From assembly GCA_902812405.1 (NCBI GenBank), contig CADDZI010000008.1, forward strand, positions 1 through 56,129: a DNA stretch of 56,129 nucleotides, written 5' to 3'. Position numbers and translations under genes: made by a program. This stretch comes from a bacterium. Its GTDB lineage: Bacteria > Vulcanimicrobiota > Vulcanimicrobiia > Eremiobacterales > Eremiobacteraceae. Below, one piece after another: positions 1-56,129 of the stretch (position 1 is its first letter; the number at the start of each line of letters is the position of its first letter). The notes under the pieces are model-generated. The model worked only from the letters and a program-made list of their open reading frames with translations. It searched no databases and was not told the DNA's origin.

Positions 1-123
1 GACAACGTGCAGATGGAGGTTGAGCTGATCACGCCGATCGCGTGCGAGGAGGGCCTGCGCTTTGCCATCCGAGAGGGCGGGCGCACGGTCGGCGCGGGCG
101 TCGTCACCAAGGTGCTTGACTGA
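1..123 (+). CDS. tuf: Elongation factor Tu, C-terminal end (partial)
   Basis: The window opens inside this gene. The 40 visible residues end in [15 protein letters not shown], which is the conserved C-terminal end of EF-Tu domain 3. EF-Tu is the GTPase that delivers aminoacyl-tRNA to the ribosome; domain 3 contacts the tRNA T arm. The stop codon TGA overlaps the start of rpmG (TGATG), so the two are translationally coupled. The order tuf-rpmG-tRNA-Trp-secE-nusG is found in many bacteria and supports the call. The GTPase domain lies outside the window. Confidence 0.95.
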
Positions 124-287
124 TGGCCAAGAAGGAGAACCGCGTGCTCGTGACCATGGCCTGCGGCGATTGCAAGCGGCGCAACTACACGACGACGAAG
201 AACCGGCAGCACACGAGCGCCCGGCTGGAGCGCAAGAAGTACTGCCGCTGGTGCCGGCGTCACACGAGCCACAAGGAGACGCGGTAG
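123..287 (+). CDS. rpmG: 50S ribosomal protein L33
   Basis: 54 residues starting [18 protein letters not shown]. It is a small, basic large-subunit ribosomal protein of normal L33 length. Two CxxC pairs (CGDC near residue 14 and CRWC near residue 41) make this the zinc-binding form. The ATG overlaps the tuf stop by one base, and tRNA-Trp follows 39 bases downstream. It is too short for many ORF callers, but the zinc ribbon and the context are clear. Confidence 0.95.
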
Positions 288-326
288 GGGTACGACGAGG
301 GACGAGGGCACGTCCACCGGGCATAT

Positions 327-402
327 AGGGCGGTAGCTCAATTGGTAGAGTAGCGGTCTCCAAAACCGTTGGTTGCAGGTTCGAGTCCTGTCCGCCCTGC
401 CA
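327..402 (+). tRNA. tRNA-Trp (anticodon CCA)
   Basis: The acceptor stem AGGGCGG (327-333) pairs with CCGCCCT (392-398), followed by discriminator G and an encoded CCA (400-402). The anticodon arm has stem GCGGT/ACCGT around the 7-base loop CTCCAAA, giving anticodon CCA. The T arm contains GGTTCGAGTCC. A tRNA-Trp between rpmG and secE is a widely conserved arrangement. It is probably co-transcribed with the flanking genes, because no terminator-like hairpin is visible on either side. Confidence 0.96.
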
Positions 403-479
403 TCCACGCGCCACCGTCCCGCTGCCGGAACCAGGACGGCGCGCGAACGAAAGAACGACGAGGAAAGTACGTGAAAGGC

Positions 480-755
480 ATGACGACGCAGCGCAAAGCG
501 TCGATGGATGGTGCGGGCAACCGGCCTGCGCCGAAATCCAAGAGCGACGAGGCACGCGCCCTCGAGCGGGAGCGGCACTGGCGCTCCGTCGTTGCTGGGT
601 TCCGGGCAGTCATCTCGGAGATGCGGCGTGTCACCTGGCCCAGCCGCGAGGAGTGGCTGTCGGCGACTGCGGTCGTCGTGGGCCTGGTGGTTGTCGTCGC
701 CCTGTGGACGCAATTGATTAGTTTTCTCCTGCATGTCATAGGATTTGCGCAGTAA
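480..755 (+). CDS. secE: Preprotein translocase subunit SecE
   Basis: A 91-residue clamp subunit of the SecYEG channel in the inner membrane. After a charged, low-complexity N-terminus it has the SecE signature EMRRVTWPSREEW, the amphipathic helix that lies on the membrane, followed by a single transmembrane helix (about residues 60-85). This single-helix form is usual outside the enterics. The start is uncertain: ATG at 480 is 12 bases after AGGAAAG, while an in-frame GTG at 471 is only 3 bases after it. The end overlaps the first in-frame possibilities for nusG but not its likely ATG. Confidence 0.93.
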   Translation: MTTQRKASMDGAGNRPAPKSKSDEARALERERHWRSVVAGFRAVISEMRRVTWPSREEWLSATAVVVGLVVVVALWTQLISFLLHVIGFAQ

Positions 756-762
756 CGCCGTG

Positions 763-1386
763 ATGGACGACGCACAGAATCTGAGCACGGCCACGCCGCA
801 GCCCGCGCCGGCTCCGCCCGCGAGCTCCGACGAAGGCGGCATCTCGAGCGATCCTGACCGCAAGTGGTACGTCATCCACACGTATTCGGGCTACGAGAAC
901 AAGGTCAAAGCCAACCTCGAGCGGCGCATCAAGTCGATGGGCATGCAGGACTACGTCTTTCGGGTCCTCGTGCCAACGGACAAAGAGGTCGAGTTCAAAG
1001 ACGGCAAGCGGCGCGAGGTGGAGAAGAAGGTCTACCCGGGCTACGTCCTCGTCGAGATGAAGATGACCGATCAGTCGTGGTACGTGGTGCGCAACACGCA
1101 GGGCGTGACGGGTTTCGTGGGATCGCCGGGAGCCGGCGAAAAGCCGCTGCCGCTGGGCGACAAAGAGGTCAAGACCATCCTCAAGCAGATGGGTATCGAG
1201 ACGCCCAAGTTGAAGATCGACTTCAAGAAGGGTGACCGCGTCAAGGTGACATCCGGACCGTTCTTCGAGTTCACGGGGACCGTCGACGAGATCGATGCCT
1301 CCAAGGAGCGGCTGCGCGCCCTGATCTCCATCTTCGGCCGCGAGACGCCGGTGGAGCTCGAGTTCTACCAAGTGGAGAAGATTTAA
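763..1386 (+). CDS. nusG: Transcription termination/antitermination protein NusG
   Basis: About 207 residues. After a 30-residue Pro/Ala-rich extension comes the NGN domain (KWYVIHTYSGYENKVKANLE, then YPGYVLVEM). A C-terminal KOW domain follows (KKGDRVKVTSGPFFEFTGTV). NusG binds the RNA polymerase clamp, modulates pausing and links polymerase to Rho or the leading ribosome. I chose ATG 763; a GTG sits directly before it at 760 and a TTG at 745. secE-nusG-rplK-rplA is the standard order. Confidence 0.95.
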   Translation: MDDAQNLSTATPQPAPAPPASSDEGGISSDPDRKWYVIHTYSGYENKVKANLERRIKSMGMQDYVFRVLVPTDKEVEFKDGKRREVEKKVYPGYVLVEMKMTDQSWYVVRNTQGVTGFVGSPGAGEKPLPLGDKEVKTILKQMGIETPKLKIDFKKGDRVKVTSGPFFEFTGTVDEIDASKERLRALISIFGRETPVELEFYQVEKI

Positions 1387-1389
1387 GAC

Positions 1390-1812
1390 GTGGCAAAGAA
1401 GGTTCTGGCCAAGGTAACCGTGCAGTGCCAGGCGGGTAAAGCAACACCCGCGCCGCCGGTGGGCCCGGCGCTGGGTCAGCACGGCATCAACATCATGGAG
1501 TTTTGCAAGGCCTACAACGAGCGGACCGCCAAGCAGGCGGGTCAGATCGTTCCGGCGGTCGTCACGATCTACGAGGATCGGTCCTTCAGTTTCAGCCTGA
1601 AGACGCCGCCGGCATCCGAGCTGCTCAAGAAGGCGGCCGGTATCGAGAAGGGGTCGGGAGAACCCAACCGCAAGAAGGTCGGCCGCATCTCGCTGGCGGC
1701 GTGCCGCGAGATCGCACAGGCCAAACTAGCCGACCTCAACGCCAACGACCTGGAGGCGGCGACCAAGATCATCGCGGGCACCGCGCGTTCCATGGGCATC
1801 GAGGTGGAGTGA
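1390..1812 (+). CDS. rplK: 50S ribosomal protein L11
   Basis: 140 residues from a GTG start, beginning [20 protein letters not shown]. The glycine-rich [19 protein letters not shown] motif of the N-terminal domain is present, as is the C-terminal rRNA-binding domain ending [12 protein letters not shown]11 forms the GTPase-associated centre with 23S rRNA, where EF-Tu and EF-G are stimulated. It starts 3 bases after the nusG stop, so it is in the same transcript. Confidence 0.97.
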
Positions 1813-1816
1813 CGAC

Positions 1817-2515
1817 GTGAAGCGAGCGGGTAAGAGGTATGCCAAAAGCCTGGCCCTGCTGGGCGACGAGCGACTGCTGGACGTGGGCCGGGCCATCGAC
1901 CTGGTCAAGGCGACGGCGAGCGCGAAGTTCGACGAAACGGTTGAAGTGCACATTCGGCTTGGCATCGATATGAAGAAGAGCGAGCAGAATGTTCGCGGCA
2001 CGGTTGTCTTGCCGCACGGCACGGGCAAGAGTAAGCGCGTCATCGTTTTTGCCAAAGGTGAGAAAGCCCGCGAGGCGCAGGCAGCGGGCGCCGACGTCGT
2101 GGGAGATCAGGATCTTATCGACCGGATCAAGGCGGGCTGGAACGATTTCGACGTGGCCGTCGCGACGCCGGACATGATGGGGGCGGTCGGTTCCAACCTG
2201 GGCAAGATCCTGGCCCAGCGCATGCCCAACCCGCGCGTGGGGACCGTGACCCAAAACGTGGCACAGGCAGTCGGGGAGATCAAAGCCGGAAAGATCGAAT
2301 ACCGGCCGGACAAAGGTGCGGTCGTGCACTGCATCATCGGCAAAGCCTCGTTTCCGCGGGAGCACTTGTTGGAGAACTTCACGGCCCTGATGGACGCGCT
2401 GGTGCGCTCCAAACCACCGTCGGCTAAGGGAACGTATATCAAGAGCATCACCCTGGCCACGACCATGGGACCGCCGGTGCGCGTGGACCCGACGAGGGTA
2501 AAGGTCGCCGCCTAG
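1817..2515 (+). CDS. rplA: 50S ribosomal protein L1
   Basis: 232 residues, full length, with a GTG start 4 bases after rplK. It contains the L1 signatures KFDETVEVHIRLG, VRGTVVLPHGTGK and the second-domain segment MGAVGSNLGKILAQRMPNP. L1 builds the mobile L1 stalk that releases deacylated tRNA from the E site. In many bacteria it also represses its own operon by binding the mRNA leader. I did not find an obvious mimic of its 23S site upstream. Confidence 0.97.
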   Translation: MKRAGKRYAKSLALLGDERLLDVGRAIDLVKATASAKFDETVEVHIRLGIDMKKSEQNVRGTVVLPHGTGKSKRVIVFAKGEKAREAQAAGADVVGDQDLIDRIKAGWNDFDVAVATPDMMGAVGSNLGKILAQRMPNPRVGTVTQNVAQAVGEIKAGKIEYRPDKGAVVHCIIGKASFPREHLLENFTALMDALVRSKPPSAKGTYIKSITLATTMGPPVRVDPTRVKVAA

Positions 2516-2529
2516 GGAAGTATCTGTCC

Positions 2530-2692
2530 GGCATCCGATGACAGCAGGCCGCGCACGCGCGCTAAGTCCCCCGGGGGCCTGCCGAGGACAATCTGCGTTC
2601 AGGAACCCGCCGGCAAAGCGGGTCGTGGCGTGCGCTGTCTGGCATCGGGAGTTAGAGAGCGCTTTTTTGTGCCCTGAGGGAGCACCGCCACT
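2530..2692 (+). promoter_or_regulatory. Ribosomal protein L10 leader
   Basis: The rplA-rplJ gap carries the L10 leader pattern: GACAGCAGG near 2540-2548, a variable hairpin, then CCTGCCGAGG at 2578-2587, so that GCAGG pairs with CCTGC. A second hairpin, ACCCGC/GCGGGT (2605-2623), follows. This element binds L10(L12)4 and represses rplJL when the protein is in excess. The conserved blocks are read directly from sequence; the regulatory role is from knowledge of the family. It ends in an attenuator and the rplJ Shine-Dalgarno sequence AGGGAG (2677-2682). Confidence 0.88.
2632..2668 (+). terminator. Attenuator terminator of the L10 leader
   Basis: GCGCTGTCT (2632-2640) pairs with AGAGAGCGC (2654-2662), giving nine positions with one mismatch, followed at once by six T (2663-2668). 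This is a textbook intrinsic terminator placed inside the 5' leader, 25 bases before the rplJ start. It suggests that control of rplJL is at least partly by premature termination, with the upstream hairpins as the L10-sensitive switch. Confidence 0.8.
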
Positions 2693-3226
2693 ATGCCGAC
2701 CGAACGCAAGAACGAGACGATACGGCGCCTGCGCCAGCAGGTAGCCGAACGGCCGAGCTTCATTCTCACCGACTTCCGGGGACTGACGGTCGACGAGTTG
2801 CGGGCGCTGCGCACGCAGCTGCGCGCCAGCGCGGCCCGCTACACGGTCGTCAAGAATACGCTCTTCGCCACAGCCTTGGACGGCGCGGCGCAGGAACGCC
2901 TCGCACCCTTTTTGGCAGGGCCGACGGGGATCGCATTTGCGGGCGACGACGTCGTGGCGGCCGCCAAGGCGATCGTACAGTTTGCAGGGGAGTCGAAGAA
3001 GCTGCAGATCAAAGCCGGCTTCGTGGACGGCACGTTCTACGATGCGCCGTCGATCGAGCGGCTGGCCAGCCTGCCCTCCCGACCCGAGCTTCTCGCCAGG
3101 CTGGTCGGCAGCCTGCGCTCTCCCCTGGCGGGCTTGGTCAACGTGCTCAACGGTAACCGGCGTGCGCTGGTCCAGGTGCTGGCGGCACTGCACGGCAAGC
3201 GCGCCGAGGCAGCCGCTCAAGGATAA
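2693..3226 (+). CDS. rplJ: 50S ribosomal protein L10
   Basis: 177 residues. The N-terminal rRNA-binding domain is clear (FILTDFRGLTVDELRALRTQ, then YTVVKNTLF), and the C-terminal helix that carries the L7/L12 dimers ends LVQVLAALHGKRAEAA. L10 anchors the flexible stalk to L11 and 23S rRNA. It is preceded by AGGGAG at a good distance, and it is the likely autoregulator acting on the leader just upstream. Confidence 0.97.
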   Translation: MPTERKNETIRRLRQQVAERPSFILTDFRGLTVDELRALRTQLRASAARYTVVKNTLFATALDGAAQERLAPFLAGPTGIAFAGDDVVAAAKAIVQFAGESKKLQIKAGFVDGTFYDAPSIERLASLPSRPELLARLVGSLRSPLAGLVNVLNGNRRALVQVLAALHGKRAEAAAQG

Positions 3227-3319
3227 CATAAGGTTGCGCCGCACGCGCTTTCGGTTGCGAGCGGCGGCATGCGATGCGCGGCGTCGGATGACGCCGCCAG
3301 ACAGAAAGGAAAGGACAGG

Positions 3320-3703
3320 ATGGCTGTCAGCGACATCATCGAGCAAATCGATAAATTGACGGTGCTGGAATTGGCCGAACTGGTTAAGACGCTGGAACAG
3401 AAGTACGGCGTCTCGGCGGCGGCTCCGGTGGCTGTTGCTGCCCCGGCCGCGACAGGCGCTCAAGCAGCGCCCGCGGCGGCGGAAGCCAAGACCGAGTTTG
3501 ACGTCCACTTGGTCAGTGCCGGTGAGAAGAAGATCAATGTCATCAAGGCGGTTCGGGAAGTTGTTCCGGGCCTGGGACTCAAAGAGGCAAAAGACCTGGT
3601 GGAGAGCGCGCCCAAGCCCATCAAGACCGGCGTCAGTAAAGACGAAGCCGCCGCAATCAAGGCCAAGTTGGAAGAGCAAGGGGCGACGGTCGAAATCAAG
3701 TAG
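3320..3703 (+). CDS. rplL: 50S ribosomal protein L7/L12
   Basis: 127 residues. It has the N-terminal dimerisation domain ([20 protein letters not shown]), an Ala/Pro/Val hinge, and a C-terminal factor-binding domain ([26 protein letters not shown], split by family-typical positions). The start ATG at 3320 follows the purine run AAAGGAAAGGACAGG, and an upstream in-frame start at 3269 is less likely. It recruits translational GTPases. It is the last gene of this operon: the next gene is on the opposite strand, not rpoB. Confidence 0.96.
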
Positions 3704-3812
3704 GCGGTCACCCTGTGGGGGTGGGCCGGGGCTCAGCCCAGCCCGGCGGAGATCCCGCCTTTGAGGCCGCCCCGGGAACGCACTGGCAGCGGCGCTCCCA
3801 AGAGCGGTTTCT

Positions 3813-3846
3813 GCCGGTGTACGCCGCGTCAAGAGGCGTAACCGGC
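3813..3846. terminator. Hairpin between rplL and the convergent M48 gene
   Basis: GCCGGT-g-TACGCC (3813-3825) pairs with GGCGTAACCGGC (3835-3846), giving 12 bp with one bulged G and a 9-base loop. It lies between two converging genes, so it may stop transcripts from both sides. No T-run follows on either strand, so intrinsic termination is not proven. A shorter GGCGG/CCGCC hairpin followed by TTT lies at about 3743-3760. Confidence 0.45.
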
Positions 3847-3848
3847 GG

Positions 3849-4676
3849 TCAGGACGGGTTCAGGACGAGCCTGGCACCGGGGACGCGTTGCAGGCCAGTG
3901 GCGGCAGGTTTGCGGTCCTTCCACTTCCCGAAGCGCGCCGGATCAGAGGCGAAGAAAGCCTCCAAGCGTTTGATGCGGTCCGGGGTAGCCGGATGATCTT
4001 GAACGTACTGCTCGAAGCCGGCGGATGAACCGGACGTGCGTGACAGCGTGCGGAAAAACCAGATCATCCCCCACGGGTTGTAGCCGGCTTTCGCCGCCAG
4101 AATGACGCCTTCATGGTCGGCCTGGTACTCCTGCTGGCGGCTGAAATTCAAAAAGCCATAGGTCGCGCCAAGCCGAGCAACGGCGTACGCATTGGCGGCT
4201 CCCTGGCTGTGCACAAAGAGACCTGCGAGGGCCAGCAGCAGGTTGATGTCCTGAGCCTGCTGGAGACGGTTCATGACGTGTCCGAGGACGATGTGGCCTG
4301 TTTCGTGGCCGACGACATTGGCGAGCTCATCGTCGTTAGCCGCCATGGTCAGCAGCGCCTCATTGACGTAGACCCACCCGCCGGGGGTGGAAAAGGCGTT
4401 GGGTTGTGTGCCCTTCACGATGATGAACTTGGCCGCCCACCAGTGCGGGGCGGCTGCGGCCGCAATCCGCCGGCCGACCTGACGCAGGACCGGATAAAAC
4501 GGTGACACATCCAGGATCTGTCCTTGCCGGCGCTGGTCGTCATAGACCTGACGGCCGATCGCCCTCTCGTGCTCTTCATCCGCTGCGGCAGGCGACGCGA
4601 ACGCAGGGAAGCAGGCCAGGGCGCCGGTGGCGCACACACCGCAGATCCAGCGCCGTCGCGACAGTCGTGCACTCAC
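3849..4676 (-). CDS. Exported M48 family zinc metalloprotease
   Basis: About 275 residues from a GTG start placed so that the protein begins with an N-terminal signal (ARLSRRRWICGVCATGAL, then PAFASPAAA). The zinc motif HETGH sits in DELANVVGHETGHIVLGH, and the third ligand is in QEYQADHEG, the layout of periplasmic M48 peptidases such as BepA and LoiP. The region ending HPATPDRIKRLE is also family-typical. It probably degrades misfolded envelope proteins. No TPR domain is visible. It is divergent from the peptide-binding lipoprotein, with 94 bases between them. Longer upstream reading would overlap that gene and is less likely. Confidence 0.88.
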   Translation of the reverse strand: MSARLSRRRWICGVCATGALACFPAFASPAAADEEHERAIGRQVYDDQRRQGQILDVSPFYPVLRQVGRRIAAAAAPHWWAAKFIIVKGTQPNAFSTPGGWVYVNEALLTMAANDDELANVVGHETGHIVLGHVMNRLQQAQDINLLLALAGLFVHSQGAANAYAVARLGATYGFLNFSRQQEYQADHEGVILAAKAGYNPWGMIWFFRTLSRTSGSSAGFEQYVQDHPATPDRIKRLEAFFASDPARFGKWKDRKPAATGLQRVPGARLVLNPS

Positions 4677-4770
4677 ATCACGGGAAACGTTCGGCACAGG
4701 GCCTGGGTTCCATCGTGTGTCTGTGCCGCCGGCGCAATGAGTTTTTGTCCGGTGCGAGAACGCACGCCGC

Positions 4771-6390
4771 ATGGTACACCGGTTATCCATCGCTGCTTGC
4801 ATCGGCTGTCTCGTGCTGCTTGCCGCTGCGTGCTCGCGTGCGGCCAAACATCCGACCCCGACCGGAGCCGCGCAAACGGTGCTGCGCCTCTCCACGAGCC
4901 GAATCGACAACCTAAACCCGCTCCTCTCCGGCGGCGGCGCGACGGCCTATCTGTCGTTCCTATGGGGTGCCTACTTGTACCTGGCGGATCCTGAAAACCG
5001 TCTGCACCCCGAGCTTGCCACAACCATCCCCACGCGGGCCAACGGCGGTATTAGCGCGGATGGTCTCACGTTGACGTATCACCTGCGGCGCGGTGTGAGG
5101 TGGCAAGATGGCGCGCCCTTTGGTGCCCGGGATGTGATCTTCACCTGGCATGCCATCATGAACCCGCACAACAACGTCGTGAGCCGTCTGGGGTACGACA
5201 AGGTGGCATCGATGACGGCCCTCGATCCGTGGACCGTGCAGGTCCGCTTGCGGGAGCGGTATGCGCCTATCGTTGCGACTCTCTTTGCACCGGGTGCAGT
5301 GCCGATGCCCATACTGCCGGCACACCTGCTCACGGGTCTGCCCGACATCAACCATGCCGCCTACAACCGGCTGCCGATCGGAACCGGCCCGTTTCGCGTT
5401 GTCGCGTACGATCCGGGAAGCAAGGTCATCCTGAGAGCCAATCCCTTGTATTGGCGGGGCCGGCCTCGTCTGGCCAGCATCCAGTACCTCGTCGTTCCGG
5501 ACGAGAATACGGTTGAGGTCATGCTCCGCAGCGGCGAGCTGGACGCCGGACTCGTCTACGGCGAGCATGCCGTCGAGCTGGAGCACGCTTCGGGCATTCG
5601 CATCGTGCGGCAGACCGCCAATCAGAATGAGTACCTGGCCTTCAACGTGCGCCGGCCTCCGCTAGACGATGTGCGCGTTCGCGACGCGATCTCCCAGAGT
5701 CTGGATCGCGGCTTCTTCGTGCGCGCCTTCGAGGATGGCAACGGCTCGGTGGATGCCTCGGATCAGCCTCCCTTTTCTGTCTGGTACGACCCGCACGTCC
5801 GGCCCGTACGCTACGATCCCGTCGCTGCCGCCCGCCTGCTGGATGCGGCCGGCTGGCGCTTGGGCCCGGATGGGTATCGCAGCCGGGAAGGCCGGCGGCT
5901 ACAGATCACCCTGGCCACCATCGCCGGGCGTGACCCGGATACGAAGTTCGGACCGTACTTCCAGCACGTCATGCGGACGCTCGGTATTGCGGTCGAGGTC
6001 CGTCCGTATCCCTACAACCTCTTCTACGCGGAAAAATCTTCAGGCGGCATCCTCATGAACGGCCGCTACGACGCAGCACTGACGGGATGGGTGGGCGGCG
6101 TGGACCCCGACGACGCCTCGCTGTGGATGTGCGACCAGTGGCCGCCCAACGGATACAACGTCTCTTTTTTGTGTGACCCGCGCATTGATGCGCAGGAGAG
6201 GATCGCGCTCACAAGCTACGATCCGGATCGCCGGCGCCGTGCCTACTGGCGCATCCAGGAGCTGCTCGCGCAGGACGCCCCGGTAGCCTTCTTGTCGTGG
6301 GTGGACCTCACGTACGCCGTCTCCCGGCGCGTGAGGAATTTTGCGCCGGGGGAATTCATGTGGGATGCCTGGGACTGGTGCAAGGAGTAG
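4771..6390 (+). CDS. Peptide/oligopeptide ABC transporter substrate-binding lipoprotein
   Basis: 539 residues with a lipoprotein signal peptide (VLLAAACSRAA, lipobox Cys about residue 21). It has the family 5 solute-binding protein pattern: an N-terminal FLWGAYLYL segment, LTYHLRRGVRWQDGAPF, the LNVRRPPLDDVRVRDAISQS region, and a C-terminal lobe ending FMWDAWDWCKE. It captures peptides or similar ligands outside the membrane for a DppBCDF-type importer. The only transporter partner nearby is the permease at 8676, beyond hppA. No second permease or ATPase gene is present in the window. Confidence 0.9.
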   Translation: MVHRLSIAACIGCLVLLAAACSRAAKHPTPTGAAQTVLRLSTSRIDNLNPLLSGGGATAYLSFLWGAYLYLADPENRLHPELATTIPTRANGGISADGLTLTYHLRRGVRWQDGAPFGARDVIFTWHAIMNPHNNVVSRLGYDKVASMTALDPWTVQVRLRERYAPIVATLFAPGAVPMPILPAHLLTGLPDINHAAYNRLPIGTGPFRVVAYDPGSKVILRANPLYWRGRPRLASIQYLVVPDENTVEVMLRSGELDAGLVYGEHAVELEHASGIRIVRQTANQNEYLAFNVRRPPLDDVRVRDAISQSLDRGFFVRAFEDGNGSVDASDQPPFSVWYDPHVRPVRYDPVAAARLLDAAGWRLGPDGYRSREGRRLQITLATIAGRDPDTKFGPYFQHVMRTLGIAVEVRPYPYNLFYAEKSSGGILMNGRYDAALTGWVGGVDPDDASLWMCDQWPPNGYNVSFLCDPRIDAQERIALTSYDPDRRRRAYWRIQELLAQDAPVAFLSWVDLTYAVSRRVRNFAPGEFMWDAWDWCKE

Positions 6391-6408
6391 ACGCCGCGCG
6401 AGCCGAGG

Positions 6409-8523
6409 TCAGAGGAACGGTACGAGGAGCAGCGCGACGATGTTGAGCACCTTGATCATCGGGTTGATGGCAGGTCCGGCGGTGTCCTTGTAGGGATCCC
6501 CGACCGTGTCGCCCGTGACGGCAGCCTGGTGCGCCGGACTGCGCTTGCCGCCGTAGTGGCCGTCCTCGATGTACTTCTTCGCATTGTCCCAGGCGCCGCC
6601 GCCCGACGTCATCGAGATCGCGACGAAGACGCCGGTGACGATCGAGCCGACGAGCACGCCGCCCAGCATGAGAGCCGCGTTGGCGGGGCGCAAGATCCCC
6701 AAGCCCCCGAGTGCGACGATGACGAGGGGGGTCAAGACAGGAATGAGCGCCGGCACGATCATCTGGCGCAGGGCGGCCGCCGTGACGATGTCGACGCAGC
6801 GGCCATACTCCGGCCGCGCCGTGCCCGCCATGAGACCCGCGATCTCACGGAATTGCCGGCGGACCTCTTCGACGACCGCACCTCCGGCTCGACCGACGGC
6901 TTCCATGGAGAGGGCGGCGAACAGGTACGGTAGAGCCCCGCCGATGAGCAGGCCGGCCAGCACGTACGGCTGATCGAGAGAGAAGCGTAGCCCCGCCGTC
7001 GCGACGCTTGCCGCCTTCTCGGCCAGCTCCTGCTGGAAAGACGCAAACAGGACGATGGCCGCGAGAGCGGCGGAGCCGATGGCGTACCCCTTGGTGACCG
7101 CTTTCGTCGTGTTGCCGACCGCGTCCAAGGGATCGGTGATCGCCCGTACCTCGGGTCCGAGGTTTGCCATCTCGGCGATACCGCCGCCATTGTCGGTGAT
7201 GGGGCCGTACGAATCCAGGGCGACGATGACCCCGGCCATCGAGAGCATGGCCATCACCGCGATTGCGACGCCGTACAGACCGGACAAGGCATGAGAGACG
7301 AGAATGCCCACCACGATGACGAGAACCGGCAGCGTCGTGGCTCGCATGGAGACGGCCAGACCGGCGATGATGTTGGTGGCATGGCCGGTCGTCGAGGCTT
7401 TGGCGATTGCCTGCACGGGCGGAAATTGCGTGCCCGTAAAGTACTCCGTGATGACGACCATGAGGGCGGTAATGATGAGCCCGATGACGGCGCACACCCA
7501 CAACCGCCACGGCACGTACAGACCGGTGCTGCCCGCCGCGACGTCGGCGCCTCCCATGATTGCCGGCGTGACGAACCAGAAGGCGGCCGCCGAGAGCACA
7601 GCCGCCACGGCCAGTCCGGCGTACATCGCCGACATGATGCGCCCGCCGCGAACGCGCACGAAGAACGTGCCGACGACGGAGGTCAAGATGGAAACGGCCC
7701 CCAGCACGAGCGGAAAGGCGGCTGCCACGAGCGCATAGCGCGGGGTCGCGTGGAAGATGAGGGCACCCAAAAGCATCGCCGCGATCGTCGTCACGCAATA
7801 GGTTTCGAACAAATCGGCCGCCATGCCGGCGCAATCGCCGACGTTGTCGCCGACGTTATCTGCGATGACGGCCGGATTACGCGGATCGTCCTCCGGGATG
7901 CCGGCTTCGACTTTGCCGACCAGGTCGGCCCCGACATCCGCCCCTTTGGTGTAGATACCGCCACCCAAGCGCGCGAAGACGGAGATGAGAGAACAGCCGA
8001 ACCCCAGCCCGACCATGGCCGCCAGCGCGGCGCGGAGATCATCCGGATAGAGCGCGCGCATGGCGGCGAAGTAGCCGGCCACGGCCGCCAGGCCCAAGCC
8101 GACGACCAAGAGCCCCGTGACCGAGCCGCCGCGAAAAGCGACGGCGAAAGCCGCAGGCAAGCCGGTGCGCGCGGCTTCTGCCGTGCGGACGTTGGCGCGA
8201 ACGGCGACCGCCATACCGATGAAGCCGGTCGCACCCGACAGGACTGCACCGATGAGGAAGCCGATTGCGGCTTGCCACGACAGTTTGAGACCAATGAGCA
8301 GGACCAAGACGACGGCGACCACGGCAATGGTGGTGTACTGACGCCGCAGATACGCCATCGCACCCTCCTGGATGGCGGCTGCAATCTCGCGCATGCGCTC
8401 GTTGCCCTGCGGCTTGCGCAGAACCCAGGCAATCAGGTAGATGCCGTAGAGGATTGCCAGCCCGGCGCTCGCAAGGGCCGCCGCAACGGCAAAGGATACA
8501 GTCCGGTCGGATGAGAGTGGCAT
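6409..8523 (-). CDS. hppA: Membrane-bound H+-translocating pyrophosphatase, K+-independent type
   Basis: About 704 residues and some 15-16 hydrophobic segments, as expected for H+-PPases. The pyrophosphate site shows the [20 protein letters not shown] motif, [13 protein letters not shown], and a C-terminal [10 protein letters not shown] plus [14 protein letters not shown]. The segment [10 protein letters not shown] has Lys where K+-dependent enzymes have Ala, which points to a K+-independent proton pump. The enzyme couples PPi hydrolysis to outward proton transport. ATG 8523 is preceded by GGAG 11 bases upstream on the minus strand. Its leader is highly structured (see separate entries). Confidence 0.96.
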
Positions 8524-8550
8524 GGGTACATCGTCTCCACAGAACAGACT

Positions 8551-8586
8551 CCCCGCGGGCCGGTGCGAAGCACGCACTCGCCGGGG
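8551..8586 (-). promoter_or_regulatory. Leader hairpin just upstream of hppA
   Basis: Read on the minus strand, this stretch begins CCCCG and ends CGGGG, and inside it GTGCG and CGCAC enclose the 5-base loop TGCTT. The two stems stack with a small internal loop. It ends about 27 bases before the hppA ATG, next to the Shine-Dalgarno region. Together with the larger inverted repeat at 8596-8653 it forms a two-hairpin leader. Confidence 0.5.
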
Positions 8587-8595
8587 ATGCTCAAC

Positions 8596-8653
8596 GTGCA
8601 GACCCTTGTGCTTTTTGAGACCGCCTCGACGTTCCTCTTACAAGGGTCTGCGC
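8596..8653. promoter_or_regulatory. Long inverted repeat between hppA and the permease
   Basis: CAGACCCTTGT (8599-8609) is matched perfectly by ACAAGGGTCTG (8640-8650). The pairing extends outward three more positions with one G-T, giving 14 bp around a loop of about 30 bases. It lies in the 152-base divergent gap between hppA (minus) and the permease (plus), 22 bases before the permease start. It could be an RNA stem in either leader or a DNA operator. On the minus strand TTGTAA and TCTCAA are 17 bases apart inside it, a weak promoter-like pair. Confidence 0.5.
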
Positions 8654-8675
8654 AGCGTCTGACTAAAGTCGGCCG

Positions 8676-9698
8676 GTGGTGCTGACATTCGTCCTCCGAC
8701 GCGCGGCGCGGCTGTGTGCGGTTCTACTGGCGATCAGCGCCGTGTCGTTCCTCCTCATCCATCTTATCCCGGGCAACCCGGCACAGATTCTCCTGGGGCA
8801 GCGAGCGACGCACGCCGACATCGTGCGTCTGACGCACGCTCTTGCGCTTGACCGGCCCTGGTACGTCCAGTACGTCACCTACCTGTGGCATGCTCTGCAC
8901 GGCGACCTGGGTGACTCTTTGGCCGATCATGTGCCGGTTGCGGAAAAGTTGGCAGCGTACTTTCCGGCCACGGTCGAGCTGGCAGCGGGGGGCATGGTCT
9001 TTGCGGTGGGCATCGGTGTACCGCTGGGGGTCCTTGCCGCAGTCTATCACAGACGTCTGATAGACATTGTTGCCAACCTCCTCGTCTTGGCCGGCGTGTC
9101 CGTACCGGTCTTTTGGCTGGGCTGGATGCTCCTGTGGCTGTTTGCCTATGAACCAAGCCGCGCCGGCCTCAACCTCTTCCCGTTGGCCGGACGCCTCTCG
9201 CCGGCGTACGACATACCGGTTCGCACCCATCTCGTCATACTGGATGCCGTGCTGGCAGGCAACGGGCGGGCCCTCCTGGATGCCCTCTGGCACTTGGCCT
9301 TGCCGGCGGTGACACTGGGAACCATACCCCTGGCGGTTATTGCCAAGATGACGCGGGCAGGCGTCCTTGAGGTATTGGGGAGCGATTACGTGCGGACCGC
9401 GCGCGCCAAAGGACTCAGGCCGTGGCGCGTCGTCATCCGGCACGCCTTGCGCAACGCCCTCGTGCCAGTGCTGACCGTTGCGGGGCTCCAAACCGGATTT
9501 TTACTGGGCGGCGCGGTTTTGACGGAAAGCATCTTTGCCTGGCCGGGCGTCGGCCGGCTGGCCTTTGAAGCCGTGAGTAACCGCGACTATCCGTTGATCA
9601 ACGGAACCATTCTCGTGTTTGCCGCGGCCTTTGCGGCGGTGAACTTTTGCGTTGATCTCGCCTACGCCTGGCTTGATCCCAAGGTGCGCTATGGGTAA
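8676..9698 (+). CDS. Peptide ABC transporter permease, DppB/OppB family
   Basis: 340 residues with six predicted membrane helices and a GTG start. It has the DppB N-terminus (FVLRRAARLCAVLLAISAVS, then LIHLIPGNPA) and the cytoplasmic EAA loop DYVRTARAKGLRPWRVVIRH, ending in ALRNALVPVLTVAG, which docks to the ATPase. It forms half of the membrane channel for peptide import. The expected DppC partner and ATPases do not follow, and the next gene is unrelated. It probably works with the binding protein at 4771, with the other parts elsewhere in the genome. Confidence 0.92.
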   Translation: MVLTFVLRRAARLCAVLLAISAVSFLLIHLIPGNPAQILLGQRATHADIVRLTHALALDRPWYVQYVTYLWHALHGDLGDSLADHVPVAEKLAAYFPATVELAAGGMVFAVGIGVPLGVLAAVYHRRLIDIVANLLVLAGVSVPVFWLGWMLLWLFAYEPSRAGLNLFPLAGRLSPAYDIPVRTHLVILDAVLAGNGRALLDALWHLALPAVTLGTIPLAVIAKMTRAGVLEVLGSDYVRTARAKGLRPWRVVIRHALRNALVPVLTVAGLQTGFLLGGAVLTESIFAWPGVGRLAFEAVSNRDYPLINGTILVFAAAFAAVNFCVDLAYAWLDPKVRYG

Positions 9699-9783
9699 AT
9701 ATGTAAGAGAGTGGGTACGAGGCGGAGTTGCCCGGCGCGGGAAGGATGCCGACGAGCCTGCGCAGGCGCTACGCCCGCGGTAG

Positions 9784-10239
9784 GTGAGACGCATGGCTGG
9801 CAGCGGCGACGGGCCTTCGGTTGCCGACCTCGAACGGCGCCTGTCGCTCTTAGTGGACCGTGATTTGAGCCGGCGTTTGGTCGCGATCTATCCTGGACTG
9901 TACCCCCGCTTTCATGGACGCTACCGGCAAGGTGCCGGCGTCCCGTTTGTCGTGTTTCCCGCGGCACCCAAGGAACGCGGGCGGGTCGTCCGGGCGCTCA
10001 TCGTCGCCACCTTGGTCTTTGCGATTGGTGCCGCCTGCCTGTATGCATCAGCTCAAGAACGGCTTGAGCATCGGCCGACGCTGACCGTGTGGGCGCACGC
10101 ACTTGCCGTCTGCGGGAAAGATGATGAACGCCCATTGCAAGGCGCCGGCCATTCCTGTTTGCTCAGCACCAGAGCCTCAGGTTCGGCTGAGCCATCCAAC
10201 TGGTCTCGGGCCACGTCTGGAACTGGCTGGCCGAGCTGA
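9784..10239 (+). CDS. Hypothetical protein with one membrane segment
   Basis: 151 residues from a GTG start (an ATG lies 9 bases further in). The N-terminal two thirds looks like a real protein: DLERRLSLLVDRDLSRRLVA, then an aromatic stretch and one hydrophobic segment (VVRALIVATLVFAIGAACLY, about residues 68-87). The last 45 residues are Ser/Gly-rich, unconvincing as protein, and run antisense to another minus-strand reading frame. The true C-terminus may therefore have been replaced by inserted sequence. I do not recognise a family. Confidence 0.4.
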   Translation: MRRMAGSGDGPSVADLERRLSLLVDRDLSRRLVAIYPGLYPRFHGRYRQGAGVPFVVFPAAPKERGRVVRALIVATLVFAIGAACLYASAQERLEHRPTLTVWAHALAVCGKDDERPLQGAGHSCLLSTRASGSAEPSNWSRATSGTGWPS

Positions 10240-10275
10240 TTCCGCTGCGAAACGGGAGCGATCCACCGGAACTGA

Positions 10276-10542
10276 CTACTCGCCATCCTGGTGCCGCTGG
10301 CCGGGCGAAACGACGCTCTCGGCAATCTGTTCCGGTGTGATCTGGATGGCGCTGTTCCGCTTGATCATCGCTGCGATCTCGGTATCGGTCTTGCCCTGTT
10401 TGCGCAAGGACTCAATTTCGTCGCTGATCATTCCCACGAACGCCTGGATCGGGAACAGCTCTGGACCGAGCCCAGCAGCTGAACGGAGCGCTTTTTGAGC
10501 TTTGAGGACTTCTTCGAGGGGATACACCTGCGGCTCACTCAT
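10276..10542 (-). CDS. Conserved small hypothetical protein
   Basis: 88 residues, acidic to neutral, with no membrane segment. The sequence (YPLEEVLKAQKALRSAAGLG, then FPIQAFVGMISDEIESLRKQ) has clear amphipathic helices and natural-looking composition, unlike the shadow frames around it. I believe it belongs to a conserved family of unknown function but cannot name it. It has a Shine-Dalgarno AAAGGA (minus strand, 10552-10558) that lies inside a small hairpin. It is the only leftward gene between 8.6 and 29.8 kb. Confidence 0.7.
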   Translation of the reverse strand: MSEPQVYPLEEVLKAQKALRSAAGLGPELFPIQAFVGMISDEIESLRKQGKTDTEIAAMIKRNSAIQITPEQIAESVVSPGQRHQDGE

Positions 10543-10553
10543 GGGGTTCTATC

Positions 10554-10570
10554 CTTTCGCAGTACGAAAG
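10554..10570 (-). promoter_or_regulatory. Hairpin covering the ribosome binding site of the 10276-10542 gene
   Basis: CTTTCG and CGAAAG form a 6-bp stem around a 5-base loop. On the minus strand the 3' arm contains the start of AAAGGA, the only Shine-Dalgarno-like sequence before the ATG at 10542. Folding would hide part of the ribosome binding site. Confidence 0.4.
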
Positions 10571-10789
10571 TACCGCCGGTTCAACATTCCTATGCGCTAC
10601 GTTCCAGCCCTGCAACGCGCTCCCGTCAGGTGGTTGCCTCAGATCGACCTCCGGCGCCGTTGTCGAAGGAACCAATCACTGCTTGCTGCAAGCCGGTGCG
10701 CTCTTCCCTGGGGACTGTTGACGCGGAACCCGCGGTGCGCGAAAGGTGTCGATGAGCTGTGTGCCGTCCATCACCGCCCGTTCGTCCAG

Positions 10790-10807
10790 CCATATGGTAC
10801 CATGTGG
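10790..10807. promoter_or_regulatory. 18-bp near-perfect dyad upstream of the FHA gene
   Basis: CCATATGGTACCATGTGG equals its own reverse complement except at one symmetric pair (T/G). There is no loop, so it looks like a protein-binding site on DNA rather than an RNA hairpin. It is 33 bases before the FHA protein start. The rest of the 297-base gap from 10543 shows no gene that I can support. Confidence 0.4.
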
Positions 10808-10839
10808 CCACACGCCGGTACCCTAGGAGGCTCACCAAC

Positions 10840-11400
10840 ATGCCGGGCAAAACCGCACAGGGCCCCTACCAGACGTCGGCCGAATCCCAAGCACGTCGTG
10901 CCGGCAGCCTGTCGGGCCGGCGCGCGCGGGTCTGCGAACGATGCTTCGCGCGCAACGAAGCCGGCAACACGTACTGTAAGGTCTGCGGCGAAGAACTTCC
11001 CGAGACCCTCGTCGAGGCCGACGAGGACGCAACCCGTCACCTTGTCCCGGCCGTCGCCCGGGCGCAGCTGATCGTGGAGGCGGGTAGTGGTGGCGTCGCC
11101 GAGTTTTGGCTTGAGAAGGACGTGTCGCTTGTCGGGCGTTCCTCGCCTGCAGACGGTATTGTCCCGGACGTGGATTTAACGGACGTCGATCCTCGCCGCA
11201 TCGTTTCCCGCCGGCATGCGTTCATCATCCGCAAGCGCGGCGGTTTTGCCGTCGAGGATCTCGAGAGCATTAACGGGACATTCCTGAACGGCGTGCAGCG
11301 GCTGCAGCCACACGCCCAGACCCTGCTGCGTGACGGAGACCAGATTACGTTCGGCGATGTGCGGTGTATCTTCTGGACACAGACCGAGGTTCCGGCTTGA
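10840..11400 (+). CDS. Zinc-ribbon and FHA domain protein
   Basis: 186 residues. The N-terminal part has a zinc ribbon with CERCFARNEAGNTYCKVC, two CxxC pairs near residues 29 and 46. The C-terminal part is an FHA domain: VSLVGRSSPADG, then RIVSRRHAFIIRK and SINGTFLNGVQR. These carry the Arg, Ser-x-x-His and Asn residues that bind phosphothreonine. FHA proteins read Ser/Thr kinase signals, often in cell division or secretion. ATG 10840 follows a perfect AGGAGG at 10825-10830. No kinase or phosphatase is nearby, so its partner is unknown. Confidence 0.9.
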   Translation: MPGKTAQGPYQTSAESQARRAGSLSGRRARVCERCFARNEAGNTYCKVCGEELPETLVEADEDATRHLVPAVARAQLIVEAGSGGVAEFWLEKDVSLVGRSSPADGIVPDVDLTDVDPRRIVSRRHAFIIRKRGGFAVEDLESINGTFLNGVQRLQPHAQTLLRDGDQITFGDVRCIFWTQTEVPA

Positions 11401-11596
11401 CCGGCCTGCAGGCATCTCCCGGGCCCGGACCCAGGGATCGCAAAAAAACGTAAAACCGGCTACATACAAAAAAAGGGAAGAAGCGTCAGAATGGGTAAAA
11501 GGCGGTCCCTGGCGTTACACAAGCGTCAGGAGGCTGGTGTCTTGTCGTTTACGATAAAGACATGCGGCTCGCAATCGCCCGCCGGAGGTCGGAAAG

Positions 11597-11851
11597 ATGG
11601 CCGCCCGCCGCCGTACACAAGCCCGCAAGCGCCCCAAAGTGTGGATCACCTCGGGCGAAGTCGCCCGCGCTCTCAATATGACCGACGGGGCGATTCGGCG
11701 GTGGGCGCGCGAAGGTCTGTTGGAAGCCATCAAGACGCCGGGTGGCCAGTATCGCTTTCGCCGAACCGCGGTTGCCAATCTCATCAAGACACGGCGCATG
11801 CCGAGGGCAAGCTCAGCCGGCTCAGACCGGCCGGGTGCGGAAAACCGATGA
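11597..11851 (+). CDS. BldC-like MerR-family HTH DNA-binding protein
   Basis: 84 residues. The core VWITSGEVARALNMTDGAIR, then RWAREGLLEAIKTPGGQYRF, is a MerR/excisionase-type winged helix-turn-helix with no effector domain, the form of BldC in actinobacteria. The tail is basic and Ser-rich. GGAGG lies 8 bases before the ATG. Its stop overlaps the sigma-factor start (ATGA), so the two are made together. It may set promoter choice alongside that sigma factor. The 196-base gap before it is A-rich for this genome and probably holds the promoter. Confidence 0.85.
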   Translation: MAARRRTQARKRPKVWITSGEVARALNMTDGAIRRWAREGLLEAIKTPGGQYRFRRTAVANLIKTRRMPRASSAGSDRPGAENR

Positions 11852-12726
11852 GTTTCCACCGCCGTCCGCAGGAGACGTGCGTGATCAACGGCGTTCGTCT
11901 GAGCCGCGAAGAGGTTATCCACAAGTACCTGCACCTGGTCAAGTACGTCGCGGGCCGCATTTCGGTCAACCTGCCGCCGCACGTTGAGATTGAAGACTTG
12001 ATCAATGAAGGGATTCTGGGCCTGATCGACGCCATCGGCAAATACGACGACTCGCGGGGCGTCAAGTTTGAAACCTACGCCATCACCCGTATTAACGGAG
12101 CAATCCTCGACGCTCTCCGGGCGTTGGACTGGGTGCCGCGGGCGGTGCGTCAGAAGGCGCGCGCGCTGGAACGCGTCTTCGCGGAGCTGGAGAACAAATT
12201 GGCCCGCGTGCCAACCGACCGCGAGGTTGCCAAGGCTCTGGGCGTGCCGTTGAAAGACTATCACACTCTCTTGCTCAAGATCCGCGGCACGTCCATCCTG
12301 TCGCTGGAAGAATTTCTGCCCAACGAGAAGGGCCACGATGTCGCCCTCCTCGACACCTTGCGTGATACGGGGCCGGAGGCGACGCACGTCTTGGAGTCCG
12401 CTGAGATCCGGGCGACGCTGGCGCACGCGGTGGAGAGCCTCCCGCCCCAGGAGCGAACCGTCATTCAGCTCTACTATTTTGAAAATTTCACGCTGAAGGA
12501 TATCAAGAACGTCCTCGAGGTCTCCGAATCACGGGTATCGCAGATTCACGCTCAGGCGGTGATCCGGTTACGATCGAAACTGCGGGTGCTCCAGAGCGAC
12601 ATGGGCTACCGGGATGGAGACCCGACCCTCAAGCAAAAGTACGTGCGCAAGAAGCCTGCACCTCAGGTGACGAACGTGCCGACGCGGATGTCCGACCGGC
12701 GCGCCCCACGCGCCGCCTCGGGCTAG
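11848..12726 (+). CDS. RNA polymerase sigma factor, FliA/WhiG (sigma-28) family
   Basis: 292 residues. Region 2 is LVKYVAGRISVNLPPHVEIE, followed by DLINEGILGLIDAIGKYDDS and the FliA/WhiG hallmark DALRALDWVPRAVRQKAR. Region 3 is PTDREVAKALGV, and region 4 is LPPQERTVIQLYYFENFTLK with a helix-turn-helix at SESRVSQIHAQA. The lysine-rich tail is extra. Such factors direct flagellar genes in motile bacteria and sporulation genes in Streptomyces. No flagellar operon is present here. No anti-sigma gene is adjacent; the partner is the BldC-like protein upstream. Confidence 0.93.
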   Translation: MSFHRRPQETCVINGVRLSREEVIHKYLHLVKYVAGRISVNLPPHVEIEDLINEGILGLIDAIGKYDDSRGVKFETYAITRINGAILDALRALDWVPRAVRQKARALERVFAELENKLARVPTDREVAKALGVPLKDYHTLLLKIRGTSILSLEEFLPNEKGHDVALLDTLRDTGPEATHVLESAEIRATLAHAVESLPPQERTVIQLYYFENFTLKDIKNVLEVSESRVSQIHAQAVIRLRSKLRVLQSDMGYRDGDPTLKQKYVRKKPAPQVTNVPTRMSDRRAPRAASG

Positions 12727-12781
12727 TCCCCGGGGCAGTGCGCGCAAACGGCGATGTGCCGGCCCGTGCAAAAATGAGCCT

Positions 12782-13792
12782 GTGGCTGCCGCACCCGCGG
12801 TTGCGCCGACGGGCGAACGCCCACCCTCTGAGCCGCGCACCCTCCGAGCGAGCGGACCGGAACGGACGATTCGCGAAGCCGCCCGCATGCGCTGGCTCGA
12901 TGCTGTGCGGGAAGGCCTGGCCAAGACGCGCGAGAGTTTGGCCGGACACCTCAACGCCCTCGTTGGGCGCCAGCTGGTTGACGACGAGTTCTGGGAGCGC
13001 CTCGAAGAGACACTGATTGGCGCCGACTTCGGCGTTACCACCAGTGAGAAGATCGTGGCTGACCTCAAGATTGCGGCCGCCCAGCAAAACCTCAAGACGG
13101 CGGATGCCGTCATTCGCGTCTTCAAACGCGACGTTGCGGACTACCTGCGGCACCCGGCGATGGCGCCGGTCCCGCCCGCCGGACGGCCCCACGTGGTGCT
13201 CGTCGTCGGCGTCAATGGCTCGGGTAAAACGACCACGATCGGAAAGCTGGCCGCACAGCACAGCCGGGAGGGGCGAACGGTTCTGCTGGTTGCCGGAGAC
13301 ACCTTTCGGGCCGCGGCCGCCGAGCAGCTGGCGGTCTGGGCGGATCGGGCCGGGGCGGGTCTTGTCCGCGGCGCACCGGGTGCGGACCCCGCGGCCGTCG
13401 TGTTCGACGGTTTGGCGGCCGCCCAGGCGCGCGGTACCGATGTCGTCTTCATCGATACCGCGGGCCGCTTGCAGACCAAGCACAACCTCATGGAAGAGCT
13501 AAAGAAGATCCGCCGCGTCTGCGCCCGCGCGGTGCCCGGGGCGCCGCACGAGACCCTCCTCGTGCTGGATGCTACGACCGGCCAAAATGCCCTGTCCCAG
13601 GCTCGGCAGTTCACCGATGCGGTCGGCGTGACCGGTATCGTCCTCACGAAGCTGGACAGCACGGCCAAAGGCGGGATAATCGTGGCTGTGATGGACCAAG
13701 TTGACGTTCCGGTCAAGTACGTCGGCCTGGGCGAACACATCGATCGGTTGCGCCCCTTCGACCCGCGAGGGTATGTCGAGGCGCTCTTGTAA
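12782..13792 (+). CDS. ftsY: Signal recognition particle receptor FtsY
   Basis: 336 residues. The NG core has a four-helix N domain ([20 protein letters not shown]), the P-loop [29 protein letters not shown], the Asp-Thr-Ala-Gly-Arg motif DTAGRLQ, and [10 protein letters not shown]. FtsY docks ribosome-nascent chain-SRP complexes at the membrane translocon. The N-terminal extension is short, about 35 residues. The start is GTG 12782 by extent; internal ATG codons near 12887 are alternatives. It lies directly upstream of recA. Confidence 0.96.
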
Positions 13793-13827
13793 TCCTCACA
13801 GCACCACGCCGCATCGGGGAGACAACG

Positions 13828-14874
13828 TTGCCGGATAAAGATAAGGAACGAGCGCTGGAAAGCGCGATGGCGCAAATCGAGCGCCAATTCGGGAAAGGCT
13901 CGATCATGAAATTGGGGGAGGCCGCCGCCAACATGCAGATCGAGGTCATTCCCACCGGATCCCTTGCGCTGGACCTGGCACTCGGGGTTGGCGGATTGCC
14001 GCGCGGCCGGGTCGTCGAAATCTACGGGCCGGAATCGTCGGGCAAGACGACGCTGACTCTGCACGTCATTGCCGAGGCGCAGCGCGCGGGGGGCGTCGCC
14101 GCCTTCATCGACGTCGAGCACGCCCTGGACCCGGCCTACGCCAGAAACCTGGGCGTTGATCTCGATAACTTGCTCATCTCGCAGCCGGACACAGGCGAGC
14201 AAGCCCTAGACATCGCGGAAATGCTCGTGCGCTCCAACGCCGTGGATGTCGTCGTCGTCGATTCGGTCGCCGCTTTGGTGCCCCGCGCGGAAATCGAGGG
14301 CGACATGGGTGACGCCCACGTCGGTCTGCAAGCCCGCCTCATGTCCCAGGCTCTGCGCAAGCTGACCGCCGCTATCAGCAAATCGCGGACCACGATGATC
14401 TTCATCAACCAAATTCGGGAAAAGGTCGGGGTCATGTTCGGCAATCCCGAGACGACGAGCGGCGGGCGGGCGCTCAAGTTCTACGCCTCCGTCCGCATCG
14501 ACATCCGGAAGCTGGAGCACATTAAGAGCGGCAGCGATGCCATCGGCTCGCGTACCCGGGTCAAAGTCGTCAAGAACAAAGTCGCACCGCCCTTCCAAGT
14601 GGCTGAATTCGACATTATGTACGGCAAGGGCATTAGCCGCAGCGGCGACCTCATTGACCTGGGTCTTAAGCACGAGATCATCGGCAAGAGCGGTTCGTGG
14701 TACACCTATGGCGACCAGCGCATTGGCCAAGGCCGCGAAAACGCCAAACAGTACCTGGAAGAACACCCCGAGGTTGCGGATGAGATCGAGACGCGCCTGC
14801 GAGCGGCATTTGTTCGGCAGCCGGGTCTCGCTCCCGAGAACGGCTCGACGCGCTACGCAGTCGTCAGCGAGTAG
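13828..14874 (+). CDS. recA: Recombinase RecA
   Basis: 348 residues from a TTG start. Conserved features include the Walker A loop [14 protein letters not shown] (about residue 66), [34 protein letters not shown] and the DNA-binding loop 2 region [15 protein letters not shown]. RecA forms filaments on single-stranded DNA, drives strand exchange, and triggers LexA self-cleavage. The 35-base gap to ftsY holds no CGAAC-N4-GTTCG box. SOS control, if any, must act from further upstream or not at all. Confidence 0.98.
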
Positions 14875-14876
14875 GG

Positions 14877-15377
14877 ATGGCGGTGGTGGCCCACACATCA
14901 GCCCACGCCGGCGGGGAGGATGCGGCGTACCAAGCGGCCGTGCGCCTCTTGGCAGCTCGCCGTCTCTCCAAGGCCGGCCTAGCCCGCAAGCTGCGCGAGC
15001 GCGGATTCGCACCCCACGCCGTGGCACAAGCCGTCGCCGTCTGCGAGCGGAAGGGCTTCGTTGACGATCGCGCCTACGCCCAGCTGCACGTCATGAGCAC
15101 GTTGGAACGCAAGGCGGTTGGCCCGGCACGCTTGTTGCGTGAGCTCGTGACTCGCGGCATCGAGCCCGATCTGGCCCGGGCCGTGGTTGAGGAAAGCGCT
15201 GCCGCTAGTCCCGAGCACATCGAGCGTGCTCTGGGCCGGCTGGAAGCCCTACGGCCAGGGGAGCGACCCGACCGAGTGGCCCGCCGTCTGACACGTTTGG
15301 GTTTCACGCCGGCTCAGATCGCCCGGGCGCTACGGGGGCGTCAGGTGCCCTGCGTTGGTCTCGAGGATCTGGCGTGA
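14877..15377 (+). CDS. recX: Regulatory protein RecX
   Basis: 166 residues, starting 2 bases after recA. It shows the three-helix repeats of RecX: LLAARRLSKAGLARKLRERG, CERKGFVDDRAYAQL and RRLTRLGFTPAQIARALR. RecX binds in the RecA filament groove and limits its extension or activity. The recA-recX pairing is common. The end overlaps the extended start of the following pgeF reading frame by 23 bases. Confidence 0.92.
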   Translation: MAVVAHTSAHAGGEDAAYQAAVRLLAARRLSKAGLARKLRERGFAPHAVAQAVAVCERKGFVDDRAYAQLHVMSTLERKAVGPARLLRELVTRGIEPDLARAVVEESAAASPEHIERALGRLEALRPGERPDRVARRLTRLGFTPAQIARALRGRQVPCVGLEDLA

Positions 15378-16146
15378 CGTGACCCAGACGCACCCACAGG
15401 CGCTCGCAGACGAGGTGTGGGAAGGCGACACGGCGTTTATCATGGGCGGGGTCGCTGATATCGGACTACGTGCGATCATGAGCACCGCCGCCTTCGATGC
15501 CCGTGACAGGGAGGCGCTCGAGCGCTGGCTGCAGGCATGCAAAGTTCCGGCGGATGTGCCGCGGGCCTCGGTCCGGCAGGTGCACGGCGCCACCATCGTG
15601 CCCGCGCGGGACGCGCTTGAGAGCCAGCCGGAGGCGGACGGTTTGTGGACGGACGACGTCAACGTGGCGCTCCTCGTTCGAGTCGCCGACTGTGCTCCGA
15701 TCTGGCTGGCAGACGAAGGAAGTTCCCGCTGCGCTTTACTCCACGCCGGCTGGCGAGGCTTGGCGTCGGGTATCGTCACACGAGCCGTCGGCACGCTGGT
15801 CGAAGCGGGGACAAACATGCGCCGGCTCCGTATCGGCATCGGGCCGCATCTGCAACCGTGCTGTTGTGAAGTCGGGCCCGAGGTGGCCGCCGCTTTTTCG
15901 GTGTGGCCCGGGGCCCTGCGGTCTGCCCGGAGTCTGCGCACGCGCATCCGGCAGGATAGTGTCGCGCTCGACATGACGGCGGTTGCGGTGGCTCAGGCCC
16001 GCGCTGCCGGCGTTATCGAGACAAAAATCACCGCGGCGAGCTCATGCACGCGCTGCCGGGCGGATGCCTTCCATTCCTACCGCCGAAACGGCGCGGGCGG
16101 GCCCCTCATGGCGGCGGTCGCCGTTCGCCGGATGGAGCCGGCGTGA
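15355..16146 (+). CDS. pgeF: Peptidoglycan editing factor PgeF (laccase-domain, DUF152)
   Basis: 263 residues from TTG 15355. The metal-site residues of the YfiH/PgeF family are visible: His77 in VRQVHGAT, Cys113 in VADCAPIWLAD and His130 in LLHAGWRGLASG. The CCCEVGPEV and SSCTRCRADAFHSYRR blocks are also present. The family acts on misincorporated amino acids in peptidoglycan precursors; older annotations call it polyphenol oxidase. The N-terminus is divergent, and a start at ATG 15442 would remove it and the overlap with recX. The stop overlaps the next start by 4 bases. Confidence 0.88.
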   Translation: MVSRIWRDVTQTHPQALADEVWEGDTAFIMGGVADIGLRAIMSTAAFDARDREALERWLQACKVPADVPRASVRQVHGATIVPARDALESQPEADGLWTDDVNVALLVRVADCAPIWLADEGSSRCALLHAGWRGLASGIVTRAVGTLVEAGTNMRRLRIGIGPHLQPCCCEVGPEVAAAFSVWPGALRSARSLRTRIRQDSVALDMTAVAVAQARAAGVIETKITAASSCTRCRADAFHSYRRNGAGGPLMAAVAVRRMEPA

Positions 16147-16850
16147 ACGCGGGTCCTCCCGGGCGCGGTCAGATCCTCATTGTGGAGGATGACCCACATA
16201 CTGCCGAACTCCTGACGACGGTCGCAGGTGAGGAAGGCTACACGCCGATCGTGGCCTTCGACGGACTTTCGGCGCTGCGTCGCGCCCGGGATTGCCGACC
16301 GGATCTGGTCATTGTGGACGTCGGCCTACCGGGCCTGGATGGTTTCGAGGTATGCCGCCGGTTGCGCAAGGAGAGCGCCGTTCCGGTCGTCATCGTTTCC
16401 GCGCGTCACGACGAGGTTGACAAAGTCGTCGGTTTGGAGATCGGTGCCGACGATTATCTGAGCAAGCCATTCTCACCGCGCGAGTTGCGGGCGCGCCTTC
16501 GTGCCGTCCTGCGGCGGGCCGGCGCCGAGCCAGCGGTTCCCGGCATGGTGAGGCAGCGGGGCAACCTGTGCGTGGATGCGGATAAGAGGGAAGTCAGCCT
16601 CGCAGGCCGCGCGGTTCGTTTAAAGCCCAAAGAGTTTGAGGTGCTCTGGCTTTTGGTCAAGAACGAGGGACGGGTTTTTACTCGCGATCAGCTGATTGCG
16701 GCGGTGTGGGGCTTCGATTTCGAGGGTGATCCACGAACGGTAGACGTCCACGTGCGGCGTATCCGGCGCGCCTTGGGCGAAAGCGGTGCCGCTCCGCGCT
16801 ACCTGCACACGGTGCACGGCGTCGGCTACAAGTTCGCTGTGGTCACGTGA
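16143..16850 (+). CDS. OmpR/PhoB-family response regulator
   Basis: 235 residues from a GTG that overlaps the pgeF stop. The receiver domain has the acidic pair in ILIVEDDPHT (Asp16-17), the likely phosphorylation site Asp59 in LVIVDVGLPGLDG, and Lys108 in YLSKPF. The C-terminal winged helix ends with the recognition region RTVDVHVRRIRRALGE and the wing YLHTVHGVGYKF. It binds DNA as a phosphorylated dimer. The histidine kinase that follows overlaps it by 4 bases and is the obvious partner. Confidence 0.95.
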   Translation: MNAGPPGRGQILIVEDDPHTAELLTTVAGEEGYTPIVAFDGLSALRRARDCRPDLVIVDVGLPGLDGFEVCRRLRKESAVPVVIVSARHDEVDKVVGLEIGADDYLSKPFSPRELRARLRAVLRRAGAEPAVPGMVRQRGNLCVDADKREVSLAGRAVRLKPKEFEVLWLLVKNEGRVFTRDQLIAAVWGFDFEGDPRTVDVHVRRIRRALGESGAAPRYLHTVHGVGYKFAVVT

Positions 16851-18055
16851 AGGAGCGCCGGGACCGCGCTTCACGCCTGCCAAACGTCGCCTCGCTGGCG
16901 CCCGTGCTGCGCCGACTGGGTCGTCGCGGCGTCTCCGCGCCCCTTCTGTACGTTGAGCCGATCGAGGATGACCGCGAGCCGCTCTCGACCGCGGCGCTGC
17001 GTATGCGCAGGCGGGCCTTGGCCGCCGCCATCAAAGGGAGTTTCGGCCGGTTCTTACGCCGCGGCGACAATGCCGTTGCAGGTCCCGGCGGTCGGTGGTA
17101 TGCGGCCCTTTTGGCCGGGCGTGCAGCCTCCGTTCCTCATCCGGATTGGGACGCCGACCTGTGCGTCGTCGCCGAACGGCTGCGCCGCGCAGTTCAAGCT
17201 ACCCTCCTGCGGGTACCCCATACCACACCGAGCCCGGTCCGCGTGCGATGCGGCTGGTCCGTCCTGCAGGCACGGCCGACGCGCGAACCTCTTGCCGCCC
17301 TGCGTCAGGCGTTACGGGGAGCCGCCCTCGTTGCCCGGGTCGAGGAGAGACGAGCCCTTGTCTTGTCCGCGGTAACGCACGAACTGCGGACGCCGCTGGC
17401 CGCGATGTGCGGCTTTGCCGAACGGTTGGCCTGCGCACCTGGAGGCCCTGCGGCGTCGCGCCGGGCGGCGGAGGTCATCGCACAGGAGGCTCGTCGTCTT
17501 GCGCGCCTCGCAGATAGTTTGATCGACCTTGGCGCGTGGCACAGCGGAGGCCTGACACTTCACCGCACCCGGGTGGAGCTCGGCGAGGTCGCGCGACTGG
17601 CCGTGGCATGTGTCGCCGACCGCGCACGGCAAAAGCTCGTCACCTGTGCGGTAAGCGGTGGGGGGCGCGCTGCGGCCGACCGCGACCGCTTGTTCCAAGC
17701 TCTGCTCAATGTTGTGGATAACGCGGTGCGCTACGCGCCGCCTGGATCTCGTGTGCGCGTTGCGGTCAGCGGCACATCCGGTGGCTACCGTTTGACGGTG
17801 ACCGATCGGGGGCCGGGGCCGGCACCCGGCGTCGCCAACCGCCTTGGCCAGCCGTTCGTACGCGGGCCGCTGGGAAAGGTCGGCTTGGGCCTGGCCATCG
17901 CAAAAGTGCTCATTGAAGGTCACGGGGGGAAGCTGAGCTTGACACGCCGCCACGGTCACACCGTCGTCACGATGACGATACCGCAGCCCGCGGGCCGATA
18001 TCCCAAGCAGGGCCGGCGCCGGCGCAGAGAGGACCGAACACCTGTGTGTGCGTAA
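16847..18055 (+). CDS. Soluble sensor histidine kinase with a degenerate GGDEF-like input domain
   Basis: 402 residues and no membrane segment. The kinase core has the phosphoacceptor His178 in LSAVTHELRTPLAAMCGF, the N box FQALLNVVDNAVRYAPPGS, the G1 box TDRGPGPAPG and GLGLAIAKVLIEGHGG. Residues 30-160 have the rhythm of a GGDEF domain: APLLYVEPIEDD, RFLRRGDNAVAGPGGRWYAALLAG, AERLRRAVQATLL and VRVRCGWSVL. The catalytic GGDEF signature is replaced by GGRWY. I infer a ligand-sensing or structural remnant. It pairs with the upstream regulator and lies just before a secreted mannosidase gene. Confidence 0.88.
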   Translation: MKERRDRASRLPNVASLAPVLRRLGRRGVSAPLLYVEPIEDDREPLSTAALRMRRRALAAAIKGSFGRFLRRGDNAVAGPGGRWYAALLAGRAASVPHPDWDADLCVVAERLRRAVQATLLRVPHTTPSPVRVRCGWSVLQARPTREPLAALRQALRGAALVARVEERRALVLSAVTHELRTPLAAMCGFAERLACAPGGPAASRRAAEVIAQEARRLARLADSLIDLGAWHSGGLTLHRTRVELGEVARLAVACVADRARQKLVTCAVSGGGRAAADRDRLFQALLNVVDNAVRYAPPGSRVRVAVSGTSGGYRLTVTDRGPGPAPGVANRLGQPFVRGPLGKVGLGLAIAKVLIEGHGGKLSLTRRHGHTVVTMTIPQPAGRYPKQGRRRRREDRTPVCA

Positions 18056-18105
18056 CGAGCCCGCGGCCGCCAGCTTCATACCGTGGGGACAACAAGGAGA
18101 CAAGC

Positions 18106-19476
18106 GTGCGGGTGGACTCCGGATCGCGGCGGGAACGAGAGGGCAAACGGCGATCCGTGATCGGCGTGGCGGCCGGCCTTGCCTTGACCGCGCTGTCAGG
18201 ACTTGTCGTGCCGGCCCGCGCGGCCGAGCTCGTCGCCCTCACCGCTGCTGCGGCCGCCTATAAGGGCCCCGTGGAGGCGGATCACCTGTACGCGTCGTGT
18301 CTGCTCTCGACCGTGCGCTACGACGTCAGCTTCACGCCCGACGACACGACGTACGTCATCACCGGGGACATCGGCGCAATGTGGCTGCGGGATGCCAGTG
18401 CGCAGATGCAACCCTACCTGTTCTTCGCTCAAGATCCGGCGGTCCGCTCCATGCTGCGCGGCGTCATCGCCCGCGAGGCGAAGGACATTCTCGTCGATCC
18501 GTACGCCAATGCCTTCAACCGCACGTACCAGGTCACCGAGGAAAAGTTCGAGCTGGATTCGCTGGCCTATCCGATTGTCTTGGCCTGGAACTACTGGAAG
18601 CAAACCGGCGACACCGCGGTCTTTACGCCCGCGGTCAAGAGCGCCTACGAACGGGCGCTGTTCGTCATGGAGATTGAACGCGATCACGCAGTGTCGTCGT
18701 ACCGGCATGCGGGTCTCCCCAACGCGGGGGCGGGAGCGCCGGTCGGCTACACCGGGATGGTCTGGACGGGATTCCGACCCAGCGACGATCCGGCCACGTA
18801 CGGGTACAACGTGCCGGACAACATGTTTGCCGCGGTTGCACTGGCGGAATTGGCGGAGCTGGAGACCGCAGTCTGGCACGATCCGGCAAAGGCTTCCGAG
18901 GCGGAGGCGCTGCGCCGGAGCATCGTCGCCGGCATCGAAGACTTCGGCATCGTGTACCAGCCGCGATACGGCTACATCTACGCGTACGAAGTGGACGGTC
19001 TGGGCCACGCCAATCTGATGGATGACGCCAACGTCCCAAGCCTTTTGTCGATTCCCTACCTCGGGTACCCGGCGGATCCCGCCGTGTATGCGAATACGCG
19101 GCGCTTCGTGCTCTCGCCCGACAATCCGTACTACTTCACAGGCCGCTACGCGAGCGGCGTCGGCAGCCCGCACACGCCCAAGGGCTACGTCTGGCCGCTG
19201 GCGCTGGTCATGCAGGGCTTGACGACGCAGGATCCCAAAAAGCTGGCCACGGTATTGGCGGAATTGCGCGCCTCCGACACCGGAGATCACCTGATGCACG
19301 AATCGTTCGATCCCAACGATCCCACCCGGTTCACGCGCGCCAACTTCGGCTGGGCCTGTTCGCTCTACGCTCAGCTGGTCTTGGACCGCCTGTTGGGATA
19401 TTCGCTGCCGCTGCCTCCCGGTCACGAGGATGCCGACCACGCGACGGCGGCGACGCTTGTCTCGTCCGATCCGTAG
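18106..19476 (+). CDS. Exported glycoside hydrolase family 125 (exo-alpha-1,6-mannosidase type)
   Basis: 456 residues from GTG 18106, which has AAGGAG 6 bases upstream. It starts with a twin-arginine-flanked signal peptide (KRRSVIGVAAGLALTALSG) cut near ARAAE. GH125 landmarks are VITGDIGAMWLRDASAQMQP, VDGLGHANLMDDANVPSLLS, SPHTPKGYVWPL and MHESFDPNDP. The (alpha/alpha)6 enzymes of this family remove terminal alpha-1,6-mannose from glycans. It follows the two-component genes by 50 bases and precedes purA by 8, so it is in the same transcript. Confidence 0.9.
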   Translation: MRVDSGSRREREGKRRSVIGVAAGLALTALSGLVVPARAAELVALTAAAAAYKGPVEADHLYASCLLSTVRYDVSFTPDDTTYVITGDIGAMWLRDASAQMQPYLFFAQDPAVRSMLRGVIAREAKDILVDPYANAFNRTYQVTEEKFELDSLAYPIVLAWNYWKQTGDTAVFTPAVKSAYERALFVMEIERDHAVSSYRHAGLPNAGAGAPVGYTGMVWTGFRPSDDPATYGYNVPDNMFAAVALAELAELETAVWHDPAKASEAEALRRSIVAGIEDFGIVYQPRYGYIYAYEVDGLGHANLMDDANVPSLLSIPYLGYPADPAVYANTRRFVLSPDNPYYFTGRYASGVGSPHTPKGYVWPLALVMQGLTTQDPKKLATVLAELRASDTGDHLMHESFDPNDPTRFTRANFGWACSLYAQLVLDRLLGYSLPLPPGHEDADHATAATLVSSDP

Positions 19477-19484
19477 GCGGCAGC

Positions 19485-20765
19485 ATGCCGGTCACTCTTG
19501 TCATCGGAGCCCAATGGGGGGATGAGGGCAAAGGACGGATCGTGGATTACCTGGCCCGCCAGGCGCACCTTGTTGCGCGCTTCGGCGGCGGGCCCAACGC
19601 AGGGCACACCGTGCGGGTAGGAGACAAGACGTACAAGCTGCGCATGGTTCCAAGTGGTGTCGTCGCAGGCGTCGAGCACTGTGTTATCGGGCCGGGGACC
19701 GTGGTGTCACCCGCGCAGCTGGTTGCCGAGCTCGACATGCTGGCGTTCAACGGCATCGAAACGTCGCGGGTCTGGCTGTCGGACTTGGCCCACCTGATCC
19801 TTCCCTACCACGTCGAGCTCGATCGCGCGGCCGAGCGGGAGCGGGGCAAGCAAGCCCTGGGAACCACGGGGAATGGTATCGGGCCCGCGTACGTGGATCG
19901 GGTCGCCCGTGTCGGCCTGCGTGCGGGCGATCTCAGGGACATGCGGCGCACCCGCCGCACGCTCTACGAGCGTGCCCAAGCCCTACGCACACAGGGCGTC
20001 AAGGTCGATCTGGATGTTCTCGGCGCCGAACTGGAAGCGCATGCGCAACGGCTTGCGCCCCACATCCGCGACACCGTCGTGCTCGTACACGAGGTTCTGG
20101 AGCGAGGCGGGCGGGTCGTGGTTGAGGGAGCGCAGGGGACGCTTTTGGATGTCGGCCTCGGGACGTACCCCTACGTGACGTCCTCGACCACTGTGGCGGG
20201 CGGTGCTGGGGCGGGTGTGGGCTTCGGACCGCGCGAGGTGGATTGTGTCGTCGGCGTCGCCAAAGCGTATCTGACGCGCGTCGGGGGTGGACCGTTTCCC
20301 ACCGAACTGGCTGGGCCGCAGGCGGATGAACTGCGAAGCCGAGGCGCAGAGTTTGGCGTTGTGACCGGGCGGCCACGGCGGTGCGGCTGGCTGGACGCGG
20401 TCGCCCTGCGCTACGCGGTCCGGATCAACGGGATCACGCATCTGGCGCTGACGAAGCTGGACGTTTTGGACTCCTTCTACGAGATACCGATCTGTACGGA
20501 CTACGCCGGCAACGAGCACTGGGCATGGCCGTTTCGGGTGGAATGCGGCGCCACGCCCGTCTACGAAACTCACCCCGGATGGTTGCGGCCGACAGTCGGC
20601 GCCCACGCATGGGACGACCTGCCTTTCAATGCGCGGCAATACATTACGGCGATCGAAGCACGGGCCGGCGTGGCGGTGTCGTACATCTCGGTGGGCGCGG
20701 AGCGCTCGGCCTTGGTTGTGCGGCCGGGGGCGCCCTTGGCGGGGGCGGCAACGGCTGGCCCATGA
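19485..20765 (+). CDS. purA: Adenylosuccinate synthetase
   Basis: 426 residues. The P-loop-like N-terminus is IGAQWGDEGKGRIVDYLARQ, with Arg where Lys is more usual. FGGGPNAGHTV, GTTGNGIGPAYVDRVARVGL, VVVEGAQGTLLDVGLGTYPY, VVTGRPRRCGWLDAV and LTKLDVLD are all present. It makes adenylosuccinate from IMP, aspartate and GTP, the first committed step to AMP. The stop overlaps the next start (ATGA), which begins an unusual string of small genes. Confidence 0.97.
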   Translation: MPVTLVIGAQWGDEGKGRIVDYLARQAHLVARFGGGPNAGHTVRVGDKTYKLRMVPSGVVAGVEHCVIGPGTVVSPAQLVAELDMLAFNGIETSRVWLSDLAHLILPYHVELDRAAERERGKQALGTTGNGIGPAYVDRVARVGLRAGDLRDMRRTRRTLYERAQALRTQGVKVDLDVLGAELEAHAQRLAPHIRDTVVLVHEVLERGGRVVVEGAQGTLLDVGLGTYPYVTSSTTVAGGAGAGVGFGPREVDCVVGVAKAYLTRVGGGPFPTELAGPQADELRSRGAEFGVVTGRPRRCGWLDAVALRYAVRINGITHLALTKLDVLDSFYEIPICTDYAGNEHWAWPFRVECGATPVYETHPGWLRPTVGAHAWDDLPFNARQYITAIEARAGVAVSYISVGAERSALVVRPGAPLAGAATAGP

Positions 20766-21118
20766 GGAGCGGACTGGAGCGGGCGCTGGAGATTGCCGTG
20801 AAGCGTACGAGATGCCGGCTGGTGCGCTGTCATGCGCGCCTCAACGAGATCAGCGAAGTCCGATCCCAGATCGTCCTCGCAGCGGCCGCGGCACGCCGGG
20901 GGATTGCCAAACAAGCCGCGCTGACGGGGTTGACGTGCGCGTGTGTCACTGCGTTTTGCTGGCGGCAGGCTCTGGCGGCCCATGCCCTGCGCTTGCGGCG
21001 CAGGCAGGTCATTGACGAGGGCATGCGGGAGGCTTGCGAGCTGCGGCGCTGGTCCGCTTGCCGTCGCGGCCTGGAGCGCCGGCGGCATCGAGCCGGGCAG
21101 ACGGCGAGGCAGACATGA
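20762..21118 (+). CDS. Small basic helical protein, possibly FliJ/YscO-like
   Basis: 118 residues starting with the ATGA overlap to purA. It is highly basic and predicted to be almost wholly helical: LERALEIAVKRTRCRLVRCH, ARLNEISEVRSQIVLAAAAA, then LRRRQVIDEGMREACELRRW. A long alpha-helical hairpin with many Arg is the form of FliJ and YscO, the central stalk of flagellar and type III export ATPases. The match is by pattern only and has no diagnostic motif. The FliO-like gene next door makes it more plausible. Confidence 0.45.
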   Translation: MRSGLERALEIAVKRTRCRLVRCHARLNEISEVRSQIVLAAAAARRGIAKQAALTGLTCACVTAFCWRQALAAHALRLRRRQVIDEGMREACELRRWSACRRGLERRRHRAGQTARQT

Positions 21119-21474
21119 GCGGTACCCCGGGCCAGATCTGCGCCGATCAAACTGGGTACATGCGGCGGTGTGATGCCGGCACCCCGAGCGGCTACATGCG
21201 GGGCGGCACGACCGGCGGCCGAACCTGGTTGAACCGGTTGTGGGTGCGCATAACGCAGTTTTGTCGTCGCGACGCTGGGCGCGCACGCCCCGCCATGCGC
21301 GTGGCCGCCATACAGCACCTTCACGGAGGGGCGATACTCTACGCGCTCGATGTCGATGGCCGCCGTCTGCTCTTCGCCGCAGCGGCGCACTGGGGATGTC
21401 TTCTGAGTTGCTACCCGGAACCCGCTGCGGGGAGGGAGTCCTTGGGGCAAACCCAAAACGTTGTTTCCGAATGA
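21115..21474 (+). CDS. FliO-like small protein
   Basis: 119 residues, starting by ATGA overlap with the preceding gene. The segment MRVAAIQHLHGGAILYALDV, then DGRRLLFAAAAHWGCLLSCY, resembles the C-terminal cytoplasmic domain of FliO, whose pattern is a beta-rich block ending in a 'rrLLvg...l.lL' motif. The usual N-terminal membrane helix is absent; in its place are about 55 Gly/Cys/Arg-rich residues. FliO assists assembly of the FliPQR export gate. The similarity is suggestive only. No fliP, fliQ or fliR is in the window. Confidence 0.45.
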   Translation: MSGTPGQICADQTGYMRRCDAGTPSGYMRGGTTGGRTWLNRLWVRITQFCRRDAGRARPAMRVAAIQHLHGGAILYALDVDGRRLLFAAAAHWGCLLSCYPEPAAGRESLGQTQNVVSE

Positions 21475-21484
21475 GGCGCTTTCC

Positions 21485-21682
21485 ATGACCAGCATGATCG
21501 TCAGGCGATGGTACCCGCTTCTGTGGAGCGTGGTGTTTTTGGCCTCGGCCTACGCGACGTTCAAGCTCGTGCAGTCCCTGCTGGCGGCCGAACCCGCCAA
21601 TCCGACCCGGGATCGCATTCGTGCGCTCATCGGCGAGGCGGATCAACTCCTCAAAACTCTTGATGAGCAGCGGCGCGGGTAG
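21485..21682 (+). CDS. Small single-pass membrane protein
   Basis: 65 residues. A hydrophobic segment, WYPLLWSVVFLASAYATFKL, is followed by a helical charged tail (DRIRALIGEADQLLKTLDEQ). This is a typical small membrane-anchored protein. I do not recognise it. It overlaps the next gene by 20 bases, which suggests translational coupling. An in-frame TTG at 21461 would add 8 residues. Confidence 0.6.
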   Translation: MTSMIVRRWYPLLWSVVFLASAYATFKLVQSLLAAEPANPTRDRIRALIGEADQLLKTLDEQRRG

Positions 21683-23042
21683 CGCGCCCGGCGGCGATCC
21701 TTCCGACAAGCACCCGCGCGTTCACATCCAGGACCTGCTCCAAAACGGCCAGGGCGTGGGCCGCCTGAACGGCCGCGTCGTCTTTGTGACGGGCGCGCTG
21801 CCCGGCGAAGAGGTTCGTGTCGCGCTGGATGAGGTCAAAGCGTCGTACAGCGTCGGCCACGCGGTCGAGATTCTCTCACCCGCACGCGAGCGCACGGTCT
21901 CCCCGTGCGAGGTGTTCCCGCGCTGCGGAGGATGCCAAACGCTGCACCTGGCGTATCCGGCGAGCCTGGCGTGGAAGCAGCGCATCGTGCGTGAGGCGCT
22001 GGCGCGCCTGGGAGGGCTGGATGGCGCCCACGTCTTGCCGACGCAGGCTTCGCCCCTGCTGGACGGGTTGCGGTACCGGAACAAGGTCAGTCTGGTCGTC
22101 GGCGCGGCCGACGGAGGCACGGCCGTCGGGTTGTATGCGGCGCGCACACATACGATCGTCCCTATCCGGACGTGCCCGGTTGTCATGCCGGCTGTTGACG
22201 AGGCGGTGCGCGCGCTGGCACGCCTGGCGCGCAGCAGACCCCAAGTTCTCCGCGGCCTGCGTCACGTCGTGATCCGTGCCGGCGCTCGCGACAGCTTGGT
22301 TGTGGCTCTGTGCGGTCGAGCGCGGGTTCGCACCGACGTCGTCGAACCGCTGCGGCGGGCGATGCCGCAGATGACGGGACTCGTCGCAACCTGGGATCCG
22401 CCCGGGGAGAACGTGATCTTTGGCCGGCGCGTGGAAACGATGTGGGGCTGCGGGGACGTGACCGAGGTCGTGGCGGGTGTTACGTTCCAATTCGGCATGA
22501 CGTCGTTCTTTCAGATTAACACGCCCGTCTTGGAACACATCGCCGGGCTGCTTGTGGAGCGGTTGTCCGGCTGCGCCCGCATCCTTGACCTGTACTGCGG
22601 CGTGGGGACGTTTTCGGTACTCCTGGCGCTGCGGGGAGCGGCGGTTACCGGCATCGACAGTGCGCCTCGCTCCGTGGACGATGCGGCGCGCAACGCGGCG
22701 CGTCACGGTGTTACCCGCGCGGCTTTTCTATGCGCGGATGCGGCGACTGCCCTGGCCGGCCGGCACGGCCGCGAGCTTTTGGCAGGCGCGGATGCGGTGC
22801 TCATCGATCCGCCGCGTCGCGGATGCGACGCGCGGGTTCTTGAGGCAATCGCCCGTGCCGGTCTGGCACGCGTCGAATACCTGTCGTGCAATCCGGCCAC
22901 ACTGGCCCGGGATGCGCGGCGGTTGGTGGATGCCGGCTATCGCCTGGAGGACGTCCGGCCTTTTGACATGTTCCCCTTCACCGGGCACGTGGAGGTGCTG
23001 GCCGGGTTTGTCCGGGGCGGAGCCGCCCCCGCCGGCGTCTAA
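21663..23042 (+). CDS. rlmD: 23S rRNA (uracil-5-)-methyltransferase, RlmD/RumA family
   Basis: 459 residues. It has an N-terminal TRAM domain (QGVGRLNGRVVFVTGALPGE), a [4Fe-4S] cysteine set in CEVFPRCGGC with a fourth Cys in PIRTCPV, the SAM-binding motif ILDLYCGVGTFSVLLALRG, IDPPRRGC, and the catalytic Cys in YLSCNPATLARD. The fold and iron-sulfur cluster match RlmD/RlmCD. The exact uridine target (U1939, U747 or both) cannot be read from the sequence, so the symbol is a family-level choice. Confidence 0.92.
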   Translation: MSSGAGSAPGGDPSDKHPRVHIQDLLQNGQGVGRLNGRVVFVTGALPGEEVRVALDEVKASYSVGHAVEILSPARERTVSPCEVFPRCGGCQTLHLAYPASLAWKQRIVREALARLGGLDGAHVLPTQASPLLDGLRYRNKVSLVVGAADGGTAVGLYAARTHTIVPIRTCPVVMPAVDEAVRALARLARSRPQVLRGLRHVVIRAGARDSLVVALCGRARVRTDVVEPLRRAMPQMTGLVATWDPPGENVIFGRRVETMWGCGDVTEVVAGVTFQFGMTSFFQINTPVLEHIAGLLVERLSGCARILDLYCGVGTFSVLLALRGAAVTGIDSAPRSVDDAARNAARHGVTRAAFLCADAATALAGRHGRELLAGADAVLIDPPRRGCDARVLEAIARAGLARVEYLSCNPATLARDARRLVDAGYRLEDVRPFDMFPFTGHVEVLAGFVRGGAAPAGV

Positions 23043-23051
23043 GGAGCGGGC

Positions 23052-23345
23052 GTGTCGAACAAGCCAATTGATATGGACATCGCGCACGTGGCCAAGCTGG
23101 CTCGGCTGGCGTTGACGGACGATGAGGCCGCGCAGTTTGCAGCCCAGTTTGCGCACCTTTTCACCTACATCCGGCAGTTGCAGGAGCTGGACGTTGATAC
23201 CATTCCGGCTACGGCTCAGGTTATTCCGCTGAGGAACGTCATGCGGGACGATATCGTGACACCGTCGTTAGAACGCGACGCGGCGCTCGGCAACGCGCCG
23301 GACTGGGAGGGGCCGTACTTTAGGACGCCCCGCATTCTCGAGTGA
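23052..23345 (+). CDS. gatC: Asp/Glu-tRNA amidotransferase subunit C
   Basis: 97 residues from a GTG. GatC motifs are present: IAHVAKLARLALTDDEAAQF, then LQELDVDT and NVMRDD, ending with FRTPRILE, which wraps around GatA. It stabilises GatA in the complex. The stop overlaps the gatA start (GTGA). The contiguous gatCAB set implies indirect synthesis of Gln-tRNA or Asn-tRNA. Confidence 0.95.
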   Translation: MSNKPIDMDIAHVAKLARLALTDDEAAQFAAQFAHLFTYIRQLQELDVDTIPATAQVIPLRNVMRDDIVTPSLERDAALGNAPDWEGPYFRTPRILE

Positions 23346-24823
23346 GCGCCATGCGGTGCGGGCATGAGATCCGTGAGGCGGTCATCCGGCGGCAGGTCAG
23401 TGCCGAAGAAGTCACGCGTGCCGCGCTCGCGTCTATCGAGGCGCTGGAACCCACGCTGCACGCCTACCTGTGCCTGCTGGCGGAGCGTGCTCTGAAACAC
23501 GCCAGGGTGCTTGACCAGCGCATCGCCGCCGGAGACGACCCGGGGCCGCTGGCCGGTGTGCCGGTGGCGGTCAAGGATATCTTCTGTGTGGCGGGCGAGG
23601 TGACGACCGCGGGCTCGAAGATTCTGGCAAACTTTCGGCCGCCGTACTCCGCAACGGCGGTCGAGCGCTTGGAGGCAGCCGGCGCAATCATCATCGGCAA
23701 GACGAACATGGATGAGTTTGCCATGGGCTCCTCGTGCGAGAATTCGGCGTTTGGTGAAACGCGCAACCCATGGGATCCGTCGCGCGTGCCGGGCGGCTCG
23801 TCGGGCGGCAGCGCGAGTACGGTTGGGGCGGGCAGCGTGCCGATTGCCTTGGGCACCGATACCGGAGGTTCGATTCGCGAACCCGCGTCGTTCTGCAACA
23901 TCGTGGGCCTCAAGCCGACCTACGGCCGCGTCTCGCGCTACGGCATGATCGCGTTTGCGTCGTCGCTCGACCAGGCCGGACCGATGACGGGTTGCGTTCG
24001 CGATGCGGCGATCACACTGGGTGCAATCGCCGGGCACGATCCGCGAGATGCGACGAGCGTTGACGAACCGGTGCCGGATTTCTGCGCTGGGCTGCGGACA
24101 GACTTGAACGGCATCCGCATTGGGATCGTCCCCGAGTTTGAGGAGCACATCGCACAGAGCGATCCGGACATGGCCGCGCTCTACCGTCGCGCCTACGAGG
24201 ACCTGCGCGCTCTCGGAGCGCAGCTGGTGGAGGTCCATCTGCCGCACGTCCGCTACGGTTTGGCCACCTACTACCTCATCGCACCCGCCGAGTGCTCGTC
24301 CAACCTGGCGCGCTACGACGGCGTCCGGTACGGCCTGCGGGTGGAGACGGACAAAGACGTCTACACCATGTTCGAGCAGACGCGGGCCGCTGGGTTCGGC
24401 CCGGAGGTGAAGCGGCGCATCATCTTAGGGACGTATGCTCTCTCCGCCGGATACTACGACGCGTACTACCTGCGCGCGCAGAAGGTACGCACCTTGATCA
24501 AACGTGATTTCGACGATGCCTTTACGCAGTGCGACGTCATCGCCAGCCCGGCGGTTTCGTGTCCGGCGTTTGCGCTGGGGGCCAAGACCGCGGACCCAGT
24601 GGCGATGTACCTAATGGACTACTTCACGATTCCGATGAGCCTGGCCGGGGTTCCGGCACTCTCCGTGCCCGCAGGTTATGTCCGGGATTTGCCGGTCGGG
24701 CTGCAGTTGACCGGCCCTGCGTTTGCCGAAGCCGGGGTGCTGGGTGTGGCGTATGCCTATGAGCAGGCGACCGGTCATGCGCAATCCCGTCGTCCCGCCG
24801 TCATGGCGGCGGCACACCGATGA
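23342..24823 (+). CDS. gatA: Asp/Glu-tRNA amidotransferase subunit A
   Basis: 493 residues. This is an amidase-signature enzyme with catalytic Lys in PVAVKDIF, the Gly/Ser-rich block PGGSSGGSASTVGAGSVP and the nucleophile Ser in LGTDTGGSIREPASF. It releases ammonia from glutamine or asparagine and channels it to GatB. The GTG start overlaps gatC by 4 bases, and its stop overlaps gatB by 4 bases. Confidence 0.97.
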   Translation: MSAMRCGHEIREAVIRRQVSAEEVTRAALASIEALEPTLHAYLCLLAERALKHARVLDQRIAAGDDPGPLAGVPVAVKDIFCVAGEVTTAGSKILANFRPPYSATAVERLEAAGAIIIGKTNMDEFAMGSSCENSAFGETRNPWDPSRVPGGSSGGSASTVGAGSVPIALGTDTGGSIREPASFCNIVGLKPTYGRVSRYGMIAFASSLDQAGPMTGCVRDAAITLGAIAGHDPRDATSVDEPVPDFCAGLRTDLNGIRIGIVPEFEEHIAQSDPDMAALYRRAYEDLRALGAQLVEVHLPHVRYGLATYYLIAPAECSSNLARYDGVRYGLRVETDKDVYTMFEQTRAAGFGPEVKRRIILGTYALSAGYYDAYYLRAQKVRTLIKRDFDDAFTQCDVIASPAVSCPAFALGAKTADPVAMYLMDYFTIPMSLAGVPALSVPAGYVRDLPVGLQLTGPAFAEAGVLGVAYAYEQATGHAQSRRPAVMAAAHR

Positions 24824-26280
24824 CCCGGGTCCTGGGCGCGGCGCAGGCGGTGGCGTACGAGCCCGTCATCGGCCTCGAGGTCCACGTCGAGCTGGCGACC
24901 GAGAGCAAGATGTTCTGCGGCTGCCGCAACCGCTTCGGTGCTGAGCCGAATACGCTCGTCTGCCCGGTCTGCTTGGGTTTGCCGGGCAGTCTGCCGGTCG
25001 TCAACCGGCGCGCGGTGGAGTTGGTTTGCAAGACCGGCTTGGCACTGGGCTGCAGCATCGCGCACGTCTCGAAGTTCGACCGGAAGAATTACTTCTATCC
25101 GGACATGCCGAAGAATTATCAGATTTCGCAGTACGACATGCCTCTGGCGACAGGCGGCGCGGTGACGCTGCCATCGGGAAAACGCATCCGGCTGACGCGC
25201 ATCCACCTGGAGGAAGACACCGGCAAGAACATCCACGGCGGGGGAGCGATGGCTGCAGCCTCGGCGACCCTCGTGGACTACAACCGGGCCGGGGTACCGT
25301 TGATGGAAATTGTCAGCCAACCCGACCTGACCTCGCCCGACGAGGCTGGCGAGTACCTGGCGGCTCTCAAGGCCGTGCTGTCGTACCTGGGCGTCTCCGA
25401 CGTCAAAATGCACGAAGGCTCGCTGCGCTGCGACGCCAACGTCTCGCTGCGGCCGGTGGGCACGCAAGACGTGGGCACGAAGATCGAAATCAAGAACATG
25501 AACTCGTTCCGCTCGGTCGTGCGCGCCCTGCAGTACGAAATTCAACGACAGACGGACGTGCTGCGTGCGGGTGAACGTGTTGTCCAAGAGACGCGGACGT
25601 GGGATGAGGAGCGTGGCCTGACGTATGCGACGCGGTCCAAGGAGCAGGCGCACGACTACCGGTACTTTCCGGATCCCGACCTCGTGCCGCTTCACCTCGA
25701 CGACGAGATCGTCGCCGCATGGCGTGCCGAGTTGCCGGAGTTACCCCTGGCCAAGCGTGACCGTTTCCTTGCGGCGTATGGCCTGTCGCGCTACGAGGCG
25801 GACCTCCTGACCGGGGAGCGGACGACCGCAGAATTCTTTGAAGCTGTCGTCGCCCACTGCGGCGAGCCGAAAGCGGCGGCCAACTGGCTCTTGGGCGACG
25901 TGCGGCGCGCACTCGACAAGCACGGCCTGACCCTGGACGCGACCCGCATGCGGCCCGAGCACCTGGCGACACTCATCTGCCAGGTTCGAGACGGTGTCGT
26001 CTCAGGCAGGGCGGCCAAGGAAGTCTGCGAGATCCTCGTCCGCGACGGCCGCCACCCAGCCGAGGTCGTCGCCGAACGCAACCTGGCCCAGGTCTCGGAC
26101 AGGGTAGCCATCGAGGCCTTGGTGGGTGAGGTCATTGCCGCCAACCCGGAGTCGGTTGCCGCCTACCGGACCGGCAAAGCGAAAGCCTTCGAATTCCTCG
26201 TCGGTCAGGCGATGAAGGCGAGTCGCGGGCGCGCGAACGTCGAACTGGTGCGAACGGCGCTGCGGGCGCGATTGGGGTGA
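24820..26280 (+). CDS. gatB: Asp/Glu-tRNA amidotransferase subunit B
   Basis: 486 residues. It has the kinase/cradle signature YEPVIGLEVHVELATESKMF, a zinc site (MFCGC and CPVCLGLPG), KFDRKNYFYPDMPKNYQISQ, and the C-terminal YqeY-like tail ending NVELVRTALRARLG. GatB phosphorylates mischarged Glu-tRNA(Gln) or Asp-tRNA(Asn) and completes the amidation. The stop overlaps the mutS2 start. Confidence 0.97.
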   Translation: MTRVLGAAQAVAYEPVIGLEVHVELATESKMFCGCRNRFGAEPNTLVCPVCLGLPGSLPVVNRRAVELVCKTGLALGCSIAHVSKFDRKNYFYPDMPKNYQISQYDMPLATGGAVTLPSGKRIRLTRIHLEEDTGKNIHGGGAMAAASATLVDYNRAGVPLMEIVSQPDLTSPDEAGEYLAALKAVLSYLGVSDVKMHEGSLRCDANVSLRPVGTQDVGTKIEIKNMNSFRSVVRALQYEIQRQTDVLRAGERVVQETRTWDEERGLTYATRSKEQAHDYRYFPDPDLVPLHLDDEIVAAWRAELPELPLAKRDRFLAAYGLSRYEADLLTGERTTAEFFEAVVAHCGEPKAAANWLLGDVRRALDKHGLTLDATRMRPEHLATLICQVRDGVVSGRAAKEVCEILVRDGRHPAEVVAERNLAQVSDRVAIEALVGEVIAANPESVAAYRTGKAKAFEFLVGQAMKASRGRANVELVRTALRARLG

Positions 26281-28646
26281 ACGACCCAGACGAGAACGGG
26301 CGCTTTGGGTGGTCCAAGATTGAGTTTGGTGCCGTCCGCGAGGAGATTGCCCATCTGGCCGCAAGCGAACCGGGGCGCAGGGCGGTGCAGGCTTTGGAGC
26401 CGCGACTGGGCGACCGTGATGGTGCCCGGCGCGAGCACGCTCTGGTCGAAGATGCTTGCGCCGCCCTGCTTGCCGGCGAGCACATCGCTCTCGAGGGTAT
26501 GGCGGATATCCGCCCGCTGGCGGAGCGTGCGGCACGCGGCGCCAGTCTGAGCGGCGCCGAACTGAGACTCATCGCGACGAGTGAGACGATCGTGGCACGC
26601 GCCGTACGCTCCCTGCGCGCCGCACGCCCCGACGGACCTCTGGCCCGGCTGCTCGCCCGTCACGTCGAAGATAGCGACCTCATCGCAGGTCTGGAAGCCG
26701 CTCTCGACGAGGCAGGCAACGTGACCGACGCTGCGTCGGAGAGGCTGGCGTCCGTACGCCGACGCATCCGCGCGCTGCGACGTCGCGTCCAGGAAGTGTG
26801 CCGCCGGGTCATGCACGCCGCGCACGGCGATGGGCTGTTGACCGAACCGGTCGTCACGGTTCGCGGCGGGCGCTACGTGCTGCCCGTCTGTGCCGATGCA
26901 GCGGCACACTTCCCGGGTGTGGTCCTCGATCAGTCGGTCTCCGGCGCCACGGTCTTCATGGAACCCCTGAGTGTGGTTGAGGGAACCAACGAGCTCCGTC
27001 GCTTGCACGCCGAGGAGCAACGCGAGGTCGAGTGCATTCTTGCCGAGCTCTCCGGCCGCATCGGCGGGGCTGCGGACCGCCTGTCTGCCAACGCCGCCCT
27101 GGGCGCAGAGGTGGATGCCATCGCCGCCCGCGCCCGGTATGCTCTCAAACACCGCGCGGCGCCTGCGGTGATCGCCGACGAACCGATGCTGCGCTTGGTG
27201 CAGGCGCGGCATCCGCTCTTAGGCGAGAAGGCGGTTCCGCTGGACGTGGAGCTGGGAGTCACGTGGGACGGGATCGTCCTTTCGGGTCCCAACATGGGCG
27301 GGAAAACCGTCGTGCTGAAGACCGTCGGCTTGGCGGTACTAGTGGCGTATGCGGGGCTGCCGCTGTGCGCCGCACCGGGTACCGTCATCGGCGACATTCG
27401 TCACCTGCACTGCGCCATCGGCGACCAGCAGTCGCTGCAGGACGGTCTTTCTTCGTACGCCGCCGAGGTTCGCGCCCTCACGGAGATGCTCGAAAATGCC
27501 GGACCGCACAGCCTGGCGTTGGTTGATGAGATCGGTGCAGCGACCGAACCGGCTGCGGGTGCCGCCCTGGCTCAGGCATGGATCGAGGCCATGCTCGCCG
27601 CGGGTTCCAAAGTCATTGTGACCACGCACCTGACACCCCTCAAGACGTTTGCGGCGTCGGCCGCGCGCGTGACGAATGCGTCGCTTTTGTTCGACCCTCA
27701 AACCTTGGCGCCGACATTCGAACTCCAGATCGGCGTTCCCGGACAATCCCTGGCGTTCGAGATGGCGCGCCGGCTGGATCTCGATCCGCGCATCCTCCAG
27801 CGCGCGCACCATCTTGTGGCGCCAGAGCTGCATGATCTCGAGCGTGCGCTGGCCGAGGTTGCGGCGCAGCGTCAAACCCTCTCACGGCTGCGCGCCGAGA
27901 GCGAGGCGGCGTTGGCCGCGCTGCAGCGGCGTGAGGAGGAGCTATCACGTCGCGACGCGGCGTGGGAAGAGGAGAAGAAGTCTTTCGAGGAGAGAGCACG
28001 CATGCTGGTGCGCAAGGCGGCGGAGGACGCCAAAGCCGCTGTCTGGTCGGAAGAGCGCGAACGTCTGGCGGCCGGCCGGCGCCGGGCGACCGTGCTGTCC
28101 CAGGCCAGCCGTCAGCGCTTGGAGAGCATCCTTCGGGACATGCGCCGTTCGCTTGGCCTGGAGCCGGACCCGCAATCGCCTCCGAGCGACGCCATCCCCA
28201 TGCCCGGCGACCGGGTGTACGTAACGTCGCTCGGAGCGCCGGGGACGGTCGAAGCCGTCTACGATCGCGATGTTCTCGTCCTCGTGGGTGCGATGCGAGC
28301 CCTTGTCGCCCGCAACGACCGGCGCCCGGCCGCGGGCGCCGCAGCCAGGGCGCCGGCAGCGTCCGCGGCCGCCGGCCCGGTCGCGGCCGACGCAACAGAA
28401 ACTGTTGCCGGTAGTATCGACATCCGGGGGCTGAGCGTGGACGAGGCGTGGCCGCTCGTCGATAAGGCGCTGGACGATGCAATGCTCGCGCGCCGACCCG
28501 AACTGCGCGTCATTCACGGCAAGGGGACAGGGCGCTTGGGGCGCGGCATCCGCGACCTGTTGAAGGGCCACCCGCACGTGCGGGGCGTTGCCGAGGCTCC
28601 GGTCCGGGAGGGCGGCAGCGGCGTGACGATTGTGCGACTGGAGTAG
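26277..28646 (+). CDS. mutS2: Endonuclease MutS2
   Basis: 789 residues. The ATPase has Walker A GPNMGGKTVVLKTVGLAVL (about residue 337), LVDEIGAATEPAAGAALA and VIVTTHLTPLK. A long coiled coil follows (about residues 520-600). A C-terminal Smr nuclease domain contains IDIRGLSVDEAW and VIHGKGTGRLGRGIRDLLKG. The mismatch-recognition domain of MutS is absent, as expected. MutS2 suppresses homologous recombination and, in Bacillus, splits collided ribosomes. It is unusual only in sitting between gatB and tyrS. Confidence 0.96.
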   Translation: MNDPDENGRFGWSKIEFGAVREEIAHLAASEPGRRAVQALEPRLGDRDGARREHALVEDACAALLAGEHIALEGMADIRPLAERAARGASLSGAELRLIATSETIVARAVRSLRAARPDGPLARLLARHVEDSDLIAGLEAALDEAGNVTDAASERLASVRRRIRALRRRVQEVCRRVMHAAHGDGLLTEPVVTVRGGRYVLPVCADAAAHFPGVVLDQSVSGATVFMEPLSVVEGTNELRRLHAEEQREVECILAELSGRIGGAADRLSANAALGAEVDAIAARARYALKHRAAPAVIADEPMLRLVQARHPLLGEKAVPLDVELGVTWDGIVLSGPNMGGKTVVLKTVGLAVLVAYAGLPLCAAPGTVIGDIRHLHCAIGDQQSLQDGLSSYAAEVRALTEMLENAGPHSLALVDEIGAATEPAAGAALAQAWIEAMLAAGSKVIVTTHLTPLKTFAASAARVTNASLLFDPQTLAPTFELQIGVPGQSLAFEMARRLDLDPRILQRAHHLVAPELHDLERALAEVAAQRQTLSRLRAESEAALAALQRREEELSRRDAAWEEEKKSFEERARMLVRKAAEDAKAAVWSEERERLAAGRRRATVLSQASRQRLESILRDMRRSLGLEPDPQSPPSDAIPMPGDRVYVTSLGAPGTVEAVYDRDVLVLVGAMRALVARNDRRPAAGAAARAPAASAAAGPVAADATETVAGSIDIRGLSVDEAWPLVDKALDDAMLARRPELRVIHGKGTGRLGRGIRDLLKGHPHVRGVAEAPVREGGSGVTIVRLE

Positions 28647-28649
28647 AGA

Positions 28650-29849
28650 ATGGTGATGGATCCTGAACGACAGCTCGCCATCCTCACCGACCGCTGCGTG
28701 GACGTCGTCGCGGTGCCCGAATTGCGCGAGCGGCTACGCGCCGGCCGCCCGCTGCGGGTGAAGTTGGGAATCGATCCGTCGGGCCCGCTCCTCCACCTGG
28801 GGCATGCGGTCGTCCTGCGCAAGTTACGCGAGTTTCAAGACCTCGGACATCAGGCGGTATTGATCGTAGGGGACTTCACCGCACAGATCGGCGATCCGAC
28901 CGGGCGCTCGAGCGCACGGCCGCCGCGCAACCCGGAACAGATACGGTCCGACATGCAATCCTACGCCGAGCAGGCGGCGGTGATTCTGGACCTGGAGCGC
29001 ACGGTTATCCGCTACAACAGCGGGTGGCTTGCCGGCCTGACATTCGCCGACCTTATCCGCTTGGCGGGCTCCGTCACCGTGGCGCGCATGCTTGAGCGGG
29101 ATGACTTCCAGAAGCGGTATCGGTCAGGCTCGCCGATCGGACTGCACGAGTTCCTGTACCCGCTCGGCCAGGCCTACGACTCGGTTGTCGTTGAGGCCGA
29201 CGTCGAATTGGGCGGCAGCGAACAGCTCTTCAACCTGCTGATGGGACGCCGGTTGCAGGAGGCGGCCGGGCAGCCGCCCCAGATCTGCATGACGCTGCCC
29301 GTTCTGGAGGGCACAGACGGCGTCCAGCGTATGGGCAAGAGCCTCGACAACTACATCGCGCTGCGCGACCCGCCGTCCGAGATGTTCGGCAAAATCATGT
29401 CCCTTCCGGACGCGCTGATCATCCGCTACTTCAGGCTGGCGACGGGCTTGTCCGCCGAGGAGTGCCAGGCACTGGAGCACGAGCTTGCGGCCGGAAGAGC
29501 GCACCCGCGTGACCTGAAGCTGCGCTTGGCCGAAACCATCGTGACTCTCTACCACGGGGCTGCGGCCGCGTCAACTGCACGGGACTGGTTCGAACGGACA
29601 GTTGTCCGTAAGGAGCTGCCGGATGAGGCGCCCGCATTTGTCGTCACCGGCGACGGCGTAAGCTTGGGCGAGTTGCTGGTGCGTCTGGGATGGGCAGCTT
29701 CGCGGCGGGAAGCACAACGCTTGGTTGCCCAGGGAGCGATCAAGATCGACGGCATCCGCGCGACCGATGCGCGGCACGTCGAATCATCCTGGGACGGCAA
29801 GATCGTGCAGAAGGGAAACCGCCAATTCGCTCGGCTTAGCCAGAGGTGA
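28650..29849 (+). CDS. tyrS: Tyrosyl-tRNA synthetase
   Basis: 399 residues. The class I HIGH motif appears as LLHLGHAVVLRKLREFQ, the KMSKS motif as QRMGKSLDNYIAL, and the C-terminal S4 RNA-binding domain as LGWAASRREAQRLVAQGAIK. GDFTAQIGDPTGRS marks the TyrS2/TyrZ-type branch. It charges tRNA-Tyr. Its last 14 bases overlap the 3' end of hslO on the other strand. Confidence 0.96.
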   Translation: MVMDPERQLAILTDRCVDVVAVPELRERLRAGRPLRVKLGIDPSGPLLHLGHAVVLRKLREFQDLGHQAVLIVGDFTAQIGDPTGRSSARPPRNPEQIRSDMQSYAEQAAVILDLERTVIRYNSGWLAGLTFADLIRLAGSVTVARMLERDDFQKRYRSGSPIGLHEFLYPLGQAYDSVVVEADVELGGSEQLFNLLMGRRLQEAAGQPPQICMTLPVLEGTDGVQRMGKSLDNYIALRDPPSEMFGKIMSLPDALIIRYFRLATGLSAEECQALEHELAAGRAHPRDLKLRLAETIVTLYHGAAAASTARDWFERTVVRKELPDEAPAFVVTGDGVSLGELLVRLGWAASRREAQRLVAQGAIKIDGIRATDARHVESSWDGKIVQKGNRQFARLSQR

Positions 29850-30804
29850 GCGTATCCCGTGTCCCGTCAGCACTGTCTGCCGCGACGTGCAACGCGCGAA
29901 TCTCGGCCGGCGTGAAGGTGTAACGCCGGCGGCAGACGTTGCAGACAACTTCGGTCGGCTGGGAGCGCTCTCCCAGTTCCCGCAGGTCGTCGTGGCCCAG
30001 GCCGATGAGCATCCGCGTCACGCGGTCGCGCGAGCAGGTGCAGGCAAAGCGCAGGTGCGCGCGGTGCGTGATGCGCGGCGCCAAGCCTGCGCCGACTGCC
30101 AGCGCGATCTGCTCGGGGCGCAGACCTTGGCGGATGAGGCTGCTGGGGTGGGGCATGTGCCGCACCGTGCGTTCGAGCACGTGCATGTCCTCCTCACGCG
30201 CACCCGGGAGAAGCTGGGCGATGAAGCCGCCCGCTGCGAGGATACCGCTCGGGTTCGCCAACACGCCCACGGCGACGACGGACGGTATCTGGTCGGATTG
30301 GGCGCAGAAGTACGCGAGATCTTCGCCGATTTCACCGCTGACGAGAGGCGTTGCGCTCGTGTAGGGCAGTCCGATCGCGAAGGTGCGCGTGACGTGCAGG
30401 AAACCCCGGCCCACGATGCCGCCGACGTCGAATTTCCCGCAGGTGGTGAGGGGGCGTTCGGCACGCGGCGCCAGCGGATATCCGCGAATCGCCCCGCCCG
30501 CCGCGGCGTCCGCAACGAGACCGCGCACAGGACCGTCGCAGGAAATCTGCAGGGTGACCCGTTCCGGACCCCGCAGCGAGGCGCCCATCAGCGCCGCGCC
30601 CGTCAAGAGGCGTCCGAAAGCCGCGGCGACGGTGGGCGAGCAATCATGGAGTTGGCTGGCGGTCGCGACGAGATGCGTCGTTCGCGCGGCGACGATGCGC
30701 ACGGTATCGTGTGCGGCCAACACGCCGGCCAGGCCGTCTGCGTTCGGATCGGAGTGCGTTTGGCCGGCCGGTTCGGCGGCGTCATGGGAAAGCATCACAC
30801 GCAC
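29836..30804 (-). CDS. hslO: Redox-regulated chaperone Hsp33
   Basis: About 322 residues. It has the Hsp33 N-terminal domain (SPTVAAAFGRLLTGAALMGA, then LQISCDGPVRGLVADAAAGG) and the C-terminal zinc switch with a CxC (FACTCSRDR) and a CxxC (VVCNVCRRRY). Oxidation of these cysteines releases zinc and activates the holdase during oxidative stress. The start is GTG 30804, or ATG 30795 three codons in. It converges on tyrS with a 14-base overlap. Confidence 0.94.
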   Translation of the reverse strand: MRVMLSHDAAEPAGQTHSDPNADGLAGVLAAHDTVRIVAARTTHLVATASQLHDCSPTVAAAFGRLLTGAALMGASLRGPERVTLQISCDGPVRGLVADAAAGGAIRGYPLAPRAERPLTTCGKFDVGGIVGRGFLHVTRTFAIGLPYTSATPLVSGEIGEDLAYFCAQSDQIPSVVAVGVLANPSGILAAGGFIAQLLPGAREEDMHVLERTVRHMPHPSSLIRQGLRPEQIALAVGAGLAPRITHRAHLRFACTCSRDRVTRMLIGLGHDDLRELGERSQPTEVVCNVCRRRYTFTPAEIRALHVAADSADGTRDTLTSG

Positions 30805-30896
30805 CGTGTTTGGCTGGCTGCGTCCCCGTCCCTGGGAACCGCGGGCGCGGGTCTGGCGCCACAGGAAGCTCGCGCCGGTGGCAGAACAGCCGGGCG

Positions 30897-31358
30897 GTGA
30901 GAGCGAGGCGTCGGCCGGAAATCGCAGTGCTGCACGGCCCCAACCTGAACCTGTTGGGCCGGCGGGAGCCCGGCGTCTACGGGCGCCTGACGCTGGCCCA
31001 GATCGATGCCGATCTGAAACGAACGGCGCACGAGCTCGGTTGCTCGCTCGTCATTGGACAGTATTCCAGCGAAGGCCAGCTGATTGACGCGGTGCATGAA
31101 GCCGGTGCGGCGGGCAGGGCAATCGTCATCAACGCGGGTGCGTACTCGCACACCTCCTACGCGCTGCGCGACGCTCTCGCCGCAGTGGACGTCCCCAAGG
31201 TGGAAGTGCACCTCACGAACGTGCATGCGCGCGAGCCGTTCCGCCGCCGCTTGGTGCTCGCTCCTGCGGTGCACGGCGGCGTGTTTGGCTTCGGACTGTT
31301 GTCGTATCGGCTGGCGCTGCGCGCTGCAGCCGCAATGCTCGATGAAATAAGGGATTGA
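30897..31358 (+). CDS. aroQ: 3-dehydroquinate dehydratase, type II
   Basis: About 153 residues from GTG 30897. Type II signatures include VLHGPNLNLLGRREPGVYG with the catalytic Tyr, YSSEGQLIDAVHEA, INAGAYSHTSYALRDAL, EVHLTNVHAREPFRR and APAVHGGVFGFG. It dehydrates 3-dehydroquinate in the shikimate pathway as a dodecamer. The reading frame is open well upstream, antisense to hslO; the GTG is chosen because it precedes the first conserved strand by a normal distance. Confidence 0.95.
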   Translation: MRARRRPEIAVLHGPNLNLLGRREPGVYGRLTLAQIDADLKRTAHELGCSLVIGQYSSEGQLIDAVHEAGAAGRAIVINAGAYSHTSYALRDALAAVDVPKVEVHLTNVHAREPFRRRLVLAPAVHGGVFGFGLLSYRLALRAAAAMLDEIRD

Positions 31359-31423
31359 ACGCACGGCGCCGGAAGGAATCCCCGGCAAGTGGGCTAACAG
31401 GGTGAGCCGGAGCAGGCACTCGT

Positions 31424-31461
31424 CGCGCGAACGCTCCTCTTCAAGCGCGAAGAGTCGCGCG
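31424..31461 (+). other. Two-part hairpin upstream of the HU gene
   Basis: CGCGCGA (31424-31430) pairs with TCGCGCG (31455-31461), and inside it CTCTTC (31437-31442) pairs with GAAGAG (31449-31454) around a 6-base loop, leaving a one-sided 6-base bulge. It is in the 136-base gap between aroQ and the HU gene. No T-run follows. It could end aroQ transcripts or regulate HU, and a TATGCT -10-like element lies shortly after at about 31476-31481. Confidence 0.4.
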
Positions 31462-31494
31462 TTCTACGTTGCACGTATGCTAGAGAGGTGACCG

Positions 31495-31785
31495 ATGACC
31501 AAGGCTGAATTAATCGAGGAAATCGCGGGGAAAACGGAGCTGTCGCGACGCGACGTTACCCAGATCGTTGACCACCTCCTCGAGGCTATTAAGGCCGCCC
31601 TCGCCAAGGGCGACAAGGTCCAGTTGATACCGTTTGGCAGCTTCGAGGTGCGAAAGCGCAAGGCACGCGAAGGGCGAAATCCCAAAACGGGCGAGAAGTT
31701 GATGATCGCGGCACGCAACGTTCCGGCTTTCCACCCGGGCAAGGACCTGCGGGATGCGGTCCAAAGGGGCGGCAAGAAGAAGTAG
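31495..31785 (+). CDS. hup: HU family DNA-binding protein
   Basis: 96 residues. It has the HU/IHF fold: MTKAELIEEIAGKTELSRRD, VQLIPFGSFEVRKRKAREGR and the beta-arm NPKTGEKLMIAARNVPAFHPG. The C-terminus is a short basic run (GGKKK). The residues fit HU rather than sequence-specific IHF. It bends and compacts DNA. The upstream Shine-Dalgarno is AGAGAGGTGA, and the gene appears monocistronic or first in a short unit. Confidence 0.95.
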   Translation: MTKAELIEEIAGKTELSRRDVTQIVDHLLEAIKAALAKGDKVQLIPFGSFEVRKRKAREGRNPKTGEKLMIAARNVPAFHPGKDLRDAVQRGGKKK

Positions 31786-31841
31786 CGTCCGCCTGTTCGA
31801 CATCCGCCCGGCGATCGTCGGTCCGGCCCCGGCGCGTGTGA

Positions 31842-32465
31842 TTGTCGGTGTTCAGCGTACGGCCGGTGACGCGCCACGACCTACCGGCGGCGGTGGCAAT
31901 CTTCCTGGAAGCCTTTGCGGACAACGTCCGGGCCCTGTATGCGGGTCCACCCCGGCCGAATGCGACGCTCGACGTCTGGCAGTGCGTTCACGACGCTGAA
32001 CCCGAGGGCTTCCTTGGTGCATACGCCGCGGGTCGCCTGATTGGCTACGCAATCGTCACGCGTTCCGTGTCATCCATCCGGCGCTACGCCCTGCGACGCG
32101 GCTGCGTGCTGCGCTGGGCATGGCGAGCCATCCGCGGATCCTACGGATTGCGCTGGGCGGCGCTGGCGCGTACGGCGTGGAACAAGTTCCTCTTCGTGCG
32201 CTTCGGAAGGCGTTTCCGCAGCCGGGGTGACGCGCAGATTCTGAACGTCGCCGTGACACGGATGTGGCGCGGCAGAGGCGTCGCCAAGGCCCTGCTGCGC
32301 GAGGGCCTCGCGTATCTGGCAACCGTCGGCGCCGGCGAGGTGCGGCTCGAAGTGAGACCCGACAACGAGGCTGCGCTGGCCGTGTACCGGGCCTGCGGTT
32401 TCACAGAGCGCGGCCGCCTGGTGGATGCGGGGGGCGAGTGGGTCGTCATGACTGCGCGCGTATGA
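31842..32465 (+). CDS. GNAT family N-acetyltransferase
   Basis: 207 residues (TTG 31842, or GTG two codons on). The GNAT fold is shown by FSVRPVTRHDLPAAVAIFLE at the start, the acetyl-CoA loop VTRMWRGRGVAKALLREGLA (R/Q-x-x-G-x-G/A), and VRPDNEAALAVYRACGF near the end. It differs from the RimI archetype by an Arg/Trp-rich insertion between about residues 80 and 125. The substrate is unknown. Its stop overlaps the start of the transglutaminase-like gene, so the two are probably functionally linked. Confidence 0.88.
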   Translation: MSVFSVRPVTRHDLPAAVAIFLEAFADNVRALYAGPPRPNATLDVWQCVHDAEPEGFLGAYAAGRLIGYAIVTRSVSSIRRYALRRGCVLRWAWRAIRGSYGLRWAALARTAWNKFLFVRFGRRFRSRGDAQILNVAVTRMWRGRGVAKALLREGLAYLATVGAGEVRLEVRPDNEAALAVYRACGFTERGRLVDAGGEWVVMTARV

Positions 32466-33109
32466 GAAGCGACGCCTGGCGGGAACCGGGCAACGGTCCG
32501 TTCGGTTTCGCCCGACGAGAGTGGCGTATGCTGCGCAACCTGCGCACGCCGCGCAACATTCAGCGCTTGCTCAACAGCCTGTCGTATCACGAAGCGGACA
32601 CGGCGTGGTCTCCGCGCCGCGTCCTTCACGAAGGCTGCGCACATTGTCTGGAGGGCGCCCTGCTCGCAGCCGCGGCGCTGCGCGCCGTGGGCAGACCGCC
32701 GCTCGTCGTGGACATGGAGGCGGTCCGTGACGTCGATCACGTCATCGCAGTCTACCGGCAGGGCGAGCGGTGGGGAGCGCTTGCAAAGTCACATTTCACG
32801 GGATTGCGTGACCGGGTGCCGGTCTACCGGACCTTGCGGGAGCTCGTCCTCTCGTACTTCGACGACTACTTCAACTTGCTGGGGGAGCGCACGCTGCGCT
32901 CGTATTCCCGTCCGGTCGATCTGCGCCGGTTCGATGACCGGGGCTGGATGGCCTCGCCGAAGCCGGTGTGGTACGTTGCGGAGCATCTATGCCGCATACC
33001 GCACGTGCGATTGATTCGCCCGGCGGATACGAAGCGGCTGTACCGGGTCGATCGCTTGGGCGTCGATGCCGGCTTGTTGGGTTACCGCCGGCCGCGGACG
33101 AGAGCCTAG
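32462..33109 (+). CDS. Transglutaminase-like cysteine hydrolase family protein
   Basis: 215 residues, no signal peptide. The likely nucleophile is Cys62 in LHEGCAHCLEGALLAAAALR, with the His in DVDHVIAVYRQGERWGALAK (His93), the order of transglutaminase-fold Cys-His-Asp enzymes. Later blocks (YRTLRELVLSYFDDYFN, TLRSYSRPVDLRRFD) are conserved-looking. I recognise the family as a common uncharacterised bacterial one. It is translationally coupled to the GNAT gene. Confidence 0.75.
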   Translation: MRSDAWREPGNGPFGFARREWRMLRNLRTPRNIQRLLNSLSYHEADTAWSPRRVLHEGCAHCLEGALLAAAALRAVGRPPLVVDMEAVRDVDHVIAVYRQGERWGALAKSHFTGLRDRVPVYRTLRELVLSYFDDYFNLLGERTLRSYSRPVDLRRFDDRGWMASPKPVWYVAEHLCRIPHVRLIRPADTKRLYRVDRLGVDAGLLGYRRPRTRA

Positions 33110-33127
33110 ACCAGCCCCGGACGGTCG

Positions 33128-33164
33128 AGACAGCGGATCAGACCTTCGCTGTCTGGTGATCCGC
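33128..33164 (+). other. Interleaved inverted repeats between convergent genes
   Basis: AGACAGCG (33128-33135) pairs with CGCTGTCT (33147-33154). GCGGATCA (33133-33140) also pairs perfectly with TGATCCGC (33157-33164). The two pairings interleave, so they either compete or form a compact pseudoknot (GATCA with TGATC). The site lies in the 148-base gap after the transglutaminase-like gene. A second small stem, GCAGAC/GTCTGC, is at 33203-33225. Confidence 0.45.
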
Positions 33165-33257
33165 CCGCGACCTGAGGCCTGGGGGGCTGAACAGGCTGCC
33201 GGGCAGACGACGTTTGGTAGTCTGCGGGCGTGCAGCCGGTACGAAAAACGACGCTCT

Positions 33258-33464
33258 CTATGTCTGCCCGCGGACGCGCGAACCGGCGAACGGTGCTCTG
33301 AAAAACGGACCCAACACACACACGTGAAGTGCTCCGTCTGCAAAGACGACGGCTCCCGCAACAATCAGCACGATGTGAGCCGTCCCACCGGCGGCCCACA
33401 AGCCTACGCCTGCGAGGACCAGCCCTGCGATGATGTGCAGCCAGCACCCGGCCGGGTCGGCCAT
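33258..33464 (-). CDS. Small two-helix membrane protein (YgaP-like/DUF2892 type)
   Basis: 68 residues from the ATG at 33464. It has two hydrophobic segments, HIIAGLVLAGVGLWAAGGTA and IVLIVAGAVVFADGALHVCV, and ends near PFFRAPF. This is the pattern of the DUF2892/YgaP-like inner-membrane family. In the same frame upstream there is a further sensible stretch (SPFVVFMADPAG) but no start codon. A good start and Shine-Dalgarno lie in the neighbouring frame at 33502, across a run of five A on the plus strand (see findings). Confidence 0.65.
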   Translation of the reverse strand: MADPAGCWLHIIAGLVLAGVGLWAAGGTAHIVLIVAGAVVFADGALHVCVLGPFFRAPFAGSRVRGQT

Positions 33465-33631
33465 GAAGACAACGAAGGGTGAAAAAGCGGTGCGGTGGTC
33501 ATAGGGTACAACCTCTCTTTGCCATTTCCAGGTTTTACGACCTACGACTCACGTCCGGTGCGCAGCGACGCAGTGCGAGCCCGGTACGGTAGAACGGGCC
33601 AACGCGTCGGCCGGACGACAAGGCGGCCGGG

Positions 33632-34156
33632 TTAGGAGAATGGGGTCGGCGACTCGACCGGCGCAGTGCTCGGTTCGACGGGCGGCGGTACCCGGGAGTG
33701 CTGTGCGCCTTGGAACGGCACCGCTTTGCCTCCCAGGGTAATCGTTCCGACCATGTCCGCGATGCCATCCAAGGTGGCGTCAATCGAGCCAATGACGGTG
33801 GGTGTCGCCCCGGGGCGCGTTATTTGCAAATCCAGGTGCGTATCTTTGCGGGTGCCGCTAAGCTGGTAGACCGTTCGATTGTCGTACAGCCACACACCGC
33901 TCACCTTGTCGCCCTCGTCCTTAAGTTTCATTGTCGAGTATGTGTATTCATCACCCTGCATGATGACTTCCCAGACGCCATTGGTCACCTGATCGGGCGG
34001 CATGTAGGGCGTAGGCGGTGTGGTCGGCGACGGCGAGGGCGACGGAGCCGGCTTGGCATGCGCGCTGCGTTGACTCCCGGGGCCGAGAAGAACCGCTATC
34101 GCCGCGACGACGGCAAGAGGGATGCTCCATCGGGGTATCGTCTTTGTCACGTTCAT
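33632..34156 (-). CDS. Secreted hypothetical protein
   Basis: 174 residues. There is an N-terminal signal peptide (SIPLAVVAAIAVLLGPG, cut near SAHA), then a Pro/Ser/Thr linker and a compact beta-rich domain (NGVWEVIMQGDEYTYSTMKL to GTITLGGKAVPF). The tail is again Pro/Ser-rich. The domain resembles small lipocalin-like or 'extracellular beta barrel' modules of unknown function that start 'G.W....Q......a..l.L...g..vsG.w'. I cannot name a family. It lies upstream of, and in the same direction as, the YgaP-like gene. Confidence 0.8.
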   Translation of the reverse strand: MNVTKTIPRWSIPLAVVAAIAVLLGPGSQRSAHAKPAPSPSPSPTTPPTPYMPPDQVTNGVWEVIMQGDEYTYSTMKLKDEGDKVSGVWLYDNRTVYQLSGTRKDTHLDLQITRPGATPTVIGSIDATLDGIADMVGTITLGGKAVPFQGAQHSRVPPPVEPSTAPVESPTPFS

Positions 34157-34352
34157 TCGTCCATTTCAGGAACGCAGCACGGTCACCGGATGTCGCGGGC
34201 GAAAAAGCATTTGTGCGCGCCGGCCGCTAAGTGTACGGCGCTCAGGCCCGGCAGCCCTTGCGGTACGCAGACGGCGCCTGCGACGGGAAACGAGGGACGA
34301 ATGAACACAACGAGTGCGATGTCACCAGATTGAAGGACGAGGCTGTAGCGAC

Positions 34353-34814
34353 GTGGGGCAAAGGGATCAGAGAAAAGGACAGCCTGCCGATGGGGATGAG
34401 TGCCGCATCTACACGGATGGCGGGGCACGGGGTAATCCCGGGCCGGCGGCGGCCGGCGGAATCATCCTCGGCGCCGACGGTCGCGTGAAAGCCGAGCTCA
34501 GCGTCTTTTTGGGGCACGCGACGAACAACGTTGCAGAGTACCGGGCGCTTCTCTTGGCATTGGCCAAGGCGCGGGAGATGGGGTGCCGGCGCATCCTCGT
34601 GTGCATGGATTCCGAACTTGTCGTGAGGCAGATCAACGGGCTGTACAGAGTGAAAGATCCCAAGATGCGCGAATGGTACGATCGGGTGCGGACCGCACTG
34701 GGCGGCTTTGCCGCCTGGCGCGTGGAGCACATCCCGCGTGCCGAGAATGCGCGCGCGGATGAACTCGTCAACCGGGCGCTGGACAAACATGCGGAGGAAG
34801 CAGCCGGGCAGTGA
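34353..34814 (+). CDS. Ribonuclease HI family protein
   Basis: About 153 residues from an assumed GTG start at 34353; an in-frame GTG at 34314 is the other option. The RNase H core has the catalytic Asp in IYTDGGARGNPGPAAAGGII, Glu in NNVAEYRALLLALAKA, Asp in VCMDSELVVRQINGLYRVKD and the last acidic residue in PRAENARADELVNRALD. It cleaves RNA in RNA-DNA hybrids. It is the single-domain type common in Gram-positive lineages. The stop overlaps the next gene (GTGA). Confidence 0.9.
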   Translation: MGQRDQRKGQPADGDECRIYTDGGARGNPGPAAAGGIILGADGRVKAELSVFLGHATNNVAEYRALLLALAKAREMGCRRILVCMDSELVVRQINGLYRVKDPKMREWYDRVRTALGGFAAWRVEHIPRAENARADELVNRALDKHAEEAAGQ

Positions 34815-35278
34815 GGGAGATCAAGGGTGCAAACGGCTTCGTGGTCGCACGCGTGGATGCCGAAGGCCAGGTCACGATGGGCCGGGATGCCGGTCCGATC
34901 AGCGGACGTGTGGGATCCAAGGGTGAGATCTACGACGATGATGCGGGCGTCCACCAAGTCGGATACGTGGATGGATCGGGTGCCGTCTTCGATATGAGGC
35001 ACGAAACCCGCGGCAGCGTCGACAGCTGGGGACACGTCTTCAACGCACGGGGAGAACTGGTCGGATCCGTCACGCACCCCGCGGATGCCGGCGTCCTGCT
35101 GTTGCTGGTGGATGAAGCAGCCTATGCGCTGCCGGTGCCGGGAGCGGCAGACACGGGCAGTTCGCTCATGGACGAGGCGCTGGAACTGGCGGCCGACGTG
35201 CAGCGTCCGGGGATTCGAAAAGACTATAAACCGCTCACCGACCGTGACGTATTTTTGGAGCACCTGCCGCCGCAGTAA
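34811..35278 (+). CDS. Hypothetical beta-repeat ('beta-flower'-like) protein
   Basis: 155 residues, GTG start coupled to the RNase HI-like gene. The first 100 residues are short Gly-centred repeats (GRDAGPISGRVGSKGEIYDD, then GYVDGSGAVFD, RGSVDSWGHVFNARGELVGS). This periodicity is typical of the small 5-fold beta-flower type of protein. The rest is acidic and helical (LLLLVDEAAYALPVPG). No catalytic motif is evident. The position between RNase HI and the D-aminopeptidase is the only functional hint. Confidence 0.75.
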   Translation: MREIKGANGFVVARVDAEGQVTMGRDAGPISGRVGSKGEIYDDDAGVHQVGYVDGSGAVFDMRHETRGSVDSWGHVFNARGELVGSVTHPADAGVLLLLVDEAAYALPVPGAADTGSSLMDEALELAADVQRPGIRKDYKPLTDRDVFLEHLPPQ

Positions 35279-35326
35279 AGCCGAGTATCCGAGGACGGGA
35301 AGGCGAGCGGACAGAAGGCCAGCACG

Positions 35327-36184
35327 ATGCAGGTGCGGCAAGGGAGATACACGGCCGTGTACGTGTCGGCGGACATGGAAGGCTGCGCGGATGTGGTGCA
35401 TTGGGACGAGGTGAAGCCCGCGCCGCACGACGCGTACCGCCGGACGCGCAGCGTGCTCATCGCCGAGGTCAACGCCGTCCTGGCGGGTGCCTTTGAGAGC
35501 GGGGCCGTCAGCGCGGTGGTCAACGATGCGCATGCCGCGATGCGCAACGTCTCGGGGCAGGGCATCGATCCCCGGGCCAGGGTCGTCACCGGTGCCTCCA
35601 AGCCTCTGTACATGCTGGAAGGAGTCACGGATCTTGCTCCTCCCGCCGTGGCATTCTTCCTAGGCTACCACGGAGCGGTGCATGCCCAAGAAGCGGTCCT
35701 GGCCCATACGTACAGTCCGCGGCTCATCTTCGCGTGCCGGCTGAACGGCATACCGGCGGGCGAGGTGACGCTGAACGCAGCCTTGGCCGGGCACTTCGGC
35801 ATCCCAGTGACTCTCGTCTCGGGGGATCAGACGACCCTTGAGGAGGCGGCGAGGGTCGTGCCGTGGGCGGTTCGGGTCCAGACCAAGCGCAGCCTGGGTT
35901 ACTATGCCGCCGTCTGTCTGTCCGGTCAGGAGGTGTGCGAGCGGTTACGTGCGGCTGCCGGGCAGGCCGTTGCGGCCGGCGCCCAATCCCGCCCGTACCG
36001 GGTGGCGACGCCCGTGGAGATCGCAATCGACACCCTGACGACCGCCCAGGCCGACGTCGCAGAGTTGCTGCCCGGCATCCGGCGCACAGGCGGGCGCAGC
36101 ATCGTCTTGTCGGCGCCGGATATGCCGGCTGCCTACCGGCTGCTGCGCGCGCTGCTGGCCTGCAACGCCGCGATCTCATCGTGA
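35327..36184 (+). CDS. M55 family D-aminopeptidase (DppA-like)
   Basis: 285 residues. It has the M55 zinc signature VSADMEGCADVVHWDEV (the S-x-D-x-E-G motif), VVNDAHAAMRNV, LGYHGAVHAQEAVLAHTYSP and GEVTLNAALAGHFGIPV. Bacillus DppA, the type member, is a self-compartmentalising decamer that cleaves D-Ala-D-Ala and D-Ala-Gly-Gly. It may recycle D-amino acid peptides from cell wall turnover. It is followed by an overlapping membrane-anchored gene and a polysaccharide deacetylase, both compatible with wall-related work. Confidence 0.92.
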   Translation: MQVRQGRYTAVYVSADMEGCADVVHWDEVKPAPHDAYRRTRSVLIAEVNAVLAGAFESGAVSAVVNDAHAAMRNVSGQGIDPRARVVTGASKPLYMLEGVTDLAPPAVAFFLGYHGAVHAQEAVLAHTYSPRLIFACRLNGIPAGEVTLNAALAGHFGIPVTLVSGDQTTLEEAARVVPWAVRVQTKRSLGYYAAVCLSGQEVCERLRAAAGQAVAAGAQSRPYRVATPVEIAIDTLTTAQADVAELLPGIRRTGGRSIVLSAPDMPAAYRLLRALLACNAAISS

Positions 36185-36888
36185 CGGAAGCCGCCCGCTC
36201 GTGGCTCGTCATCGGCGTGTGCGCCGTGCTCGGCACGCTGGCGTACGTCTTCTTTATCAAACCCTTCGTCGCCCAGCAGCCGGCGTTGGATCGCGTCTTG
36301 CACGCCAACAGCCAGTGGTCGGTAAGCCTCCAGGTGTACCATGCGCGAGGTCCGATTTCCGCAGAAACCTACCGCATGACCAACGACAACGGCGCGGTCC
36401 GGATGTTCTACTCGGCGACCAACCGCGACGGCTCCGTTACCAAGCAGTTCGATGTGCCTCTGGCCGGGCCGCAGGCAACCTTTCTCTTTGAAGAGTTGGG
36501 TGTGGACGGTATCTGGGAGCTGGACGGAACCCCGGCCCGGCCGCACGCTTCGGATGTCTACATCGTCGCGGTTCACCAAGTGTTAGGCGACGAGGGCGGC
36601 AGCCGGTCCTTTGCCTTCTCGGATCCGCGCTATTGGGCGACCACCCGAGCGCGGGAATTCACATTGCACCTGGGAGCGACGCTCCCGCGGCGCGCAGACG
36701 TCTCAACCTTGGCCTCCGGCGGCCGGCCGTTGCGCGACCCGCGCTACCTGCGGATCGTCACGGCCATACAGGACTTCGGACCTCCCAGCGTCCTGGAGGC
36801 TGAAGCTCTCATCCGCTCCGAGCTGGCCGCCATGCCGACCCAAGCGCAAGCCGAGAAGATGTTGCATCGCCGGGGACCCACATTGTGA
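36181..36888 (+). CDS. Membrane-anchored hypothetical protein
   Basis: 235 residues from GTG 36181, which overlaps the M55 stop. One N-terminal hydrophobic segment (WLVIGVCAVLGTLAYVFFI) is followed by an extracytoplasmic region with mixed strands and helices (LHANSQWSVSLQVYHARGPI, then ATFLFEELGVDGIWELDGTP). The protein ends TQAQAEKMLHRRGPTL. No motif is recognised. Its position in the unit suggests an envelope role together with the deacetylase. Confidence 0.75.
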   Translation: MTEAARSWLVIGVCAVLGTLAYVFFIKPFVAQQPALDRVLHANSQWSVSLQVYHARGPISAETYRMTNDNGAVRMFYSATNRDGSVTKQFDVPLAGPQATFLFEELGVDGIWELDGTPARPHASDVYIVAVHQVLGDEGGSRSFAFSDPRYWATTRAREFTLHLGATLPRRADVSTLASGGRPLRDPRYLRIVTAIQDFGPPSVLEAEALIRSELAAMPTQAQAEKMLHRRGPTL

Positions 36889-36916
36889 GCGGCGGTGGAA
36901 CGGGACTCGCTGGCCG

Positions 36917-37672
36917 GTGAAGCGATGGCGGCTCGCCGGGCTGGGTGTGCTCGGCGTGGCGGCGATTGTCGCCTTTGGGTGGTACTTTTTTGAAAGCCCG
37001 GGCAATCAAATCTTCGGACCGACGATTACCCGGGTTCCCGTCCGCCAGAAGGTCGTGGCGTTGACTTTTGATGACGGTCCCAATCCTCCGTACACAACCC
37101 AGATTGTCCGCTACCTTCACAGCCGTCACGTCGTGGCAACCTTCTTCGTTGTCGGCCGCGCGGTCGTGCGCTATCCCCAGGTAGTGCGGGAAGAAGTTGC
37201 TGACGGTGACGCTCTGGGTAACCACACCTGGGACCACGCGCACCTGATTTTGGAGAGTCGCGCGCACATCGCGCGCGAGCTTGAACGAACCGATCGCGCC
37301 ATCGTTGACGCAACCGGTATCCATACCCGGCTCTTCCGCCCGCCGTTTGGCGCCCGGGATTATGCCGTCATCAGGGTTGCCCGTGCCCTCGGGTACCAGG
37401 TAATCATGTGGTCGGTGCCGCTGCCGCGGGACTGGGAAAACCCGCTGCCGCAGGTGATCGCCAGCCGCGTCCTGCGCTACGTCAAGGACGGCTCCATCAT
37501 CGTCCTCCACGACGGCAACCGCGGCCGGCCCGGCAACCGCGCCGCCACCGTGGCTGCGACGAAGATCATCGTTCCGGCGCTGCAGGCGCAGGGCTACCGT
37601 TTTGTCACCGTGCCCGAGCTGCTGCGCCTGGGCCGCGCCACGCCGGCGGCGGCCGCGGGGGAGGGCGAGTGA
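36917..37672 (+). CDS. Membrane-anchored polysaccharide deacetylase (CE4/NodB)
   Basis: 251 residues from GTG 36917. An N-terminal membrane anchor (LAGLGVLGVAAIVAFGWYFF) precedes a NodB domain: motif 1 VVALTFDDGPNPPYT with the catalytic and metal Asp pair, motif 2 LGNHTWDHAHL (H-x-x-W-D-H), motif 3 LFRPPFGARDY, then IIVLHDGNRG. All metal ligands are present. Such enzymes remove N-acetyl groups from peptidoglycan or chitin-like polymers outside the membrane. It ends the five-gene unit that begins with the RNase HI-like gene. Confidence 0.93.
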   Translation: MKRWRLAGLGVLGVAAIVAFGWYFFESPGNQIFGPTITRVPVRQKVVALTFDDGPNPPYTTQIVRYLHSRHVVATFFVVGRAVVRYPQVVREEVADGDALGNHTWDHAHLILESRAHIARELERTDRAIVDATGIHTRLFRPPFGARDYAVIRVARALGYQVIMWSVPLPRDWENPLPQVIASRVLRYVKDGSIIVLHDGNRGRPGNRAATVAATKIIVPALQAQGYRFVTVPELLRLGRATPAAAAGEGE

Positions 37673-37866
37673 CGGCCGGGACAACCCCCGGGCTGTCTTG
37701 ACGACCTCTGGTCCCATGCCTTAAGTCCCGGCGTGAACATGCGGAGGGGCTGAGTGGGCCGCGGCCACAGCAGCATCCTGTACCAGGCGCGCCGGGGTAG
37801 CGTCGGGCCGGGCTGTGAGCCCGCGAGTCCTGCACGCGCGCAGCAGGCCGGGATCCGTACGGTGGA

Positions 37867-38847
37867 TCAAGGCTCATCCAAACCCGGAGCTTGCGCCGGT
37901 TCGTCGGCTCGGCCGCAGAGTTCTCGGAAGACGCAGCGCCGGCAGCGCCAGCGCTGCTCGGTCATCGGAAAACGCGATGGATCTCCGGCCAGGTTCTTGT
38001 CGGGATCCGTCAGGCGCGAGCGAACGTCCTCGACGAACGTGGCGATGGCGCGCGTCGCCTCGGCAACACCGTCCGCGACGTTGATGGCGCGGCGGGTTCC
38101 GGTGGCAAGGTAGATGACGTGCGCCGTCAGGTCTTCAAGCGCCACGCCAAAACGCCGGCTGACGAACAGGCCGTACACTGCCAGCTGGGCGTCATTGGGA
38201 GCATACGGGTGGCCTGTCTTCCAGTCGACGATGTGCAGCCCGCGCTCGCGGCCGCGGACGACGAGATCGGGCGAGGCGTACAGCAGGATATCGCCGTGGC
38301 GAACGCCGCGCTGGGCGCTATCGCCGCCGCGCGGAGGGTCAACGTACACCACTTTCTGTTTCTCGACGACAAAAGCGCGTCGGCCGAAGGGATCGGACGC
38401 CAAACCGGCTACGCAGCGGCGCAGCGCCGCCAGCGCCGCGTCCTCCATGGCTTGGGTCACGCCGGCCTGATAGTAGTCTTCGAAGAGAATCGTGGAGCGT
38501 CTGGGGTCACCGTAACGTTCCCAATCGGCGTTGCGCGATTCGCGAATGCGTTTCAGCAGGCGGCGCTCCATATCCGCGGTGAGGTGAGCGACAGGCACGG
38601 CCGCCGGCGGGTCCGGCCGCCGGCGCAAGATGGTCGCCAATTCTTCGTGGAACGTCTCGCCAACCAGCATTTCCAAACTCTTGATCTGCTTGAGGCGGTA
38701 GGCCAAGCGGGCGTCCGCCGGTGCGTCTGCGCGCCAGCCCTCCCACGAACCGTAGTAGTACCAGTACAACTTGCGCGGACACTGGTAGAACATCTGGTGC
38801 CGCGACCAGGAGAAGGCAAAGGTGTTGCTCAGCTCGCGACCGGCCAC
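37867..38847 (-). CDS. PD-(D/E)XK nuclease with Fe-S cysteines (RecB/AddB/Cas4-like)
   Basis: 326 residues. RecB-family motifs are present in order: GETFHEELATIL (motif I), HGDILLYASPDLVV (motif II Asp), LHIVDWKTG (motif III D-x-K) and DAQLAVYGLFV (the Q-x-x-x-Y motif). Four cysteines, Cys23 (FYQCPRKLYW) and Cys302, 305 and 311 (RWRCRRCVFRELCG), are spaced like the [4Fe-4S] clasp of AddB, Cas4 and Dna2. No CRISPR array or helicase is nearby. It is likely a DNA end-processing exonuclease. It follows the Nudix gene by 6 bases. Confidence 0.9.
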   Translation of the reverse strand: MAGRELSNTFAFSWSRHQMFYQCPRKLYWYYYGSWEGWRADAPADARLAYRLKQIKSLEMLVGETFHEELATILRRRPDPPAAVPVAHLTADMERRLLKRIRESRNADWERYGDPRRSTILFEDYYQAGVTQAMEDAALAALRRCVAGLASDPFGRRAFVVEKQKVVYVDPPRGGDSAQRGVRHGDILLYASPDLVVRGRERGLHIVDWKTGHPYAPNDAQLAVYGLFVSRRFGVALEDLTAHVIYLATGTRRAINVADGVAEATRAIATFVEDVRSRLTDPDKNLAGDPSRFPMTEQRWRCRRCVFRELCGRADEPAQAPGLDEP

Positions 38848-38853
38848 GCCGAT

Positions 38854-39342
38854 TCAGCGTTCCCTTCTCGTGTCGGGCCGGCCCAAGAACGGCACCCGTG
38901 TGGCGGCGGCATCGAAGAAAAAATACTGCGGCGTGCGCGGTGCGCCCACAGCGGCGGCCACCGGAACGCGCAGCACGTCCGCCTCGAGCAAGGCGCCTGC
39001 TCGGCGCAGCGGCACGAAACGAATCTCCGCGACGCGCCGGTCACGTGCGGCAGGCGTCCGCCGCGCGCCGCTTTCCTCGACCCAAAACGTCACGTTGACA
39101 ACATGCCGGCCGAGGGCGGTGTCGACGGACTCGCTGACGTACGCCAAGCGTACCGGTCGGATCCGAAGCGAGGTCTCTTCGGCGAATTCACGGCGCAGGG
39201 TTGCGTCGAGGCTCTCTGCCGGGCGTTGGCGGCCGCCGGGGAGCACCCACAGCGGGCGCTGCTCTCCCGGGTAGTGGCAGGCAACAAGCAAGAGTCGCCT
39301 GTGCCGCAACAAGAGGCCGCTGGCCATGATGAGGCGCCTCAC
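38854..39342 (-). CDS. Nudix hydrolase
   Basis: About 162 residues from a GTG. The Nudix box is GGRQRPAESLDATLRREFAE followed by ETSL, with the catalytic REFAEE core intact and Ser in place of the usual last Gly. The preceding strand is LLLRHRRLLLVACHYPGEQRPLW split over two elements. Nudix enzymes hydrolyse nucleoside diphosphates linked to another group. The substrate cannot be told. It is the first gene of a two-gene leftward unit with the Fe-S nuclease. The open frame continues upstream to 39636 but without protein-like sequence. Confidence 0.85.
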   Translation of the reverse strand: MRRLIMASGLLLRHRRLLLVACHYPGEQRPLWVLPGGRQRPAESLDATLRREFAEETSLRIRPVRLAYVSESVDTALGRHVVNVTFWVEESGARRTPAARDRRVAEIRFVPLRRAGALLEADVLRVPVAAAVGAPRTPQYFFFDAAATRVPFLGRPDTRRER

Positions 39343-39429
39343 CGCGGTATACGGCTCGCGCCCAGGGAGGAGGCGGGTCGGATGTGAATAGGCTCGTGGG
39401 GCGCCGGACCGTCCTTCGGAGGTTGAGGT

Positions 39430-42054
39430 ATGTTGCGCAGGGTGGCGTTTCTTTTTTTGTGCCTGGCACTTGTGACCTTTTTTCCTGTGCGCGCCGCGCG
39501 AGCCGATGATGGCACGGGTGGGCCGCAGGACTACGCCAAGTGGACCGCCGGCGCGACCTCGCAGACCGGTCTCTTCACCGTGTGGCGCAAGGATGGCAAG
39601 GTGTACCTCGAGCTGGGCAGCGCCCAGCTGGGCCAAGACTTCATCCAGAGCGCTGCGCCGGCCAACGGTCTGGGAGGCTGGGCAATCGTGTGGGGCGAGG
39701 CGATGTTCGCCCAGACCAGGCTCATCCGGTTTACCCGGCAGGACAACAAAATCGTCATCACCTGGCCCAACACGTTCTTCACCGCTCCCGCGGGCAGCGC
39801 CCGGCAGCGATCGATCGAGCAGTCGTTTTCGCCGTCGGTCGTCGCCGTGGCCCCCATCGTGGCCGAGGACAAAACGGCCGGGCGTATCGTCTTTGATGCC
39901 TCGCCGTTTTTAGGGGACGTTCTGGGCATGACGGCGGTGCTCAAGCAGGCACTCCAGACGCCTCCCGACCAGGCCTACCGGCTGGATCCCGAACGCACGT
40001 ACTTCGGACCAAGCAAAGCCTTTCCCGAGAACGTCATCATCGATGCCGACCAAACGTTTGTCAGCGAGAATCCGCAGGTCGTCGATACCGTACCCGATCC
40101 GCGCAGCATCCAGCTGCGGATCGTCTATAACCTGGCGCGGCCACCCGACGACACAGACTACATGCCGCGTCTGTACGACGACCGCGTCGGCTACGTCGCG
40201 TCACCGTACTTGGCCTTTGGCAACGACAACGCCTTGACGCAAAACGTCAACTATATTTTGCGCTGGAACCTGCAGCCCTCGGACCCTTCCAAGCCCCTCT
40301 CGCCGGCGAAGCACCCAATCGTCTTTTACCTCAGCAATACGATTCCACGCGACTATCGCCCGACAGTCCGCTCCGCGCTCTTGGCGTGGAACCAAGCGTT
40401 CGAGAAGATCGGGATCAGCGATGCGGTCGAGGTCAAGGACCAGCCCGACGACCCGAATTGGGACCCCGACGACATCCGCTACAATGTCGTGCGGTGGGTG
40501 ACGGAAGCCTACCCCAGCTTCGGTGCCGAGGCACAATGGGTGTACGACCCGCGCACCGGGCAGCTCTTCCACAGCGGGATCCTGATCGATGCCGTCGAGG
40601 GATACGGGATCACCCCGAGCTGGGAGTACTACGTCCTGCCGGTACGCGGCCCGGGCGGCCGCTTGATGCCGCCGCGCATGACGTACGCCCAGGGCATGTT
40701 GGCGCAGGTCAATTTCGGCCAGGTGGCGCTGACCCTGCTGGGACGGCTGACCTCGGTGGACGACCTGCGGCGCTACCGCCTGGACGCCCTGCGGTCAACC
40801 GTCCTCCACGAATCAGGTCACGACATGGGCTTCCAACATAACTTTATCGGGTCGCAGGCCTATGACGCCCGGCAACTGCAGGATCCCGCCTTCACCGCAC
40901 GCATGGGCATCGCGTCGTCGGTCATGGAGTATGCGCCCGTCAACCTGTGGCCGAAACGCGACCGTCAGGGCGCCTACTTTCAGACCGTGCTCGGGCCGTA
41001 CGATTTCTATGCGATCCACTGGGGGTACGCACGCATTCCGGGCGCGCGCACGCCCGATGACGAGCGTGCAACCCTCAACCTGTGGGCCCAGGCGTGGTCC
41101 AACCCGCTCTACCGCTTTGCCAGCGACGAGGACGTCTCGTTCGAAAACGGCCACGCGATTGACCCTCGGGTCAATCAATTCGATCTGACGAACGACACAC
41201 TGGGGTGGTGTGCAACCCAACTCGATCTCACCCACGGGCTCATGCAGCGCGTGGGGGTTAGGTGGCCGCGGCCCGGGCGGAGTTTTGAAGAGGCGCAGAA
41301 CGCGTTCGGCTGGCTGCTCGTCCACTACCTGCGCTGCGATGCGATTGCCGAGCACTTCGTGGCCGGCGAGTACCTGTCGCGGTCGCACCGCGGCGACCCG
41401 CGCGCAACGCCGCCGCTGGTCGCGGTCCCGCGGGCGCAGGAGCAGCGCGCTTTTGCGACGCTGGAGCGCTACCTGTTTTCGGACCACGCCTGGCGCTTTA
41501 GCCCCGCCCTCCTCAACAGTCTCGTGTACCAGGAGCAGGCTCCGGTGTGGGGCGGCGCGTGGGCCTACAATCCCCCGGCACGCCACGACATCCCGGTCGC
41601 CGAGATCGCCATGGCGTGGCAGGCGATGACGGTCGCGGAGATGTTTCAGCCACTCGTGCTGCAGCGTCTGGACGACCTGGCTCTCAAGGATCCGCCCGGC
41701 CGGACGATGAGCCTCAGCGACCTCTTCGATTGGATGCAAGCTGCGGTCTATGGCGATGTGAGCGGACCACACTTTGCACCCTCGGAGATCCGGCGGAACC
41801 TCCAGCAATGGTACGCGCGATACCTCATTCGCCTATGGCTGCGGCCGGATCCCGGCACACCCTACGATGCGCAATCCCTGGCCCGTGCGAAGCTCGTCGA
41901 TCTGCATACCGACCTGCGGGCGGCATTGCGCCGGGCTCAGGCTGACGAGCTGACGGCGGCGCACCTTGCCAATCTCGACAACCTCGTCGCGCGCGCGTTG
42001 GAAACCCGTAACGTCGTGCCGCTGGGGGACGCAGGAATCGTACCGGGCGGATAG
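39430..42054 (+). CDS. Large secreted zinc metalloprotease (DUF5117/DUF4953-like)
   Basis: 874 residues. A signal peptide (VAFLFLCLALVTFFPVRA) is followed by the long N-terminal region typical of DUF5118/DUF5117 proteins (FTVWRKDGKVYLELGSAQLG, then YNLARPPDDTDYMPRLYDDR). The catalytic domain has the metzincin-type zinc site HESGHDMGFQH at residues 460-470 and a Met-turn SSVMEYAP near residue 499. The C-terminal 300 residues are helical. It is likely exported and digests proteins outside the cytoplasm. ATG 39430 has GGAGG just upstream, and the GH44 gene follows in the same direction. Confidence 0.9.
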   Translation: MLRRVAFLFLCLALVTFFPVRAARADDGTGGPQDYAKWTAGATSQTGLFTVWRKDGKVYLELGSAQLGQDFIQSAAPANGLGGWAIVWGEAMFAQTRLIRFTRQDNKIVITWPNTFFTAPAGSARQRSIEQSFSPSVVAVAPIVAEDKTAGRIVFDASPFLGDVLGMTAVLKQALQTPPDQAYRLDPERTYFGPSKAFPENVIIDADQTFVSENPQVVDTVPDPRSIQLRIVYNLARPPDDTDYMPRLYDDRVGYVASPYLAFGNDNALTQNVNYILRWNLQPSDPSKPLSPAKHPIVFYLSNTIPRDYRPTVRSALLAWNQAFEKIGISDAVEVKDQPDDPNWDPDDIRYNVVRWVTEAYPSFGAEAQWVYDPRTGQLFHSGILIDAVEGYGITPSWEYYVLPVRGPGGRLMPPRMTYAQGMLAQVNFGQVALTLLGRLTSVDDLRRYRLDALRSTVLHESGHDMGFQHNFIGSQAYDARQLQDPAFTARMGIASSVMEYAPVNLWPKRDRQGAYFQTVLGPYDFYAIHWGYARIPGARTPDDERATLNLWAQAWSNPLYRFASDEDVSFENGHAIDPRVNQFDLTNDTLGWCATQLDLTHGLMQRVGVRWPRPGRSFEEAQNAFGWLLVHYLRCDAIAEHFVAGEYLSRSHRGDPRATPPLVAVPRAQEQRAFATLERYLFSDHAWRFSPALLNSLVYQEQAPVWGGAWAYNPPARHDIPVAEIAMAWQAMTVAEMFQPLVLQRLDDLALKDPPGRTMSLSDLFDWMQAAVYGDVSGPHFAPSEIRRNLQQWYARYLIRLWLRPDPGTPYDAQSLARAKLVDLHTDLRAALRRAQADELTAAHLANLDNLVARALETRNVVPLGDAGIVPGG

Positions 42055-42125
42055 CGTTCCGATTCCGGTGACACCCATCATAGCACTCGCGGCGCACATG
42101 GTAAACAATCCTAGGGGAGGCGTGC

Positions 42126-43709
42126 GTGCGCGGAAGCAGGCGTGGGATCGTAACGCTGCTGGGCAAAGGGGCGATCCTTGTCCTGCTGGCAGCCTGTTCC
42201 GGCGGCGGGTCAGCCGCCCCGGGCCCGTCTGCCCTGCCCGTCCCAACGGTGGCTCCGTCACCCGTTGTCAGCGGTCCATACTTTACGGTTGATGCCGTCG
42301 CCGGACGCCACGCAATCAGCCCCGACATCTACGGCATCACGTTCTTCTATCAGGGTCCGAGTGCCGCCGCTGAGTACGCTTTTGCGCAGGCCATTCGCCT
42401 TCCCGTCAACCGCCTCGGAGGCGATGCCACGACGCGCTACAATTGGGAATACGACTCCTCCAATGCCGGCCGAGATTGGTACTTCATGGCCGGTAACGGA
42501 CAAAGCACGGTGACGCCCGGGGCGTCGATCGATGCGATCGTCGCCAAGGACATTGCACTGGGCACCCGGACGGTTGTCACGATACCGATGATTGAATACA
42601 TCAACAATGCCGCGGCCTGGCATTGCAGTTTTCCCGAATCGGTGTACGGGCCGCAGCAAAGCTACGATCCGTACGTGCACCCGAAAGGCGACAACTGCGG
42701 TAACGGCGTGCTGCAAAACGGACGGCTCATCCCGCAGGAAAGCCCCATCCTTACGGACATGCCCAATGATCCGGAAATCCAAGCCGCCTGGGTGCAGCAC
42801 CTTGTTGCCCGCTTTGGGACGGCGGCCGGCGGCGGCGTACCGATCTACGAGATGGACAACGAACCCTCGGGCTGGCAGGCGATTCACCGCGACGTGCACC
42901 CGGCGGTGACGAGCTGCCAGGAAATCCAGACGCAGACGTTCGCCTATGCGCCGGTGATCAAAGCCGCCGATCCCAGCGCCAAGATTTTGGGGCCCGACGA
43001 TATCCCCGCGGCGGACGTGCTCTCGTGCGATGGCATCACGGGACGCGGTCTATGGTACTTGCACCTCATGGCCGCGTACCAACAGCAGCATGGAATTCGG
43101 CTCCTCGATTATTTCGGGCTGCATTATCCGGGCTGGGGTAGCGGTGATCCCATCGCGAACGCCGCGAACAGAATCCGCCTGCATCAGGGATGGATCGCAC
43201 GTGCGTATCCGGGCACGAAGCTAGCCTACGACGAGTACAACTGGGGTGCCGCGGAAGGTTCGCTGTCCGAGACGCTCATGACGGCAGACGGTCTGGGGCT
43301 GTTTGGTCAACGGGATGTCGACCTGGCCAGTTACTGGGGTATGAATGATCCGTCGAACGACCCGACCGCAAACGCGTTCCTCCTGTTTCGTAACTACGAT
43401 GGCAGGGGCTCGCGTTTCGGCGACACGTCGGTTGCGGTGAGCTCGGGCTCCGCCGGCGGGCTTGAGGTGTACGCTGCACAACGCAGTGCGGACGGTGCCG
43501 TCACGATTGTGGTCGTGAACCGTCAGAGAACTCCGATCGCGGCCAGCCTGGAGCTTGCACACCACGCACCGCAGGGGCCGGTACGCATCTATCAATATTC
43601 ACCGGCGAACCTGTCAGCTATCGTCCCGCAACCGAACCAGACGATGACGGGATCGCTCTTACCCTACACGTATCCCGCCCAGTCATTGACCCTGCTCGTT
43701 GTGCCCTGA
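42126..43709 (+). CDS. Glycoside hydrolase family 44-like lipoprotein
   Basis: 527 residues from a GTG, with a lipoprotein signal (ILVLLAACSGGG). The catalytic TIM barrel has IYEMDNEPSGWQ (probable acid/base Glu246) and KLAYDEYNWGAAEG (probable nucleophile Glu370), as in GH44 endoglucanase/xyloglucanases. A C-terminal beta-sandwich (VYAAQRSADGAVTIVVVNRQ) is the usual companion domain. It probably attacks beta-1,4-glucans at the cell surface. GGGGAGG precedes the start. It lies 71 bases after the metalloprotease gene. Confidence 0.87.
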   Translation: MRGSRRGIVTLLGKGAILVLLAACSGGGSAAPGPSALPVPTVAPSPVVSGPYFTVDAVAGRHAISPDIYGITFFYQGPSAAAEYAFAQAIRLPVNRLGGDATTRYNWEYDSSNAGRDWYFMAGNGQSTVTPGASIDAIVAKDIALGTRTVVTIPMIEYINNAAAWHCSFPESVYGPQQSYDPYVHPKGDNCGNGVLQNGRLIPQESPILTDMPNDPEIQAAWVQHLVARFGTAAGGGVPIYEMDNEPSGWQAIHRDVHPAVTSCQEIQTQTFAYAPVIKAADPSAKILGPDDIPAADVLSCDGITGRGLWYLHLMAAYQQQHGIRLLDYFGLHYPGWGSGDPIANAANRIRLHQGWIARAYPGTKLAYDEYNWGAAEGSLSETLMTADGLGLFGQRDVDLASYWGMNDPSNDPTANAFLLFRNYDGRGSRFGDTSVAVSSGSAGGLEVYAAQRSADGAVTIVVVNRQRTPIAASLELAHHAPQGPVRIYQYSPANLSAIVPQPNQTMTGSLLPYTYPAQSLTLLVVP

Positions 43710-43826
43710 CATATCAAGGCAGGTCGAAGAGAAGGCCGGTACGAGCAGGATGCGCCCGCCCGAGCCGGGAGAAGCCGGGTGTCCATGCAAGAGCATGGGT
43801 GGCGGTGGAACATCCCGTGCCAACGC

Positions 43827-44447
43827 TCAGACGTGCTGTTTGGTGGGCACCCCAAGCGCCTGCCAGCCTTCGACGACAAGCAGCACAACGACGGCCAGGG
43901 ATGCCGCGCTGTCCAGCCACCACGCCCTGAAGATGGCCTGTGCCGCCAGGCCTGCAAGGACAACGGCCGCCAGATACCAGCAGACCGCGTTGCCGACGGC
44001 GTCTGCGCGCAAGGCACGGCTTGGCAAAAGCCTCGCGATGGCCAGCTTGTATTGTGCCAGGGGCGCCATGATCAGGATCGTGGCAATGGTTAGCGCGATG
44101 CCGGGCAGCGACACGTCCTGACCGCGATGCGCAAGCAGGTGCCACAGGGCATTGGCGGTGATGTAGCAGGCGGCAGCCAGCAACAGCACGCCGACGATGC
44201 GGGCGGCGATGCGCTCCCAGGCGCCGGCGTCCGCACGCCGCTCAAGCTCCGATCGCAGGCGGACGATAAGCACGCCGGCACACACGCTCTCGACGGTGCT
44301 GTCGAGGGCAAAGGCGTGAAGAGACACGCTGTGCGCCCGCACGCCGGCGACGAACGCCGCTGCGCCCGCAATAGCCGTCCAGCCGATGGTCAGCCACTCG
44401 AGGCGGATGGCGCGCACAAGGAGCGCCGCCTTCTCAGTCGCGGGCAT
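43827..44447 (-). CDS. Truncated cation diffusion facilitator-like membrane protein
   Basis: 206 residues with about five to six membrane helices. It resembles the membrane half of CDF transporters: FALDSTVESVCAGVLIVRLR at the place of the H/D-x-x-x-D metal site, and LRADAVGNAVCWYLAAVVLA for the second site. The cytoplasmic C-terminal metal-binding domain (about 90 residues) is missing. It may be a metal/proton exchanger or a non-transport relative. It is monocistronic, convergent with the GH44 gene and divergent from the imu cassette. Confidence 0.78.
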   Translation of the reverse strand: MPATEKAALLVRAIRLEWLTIGWTAIAGAAAFVAGVRAHSVSLHAFALDSTVESVCAGVLIVRLRSELERRADAGAWERIAARIVGVLLLAAACYITANALWHLLAHRGQDVSLPGIALTIATILIMAPLAQYKLAIARLLPSRALRADAVGNAVCWYLAAVVLAGLAAQAIFRAWWLDSAASLAVVVLLVVEGWQALGVPTKQHV

Positions 44448-44558
44448 GAGGATTTGTCACCGAGACGTTTGCAACCCAGACTGGACCAGCGCAGCACGTA
44501 AGCCCCCGCGGCAAAGGTAAAAGAAAGCTACCCCGGCCACCCCGGGAGAACGCACCCC

Positions 44559-44587
44559 TTGCTATCGAACATATGTTCGATTATACT
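44559..44587 (+). promoter_or_regulatory. SOS-controlled promoter of the imu cassette with LexA box in the spacer
   Basis: A perfect 14-bp LexA box of the Gram-positive type, CGAACATATGTTCG, is at 44566-44579 and extends to a 16-bp palindrome. A -35 element TTGCTA (44559-44564) and a -10 element TATACT (44582-44587) flank it with a 17-base spacer, so LexA bound here would cover the promoter. It faces imuA. The 5' end of the divergent CDF-like gene lies about 110 bases away. Confidence 0.9.
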
Positions 44588-44625
44588 AACAACCCCAACC
44601 TTCGTCCTTGGGTCACGACACAGAT

Positions 44626-45498
44626 ATGCCAAGCATGCCGGAAGAAGCATTCGGAAAGTCTTCTCATCTTCTCGCGGGACACCCGGATACCCCCGAAAAG
44701 GCCTCTTTTTGCCTCTACGACATACGCCAGATGAGAAGCCGGCGTGACAGCCTCGCCGAGCTGCGGCATGAGGTTGCACGCGGCAGCGTCTTGCAGGCCC
44801 CGCACGGTTGGACTACCGGCATTCCTGTCGTGGACGCCATGCTGGGGGACGCCGGCATTCCTGCCGGACGCTTGACCGAGATCTTCGGGCGCGGGTCCTG
44901 CGGGCAGACGAGTCTGGCCTATGCGCTGCTGGCAGGGTGTACGCAGACCGGCAACCTCGGCGCACTGCTTGATCCGGCCGGCGAGTTTTTCGCACCGGCA
45001 GCCGAAACGGCGGGTATCGTCGTGAGCCGGCTTATCGTCGTACGACCCGACTCGCCGGCCGCCTATCGTCATGCTCTGGATACCATCCTGCGTAGCGGCG
45101 CGTGTGCGATCGTCGTGGCGGGCGGCATCACGCCCGAGGTGCTCCCGGGACGGCATTGTGTACGGTTGTTGGGAGCGGCGTGTAAAAACGGTACCGCGTT
45201 TGTGGCACTCTCGGACGGTACGCATCCGGATCTGGCAGCCTACGCTTCGCTGCGCATCCATGCCGGCGGCATCCAGCCGCTGTGGGCGAGCGGTGCCGAC
45301 GCCGGACCGTGTCTGCGCGGATACGACGTTGCGTTGCGGATCGTGAAATCCAAAGTCGGTGCTCGGCTCGGGGAGTGTACTTTTGAAGCAACAGCAATCG
45401 ATGCTGGGCGATGGTGGCCGGTTGCGCATGCACACCAGGCAGGATGGGTCGCCCACCCTCCGGCACGCCAGGATGCCAGGCATGCGCTACAGTCGTAA
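44626..45498 (+). CDS. imuA: ImuA, RecA-like SOS mutagenesis protein
   Basis: About 290 residues from ATG 44626; TTG 44608 and ATG 44635 are alternatives. It has a RecA/SulA-like core starting GWTTGIPVVDAMLGDAGIPA, then GRLTEIFGRGSCGQTSLAYA. The Walker A lysine is replaced by Gln (GSCGQTS), so ATP binding is doubtful. A Walker B-like strand VRPDSPAAYRH follows. ImuA works with ImuB and DnaE2 in error-prone bypass of DNA lesions. It is the first gene behind the LexA-box promoter, and its end overlaps imuB. Confidence 0.88.
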   Translation: MPSMPEEAFGKSSHLLAGHPDTPEKASFCLYDIRQMRSRRDSLAELRHEVARGSVLQAPHGWTTGIPVVDAMLGDAGIPAGRLTEIFGRGSCGQTSLAYALLAGCTQTGNLGALLDPAGEFFAPAAETAGIVVSRLIVVRPDSPAAYRHALDTILRSGACAIVVAGGITPEVLPGRHCVRLLGAACKNGTAFVALSDGTHPDLAAYASLRIHAGGIQPLWASGADAGPCLRGYDVALRIVKSKVGARLGECTFEATAIDAGRWWPVAHAHQAGWVAHPPARQDARHALQS

Positions 45499-47107
45499 AC
45501 GGCGGGATGCTCTGACGACGTTTGGCGCCGCGCATCGGCGGCGGCGCATTGCGTGTTGTGTCGTGGCCGACTTTCCGGCTGCGATCTACGTCCGCGACAA
45601 TCCGGCTCTGGCCACGGCAGCGCTGGCCGTGGTGGAGGCCGGCGTCGTCGTCGCCACGTGGCGCGTCGCCGAGTCCGCGCTCACCGGCATGACGGAGGCA
45701 CGCGCCCGCAGCGCATATTCCGGACTGCACGTCGTGCCGCGTAACGAGGCACGCGAACAGGCTGCGGAATGCGAGCTGCTGGCGGCCCTGGAGCAGCATG
45801 CGCCGGTGATCGAGGTGTCTGGACCGGGAGAGTACCTGTATGACATGGCGGGCATGCCTGCGGGGGAGGCCGGTGCGCTGAGCGCGGCTCTGGAGACGCT
45901 GCGCGGTTTGGGGTATTCGCGGGTCCGCGGCGGAGTAGCGGATGATGCGTTCACCGCCCGCTGCGCTGCACTGATGGGAGATGGGTGCACGATCGTGGCG
46001 GCGGGCGAGGGGGCCGCGTTTTTGGAGCCCTTGCCGGTCACCCTATTACCGCTGCAGGAGGAGGAGGCGGCATGTTTGGCCATGCTCGGCGTGCACACCC
46101 TGGGGGATCTTGCCCGCCTTCCCGAGGCGGCGGTGGCCGCGCGTTTCGGCGAACGCGCCCGCTTCTACGTTCGGCTTGCGCGTGCGCGCGACGCAACCCC
46201 CCTGCAGCCGCGGCCGGCGCCGGTCTGCTACGAGGAGCGGTACGCGTTCGAACCTGCGGTGGACAACCTGGAGCCGGTCCTCTTCGGCGTGCGCCGCTGT
46301 ATCCAGGCCGTTGCGGCACGTTTGGCGGGCGCATCGCAGACGTGCCGGGCGTTCGACCTTCTCGTCGAGGTTGCGGCGGAGCCGAGCGGTCCGCCTGCGG
46401 GGGCTGAAGCGGAGCACGTCGCCGCCGGTTGTGCGATGCACACCTGCACCGATACGGCGCCCGGAACGCAGACGATCGCTCAGGCTGGGAACGTGCGGAC
46501 ACTCACCGTGCGATGTGCCGAACCGACCTCCTGCACCGCGACGATGTTTGCATTGGCACGGGCTGCACTGGAGTCCCAGGCGCATCCGGGCAGCGTCGAA
46601 GCGGTGGGCGTACGCGTGACGCCGGCGGTCGATCCCGTGCCGCAATTGGGGCTGTTCAACGGCGTACGCGGTCCACAGCCCGCCGCGGTGGGCATCATGC
46701 TGACGCATCTGCGCGCCTTGGGTGCAGCCGGCGCCATGAGGTTTCGCGTTTGCCGGCAGCGCTCGCGGTTACCGGAACGGATGCAGACGATCTTACCCCT
46801 TGCTCACCCCGAGGAGTGCCTTGCGGCGCTGCATGCCGGGCAAACGCCGCGCGGGGAGGAGGTACCGCGTCCGGCATGCGCGAGCGGATGGCCGTTGCCG
46901 GTGTTACGCTTGGTGCACCCTCCGCGCCCCATGCCGCCGCCCAAGCGCAGCACCCTGTGTGCCGGACCGTTTCGCATCAGTGAGCGGTGGTGGGATGTGC
47001 CGGCCGACCGGGACTACTACCAGTGCTGGGATGTCGGGAACAGTCTGGTGCTGGCCTTTTACGACCTGCGCGGCCGCACCTGGTACGTGCAAGGCATTTT
47101 CGATTGA
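45482..47107 (+). CDS. imuB: ImuB, catalytically inactive Y-family polymerase-like protein
   Basis: About 541 residues; starts at 45473 or 45482 are both possible, and both overlap the imuA end. The N-terminal Y-family fold is visible (CCVVADFPAAIYVRDNPALA), but the catalytic S-x-D-E motif is replaced by VSGPGEYLYDMAG. This is the known loss in ImuB. LGVHTLGDLARLPEAAVAAR is the helix-hairpin-helix and the C-terminus ends RTWYVQGIFD. ImuB scaffolds ImuA, DnaE2 and the sliding clamp (QLGLF near residue 405 is a candidate clamp-binding motif). Confidence 0.9.
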   Translation: MRYSRKRRDALTTFGAAHRRRRIACCVVADFPAAIYVRDNPALATAALAVVEAGVVVATWRVAESALTGMTEARARSAYSGLHVVPRNEAREQAAECELLAALEQHAPVIEVSGPGEYLYDMAGMPAGEAGALSAALETLRGLGYSRVRGGVADDAFTARCAALMGDGCTIVAAGEGAAFLEPLPVTLLPLQEEEAACLAMLGVHTLGDLARLPEAAVAARFGERARFYVRLARARDATPLQPRPAPVCYEERYAFEPAVDNLEPVLFGVRRCIQAVAARLAGASQTCRAFDLLVEVAAEPSGPPAGAEAEHVAAGCAMHTCTDTAPGTQTIAQAGNVRTLTVRCAEPTSCTATMFALARAALESQAHPGSVEAVGVRVTPAVDPVPQLGLFNGVRGPQPAAVGIMLTHLRALGAAGAMRFRVCRQRSRLPERMQTILPLAHPEECLAALHAGQTPRGEEVPRPACASGWPLPVLRLVHPPRPMPPPKRSTLCAGPFRISERWWDVPADRDYYQCWDVGNSLVLAFYDLRGRTWYVQGIFD

Positions 47108-47119
47108 CGCAGGATTGCG

Positions 47120-50100
47120 ATGCAACCCCGGTATGCCGAATTACACGCACACTCGAACTTTACGTTCCTGGACGGCGGCTCGCATCCCGAAGAACTGGTG
47201 CGGCGTGCCCGGGAGCTGGGGATCGAGGCCATTGCGCTGACCGACCGTGACGGCCTGTATGGAGCGGTCCGCTTTGCACAGGCTGGACGGGACGAGGGCG
47301 TCGCTGCGCTGGTAGGTGCCGAACTCACCTTGGAGGATGATACTCACCTCATCGTTGTGGTCGAGGATGCCCGCGGCTATGCACATCTCTCGCGCATCAT
47401 CAGCCGCGCCCGCCTGAGCTCGCCGCGGGGGGCGCCGGCGACGACGTATGAGTGTCTGGCGGCACATGCCCAAGGTCTCATCGCCTTGTCGGGGTGCGCG
47501 GCGGGTGCGGTGGCACGCGCCTTGGAGAGCGGCGACCTGCGCCGGGCACGCGCCGCAGCCGGCCGCCTGCGCGAGATCTTCGGACGCGAGAATTTTTGGA
47601 TCGAACTGCAGCGGCATTTCCTGCCCGAGGACGGGCCCCGCATCCGGGCGCTGGCCGGTCTGGCGCAGGATCTCGACCTGGGTCTCGTGGCGACCGGCGG
47701 CGTCCACTACGCCGTGCCCGAGCATCGCGATCTGGCTGATGTTCTGACCTGCATCCGCCACCACACGACGCTGGAGAACGCCGGAACGCTTCTGCGCCCC
47801 AACGGCGAGTACTATCTGCGGTCTCCGCGTGCGATGGCGCGCCTGTTTGGCGACCATCCGGAAGCGGTTGCCAACAGCGTCCGGTTGGCGGAGCGCTGCC
47901 GCTTCCGGCTGGAGAAACAGCCGGGGCAATTTCCGGATTTTCCGGTGCCCGACGGCGAAACGCCATTCTCCTATTTGTCGGCGCTTGTCGACGAAGGGGT
48001 GCGGCGCCGCTACCGCCCGCCGACGCCGGCGGTGCAGGCGCAGGTTGCGCACGAGCTGGCGGTTATCGCCAAGCTGGACTTGGCGGGTTACTTCCTCATC
48101 GTCTGGGACATCGTGCGGTTTGCACGTAAAAACGGCATCCTCGTGCAGGGCCGCGGGTCGGCCGCCAATTCCGTGGTCTGCTATGCGTTGGGGATCACGA
48201 GCGTGGACCCGATCGGACTCCATCTCCTCTTCGAGCGCTTTCTCTCCGAGGAGCGTGACGAGCCGCCGGATATCGACCTCGACACTCCCTCCGGCGAGCA
48301 GCGTGAACGCATCCTGCAGTACGTGTACGACCGGTACGGACGCGACCACGCCGCCTTGGTGGCTGAAGTGATCACCTACTGCGCGCGCAACGCGGTGCGC
48401 GACATCGGAAAAGTTCTGGGTCTGCCCGACGACACCGTCCGCGAGCTGGCGGATTCGCTGGAGGCGCATGCCGCGAGCCGGGCGGCCGACGAACTGACGC
48501 ACAGCGCCGCCTCGGGGGATGCCACGGCGCAGCTGACGGCGCACGGCGAGTGGCGGCCGGTGCGCGCCGCCGAGGTCGAAAAGGTGTTGGCCGCAACGGC
48601 GGTAGGACATCGCGTCGAGGACGCCACGCTGCAACGCCTGGCGGCCCTGTGCCGTCGCATTGACGGGTTTCCGCGTCACCTAAGCCAGCACGTCGGCGGT
48701 ATGGTCATCACCCGTTCGCCCCTCATTGAGGTCGCGCCGCTGGAGCCGGCGGCAATGCCGGGCCGGACGATCCTGTGCTGGGACAAGGATGATTGCGCTG
48801 CCCTGGGGCTGATCAAGATCGATATCTTGGGTTTGGGCATGCTCAATGCGATTGCGGAGGCGACGGCGATGATCGAACGCAGCCGCGGTATCCGGATCGA
48901 GCCAGCCGATATGCGTCTGTGCAACGATGAACGGGTGTATGAGATGCTGTGTGCGGCGGATACGGTGGGTGTCTTCCAGGTCGAATCGCGCGCCCAGATG
49001 GCGACCTTGCCGCGGCTGCGTCCACGCTGCTTCTACGATCTCGTCGTCCAAGTCGCCATCATCCGGCCGGGCCCCATCCAGGGCGATATGGTGCACCCCT
49101 ACCTGCGCCGCCGGCAGGGGCGGGAACCGGTCACCTACCTGCATCCGCGCCTGCAACCGGTCCTGGAACGGACGCTGGGCGTTCCTCTCTTCCAGGAGCA
49201 AGGCATGCGCATGGCGATTGCCGCAGCCGGGTTCACGGCCAGCGAGGCCGACGAATTGCGGCGCGCCATGGGTCACAAGCGATCGCGGGAGAAGATGGAA
49301 CGTCTGCGCAGCCGATTGCTGGCCGGCATGGCGCGCAACGGGATCGAACCGCAGGTGGCTCGGCGGCTGTTCGACATGCTGAGCGCCTTTGCCGATTTCG
49401 GCTTCCCGGAATCGCACGCCGCGTCGTTTGCCCTGCTCGTCTACCTGTCGGCCTACCTCAAGCGCTTCTACGCCCCGGAATTCTACGCCGCTCTGCTCAA
49501 CGCGCAACCCATGGGCTTCTATGCGCCGGCCACGCTGATTGCCGACGCCCGGCGGCACAACGTGACCGTGCTGCCTCCGGACGTCAATGCGTCGCGCTAT
49601 GCCTGCACGGTCGAGCCGCTGGCCGCCGGTGCGGGTACGGCACCGGCGCCGGATGGGGCCTGTTCCTGGTCGCATCCGACGGCTCTGCGCATCGGGCTGC
49701 GCTACGTGCGCGGCGTGGGCGAGACGTACCGGGAGCGGCTGGACGGCGAACGTGCGCGGGGGCCGTATGCCGACCTGCGCGACTTCGTGCTGCGGACGCG
49801 TCTGCCGAAACAGTGCCTTCTCTGGCTTGCGGCGTCGGGTGCGTTTGGATGTTTCGGCATGACGCGCCGCGATGCGCTTTGGGAGGTGCAGCGTTTGGCG
49901 GGGGTCGCCCTTGCGGGCGAGCTGGAGCGACAGATGGACGTTTGCGAACCGCCTGTCCGGGTCCCGGCGATGACGCCGCTCGACGAAGCTGCGGCCGACT
50001 ATCGCGTCCTGGGATTATCGCCCCGCTACCACGTGCTCGAGTTTTGCCGGGCTGCGCTGGATGCGCGCGGCGTCTACCGGGCGTGCGATCTGGCTGCGCT

Positions 50101-50392
50101 CCCCAACGGGCGGATCCTCGCGGTGGCCGGACTCGTCACCGTGCGCCAGCGTCCGGGAACGGCCAAGGGTTTCGTGTTCACGACGCTGGAAGACGAAACC
50201 GGCTTGATCAACGTCATCATCCGGCCGGACGTCTATGCGCGGTATCGCCGTCTCGTGCGCAATGAACCGGCTGTCATCGTCGAAGGCCGCCTGCAGAAAG
50301 CCGATAGCGGGGTATCGCTGCTCGCGCGACGTATGTGGCGCCTGGAGAACGCAGCGCTGGCGGCGCATGTCACGTCGCGCGATTTTCATTGA
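47120..50392 (+). CDS. dnaE2: Error-prone DNA polymerase DnaE2
   Basis: 1090 residues. It has an N-terminal PHP domain (YAELHAHSNFTFLDGGSHPE), polymerase catalytic acids in EPPDIDLDTPSGEQ (about residues 381-394), QGRGSAANSVVCYALGITSV, FQVESRAQMATLPRLRPRCF and a C-terminal OB domain (RILAVAGLVTVRQRPGTAKG). It is a C-family polymerase lacking a proofreading partner and carries out mutagenic synthesis across lesions. It follows imuB by 12 bases under the LexA-box promoter. Confidence 0.96.
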   Translation: MQPRYAELHAHSNFTFLDGGSHPEELVRRARELGIEAIALTDRDGLYGAVRFAQAGRDEGVAALVGAELTLEDDTHLIVVVEDARGYAHLSRIISRARLSSPRGAPATTYECLAAHAQGLIALSGCAAGAVARALESGDLRRARAAAGRLREIFGRENFWIELQRHFLPEDGPRIRALAGLAQDLDLGLVATGGVHYAVPEHRDLADVLTCIRHHTTLENAGTLLRPNGEYYLRSPRAMARLFGDHPEAVANSVRLAERCRFRLEKQPGQFPDFPVPDGETPFSYLSALVDEGVRRRYRPPTPAVQAQVAHELAVIAKLDLAGYFLIVWDIVRFARKNGILVQGRGSAANSVVCYALGITSVDPIGLHLLFERFLSEERDEPPDIDLDTPSGEQRERILQYVYDRYGRDHAALVAEVITYCARNAVRDIGKVLGLPDDTVRELADSLEAHAASRAADELTHSAASGDATAQLTAHGEWRPVRAAEVEKVLAATAVGHRVEDATLQRLAALCRRIDGFPRHLSQHVGGMVITRSPLIEVAPLEPAAMPGRTILCWDKDDCAALGLIKIDILGLGMLNAIAEATAMIERSRGIRIEPADMRLCNDERVYEMLCAADTVGVFQVESRAQMATLPRLRPRCFYDLVVQVAIIRPGPIQGDMVHPYLRRRQGREPVTYLHPRLQPVLERTLGVPLFQEQGMRMAIAAAGFTASEADELRRAMGHKRSREKMERLRSRLLAGMARNGIEPQVARRLFDMLSAFADFGFPESHAASFALLVYLSAYLKRFYAPEFYAALLNAQPMGFYAPATLIADARRHNVTVLPPDVNASRYACTVEPLAAGAGTAPAPDGACSWSHPTALRIGLRYVRGVGETYRERLDGERARGPYADLRDFVLRTRLPKQCLLWLAASGAFGCFGMTRRDALWEVQRLAGVALAGELERQMDVCEPPVRVPAMTPLDEAAADYRVLGLSPRYHVLEFCRAALDARGVYRACDLAALPNGRILAVAGLVTVRQRPGTAKGFVFTTLEDETGLINVIIRPDVYARYRRLVRNEPAVIVEGRLQKADSGVSLLARRMWRLENAALAAHVTSRDFH

Positions 50393-50527
50393 AAGGGGAG
50401 AAGAAGCGCAAGGAGACAAGCCGCGCCGCGTGCCGGCGCCACAGACACGCAGCACGCACGACTCTCGCCGGCATCACCCTCCGGAATCAGGCAAGACTTG
50501 GGGGCCTGCCTCAGGAAGCTGCCCGAC

Positions 50528-52252
50528 ATGAGCCAGGATAGGTCCGCGCTCCCGCCCGAGGTCGACGGGAGTTCTCTTTGGGTGCCTGCACCCGATCTCG
50601 ATGAGCTCCGGTCTGAATACGACGACCTGCGCGCCGGCTGGCAGGCGGCACGCGACGCCCAGGCGCGCTACGACGTCTTTCGCCGTTGGGATGTACTGCG
50701 GCGCCGGCTGGCGACCTGGCAGGCGCTTGCCCGGCTGCGCTTTGACCAGCAGACGACCGACCCCCAGCGCAAGGCCGCGCGCCACCTTGTTGACGAGATG
50801 TCCCCCAAGCTGATGGCGCTGGACGATGCGATGAAGCGCCTGGTGCTGGACAGCCCGGGCCGCGCCGACCTCGAGGCGCGCATCGGGCGGCACGTGACGG
50901 CTCTATGGGAGTGCGAACTGTCGACCTTTTCTCCGGAGATCGAGGAAGACCTGACGCGCGAAGCACGACTGGAAGCCGAGTACACGGCGCTCCTTGCGGG
51001 AGCGCGGCTTGCATTCGAGGGCGAGACGCTCAACCTGGCGGGCATCGAGCCGTACACCCAGAGCCCGGATCGCGACACGCGCTACCGTGCGCTGCAAACG
51101 AAGTGGGCATTCTTTGCTGCCCACGGTGAGGAATTGGACCGTATCTTCGACGACCTGGTCAGGGTACGCCACGCCATGGCGCGGCGCTTGGGATTTTCCA
51201 GCTTCACCGAGCTTGCCTACCGGCGCCTCAATCGTCTGGACTACGGTCCGGCGGCGGTTGAGGGCTATCGCCAGTCCATCGCGCGGGATGTCGTGCCGCT
51301 GGCCGCCGACGTCGTTGCGCGGCGCGCCAAACGGTTGGGCATTCGCACGCCCATGTACTGGGACGAAAGCCTGAGCTATCCGGGCGGCAACCCGGTCCCA
51401 AGCAGCCGGGGCCCGGCGCTGGTCGAAGCTGGACGCGGCGTCTTCACCGCGATCCATGAAGACATCGGCCGCCTGTACGGATGTATGGTCGACCGCCGCC
51501 TGCTCGACCTGGCAAGCCGCGACGGCAAGGCTCTGGGAGGATATTGCACGTCGTTTCCTGCGTACGGCGTTCCGTTCATTTTTGCCAACTTCAACTGCAC
51601 GCACGATGACGTGCACGTACTCGTCCACGAGATGGGTCACGCCTTTGCGGATTACGAGAATGCACACCGTCCCGTGTACGACGAGATCACGCCCACCCTG
51701 GAGGCGGCGGAAGTCCACTCGATGAGCTTGGAGTACTTGGCATGGCCGCAGTACGAGCTGTTCTTCGGTGCGGATGCCGCACGCTACCGGCGTCAGCACC
51801 TGGAAGACGCGATCCTCTTCTTACCCTACGGCGCGGCCGTCGATCACTTCCAACACCTCGTCTATGCCCACCCCGACGCCGGCCCGGCGCAGCGTCACGA
51901 GATGTGGCGTCAGGTGGAGCGCACGTACCTGCACTGGCGGCGCTACGGCGACTGCGCGTACCTGGCGCGTGGCGGCCTATGGCAGGCCAAGATGCACGTC
52001 TACCAGGTTCCGTTTTACTACATCGACTATACGCTGGCGTTGACGTGTGCGCTGCAATTGTGGTCGGTCTCCTTACGGGATTACCGTGAAGCCGTCGGCC
52101 GGTACGTCGGGTTGTGCCGGCGCGGGGGCGAGGCGCCTTTCACGGACCTCGTGCGCAGTGCGGGGCTGACCTCACCGTTCGAGGAACATGCGCTGCGCGC
52201 GGTCGGCGCGCAGGCGAAAACGGTCCTGGCGGCCACCGAGACGGCGGCCTGA
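50528..52252 (+). CDS. M3 family oligoendopeptidase-like peptidase
   Basis: 574 residues from ATG 50528 (the open frame starts at 50498). The gluzincin motif is HVLVHEMGHAFADYENAHRP (His367, Glu368, His371), followed by EAAEVHSMSLEYLAWPQYEL with the third ligand Glu. The N-terminal half is helical with many charged residues (FSPEIEEDLTREARLEAEYT), matching PepF-type folds. There is no signal peptide, so it is probably cytosolic. It would cut short peptides. It is 135 bases downstream of dnaE2, in a gap with no clear terminator. Confidence 0.9.
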   Translation: MSQDRSALPPEVDGSSLWVPAPDLDELRSEYDDLRAGWQAARDAQARYDVFRRWDVLRRRLATWQALARLRFDQQTTDPQRKAARHLVDEMSPKLMALDDAMKRLVLDSPGRADLEARIGRHVTALWECELSTFSPEIEEDLTREARLEAEYTALLAGARLAFEGETLNLAGIEPYTQSPDRDTRYRALQTKWAFFAAHGEELDRIFDDLVRVRHAMARRLGFSSFTELAYRRLNRLDYGPAAVEGYRQSIARDVVPLAADVVARRAKRLGIRTPMYWDESLSYPGGNPVPSSRGPALVEAGRGVFTAIHEDIGRLYGCMVDRRLLDLASRDGKALGGYCTSFPAYGVPFIFANFNCTHDDVHVLVHEMGHAFADYENAHRPVYDEITPTLEAAEVHSMSLEYLAWPQYELFFGADAARYRRQHLEDAILFLPYGAAVDHFQHLVYAHPDAGPAQRHEMWRQVERTYLHWRRYGDCAYLARGGLWQAKMHVYQVPFYYIDYTLALTCALQLWSVSLRDYREAVGRYVGLCRRGGEAPFTDLVRSAGLTSPFEEHALRAVGAQAKTVLAATETAA

Positions 52253-52264
52253 AGCGACGACTGC

Positions 52265-52852
52265 GTGCGGCGCATGCTCAAGAACCGTATCCGGGAGAGT
52301 GTCATGCAATCTGGAAGGCGTGGGCGGAGAGGAAGCGCCGAAAGCGCACGGCCGGTGGAGCGTCTGACGGTCGATCTCTCGGCCTATCCCGATCTCGTCG
52401 TCATCTATCTGGGAATGCGGGTTCGAACCTGGGCCGGGCTGAAGACGCTTCTGGGGTTCGGACCAAAGATTGCTGCAAGCGTCGCGCAACGGCCCGACGG
52501 TCTGCTCGTCCACGAGAACTTCGTCTTCTCGCTATTCCCGCCGCATGTCGGCATGCGCCAGTACTGGCGAAATTTTGATGCGCTCGAACGCTGGGCCCGC
52601 AGCGAGCCGCACAGGGTGTGGTGGCAGAAATTTGTCAAGGATTCCGGAGGAACCGGTTTTTGGCATGAGACGTACCTGGTACGCGGGGGGTTCGAAGCCG
52701 TCTACCTCGACGTCAAGACAAGGATCGGTTTCGCGAGTTTCGCGCCGGTACAACCCGCCCAGGGGTCCATGTTCTCCGCCCGCCAACGGTTGCGCCTGAC
52801 GGAGTCGGAGCGTCCCGGAGAGGGGGTGGCGTCCGTTCGCAGCCCGGGATGA
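52265..52852 (+). CDS. DUF4188 family protein (putative monooxygenase-like)
   Basis: 195 residues. The core VVIYLGMRVRTWAGLKTLLG, FGPKIAASVAQRPDGLLVHE, GMRQYWRNFDALERWARSEP and HRVWWQKFVKDSGGTGFWHE is strongly typical of DUF4188, which has an antibiotic-biosynthesis-monooxygenase-like ferredoxin fold. The reaction and substrate are unknown. The N-terminal 30 residues (MRRMLKNRIRESVMQSG) are extra and the start may be at a later ATG (52304). It follows the M3 peptidase by 12 bases. Confidence 0.85.
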   Translation: MRRMLKNRIRESVMQSGRRGRRGSAESARPVERLTVDLSAYPDLVVIYLGMRVRTWAGLKTLLGFGPKIAASVAQRPDGLLVHENFVFSLFPPHVGMRQYWRNFDALERWARSEPHRVWWQKFVKDSGGTGFWHETYLVRGGFEAVYLDVKTRIGFASFAPVQPAQGSMFSARQRLRLTESERPGEGVASVRSPG

Positions 52853-52865
52853 GGATGCGCCGCGC

Positions 52866-52961
52866 CCGCGCTGTCCTGGACCCTGCATTTCAAGCGTGCC
52901 ACCCGCCGCCAGCACCCGCGCACGAGCCGCGTCCGCGCTGTCCCGGACCCTGCATTTCAAG
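52866..52961. repeat. Pair of 29-bp direct repeats
   Basis: Copies lie at 52866-52894 and 52933-52961, beginning CCGCGCTGTCC and ending GACCCTGCATTTCAAG. They differ at one base (T or C at the twelfth position) and are 67 bases apart start to start. They sit in the non-coding gap between convergent genes. With only two copies and a 38-base spacer this is not a CRISPR array. It may be a dispersed intergenic repeat family. Confidence 0.75.
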
Positions 52962-53012
52962 GTTTCCGAACGGCTGACAGAGGCTGGGCAAAAGCTGCGC
53001 GCTCGTCACGTT

Positions 53013-53327
53013 TTAGTTGCCGGGTGGCGAGGTCCGTTTGCGGCGCAGCTCGGGATCGAACTGCGCCCGGTGGGCTTCCATGGCCGCCTGGTGCTCGGCC
53101 ACGGCCCGCGCGTGCGCCTTTTCCGCGTCCGACACCTTGCTGCGGGCAAGCGCATCCGCGGCGGCGCAATCGGCACGCGCGCGAAGCAATCTCGTCGCCA
53201 ACCGCACGACACCGACTGCGACCACCCCGAGCGCGGCCCCCGTCCAGCCGTTCCAGCGATAGCCGGCATAGGCCGCAAAAGCGAAGACGAGCAACCACAG
53301 CATCCTCAGGGTCTCCCAGGCGAGCAA
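53013..53327 (-). CDS. Small membrane protein at the end of the pilin operon
   Basis: 104 residues. Two hydrophobic stretches (MLWLLVFAFAAYAGYRWN and WTGAALGVVAVGVVRLATRL) are followed by a charged helix likely to be a coiled coil (DALARSKVSDAEKAHARAVA). It ends RRKRTSPPGN. I do not recognise it. It lies 61 bases downstream of the prepilin gene on the same strand, so it may be part of that operon. Confidence 0.65.
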   Translation of the reverse strand: MLAWETLRMLWLLVFAFAAYAGYRWNGWTGAALGVVAVGVVRLATRLLRARADCAAADALARSKVSDAEKAHARAVAEHQAAMEAHRAQFDPELRRKRTSPPGN

Positions 53328-53388
53328 AGGTGCTCCGATACGGGTATCGGCAAGCGGGTGAGCGGGCGAGAGCTACGCGGCACTGCCT

Positions 53389-53904
53389 TTACCACGGGGA
53401 AGGATCGATCAGAGTGCCGGTGAGGAGATCCAGCCGAATGGTGGCGGACCGACTGGCGTCGCGGGACACGAGGGTGAGGACCAAGATGCCATGTTGCGTC
53501 ACCGGGGATCCGGCCACGAGATACTGGGCGCTGCCGTTGCTGGCAAACAGCAACGGCGTGTGAGGGTCGAGCGGGCCGTCCAACCTGACGCCGGTGAAGG
53601 TGCGATGGATGAGGAGACGGCCCAGGGTGGATTGGGGATCCGCCCAGCGCGGGCGCCCGAGGTAGCCGTCGTAGGTCAGAGGATCGACAGACTCGATGAT
53701 GAGTGAAGCACCCTGGCGGCCGTCTGCGTTCTGTGCGGCGCGCGACAGCCAGGCGACGTCGGCTGCAAGGGTGATCGCCGCGTCGCGGGATGCCCGTGAG
53801 GCCGCGTACTGCCGGTAGGCGGGAATCGCCAAGCCTGCCATGAGAAGGCCAAGGATGCCGACAGCAGTCAACGTTTCCAGCAGCGTGGCGCCGCGCGAGC
53901 TCAT
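53389..53904 (-). CDS. Type IV prepilin-like protein (GspH/PilE type)
   Basis: 171 residues. The class III leader is very short (SSRG), cut before ATLLETLTAVGILGLLMAGL, with Glu5 of the mature protein present as in pilins. The rest is a small beta-rich globular domain (VDPLTYDGYLGRPRWADPQS). It is likely a minor pilin or pseudopilin processed by PilD. The ATG overlaps the stop of the preceding PilX-like gene (ATGA). Confidence 0.85.
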   Translation of the reverse strand: MSSRGATLLETLTAVGILGLLMAGLAIPAYRQYAASRASRDAAITLAADVAWLSRAAQNADGRQGASLIIESVDPLTYDGYLGRPRWADPQSTLGRLLIHRTFTGVRLDGPLDPHTPLLFASNGSAQYLVAGSPVTQHGILVLTLVSRDASRSATIRLDLLTGTLIDPSPW

Positions 53905-54704
53905 GGCAGAATGCCGCCCGCTCCGGCGTTGCCGTCGTACCAGGTCTGCGAACGGAAGTTGTCGGCCGAGGCCGGGGAACCCGACCCCGAGCGGACGCGC
54001 GCGAAAATGCGCAGATCGGTGGCCGCCGGCCCGCCCACCTGGCCCGCGGGATCACCGGGCGAGTCGGGTTCTTCCAGTCCACCCCCGTCGATTTCCCCGA
54101 CGATCTCGGAGTAGGGCGCCAGGTGATGAAAGGTGCGCAGCAGGGTCGTGACGGTGCGGGCGGCAACCGGGGTGCCGTTGACGATGACGGTCGCAGCTGC
54201 GGTGACCTGCACCGGCTGTTCGGCGATGACCGGGTTTTCCTGCAAGTTGATGTCAAGGTGATCCGACTGCGGGGATGTGCCGGGTAACGCAAGACTCACC
54301 CGAACGTCGGCCGAGGTCTGCCGGTCCAATCTGAAGCGCAGGGTACTGTGCGCCGCCGCGAGGTCCAGCAGGACCGCTTGCAGGTCTCCGGCATGTTGCG
54401 CGAAGAGAGCACGCACCCAGGCCGCTCCGGCATCCGCTGCGGCCGTCGCCTGTAGGGAGCGTGCCTCCTCGAGAGCTTTGCGCATGCGGACGGTGCCGAC
54501 GTCGACAACCACAGCGACGAGCGCGGCCAGCAAAAGAATGGCAAAGAGAGTTGCAATCAAGGCGATGCCTCTGTGGGTGCCGTGATCGTGATGCAAAGAG
54601 CCGCCCGTCCTCAAAGCGCGTACGTCAGCGGCCGTCCGAGGCCCTACAGACTGTGTTGCCCCCCGCGCCGGCCGATATCCAACCCGCATGGACGCAGCGT
54701 TCAT
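53901..54704 (-). CDS. PilX/PulK-like minor pilin component
   Basis: 267 residues, starting by ATGA overlap with the upstream fusion gene. A 45-residue leader ends at HRG, followed by the hydrophobic helix IALIATLFAILLLAALVAVV, as in PilX and related minor pilins that lack Glu5. A long helix follows (MRKALEEARSLQATAAADAG), then a large beta domain (LHLAPYSEIVGEIDGGG region near residue 205). It is probably part of the tip or initiation complex of a type IV pilus. The long leader is unusual and the true start may be internal. Confidence 0.75.
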   Translation of the reverse strand: MNAASMRVGYRPARGATQSVGPRTAADVRALRTGGSLHHDHGTHRGIALIATLFAILLLAALVAVVVDVGTVRMRKALEEARSLQATAAADAGAAWVRALFAQHAGDLQAVLLDLAAAHSTLRFRLDRQTSADVRVSLALPGTSPQSDHLDINLQENPVIAEQPVQVTAAATVIVNGTPVAARTVTTLLRTFHHLAPYSEIVGEIDGGGLEEPDSPGDPAGQVGGPAATDLRIFARVRSGSGSPASADNFRSQTWYDGNAGAGGILP

Positions 54705-56128
54705 GGAAGGGGGCTTGCGGATACCGGCTGGGGCGGCGTGACCGGCGGTCCGACCATCGTGATCGCCTGCGCCAGGCTGGTGCCCGCCGCATCCGCGACG
54801 CGAACCTGAAGTTGGAACAGATCTGCGGTGAAGGACGGCATGACGTCAACCTCAACGGCGAACCCCTCGATGCGGGTGGAGAGCGTCTGCGGCTCGATGT
54901 GCGTGCCGTACGCCAACGCGGCCTCTTCGTCGACCAAGACGTTATGGGCCACCTGGACGGCATTTTCATGGCGGGCGGCTACCCGTTCGGCGTGCGCCGC
55001 CGCGACGAGGGCTGGCAGAAGCGCCCCCACGGCGACCAGCGCAAACAACGCCGTGGCGATCACGGATTCGATGAGTGTGAATCCGGCCAGAGACGAGCGG
55101 CGCGTCGGATTGGGCCGGGCCGGAAAGCGGCGCGCCACAATGACGGCACGAGGAACGTCGGGGTGCGTGATGCGCAAAAAAGCCGCCGAACGCTGGACGA
55201 GAACGCGGCGGTTGAAGAACGCGGCCCCCACGCGGTACGTCCGCCCGTCGAACACAAGCAACCCCTCGGGCGATACGAAGACCGTGATGCCGACATCTCG
55301 CCAGCCACGGGGATCCTCCGCTACGAACTCGCACAGACGCTCGATCCAGAGATCGCGACGCAGCCACAAGACCAGCAGCAAACCGGCGCCGAAAAAGAGC
55401 GCAAGCCACGTCAGCCGGTGCCGTGCAAGTGCGCCGGCCGACGGCCACAGGGGCGCGGCTGCCGTCGCCGGGGATGAGCGGTTACCCAAGACTGACTGGG
55501 GAGCGGGTGCCACAGGCGCCGCGTGCAGCGCGGGTTGCACCTCGTAGCGCTCGACGAGAAAGGAGGCGACGGGAGCGCCCCCCACGAGGCGGACAATGGA
55601 CGTGGGCAGGAGGACACCGGCGATTGTCCGCCACCCGGCGTAGGCAAAAGATACTCCCGCCGTCGATTCGTCGTCCGCAATACCCGCGACGGCATCGCCG
55701 CCGGGTACGAAGAAGACGCGAAAGCCGGCATCCGCGATCCACTCACCGGCTTGGGGGCCCGCCGTCAGATGCGTCCGAGCCGCCTGACCAAGGACAGCCA
55801 GCCATGAATTGACCAGCTCGTCGGGCATCAGAGGGTCGTCAACGTAGAGAGTCTGGCCTGCGTTTCGGATCCAGGACCGGTCACCCGACAGGTGTACCGC
55901 CAGCGATCCCTCATCGGTTTCTTCGAGCGTCCAACCGTGGTCGTCGGCGGTGAAGACACCGTTGACGGCATGCCGGTCGTCCTGGGTGGCACGAGCGACA
56001 TACGCAATCCGGCCGCGGAAAGACTGCAAGGTCGTCCACAGCGCCGGTACGTCGGCCGCCTGCGCGAGGCACGGCGCGGCGGCAAGCATAAGCGTCAAAA
56101 ACGCCGCACAGAAGGGGCGTCCGCGCAA
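54701..56128 (-). CDS. Fusion: exported LolA-like domain, membrane helix and internal type IV prepilin
   Basis: 475 residues, possibly continuing beyond the window (the first codon seen is TTG). Order: a signal peptide (residues 1-25, FLTLMLAAAPCLAQA); a LolA/LppX-like beta domain (about 26-200, DHGWTLEETDEGSLAVHLSG); a membrane helix (240-257, WLALFFGAGLLLVLWL); a small domain (260-330, GITVFVSPEGLLVFDGRTYR); then a prepilin signal at 349-354, AG followed by FTLIES, with the pilin helix and a PilV-like domain to the end. An internal GTG at 55138 would yield a normal 19-residue prepilin leader. Confidence 0.75.
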   Translation of the reverse strand: MRGRPFCAAFLTLMLAAAPCLAQAADVPALWTTLQSFRGRIAYVARATQDDRHAVNGVFTADDHGWTLEETDEGSLAVHLSGDRSWIRNAGQTLYVDDPLMPDELVNSWLAVLGQAARTHLTAGPQAGEWIADAGFRVFFVPGGDAVAGIADDESTAGVSFAYAGWRTIAGVLLPTSIVRLVGGAPVASFLVERYEVQPALHAAPVAPAPQSVLGNRSSPATAAAPLWPSAGALARHRLTWLALFFGAGLLLVLWLRRDLWIERLCEFVAEDPRGWRDVGITVFVSPEGLLVFDGRTYRVGAAFFNRRVLVQRSAAFLRITHPDVPRAVIVARRFPARPNPTRRSSLAGFTLIESVIATALFALVAVGALLPALVAAAHAERVAARHENAVQVAHNVLVDEEAALAYGTHIEPQTLSTRIEGFAVEVDVMPSFTADLFQLQVRVADAAGTSLAQAITMVGPPVTPPQPVSASPLP

Positions 56129-56129
56129 T

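Follow-up and report, generated by a model that had tools for sequence, protein, structure and literature searches.

A conserved fusion with a prepilin cleavage motif between a LolA-like envelope part and a GspI-like minor pilin

Searches for prepilin peptidase substrates usually look for a motif close to the N-terminus, and internal sites escape them by design. The question raised here is what such a motif does in the middle of an apparently exported membrane protein, and whether it is cut there. The protein is encoded at the edge of the window, which is the whole stretch of DNA analysed (56,129 nucleotides, one whole contig from a member of the Eremiobacteraceae). Its minus-strand frame (56128-54701; residue-coding positions 54704-56128) comprises 475 codons without a stop in the ORF translation. 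The start codon, TTG, lies one base inside the contig edge, and the true start may lie beyond this edge, leaving the frame incomplete by a few codons. A signal peptide, a beta domain, a membrane helix, a domain of about 81 residues, a basic linker, a prepilin motif and a GspI/XcpV-like minor pilin follow one another along the chain:

56057..56128, minus strand: Sec-type signal peptide, residues 1-24 (hydrophobic stretch 5-25; start codon uncertain at the contig edge)
55529..56053, minus strand: predicted LolA/LolB/RseB-like periplasmic beta domain, residues 26-200 (AlphaFold2 pLDDT ~90 and Foldseek)
55361..55438, minus strand: membrane helix, residues 231-256 (helix in both predicted models; hydropathy; N-out/C-in by the positive-inside rule)
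55124..55360, minus strand: predicted cytoplasmic beta domain, residues 257-335, ~81 in length (identical spacing in 14/14 family proteins)
55082..55123, minus strand: basic disordered linker, residues 336-349, its last residue being the Gly at -1 (pLDDT below 50; net charge +2 to +5)
55067..55084, minus strand: class III prepilin cleavage motif G349/FTLIE354, the slash marking the site (Pfam N_methyl and per-position conservation)
54704..55081, minus strand: GspI/XcpV-like minor pilin, residues 350-475 (predicted lollipop fold; Foldseek pseudopilin matches; TIGR01707 gspI in 4/14)

This domain order had been proposed in a sequence-only reading of the DNA; conservation, the predicted structure and the pattern of charges all support it. 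The same reading took the frame to be uninterrupted and stated beforehand that a stop missed between two genes, or their joining by the assembly, would refute it. Two genes could be joined by such a missed stop, or by a sequencing or assembly error; the contig ends at the frame's 5' end, and long frames arise by chance in GC-rich genomes. However, a search of 101 genomes found the full-length, co-linear fusion without a stop in 14/14 family genomes from nine genera, at 31-42% identity to the window protein. Purifying selection is evident on either side of the join: in all pairs tested, dN/dS stays under 1 for each of three segments, namely the periplasmic part, the helix with its cytoplasmic domain, and the pilin. 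An artefact is thus exceedingly improbable and, as judged from these comparisons, the fusion is genuine.

The alignment has further regularities. A signal-peptide-like stretch opens the protein in all 13 relatives, and there is no length change whatsoever from the helix through the end of the cytoplasmic domain in 14/14. The linker ranges from 13 to 24 residues without ever leaving the frame, and its net charge is positive in every protein (+2 to +5); substitutions between related pairs mark it as the fastest-evolving segment of the fusion. Distances calculated for the N-terminal part and for the pilin correlate (r=0.89, Mantel p 0.0001), which is consistent with joint inheritance of the two halves.

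By sequence search, the upstream part occurs in this family only. It was not found in 149 genomes of other families of the phylum, where a single match with E 0.006 was treated as noise. Because of this restriction, the function of the upstream part cannot be borrowed from characterised relatives. Weak pilin relatives elsewhere in the phylum are separate genes with ordinary short leaders. Stops noted inside the first matches from other families were set aside, since on inspection these were mostly ordinary short-leader pilins.

The prepilin motif lies at residues 349-354, as first read, with Gly349 at -1, Phe350 at +1 and Glu354 at +5, and it matches Pfam N_methyl at cut-off (21.2 bits, residues 348-370). 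The pattern [G/A]-[F/L]-[T/S]-L-[I/V]-[E/D] fits all 14 family proteins: position -1 is G in 13 and A in one, +3 is L throughout, and +5 is E in 13 and D in one. Conservation in the family excludes a chance motif. Like other class III pilins, these proteins have G or A at -1, a hydrophobic stretch of ~21 residues and usually E at +5. The motif is not N-terminal, however, with just a hydrophilic leader ahead of it; 349 residues, among them a signal peptide and a membrane helix, precede it. For this reason, the protein is classed as a variant, with a pilin domain inside a fusion, rather than as an ordinary prepilin.

The surroundings of the motif bear on whether it is cut. The linker is unconserved until about six residues ahead of the site, where Arg is frequent, and across the aligned sequences its only conserved part is the cleavage motif. 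A conserved motif in a variable linker is the pattern expected from selection for cutting. Residues 337-350 are also predicted to be disordered (AlphaFold2 pLDDT below 50). Alternatively, the chain might never be cut, the pilin helix then acting as a permanent anchor and the protein sitting in the membrane beneath the pilus, as a fixed platform or a subunit that limits length. A conserved fusion also fits one working protein, and PilD might be impeded by the large folded bulk ahead of the site. In one relative (L026), unlike the others, position -1 is A and position +5 is D, which likewise counts against cutting. But an anchor needs neither Gly/Ala at -1 nor the whole motif conserved beside a variable linker; the linker is, moreover, predicted to be disordered, and a permanently uncut chain is doubtful. 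Several ordinary prepilins of the window's genome apparently have Ala before the site, as in RAFT and RAYT (L045, L044, L046/L048; contigs C50, C19, C14). These leaders ending in Ala make the Ala at -1 of L026 less odd.

An internal start was the other possibility raised from the sequence. In this case, the frame would encode nested products: the full protein plus a short-leader prepilin initiated, for example, at GTG 55138. In the window, this in-frame GTG stands 18 codons ahead of the site, a distance typical of leaders, and some start codon occurs nearby in most relatives. However, no start codon position is conserved, and most relatives have no start codon at the position of the GTG itself. 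Within the linker, pairs from the same genus have no start codon in common, and three relatives (L028, L029 and L032) have no ATG, GTG or TTG within 25 codons of the site. GTG 55138 is also not preceded by a Shine-Dalgarno-like motif, a weak point since the starts of full genes often lack a clear one too. This codon is accordingly disfavoured as a start, and nested products are unlikely.

A full-length chain that is cut at Gly349 must present the site on the proper side of the membrane. For prepilin peptidases, this is the cytoplasmic side, where they cut close to the membrane (PMC10191384). Hydropathy reveals three hydrophobic segments in the fusion: the signal peptide, residues 238-257 and the pilin helix. 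The middle helix is flanked by 4-6 Lys/Arg on its C-terminal side and 0-3 on its N-terminal side in 14/14. The predicted topology is therefore out-in-out, with the N-terminal part outside, domain 257-335 and the cleavage site inside, and the pilin head outside. Such an arrangement would put the site where prepilin peptidases act; the claim that a single upstream helix brings it into the cytoplasm gains support from both the flanking charges and the hydropathy.

The upstream part was characterised mainly by its predicted structure. AlphaFold2 was run on the 14-sequence alignment and returned a mean pLDDT of 77.9 with a pTM of 0.43, so that the relative placement of domains is unreliable. The first domain of the model adopts the half-barrel beta fold of LolA, LolB and RseB, and its best PDB matches are LolB, the LolA superfamily and RseB (Foldseek E ~1e-5 to 1e-3). 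The LolA-like domain originally claimed is thus borne out by fold alone, as the sequence of the N-terminal part has no match in Pfam or PDB. 'LolA-like' describes the modelled fold and not a function. Unlike LolA, LolB and RseB, the fusion's domain is tethered to a membrane helix, a cytoplasmic domain and a pilin.

The domain at residues 257-335, first described as unknown, still has no confident relative by PDB sequence or Pfam searches. A Mu-transposase C-terminal barrel was considered, but Mu-transpos_C_2 matched below cut-off and in only 3/14, and it was not relied on. In two genomes of genus g5, the helix and cytoplasmic domain also stand alone elsewhere on the chromosome, in a paralogue (L022/L023) that ends shortly after the domain and has no pilin. 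The cytoplasmic domain may thus function with no pilin attached, and a chain that ends at the linker seems to be tolerated. Because such paralogues stop right after the domain, an upstream product ending there is plausible. The upstream part could, on the other hand, be only a chaperone-like long leader that is degraded after the cut, just as ordinary prepilin leaders are thrown away. Its purifying selection (dN/dS ~0.1-0.4, with invariant residues retained) and the separate existence of helix and cytoplasmic domain in genus g5 make a discarded leader very unlikely. Stand-alone paralogues with the helix and 81-residue domain are found in L023 and at L037 11328-12029 (minus strand). The latter adjoins cupredoxin and metallopeptidase genes, and no pilin genes were seen nearby.

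The half behind the motif was claimed simply as a pilin, and this assignment can be refined. AlphaFold2 predicts the lollipop shape of the pilin superfamily, a long N-terminal helix (residues 352-406, 55 residues) with a beta-sheet head (four strands within 414-459). The top pilin matches by structure are the XcpGHIJK pseudopilus model (9a1f_R) and the XcpV/XcpW complex (5bw0), with weak E values of 0.009-0.2 at a Foldseek probability of 1.00. The curated GspI, GspJ and ComGE models all score below their cut-offs. TIGR01707 gspI is found in 4/14 family members, and the window pilin itself reaches 14.3 bits against a gspI cut-off of 44.35, so it is called GspI-like only. In a named genome collection, one locus encodes a proteobacterial pilin with 37% identity, as a separate gene with its own short leader. 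The frames downstream of it, read by eye, resemble GspJ, GspK, GspL, a secretin and an ATPase, so this relative looks to be in a T2SS-type operon. The pilin half is best called a GspI-like minor pilin.

The operon context of the fusion points to a set of minor pilins. Two genes follow it:

53901..54704, minus strand: GspK-like minor pilin, directly after the fusion, which it overlaps by ATGA (NCBIfam NF037980 T2SS_GspK, E 8e-4, below cut-off)
53389..53904, minus strand: FimT/GspH-like prepilin, the third gene (ATGA overlap; weak N_methyl)

The GspK-like gene adjoins the fusion in 14/14 family genomes, and the FimT/GspH-like gene is present in 13/14, the contig of the fourteenth (L025) ending first. 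The fusion is therefore the first gene of a conserved operon that encodes three minor pilins, of the I-K-H type. It resembles GspI/XcpV in its predicted pilin fold, though weakly by E value, in weak gspI and ComGE matches, and in its GspK-like and FimT/GspH-like neighbours. In contrast to GspI systems, no GspJ-like gene was seen in the fusion operon, and whereas GspI itself has a short leader, the fusion has a 349-residue stretch ahead of its site, with both a signal peptide and a membrane-spanning helix.

These features are probably best explained by an out-in-out precursor that PilD cuts in the cytoplasm into a membrane-anchored carrier- or sensor-like protein and a tip-nucleating pilin. The signal peptide would export the LolA/LolB/RseB-like domain, and the first membrane helix would stop transfer, leaving the ~81-residue domain and basic linker in the cytoplasm. 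The pilin helix would then re-enter the inner membrane with its head outside, and prepilin peptidase would cut behind Gly349 on the cytoplasmic face. One product would stay anchored in the membrane, its LolA-like side facing the periplasm and its other side the cytoplasm. The other, the mature GspI-like minor pilin, would nucleate the pilus tip together with the operon's GspK-like and FimT/GspH-like proteins. XcpV (GspI) of P. aeruginosa nucleates the pseudopilus tip (PMC6211770). Fusion may tie the tip nucleator one-to-one to an envelope protein, or keep it inactive until cut. The frame, its conservation, the predicted fold, the topology signals and the operon are what the analysis shows, whereas the cutting, and the stability and role of the first product, are inferred.

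One precursor with two products agrees in part with the sequence-only reading, which had a cut releasing an exported lipocarrier-like protein and a pilin. Conservation, predicted structure and charge pattern support two products. A free exported carrier would not result, because the upstream product would keep the membrane helix and the cytoplasmic domain. Our search of the open-access literature found no precedent for a folded, membrane-spanning prepilin leader of ~350 residues.

Pilins fused to unrelated functional domains, such as PilB of Streptococcus sanguinis, are themselves known. More than 1,200 such modular proteins in 264 architectures have been surveyed (PMC8179133). That survey sought an N-terminal class III signal with the module behind the pilin, whereas in the fusion the module comes before the cleavage site. 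No report of an internal prepilin site, or of a module-before-pilin order, was found in the open-access literature. Prepilin peptidase might, more tentatively, act here as a polyprotein protease whose mid-chain cut gives two lasting products and couples pilus initiation one-to-one to the state of the envelope. If cutting occurs as proposed, a leader that is long, folded and spans the membrane is within the reach of prepilin peptidase, and this conserved case would offer a natural handle on the initiation and control of pilus tip assembly.

Other pilus components are encoded in the genome, in keeping with the proposed precursor. There is one PilD-type peptidase (contig C20, from position 10761; an A24_N_bact match with CxxC motifs and GxGD), and the window's genome also has five T2SSE-type ATPase matches, T2SSF-type platform protein matches on two contigs and one secretin. 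Prepilin motifs match 12 times in the genome, fusion included, and wherever a start could be recognised, the other leaders inspected are short. At L038 4836-7019, a T2SSE pilus extension ATPase carries an N-terminal PilZ domain and an MshEN domain in one chain (Pfam), and a similar 707-aa protein is encoded in the window's genome (L071 53-2176, contig C86). This PilZ-MshEN-T2SSE chain suggests direct c-di-GMP control of pilus extension. Near the pilin operon, window positions 45359-50392 hold a mutagenesis cassette that is kept in many relatives. It consists, as named from sequence, of a gene for a DnaE2-like error-prone DNA polymerase alpha subunit, preceded by an ImuB-like gene.
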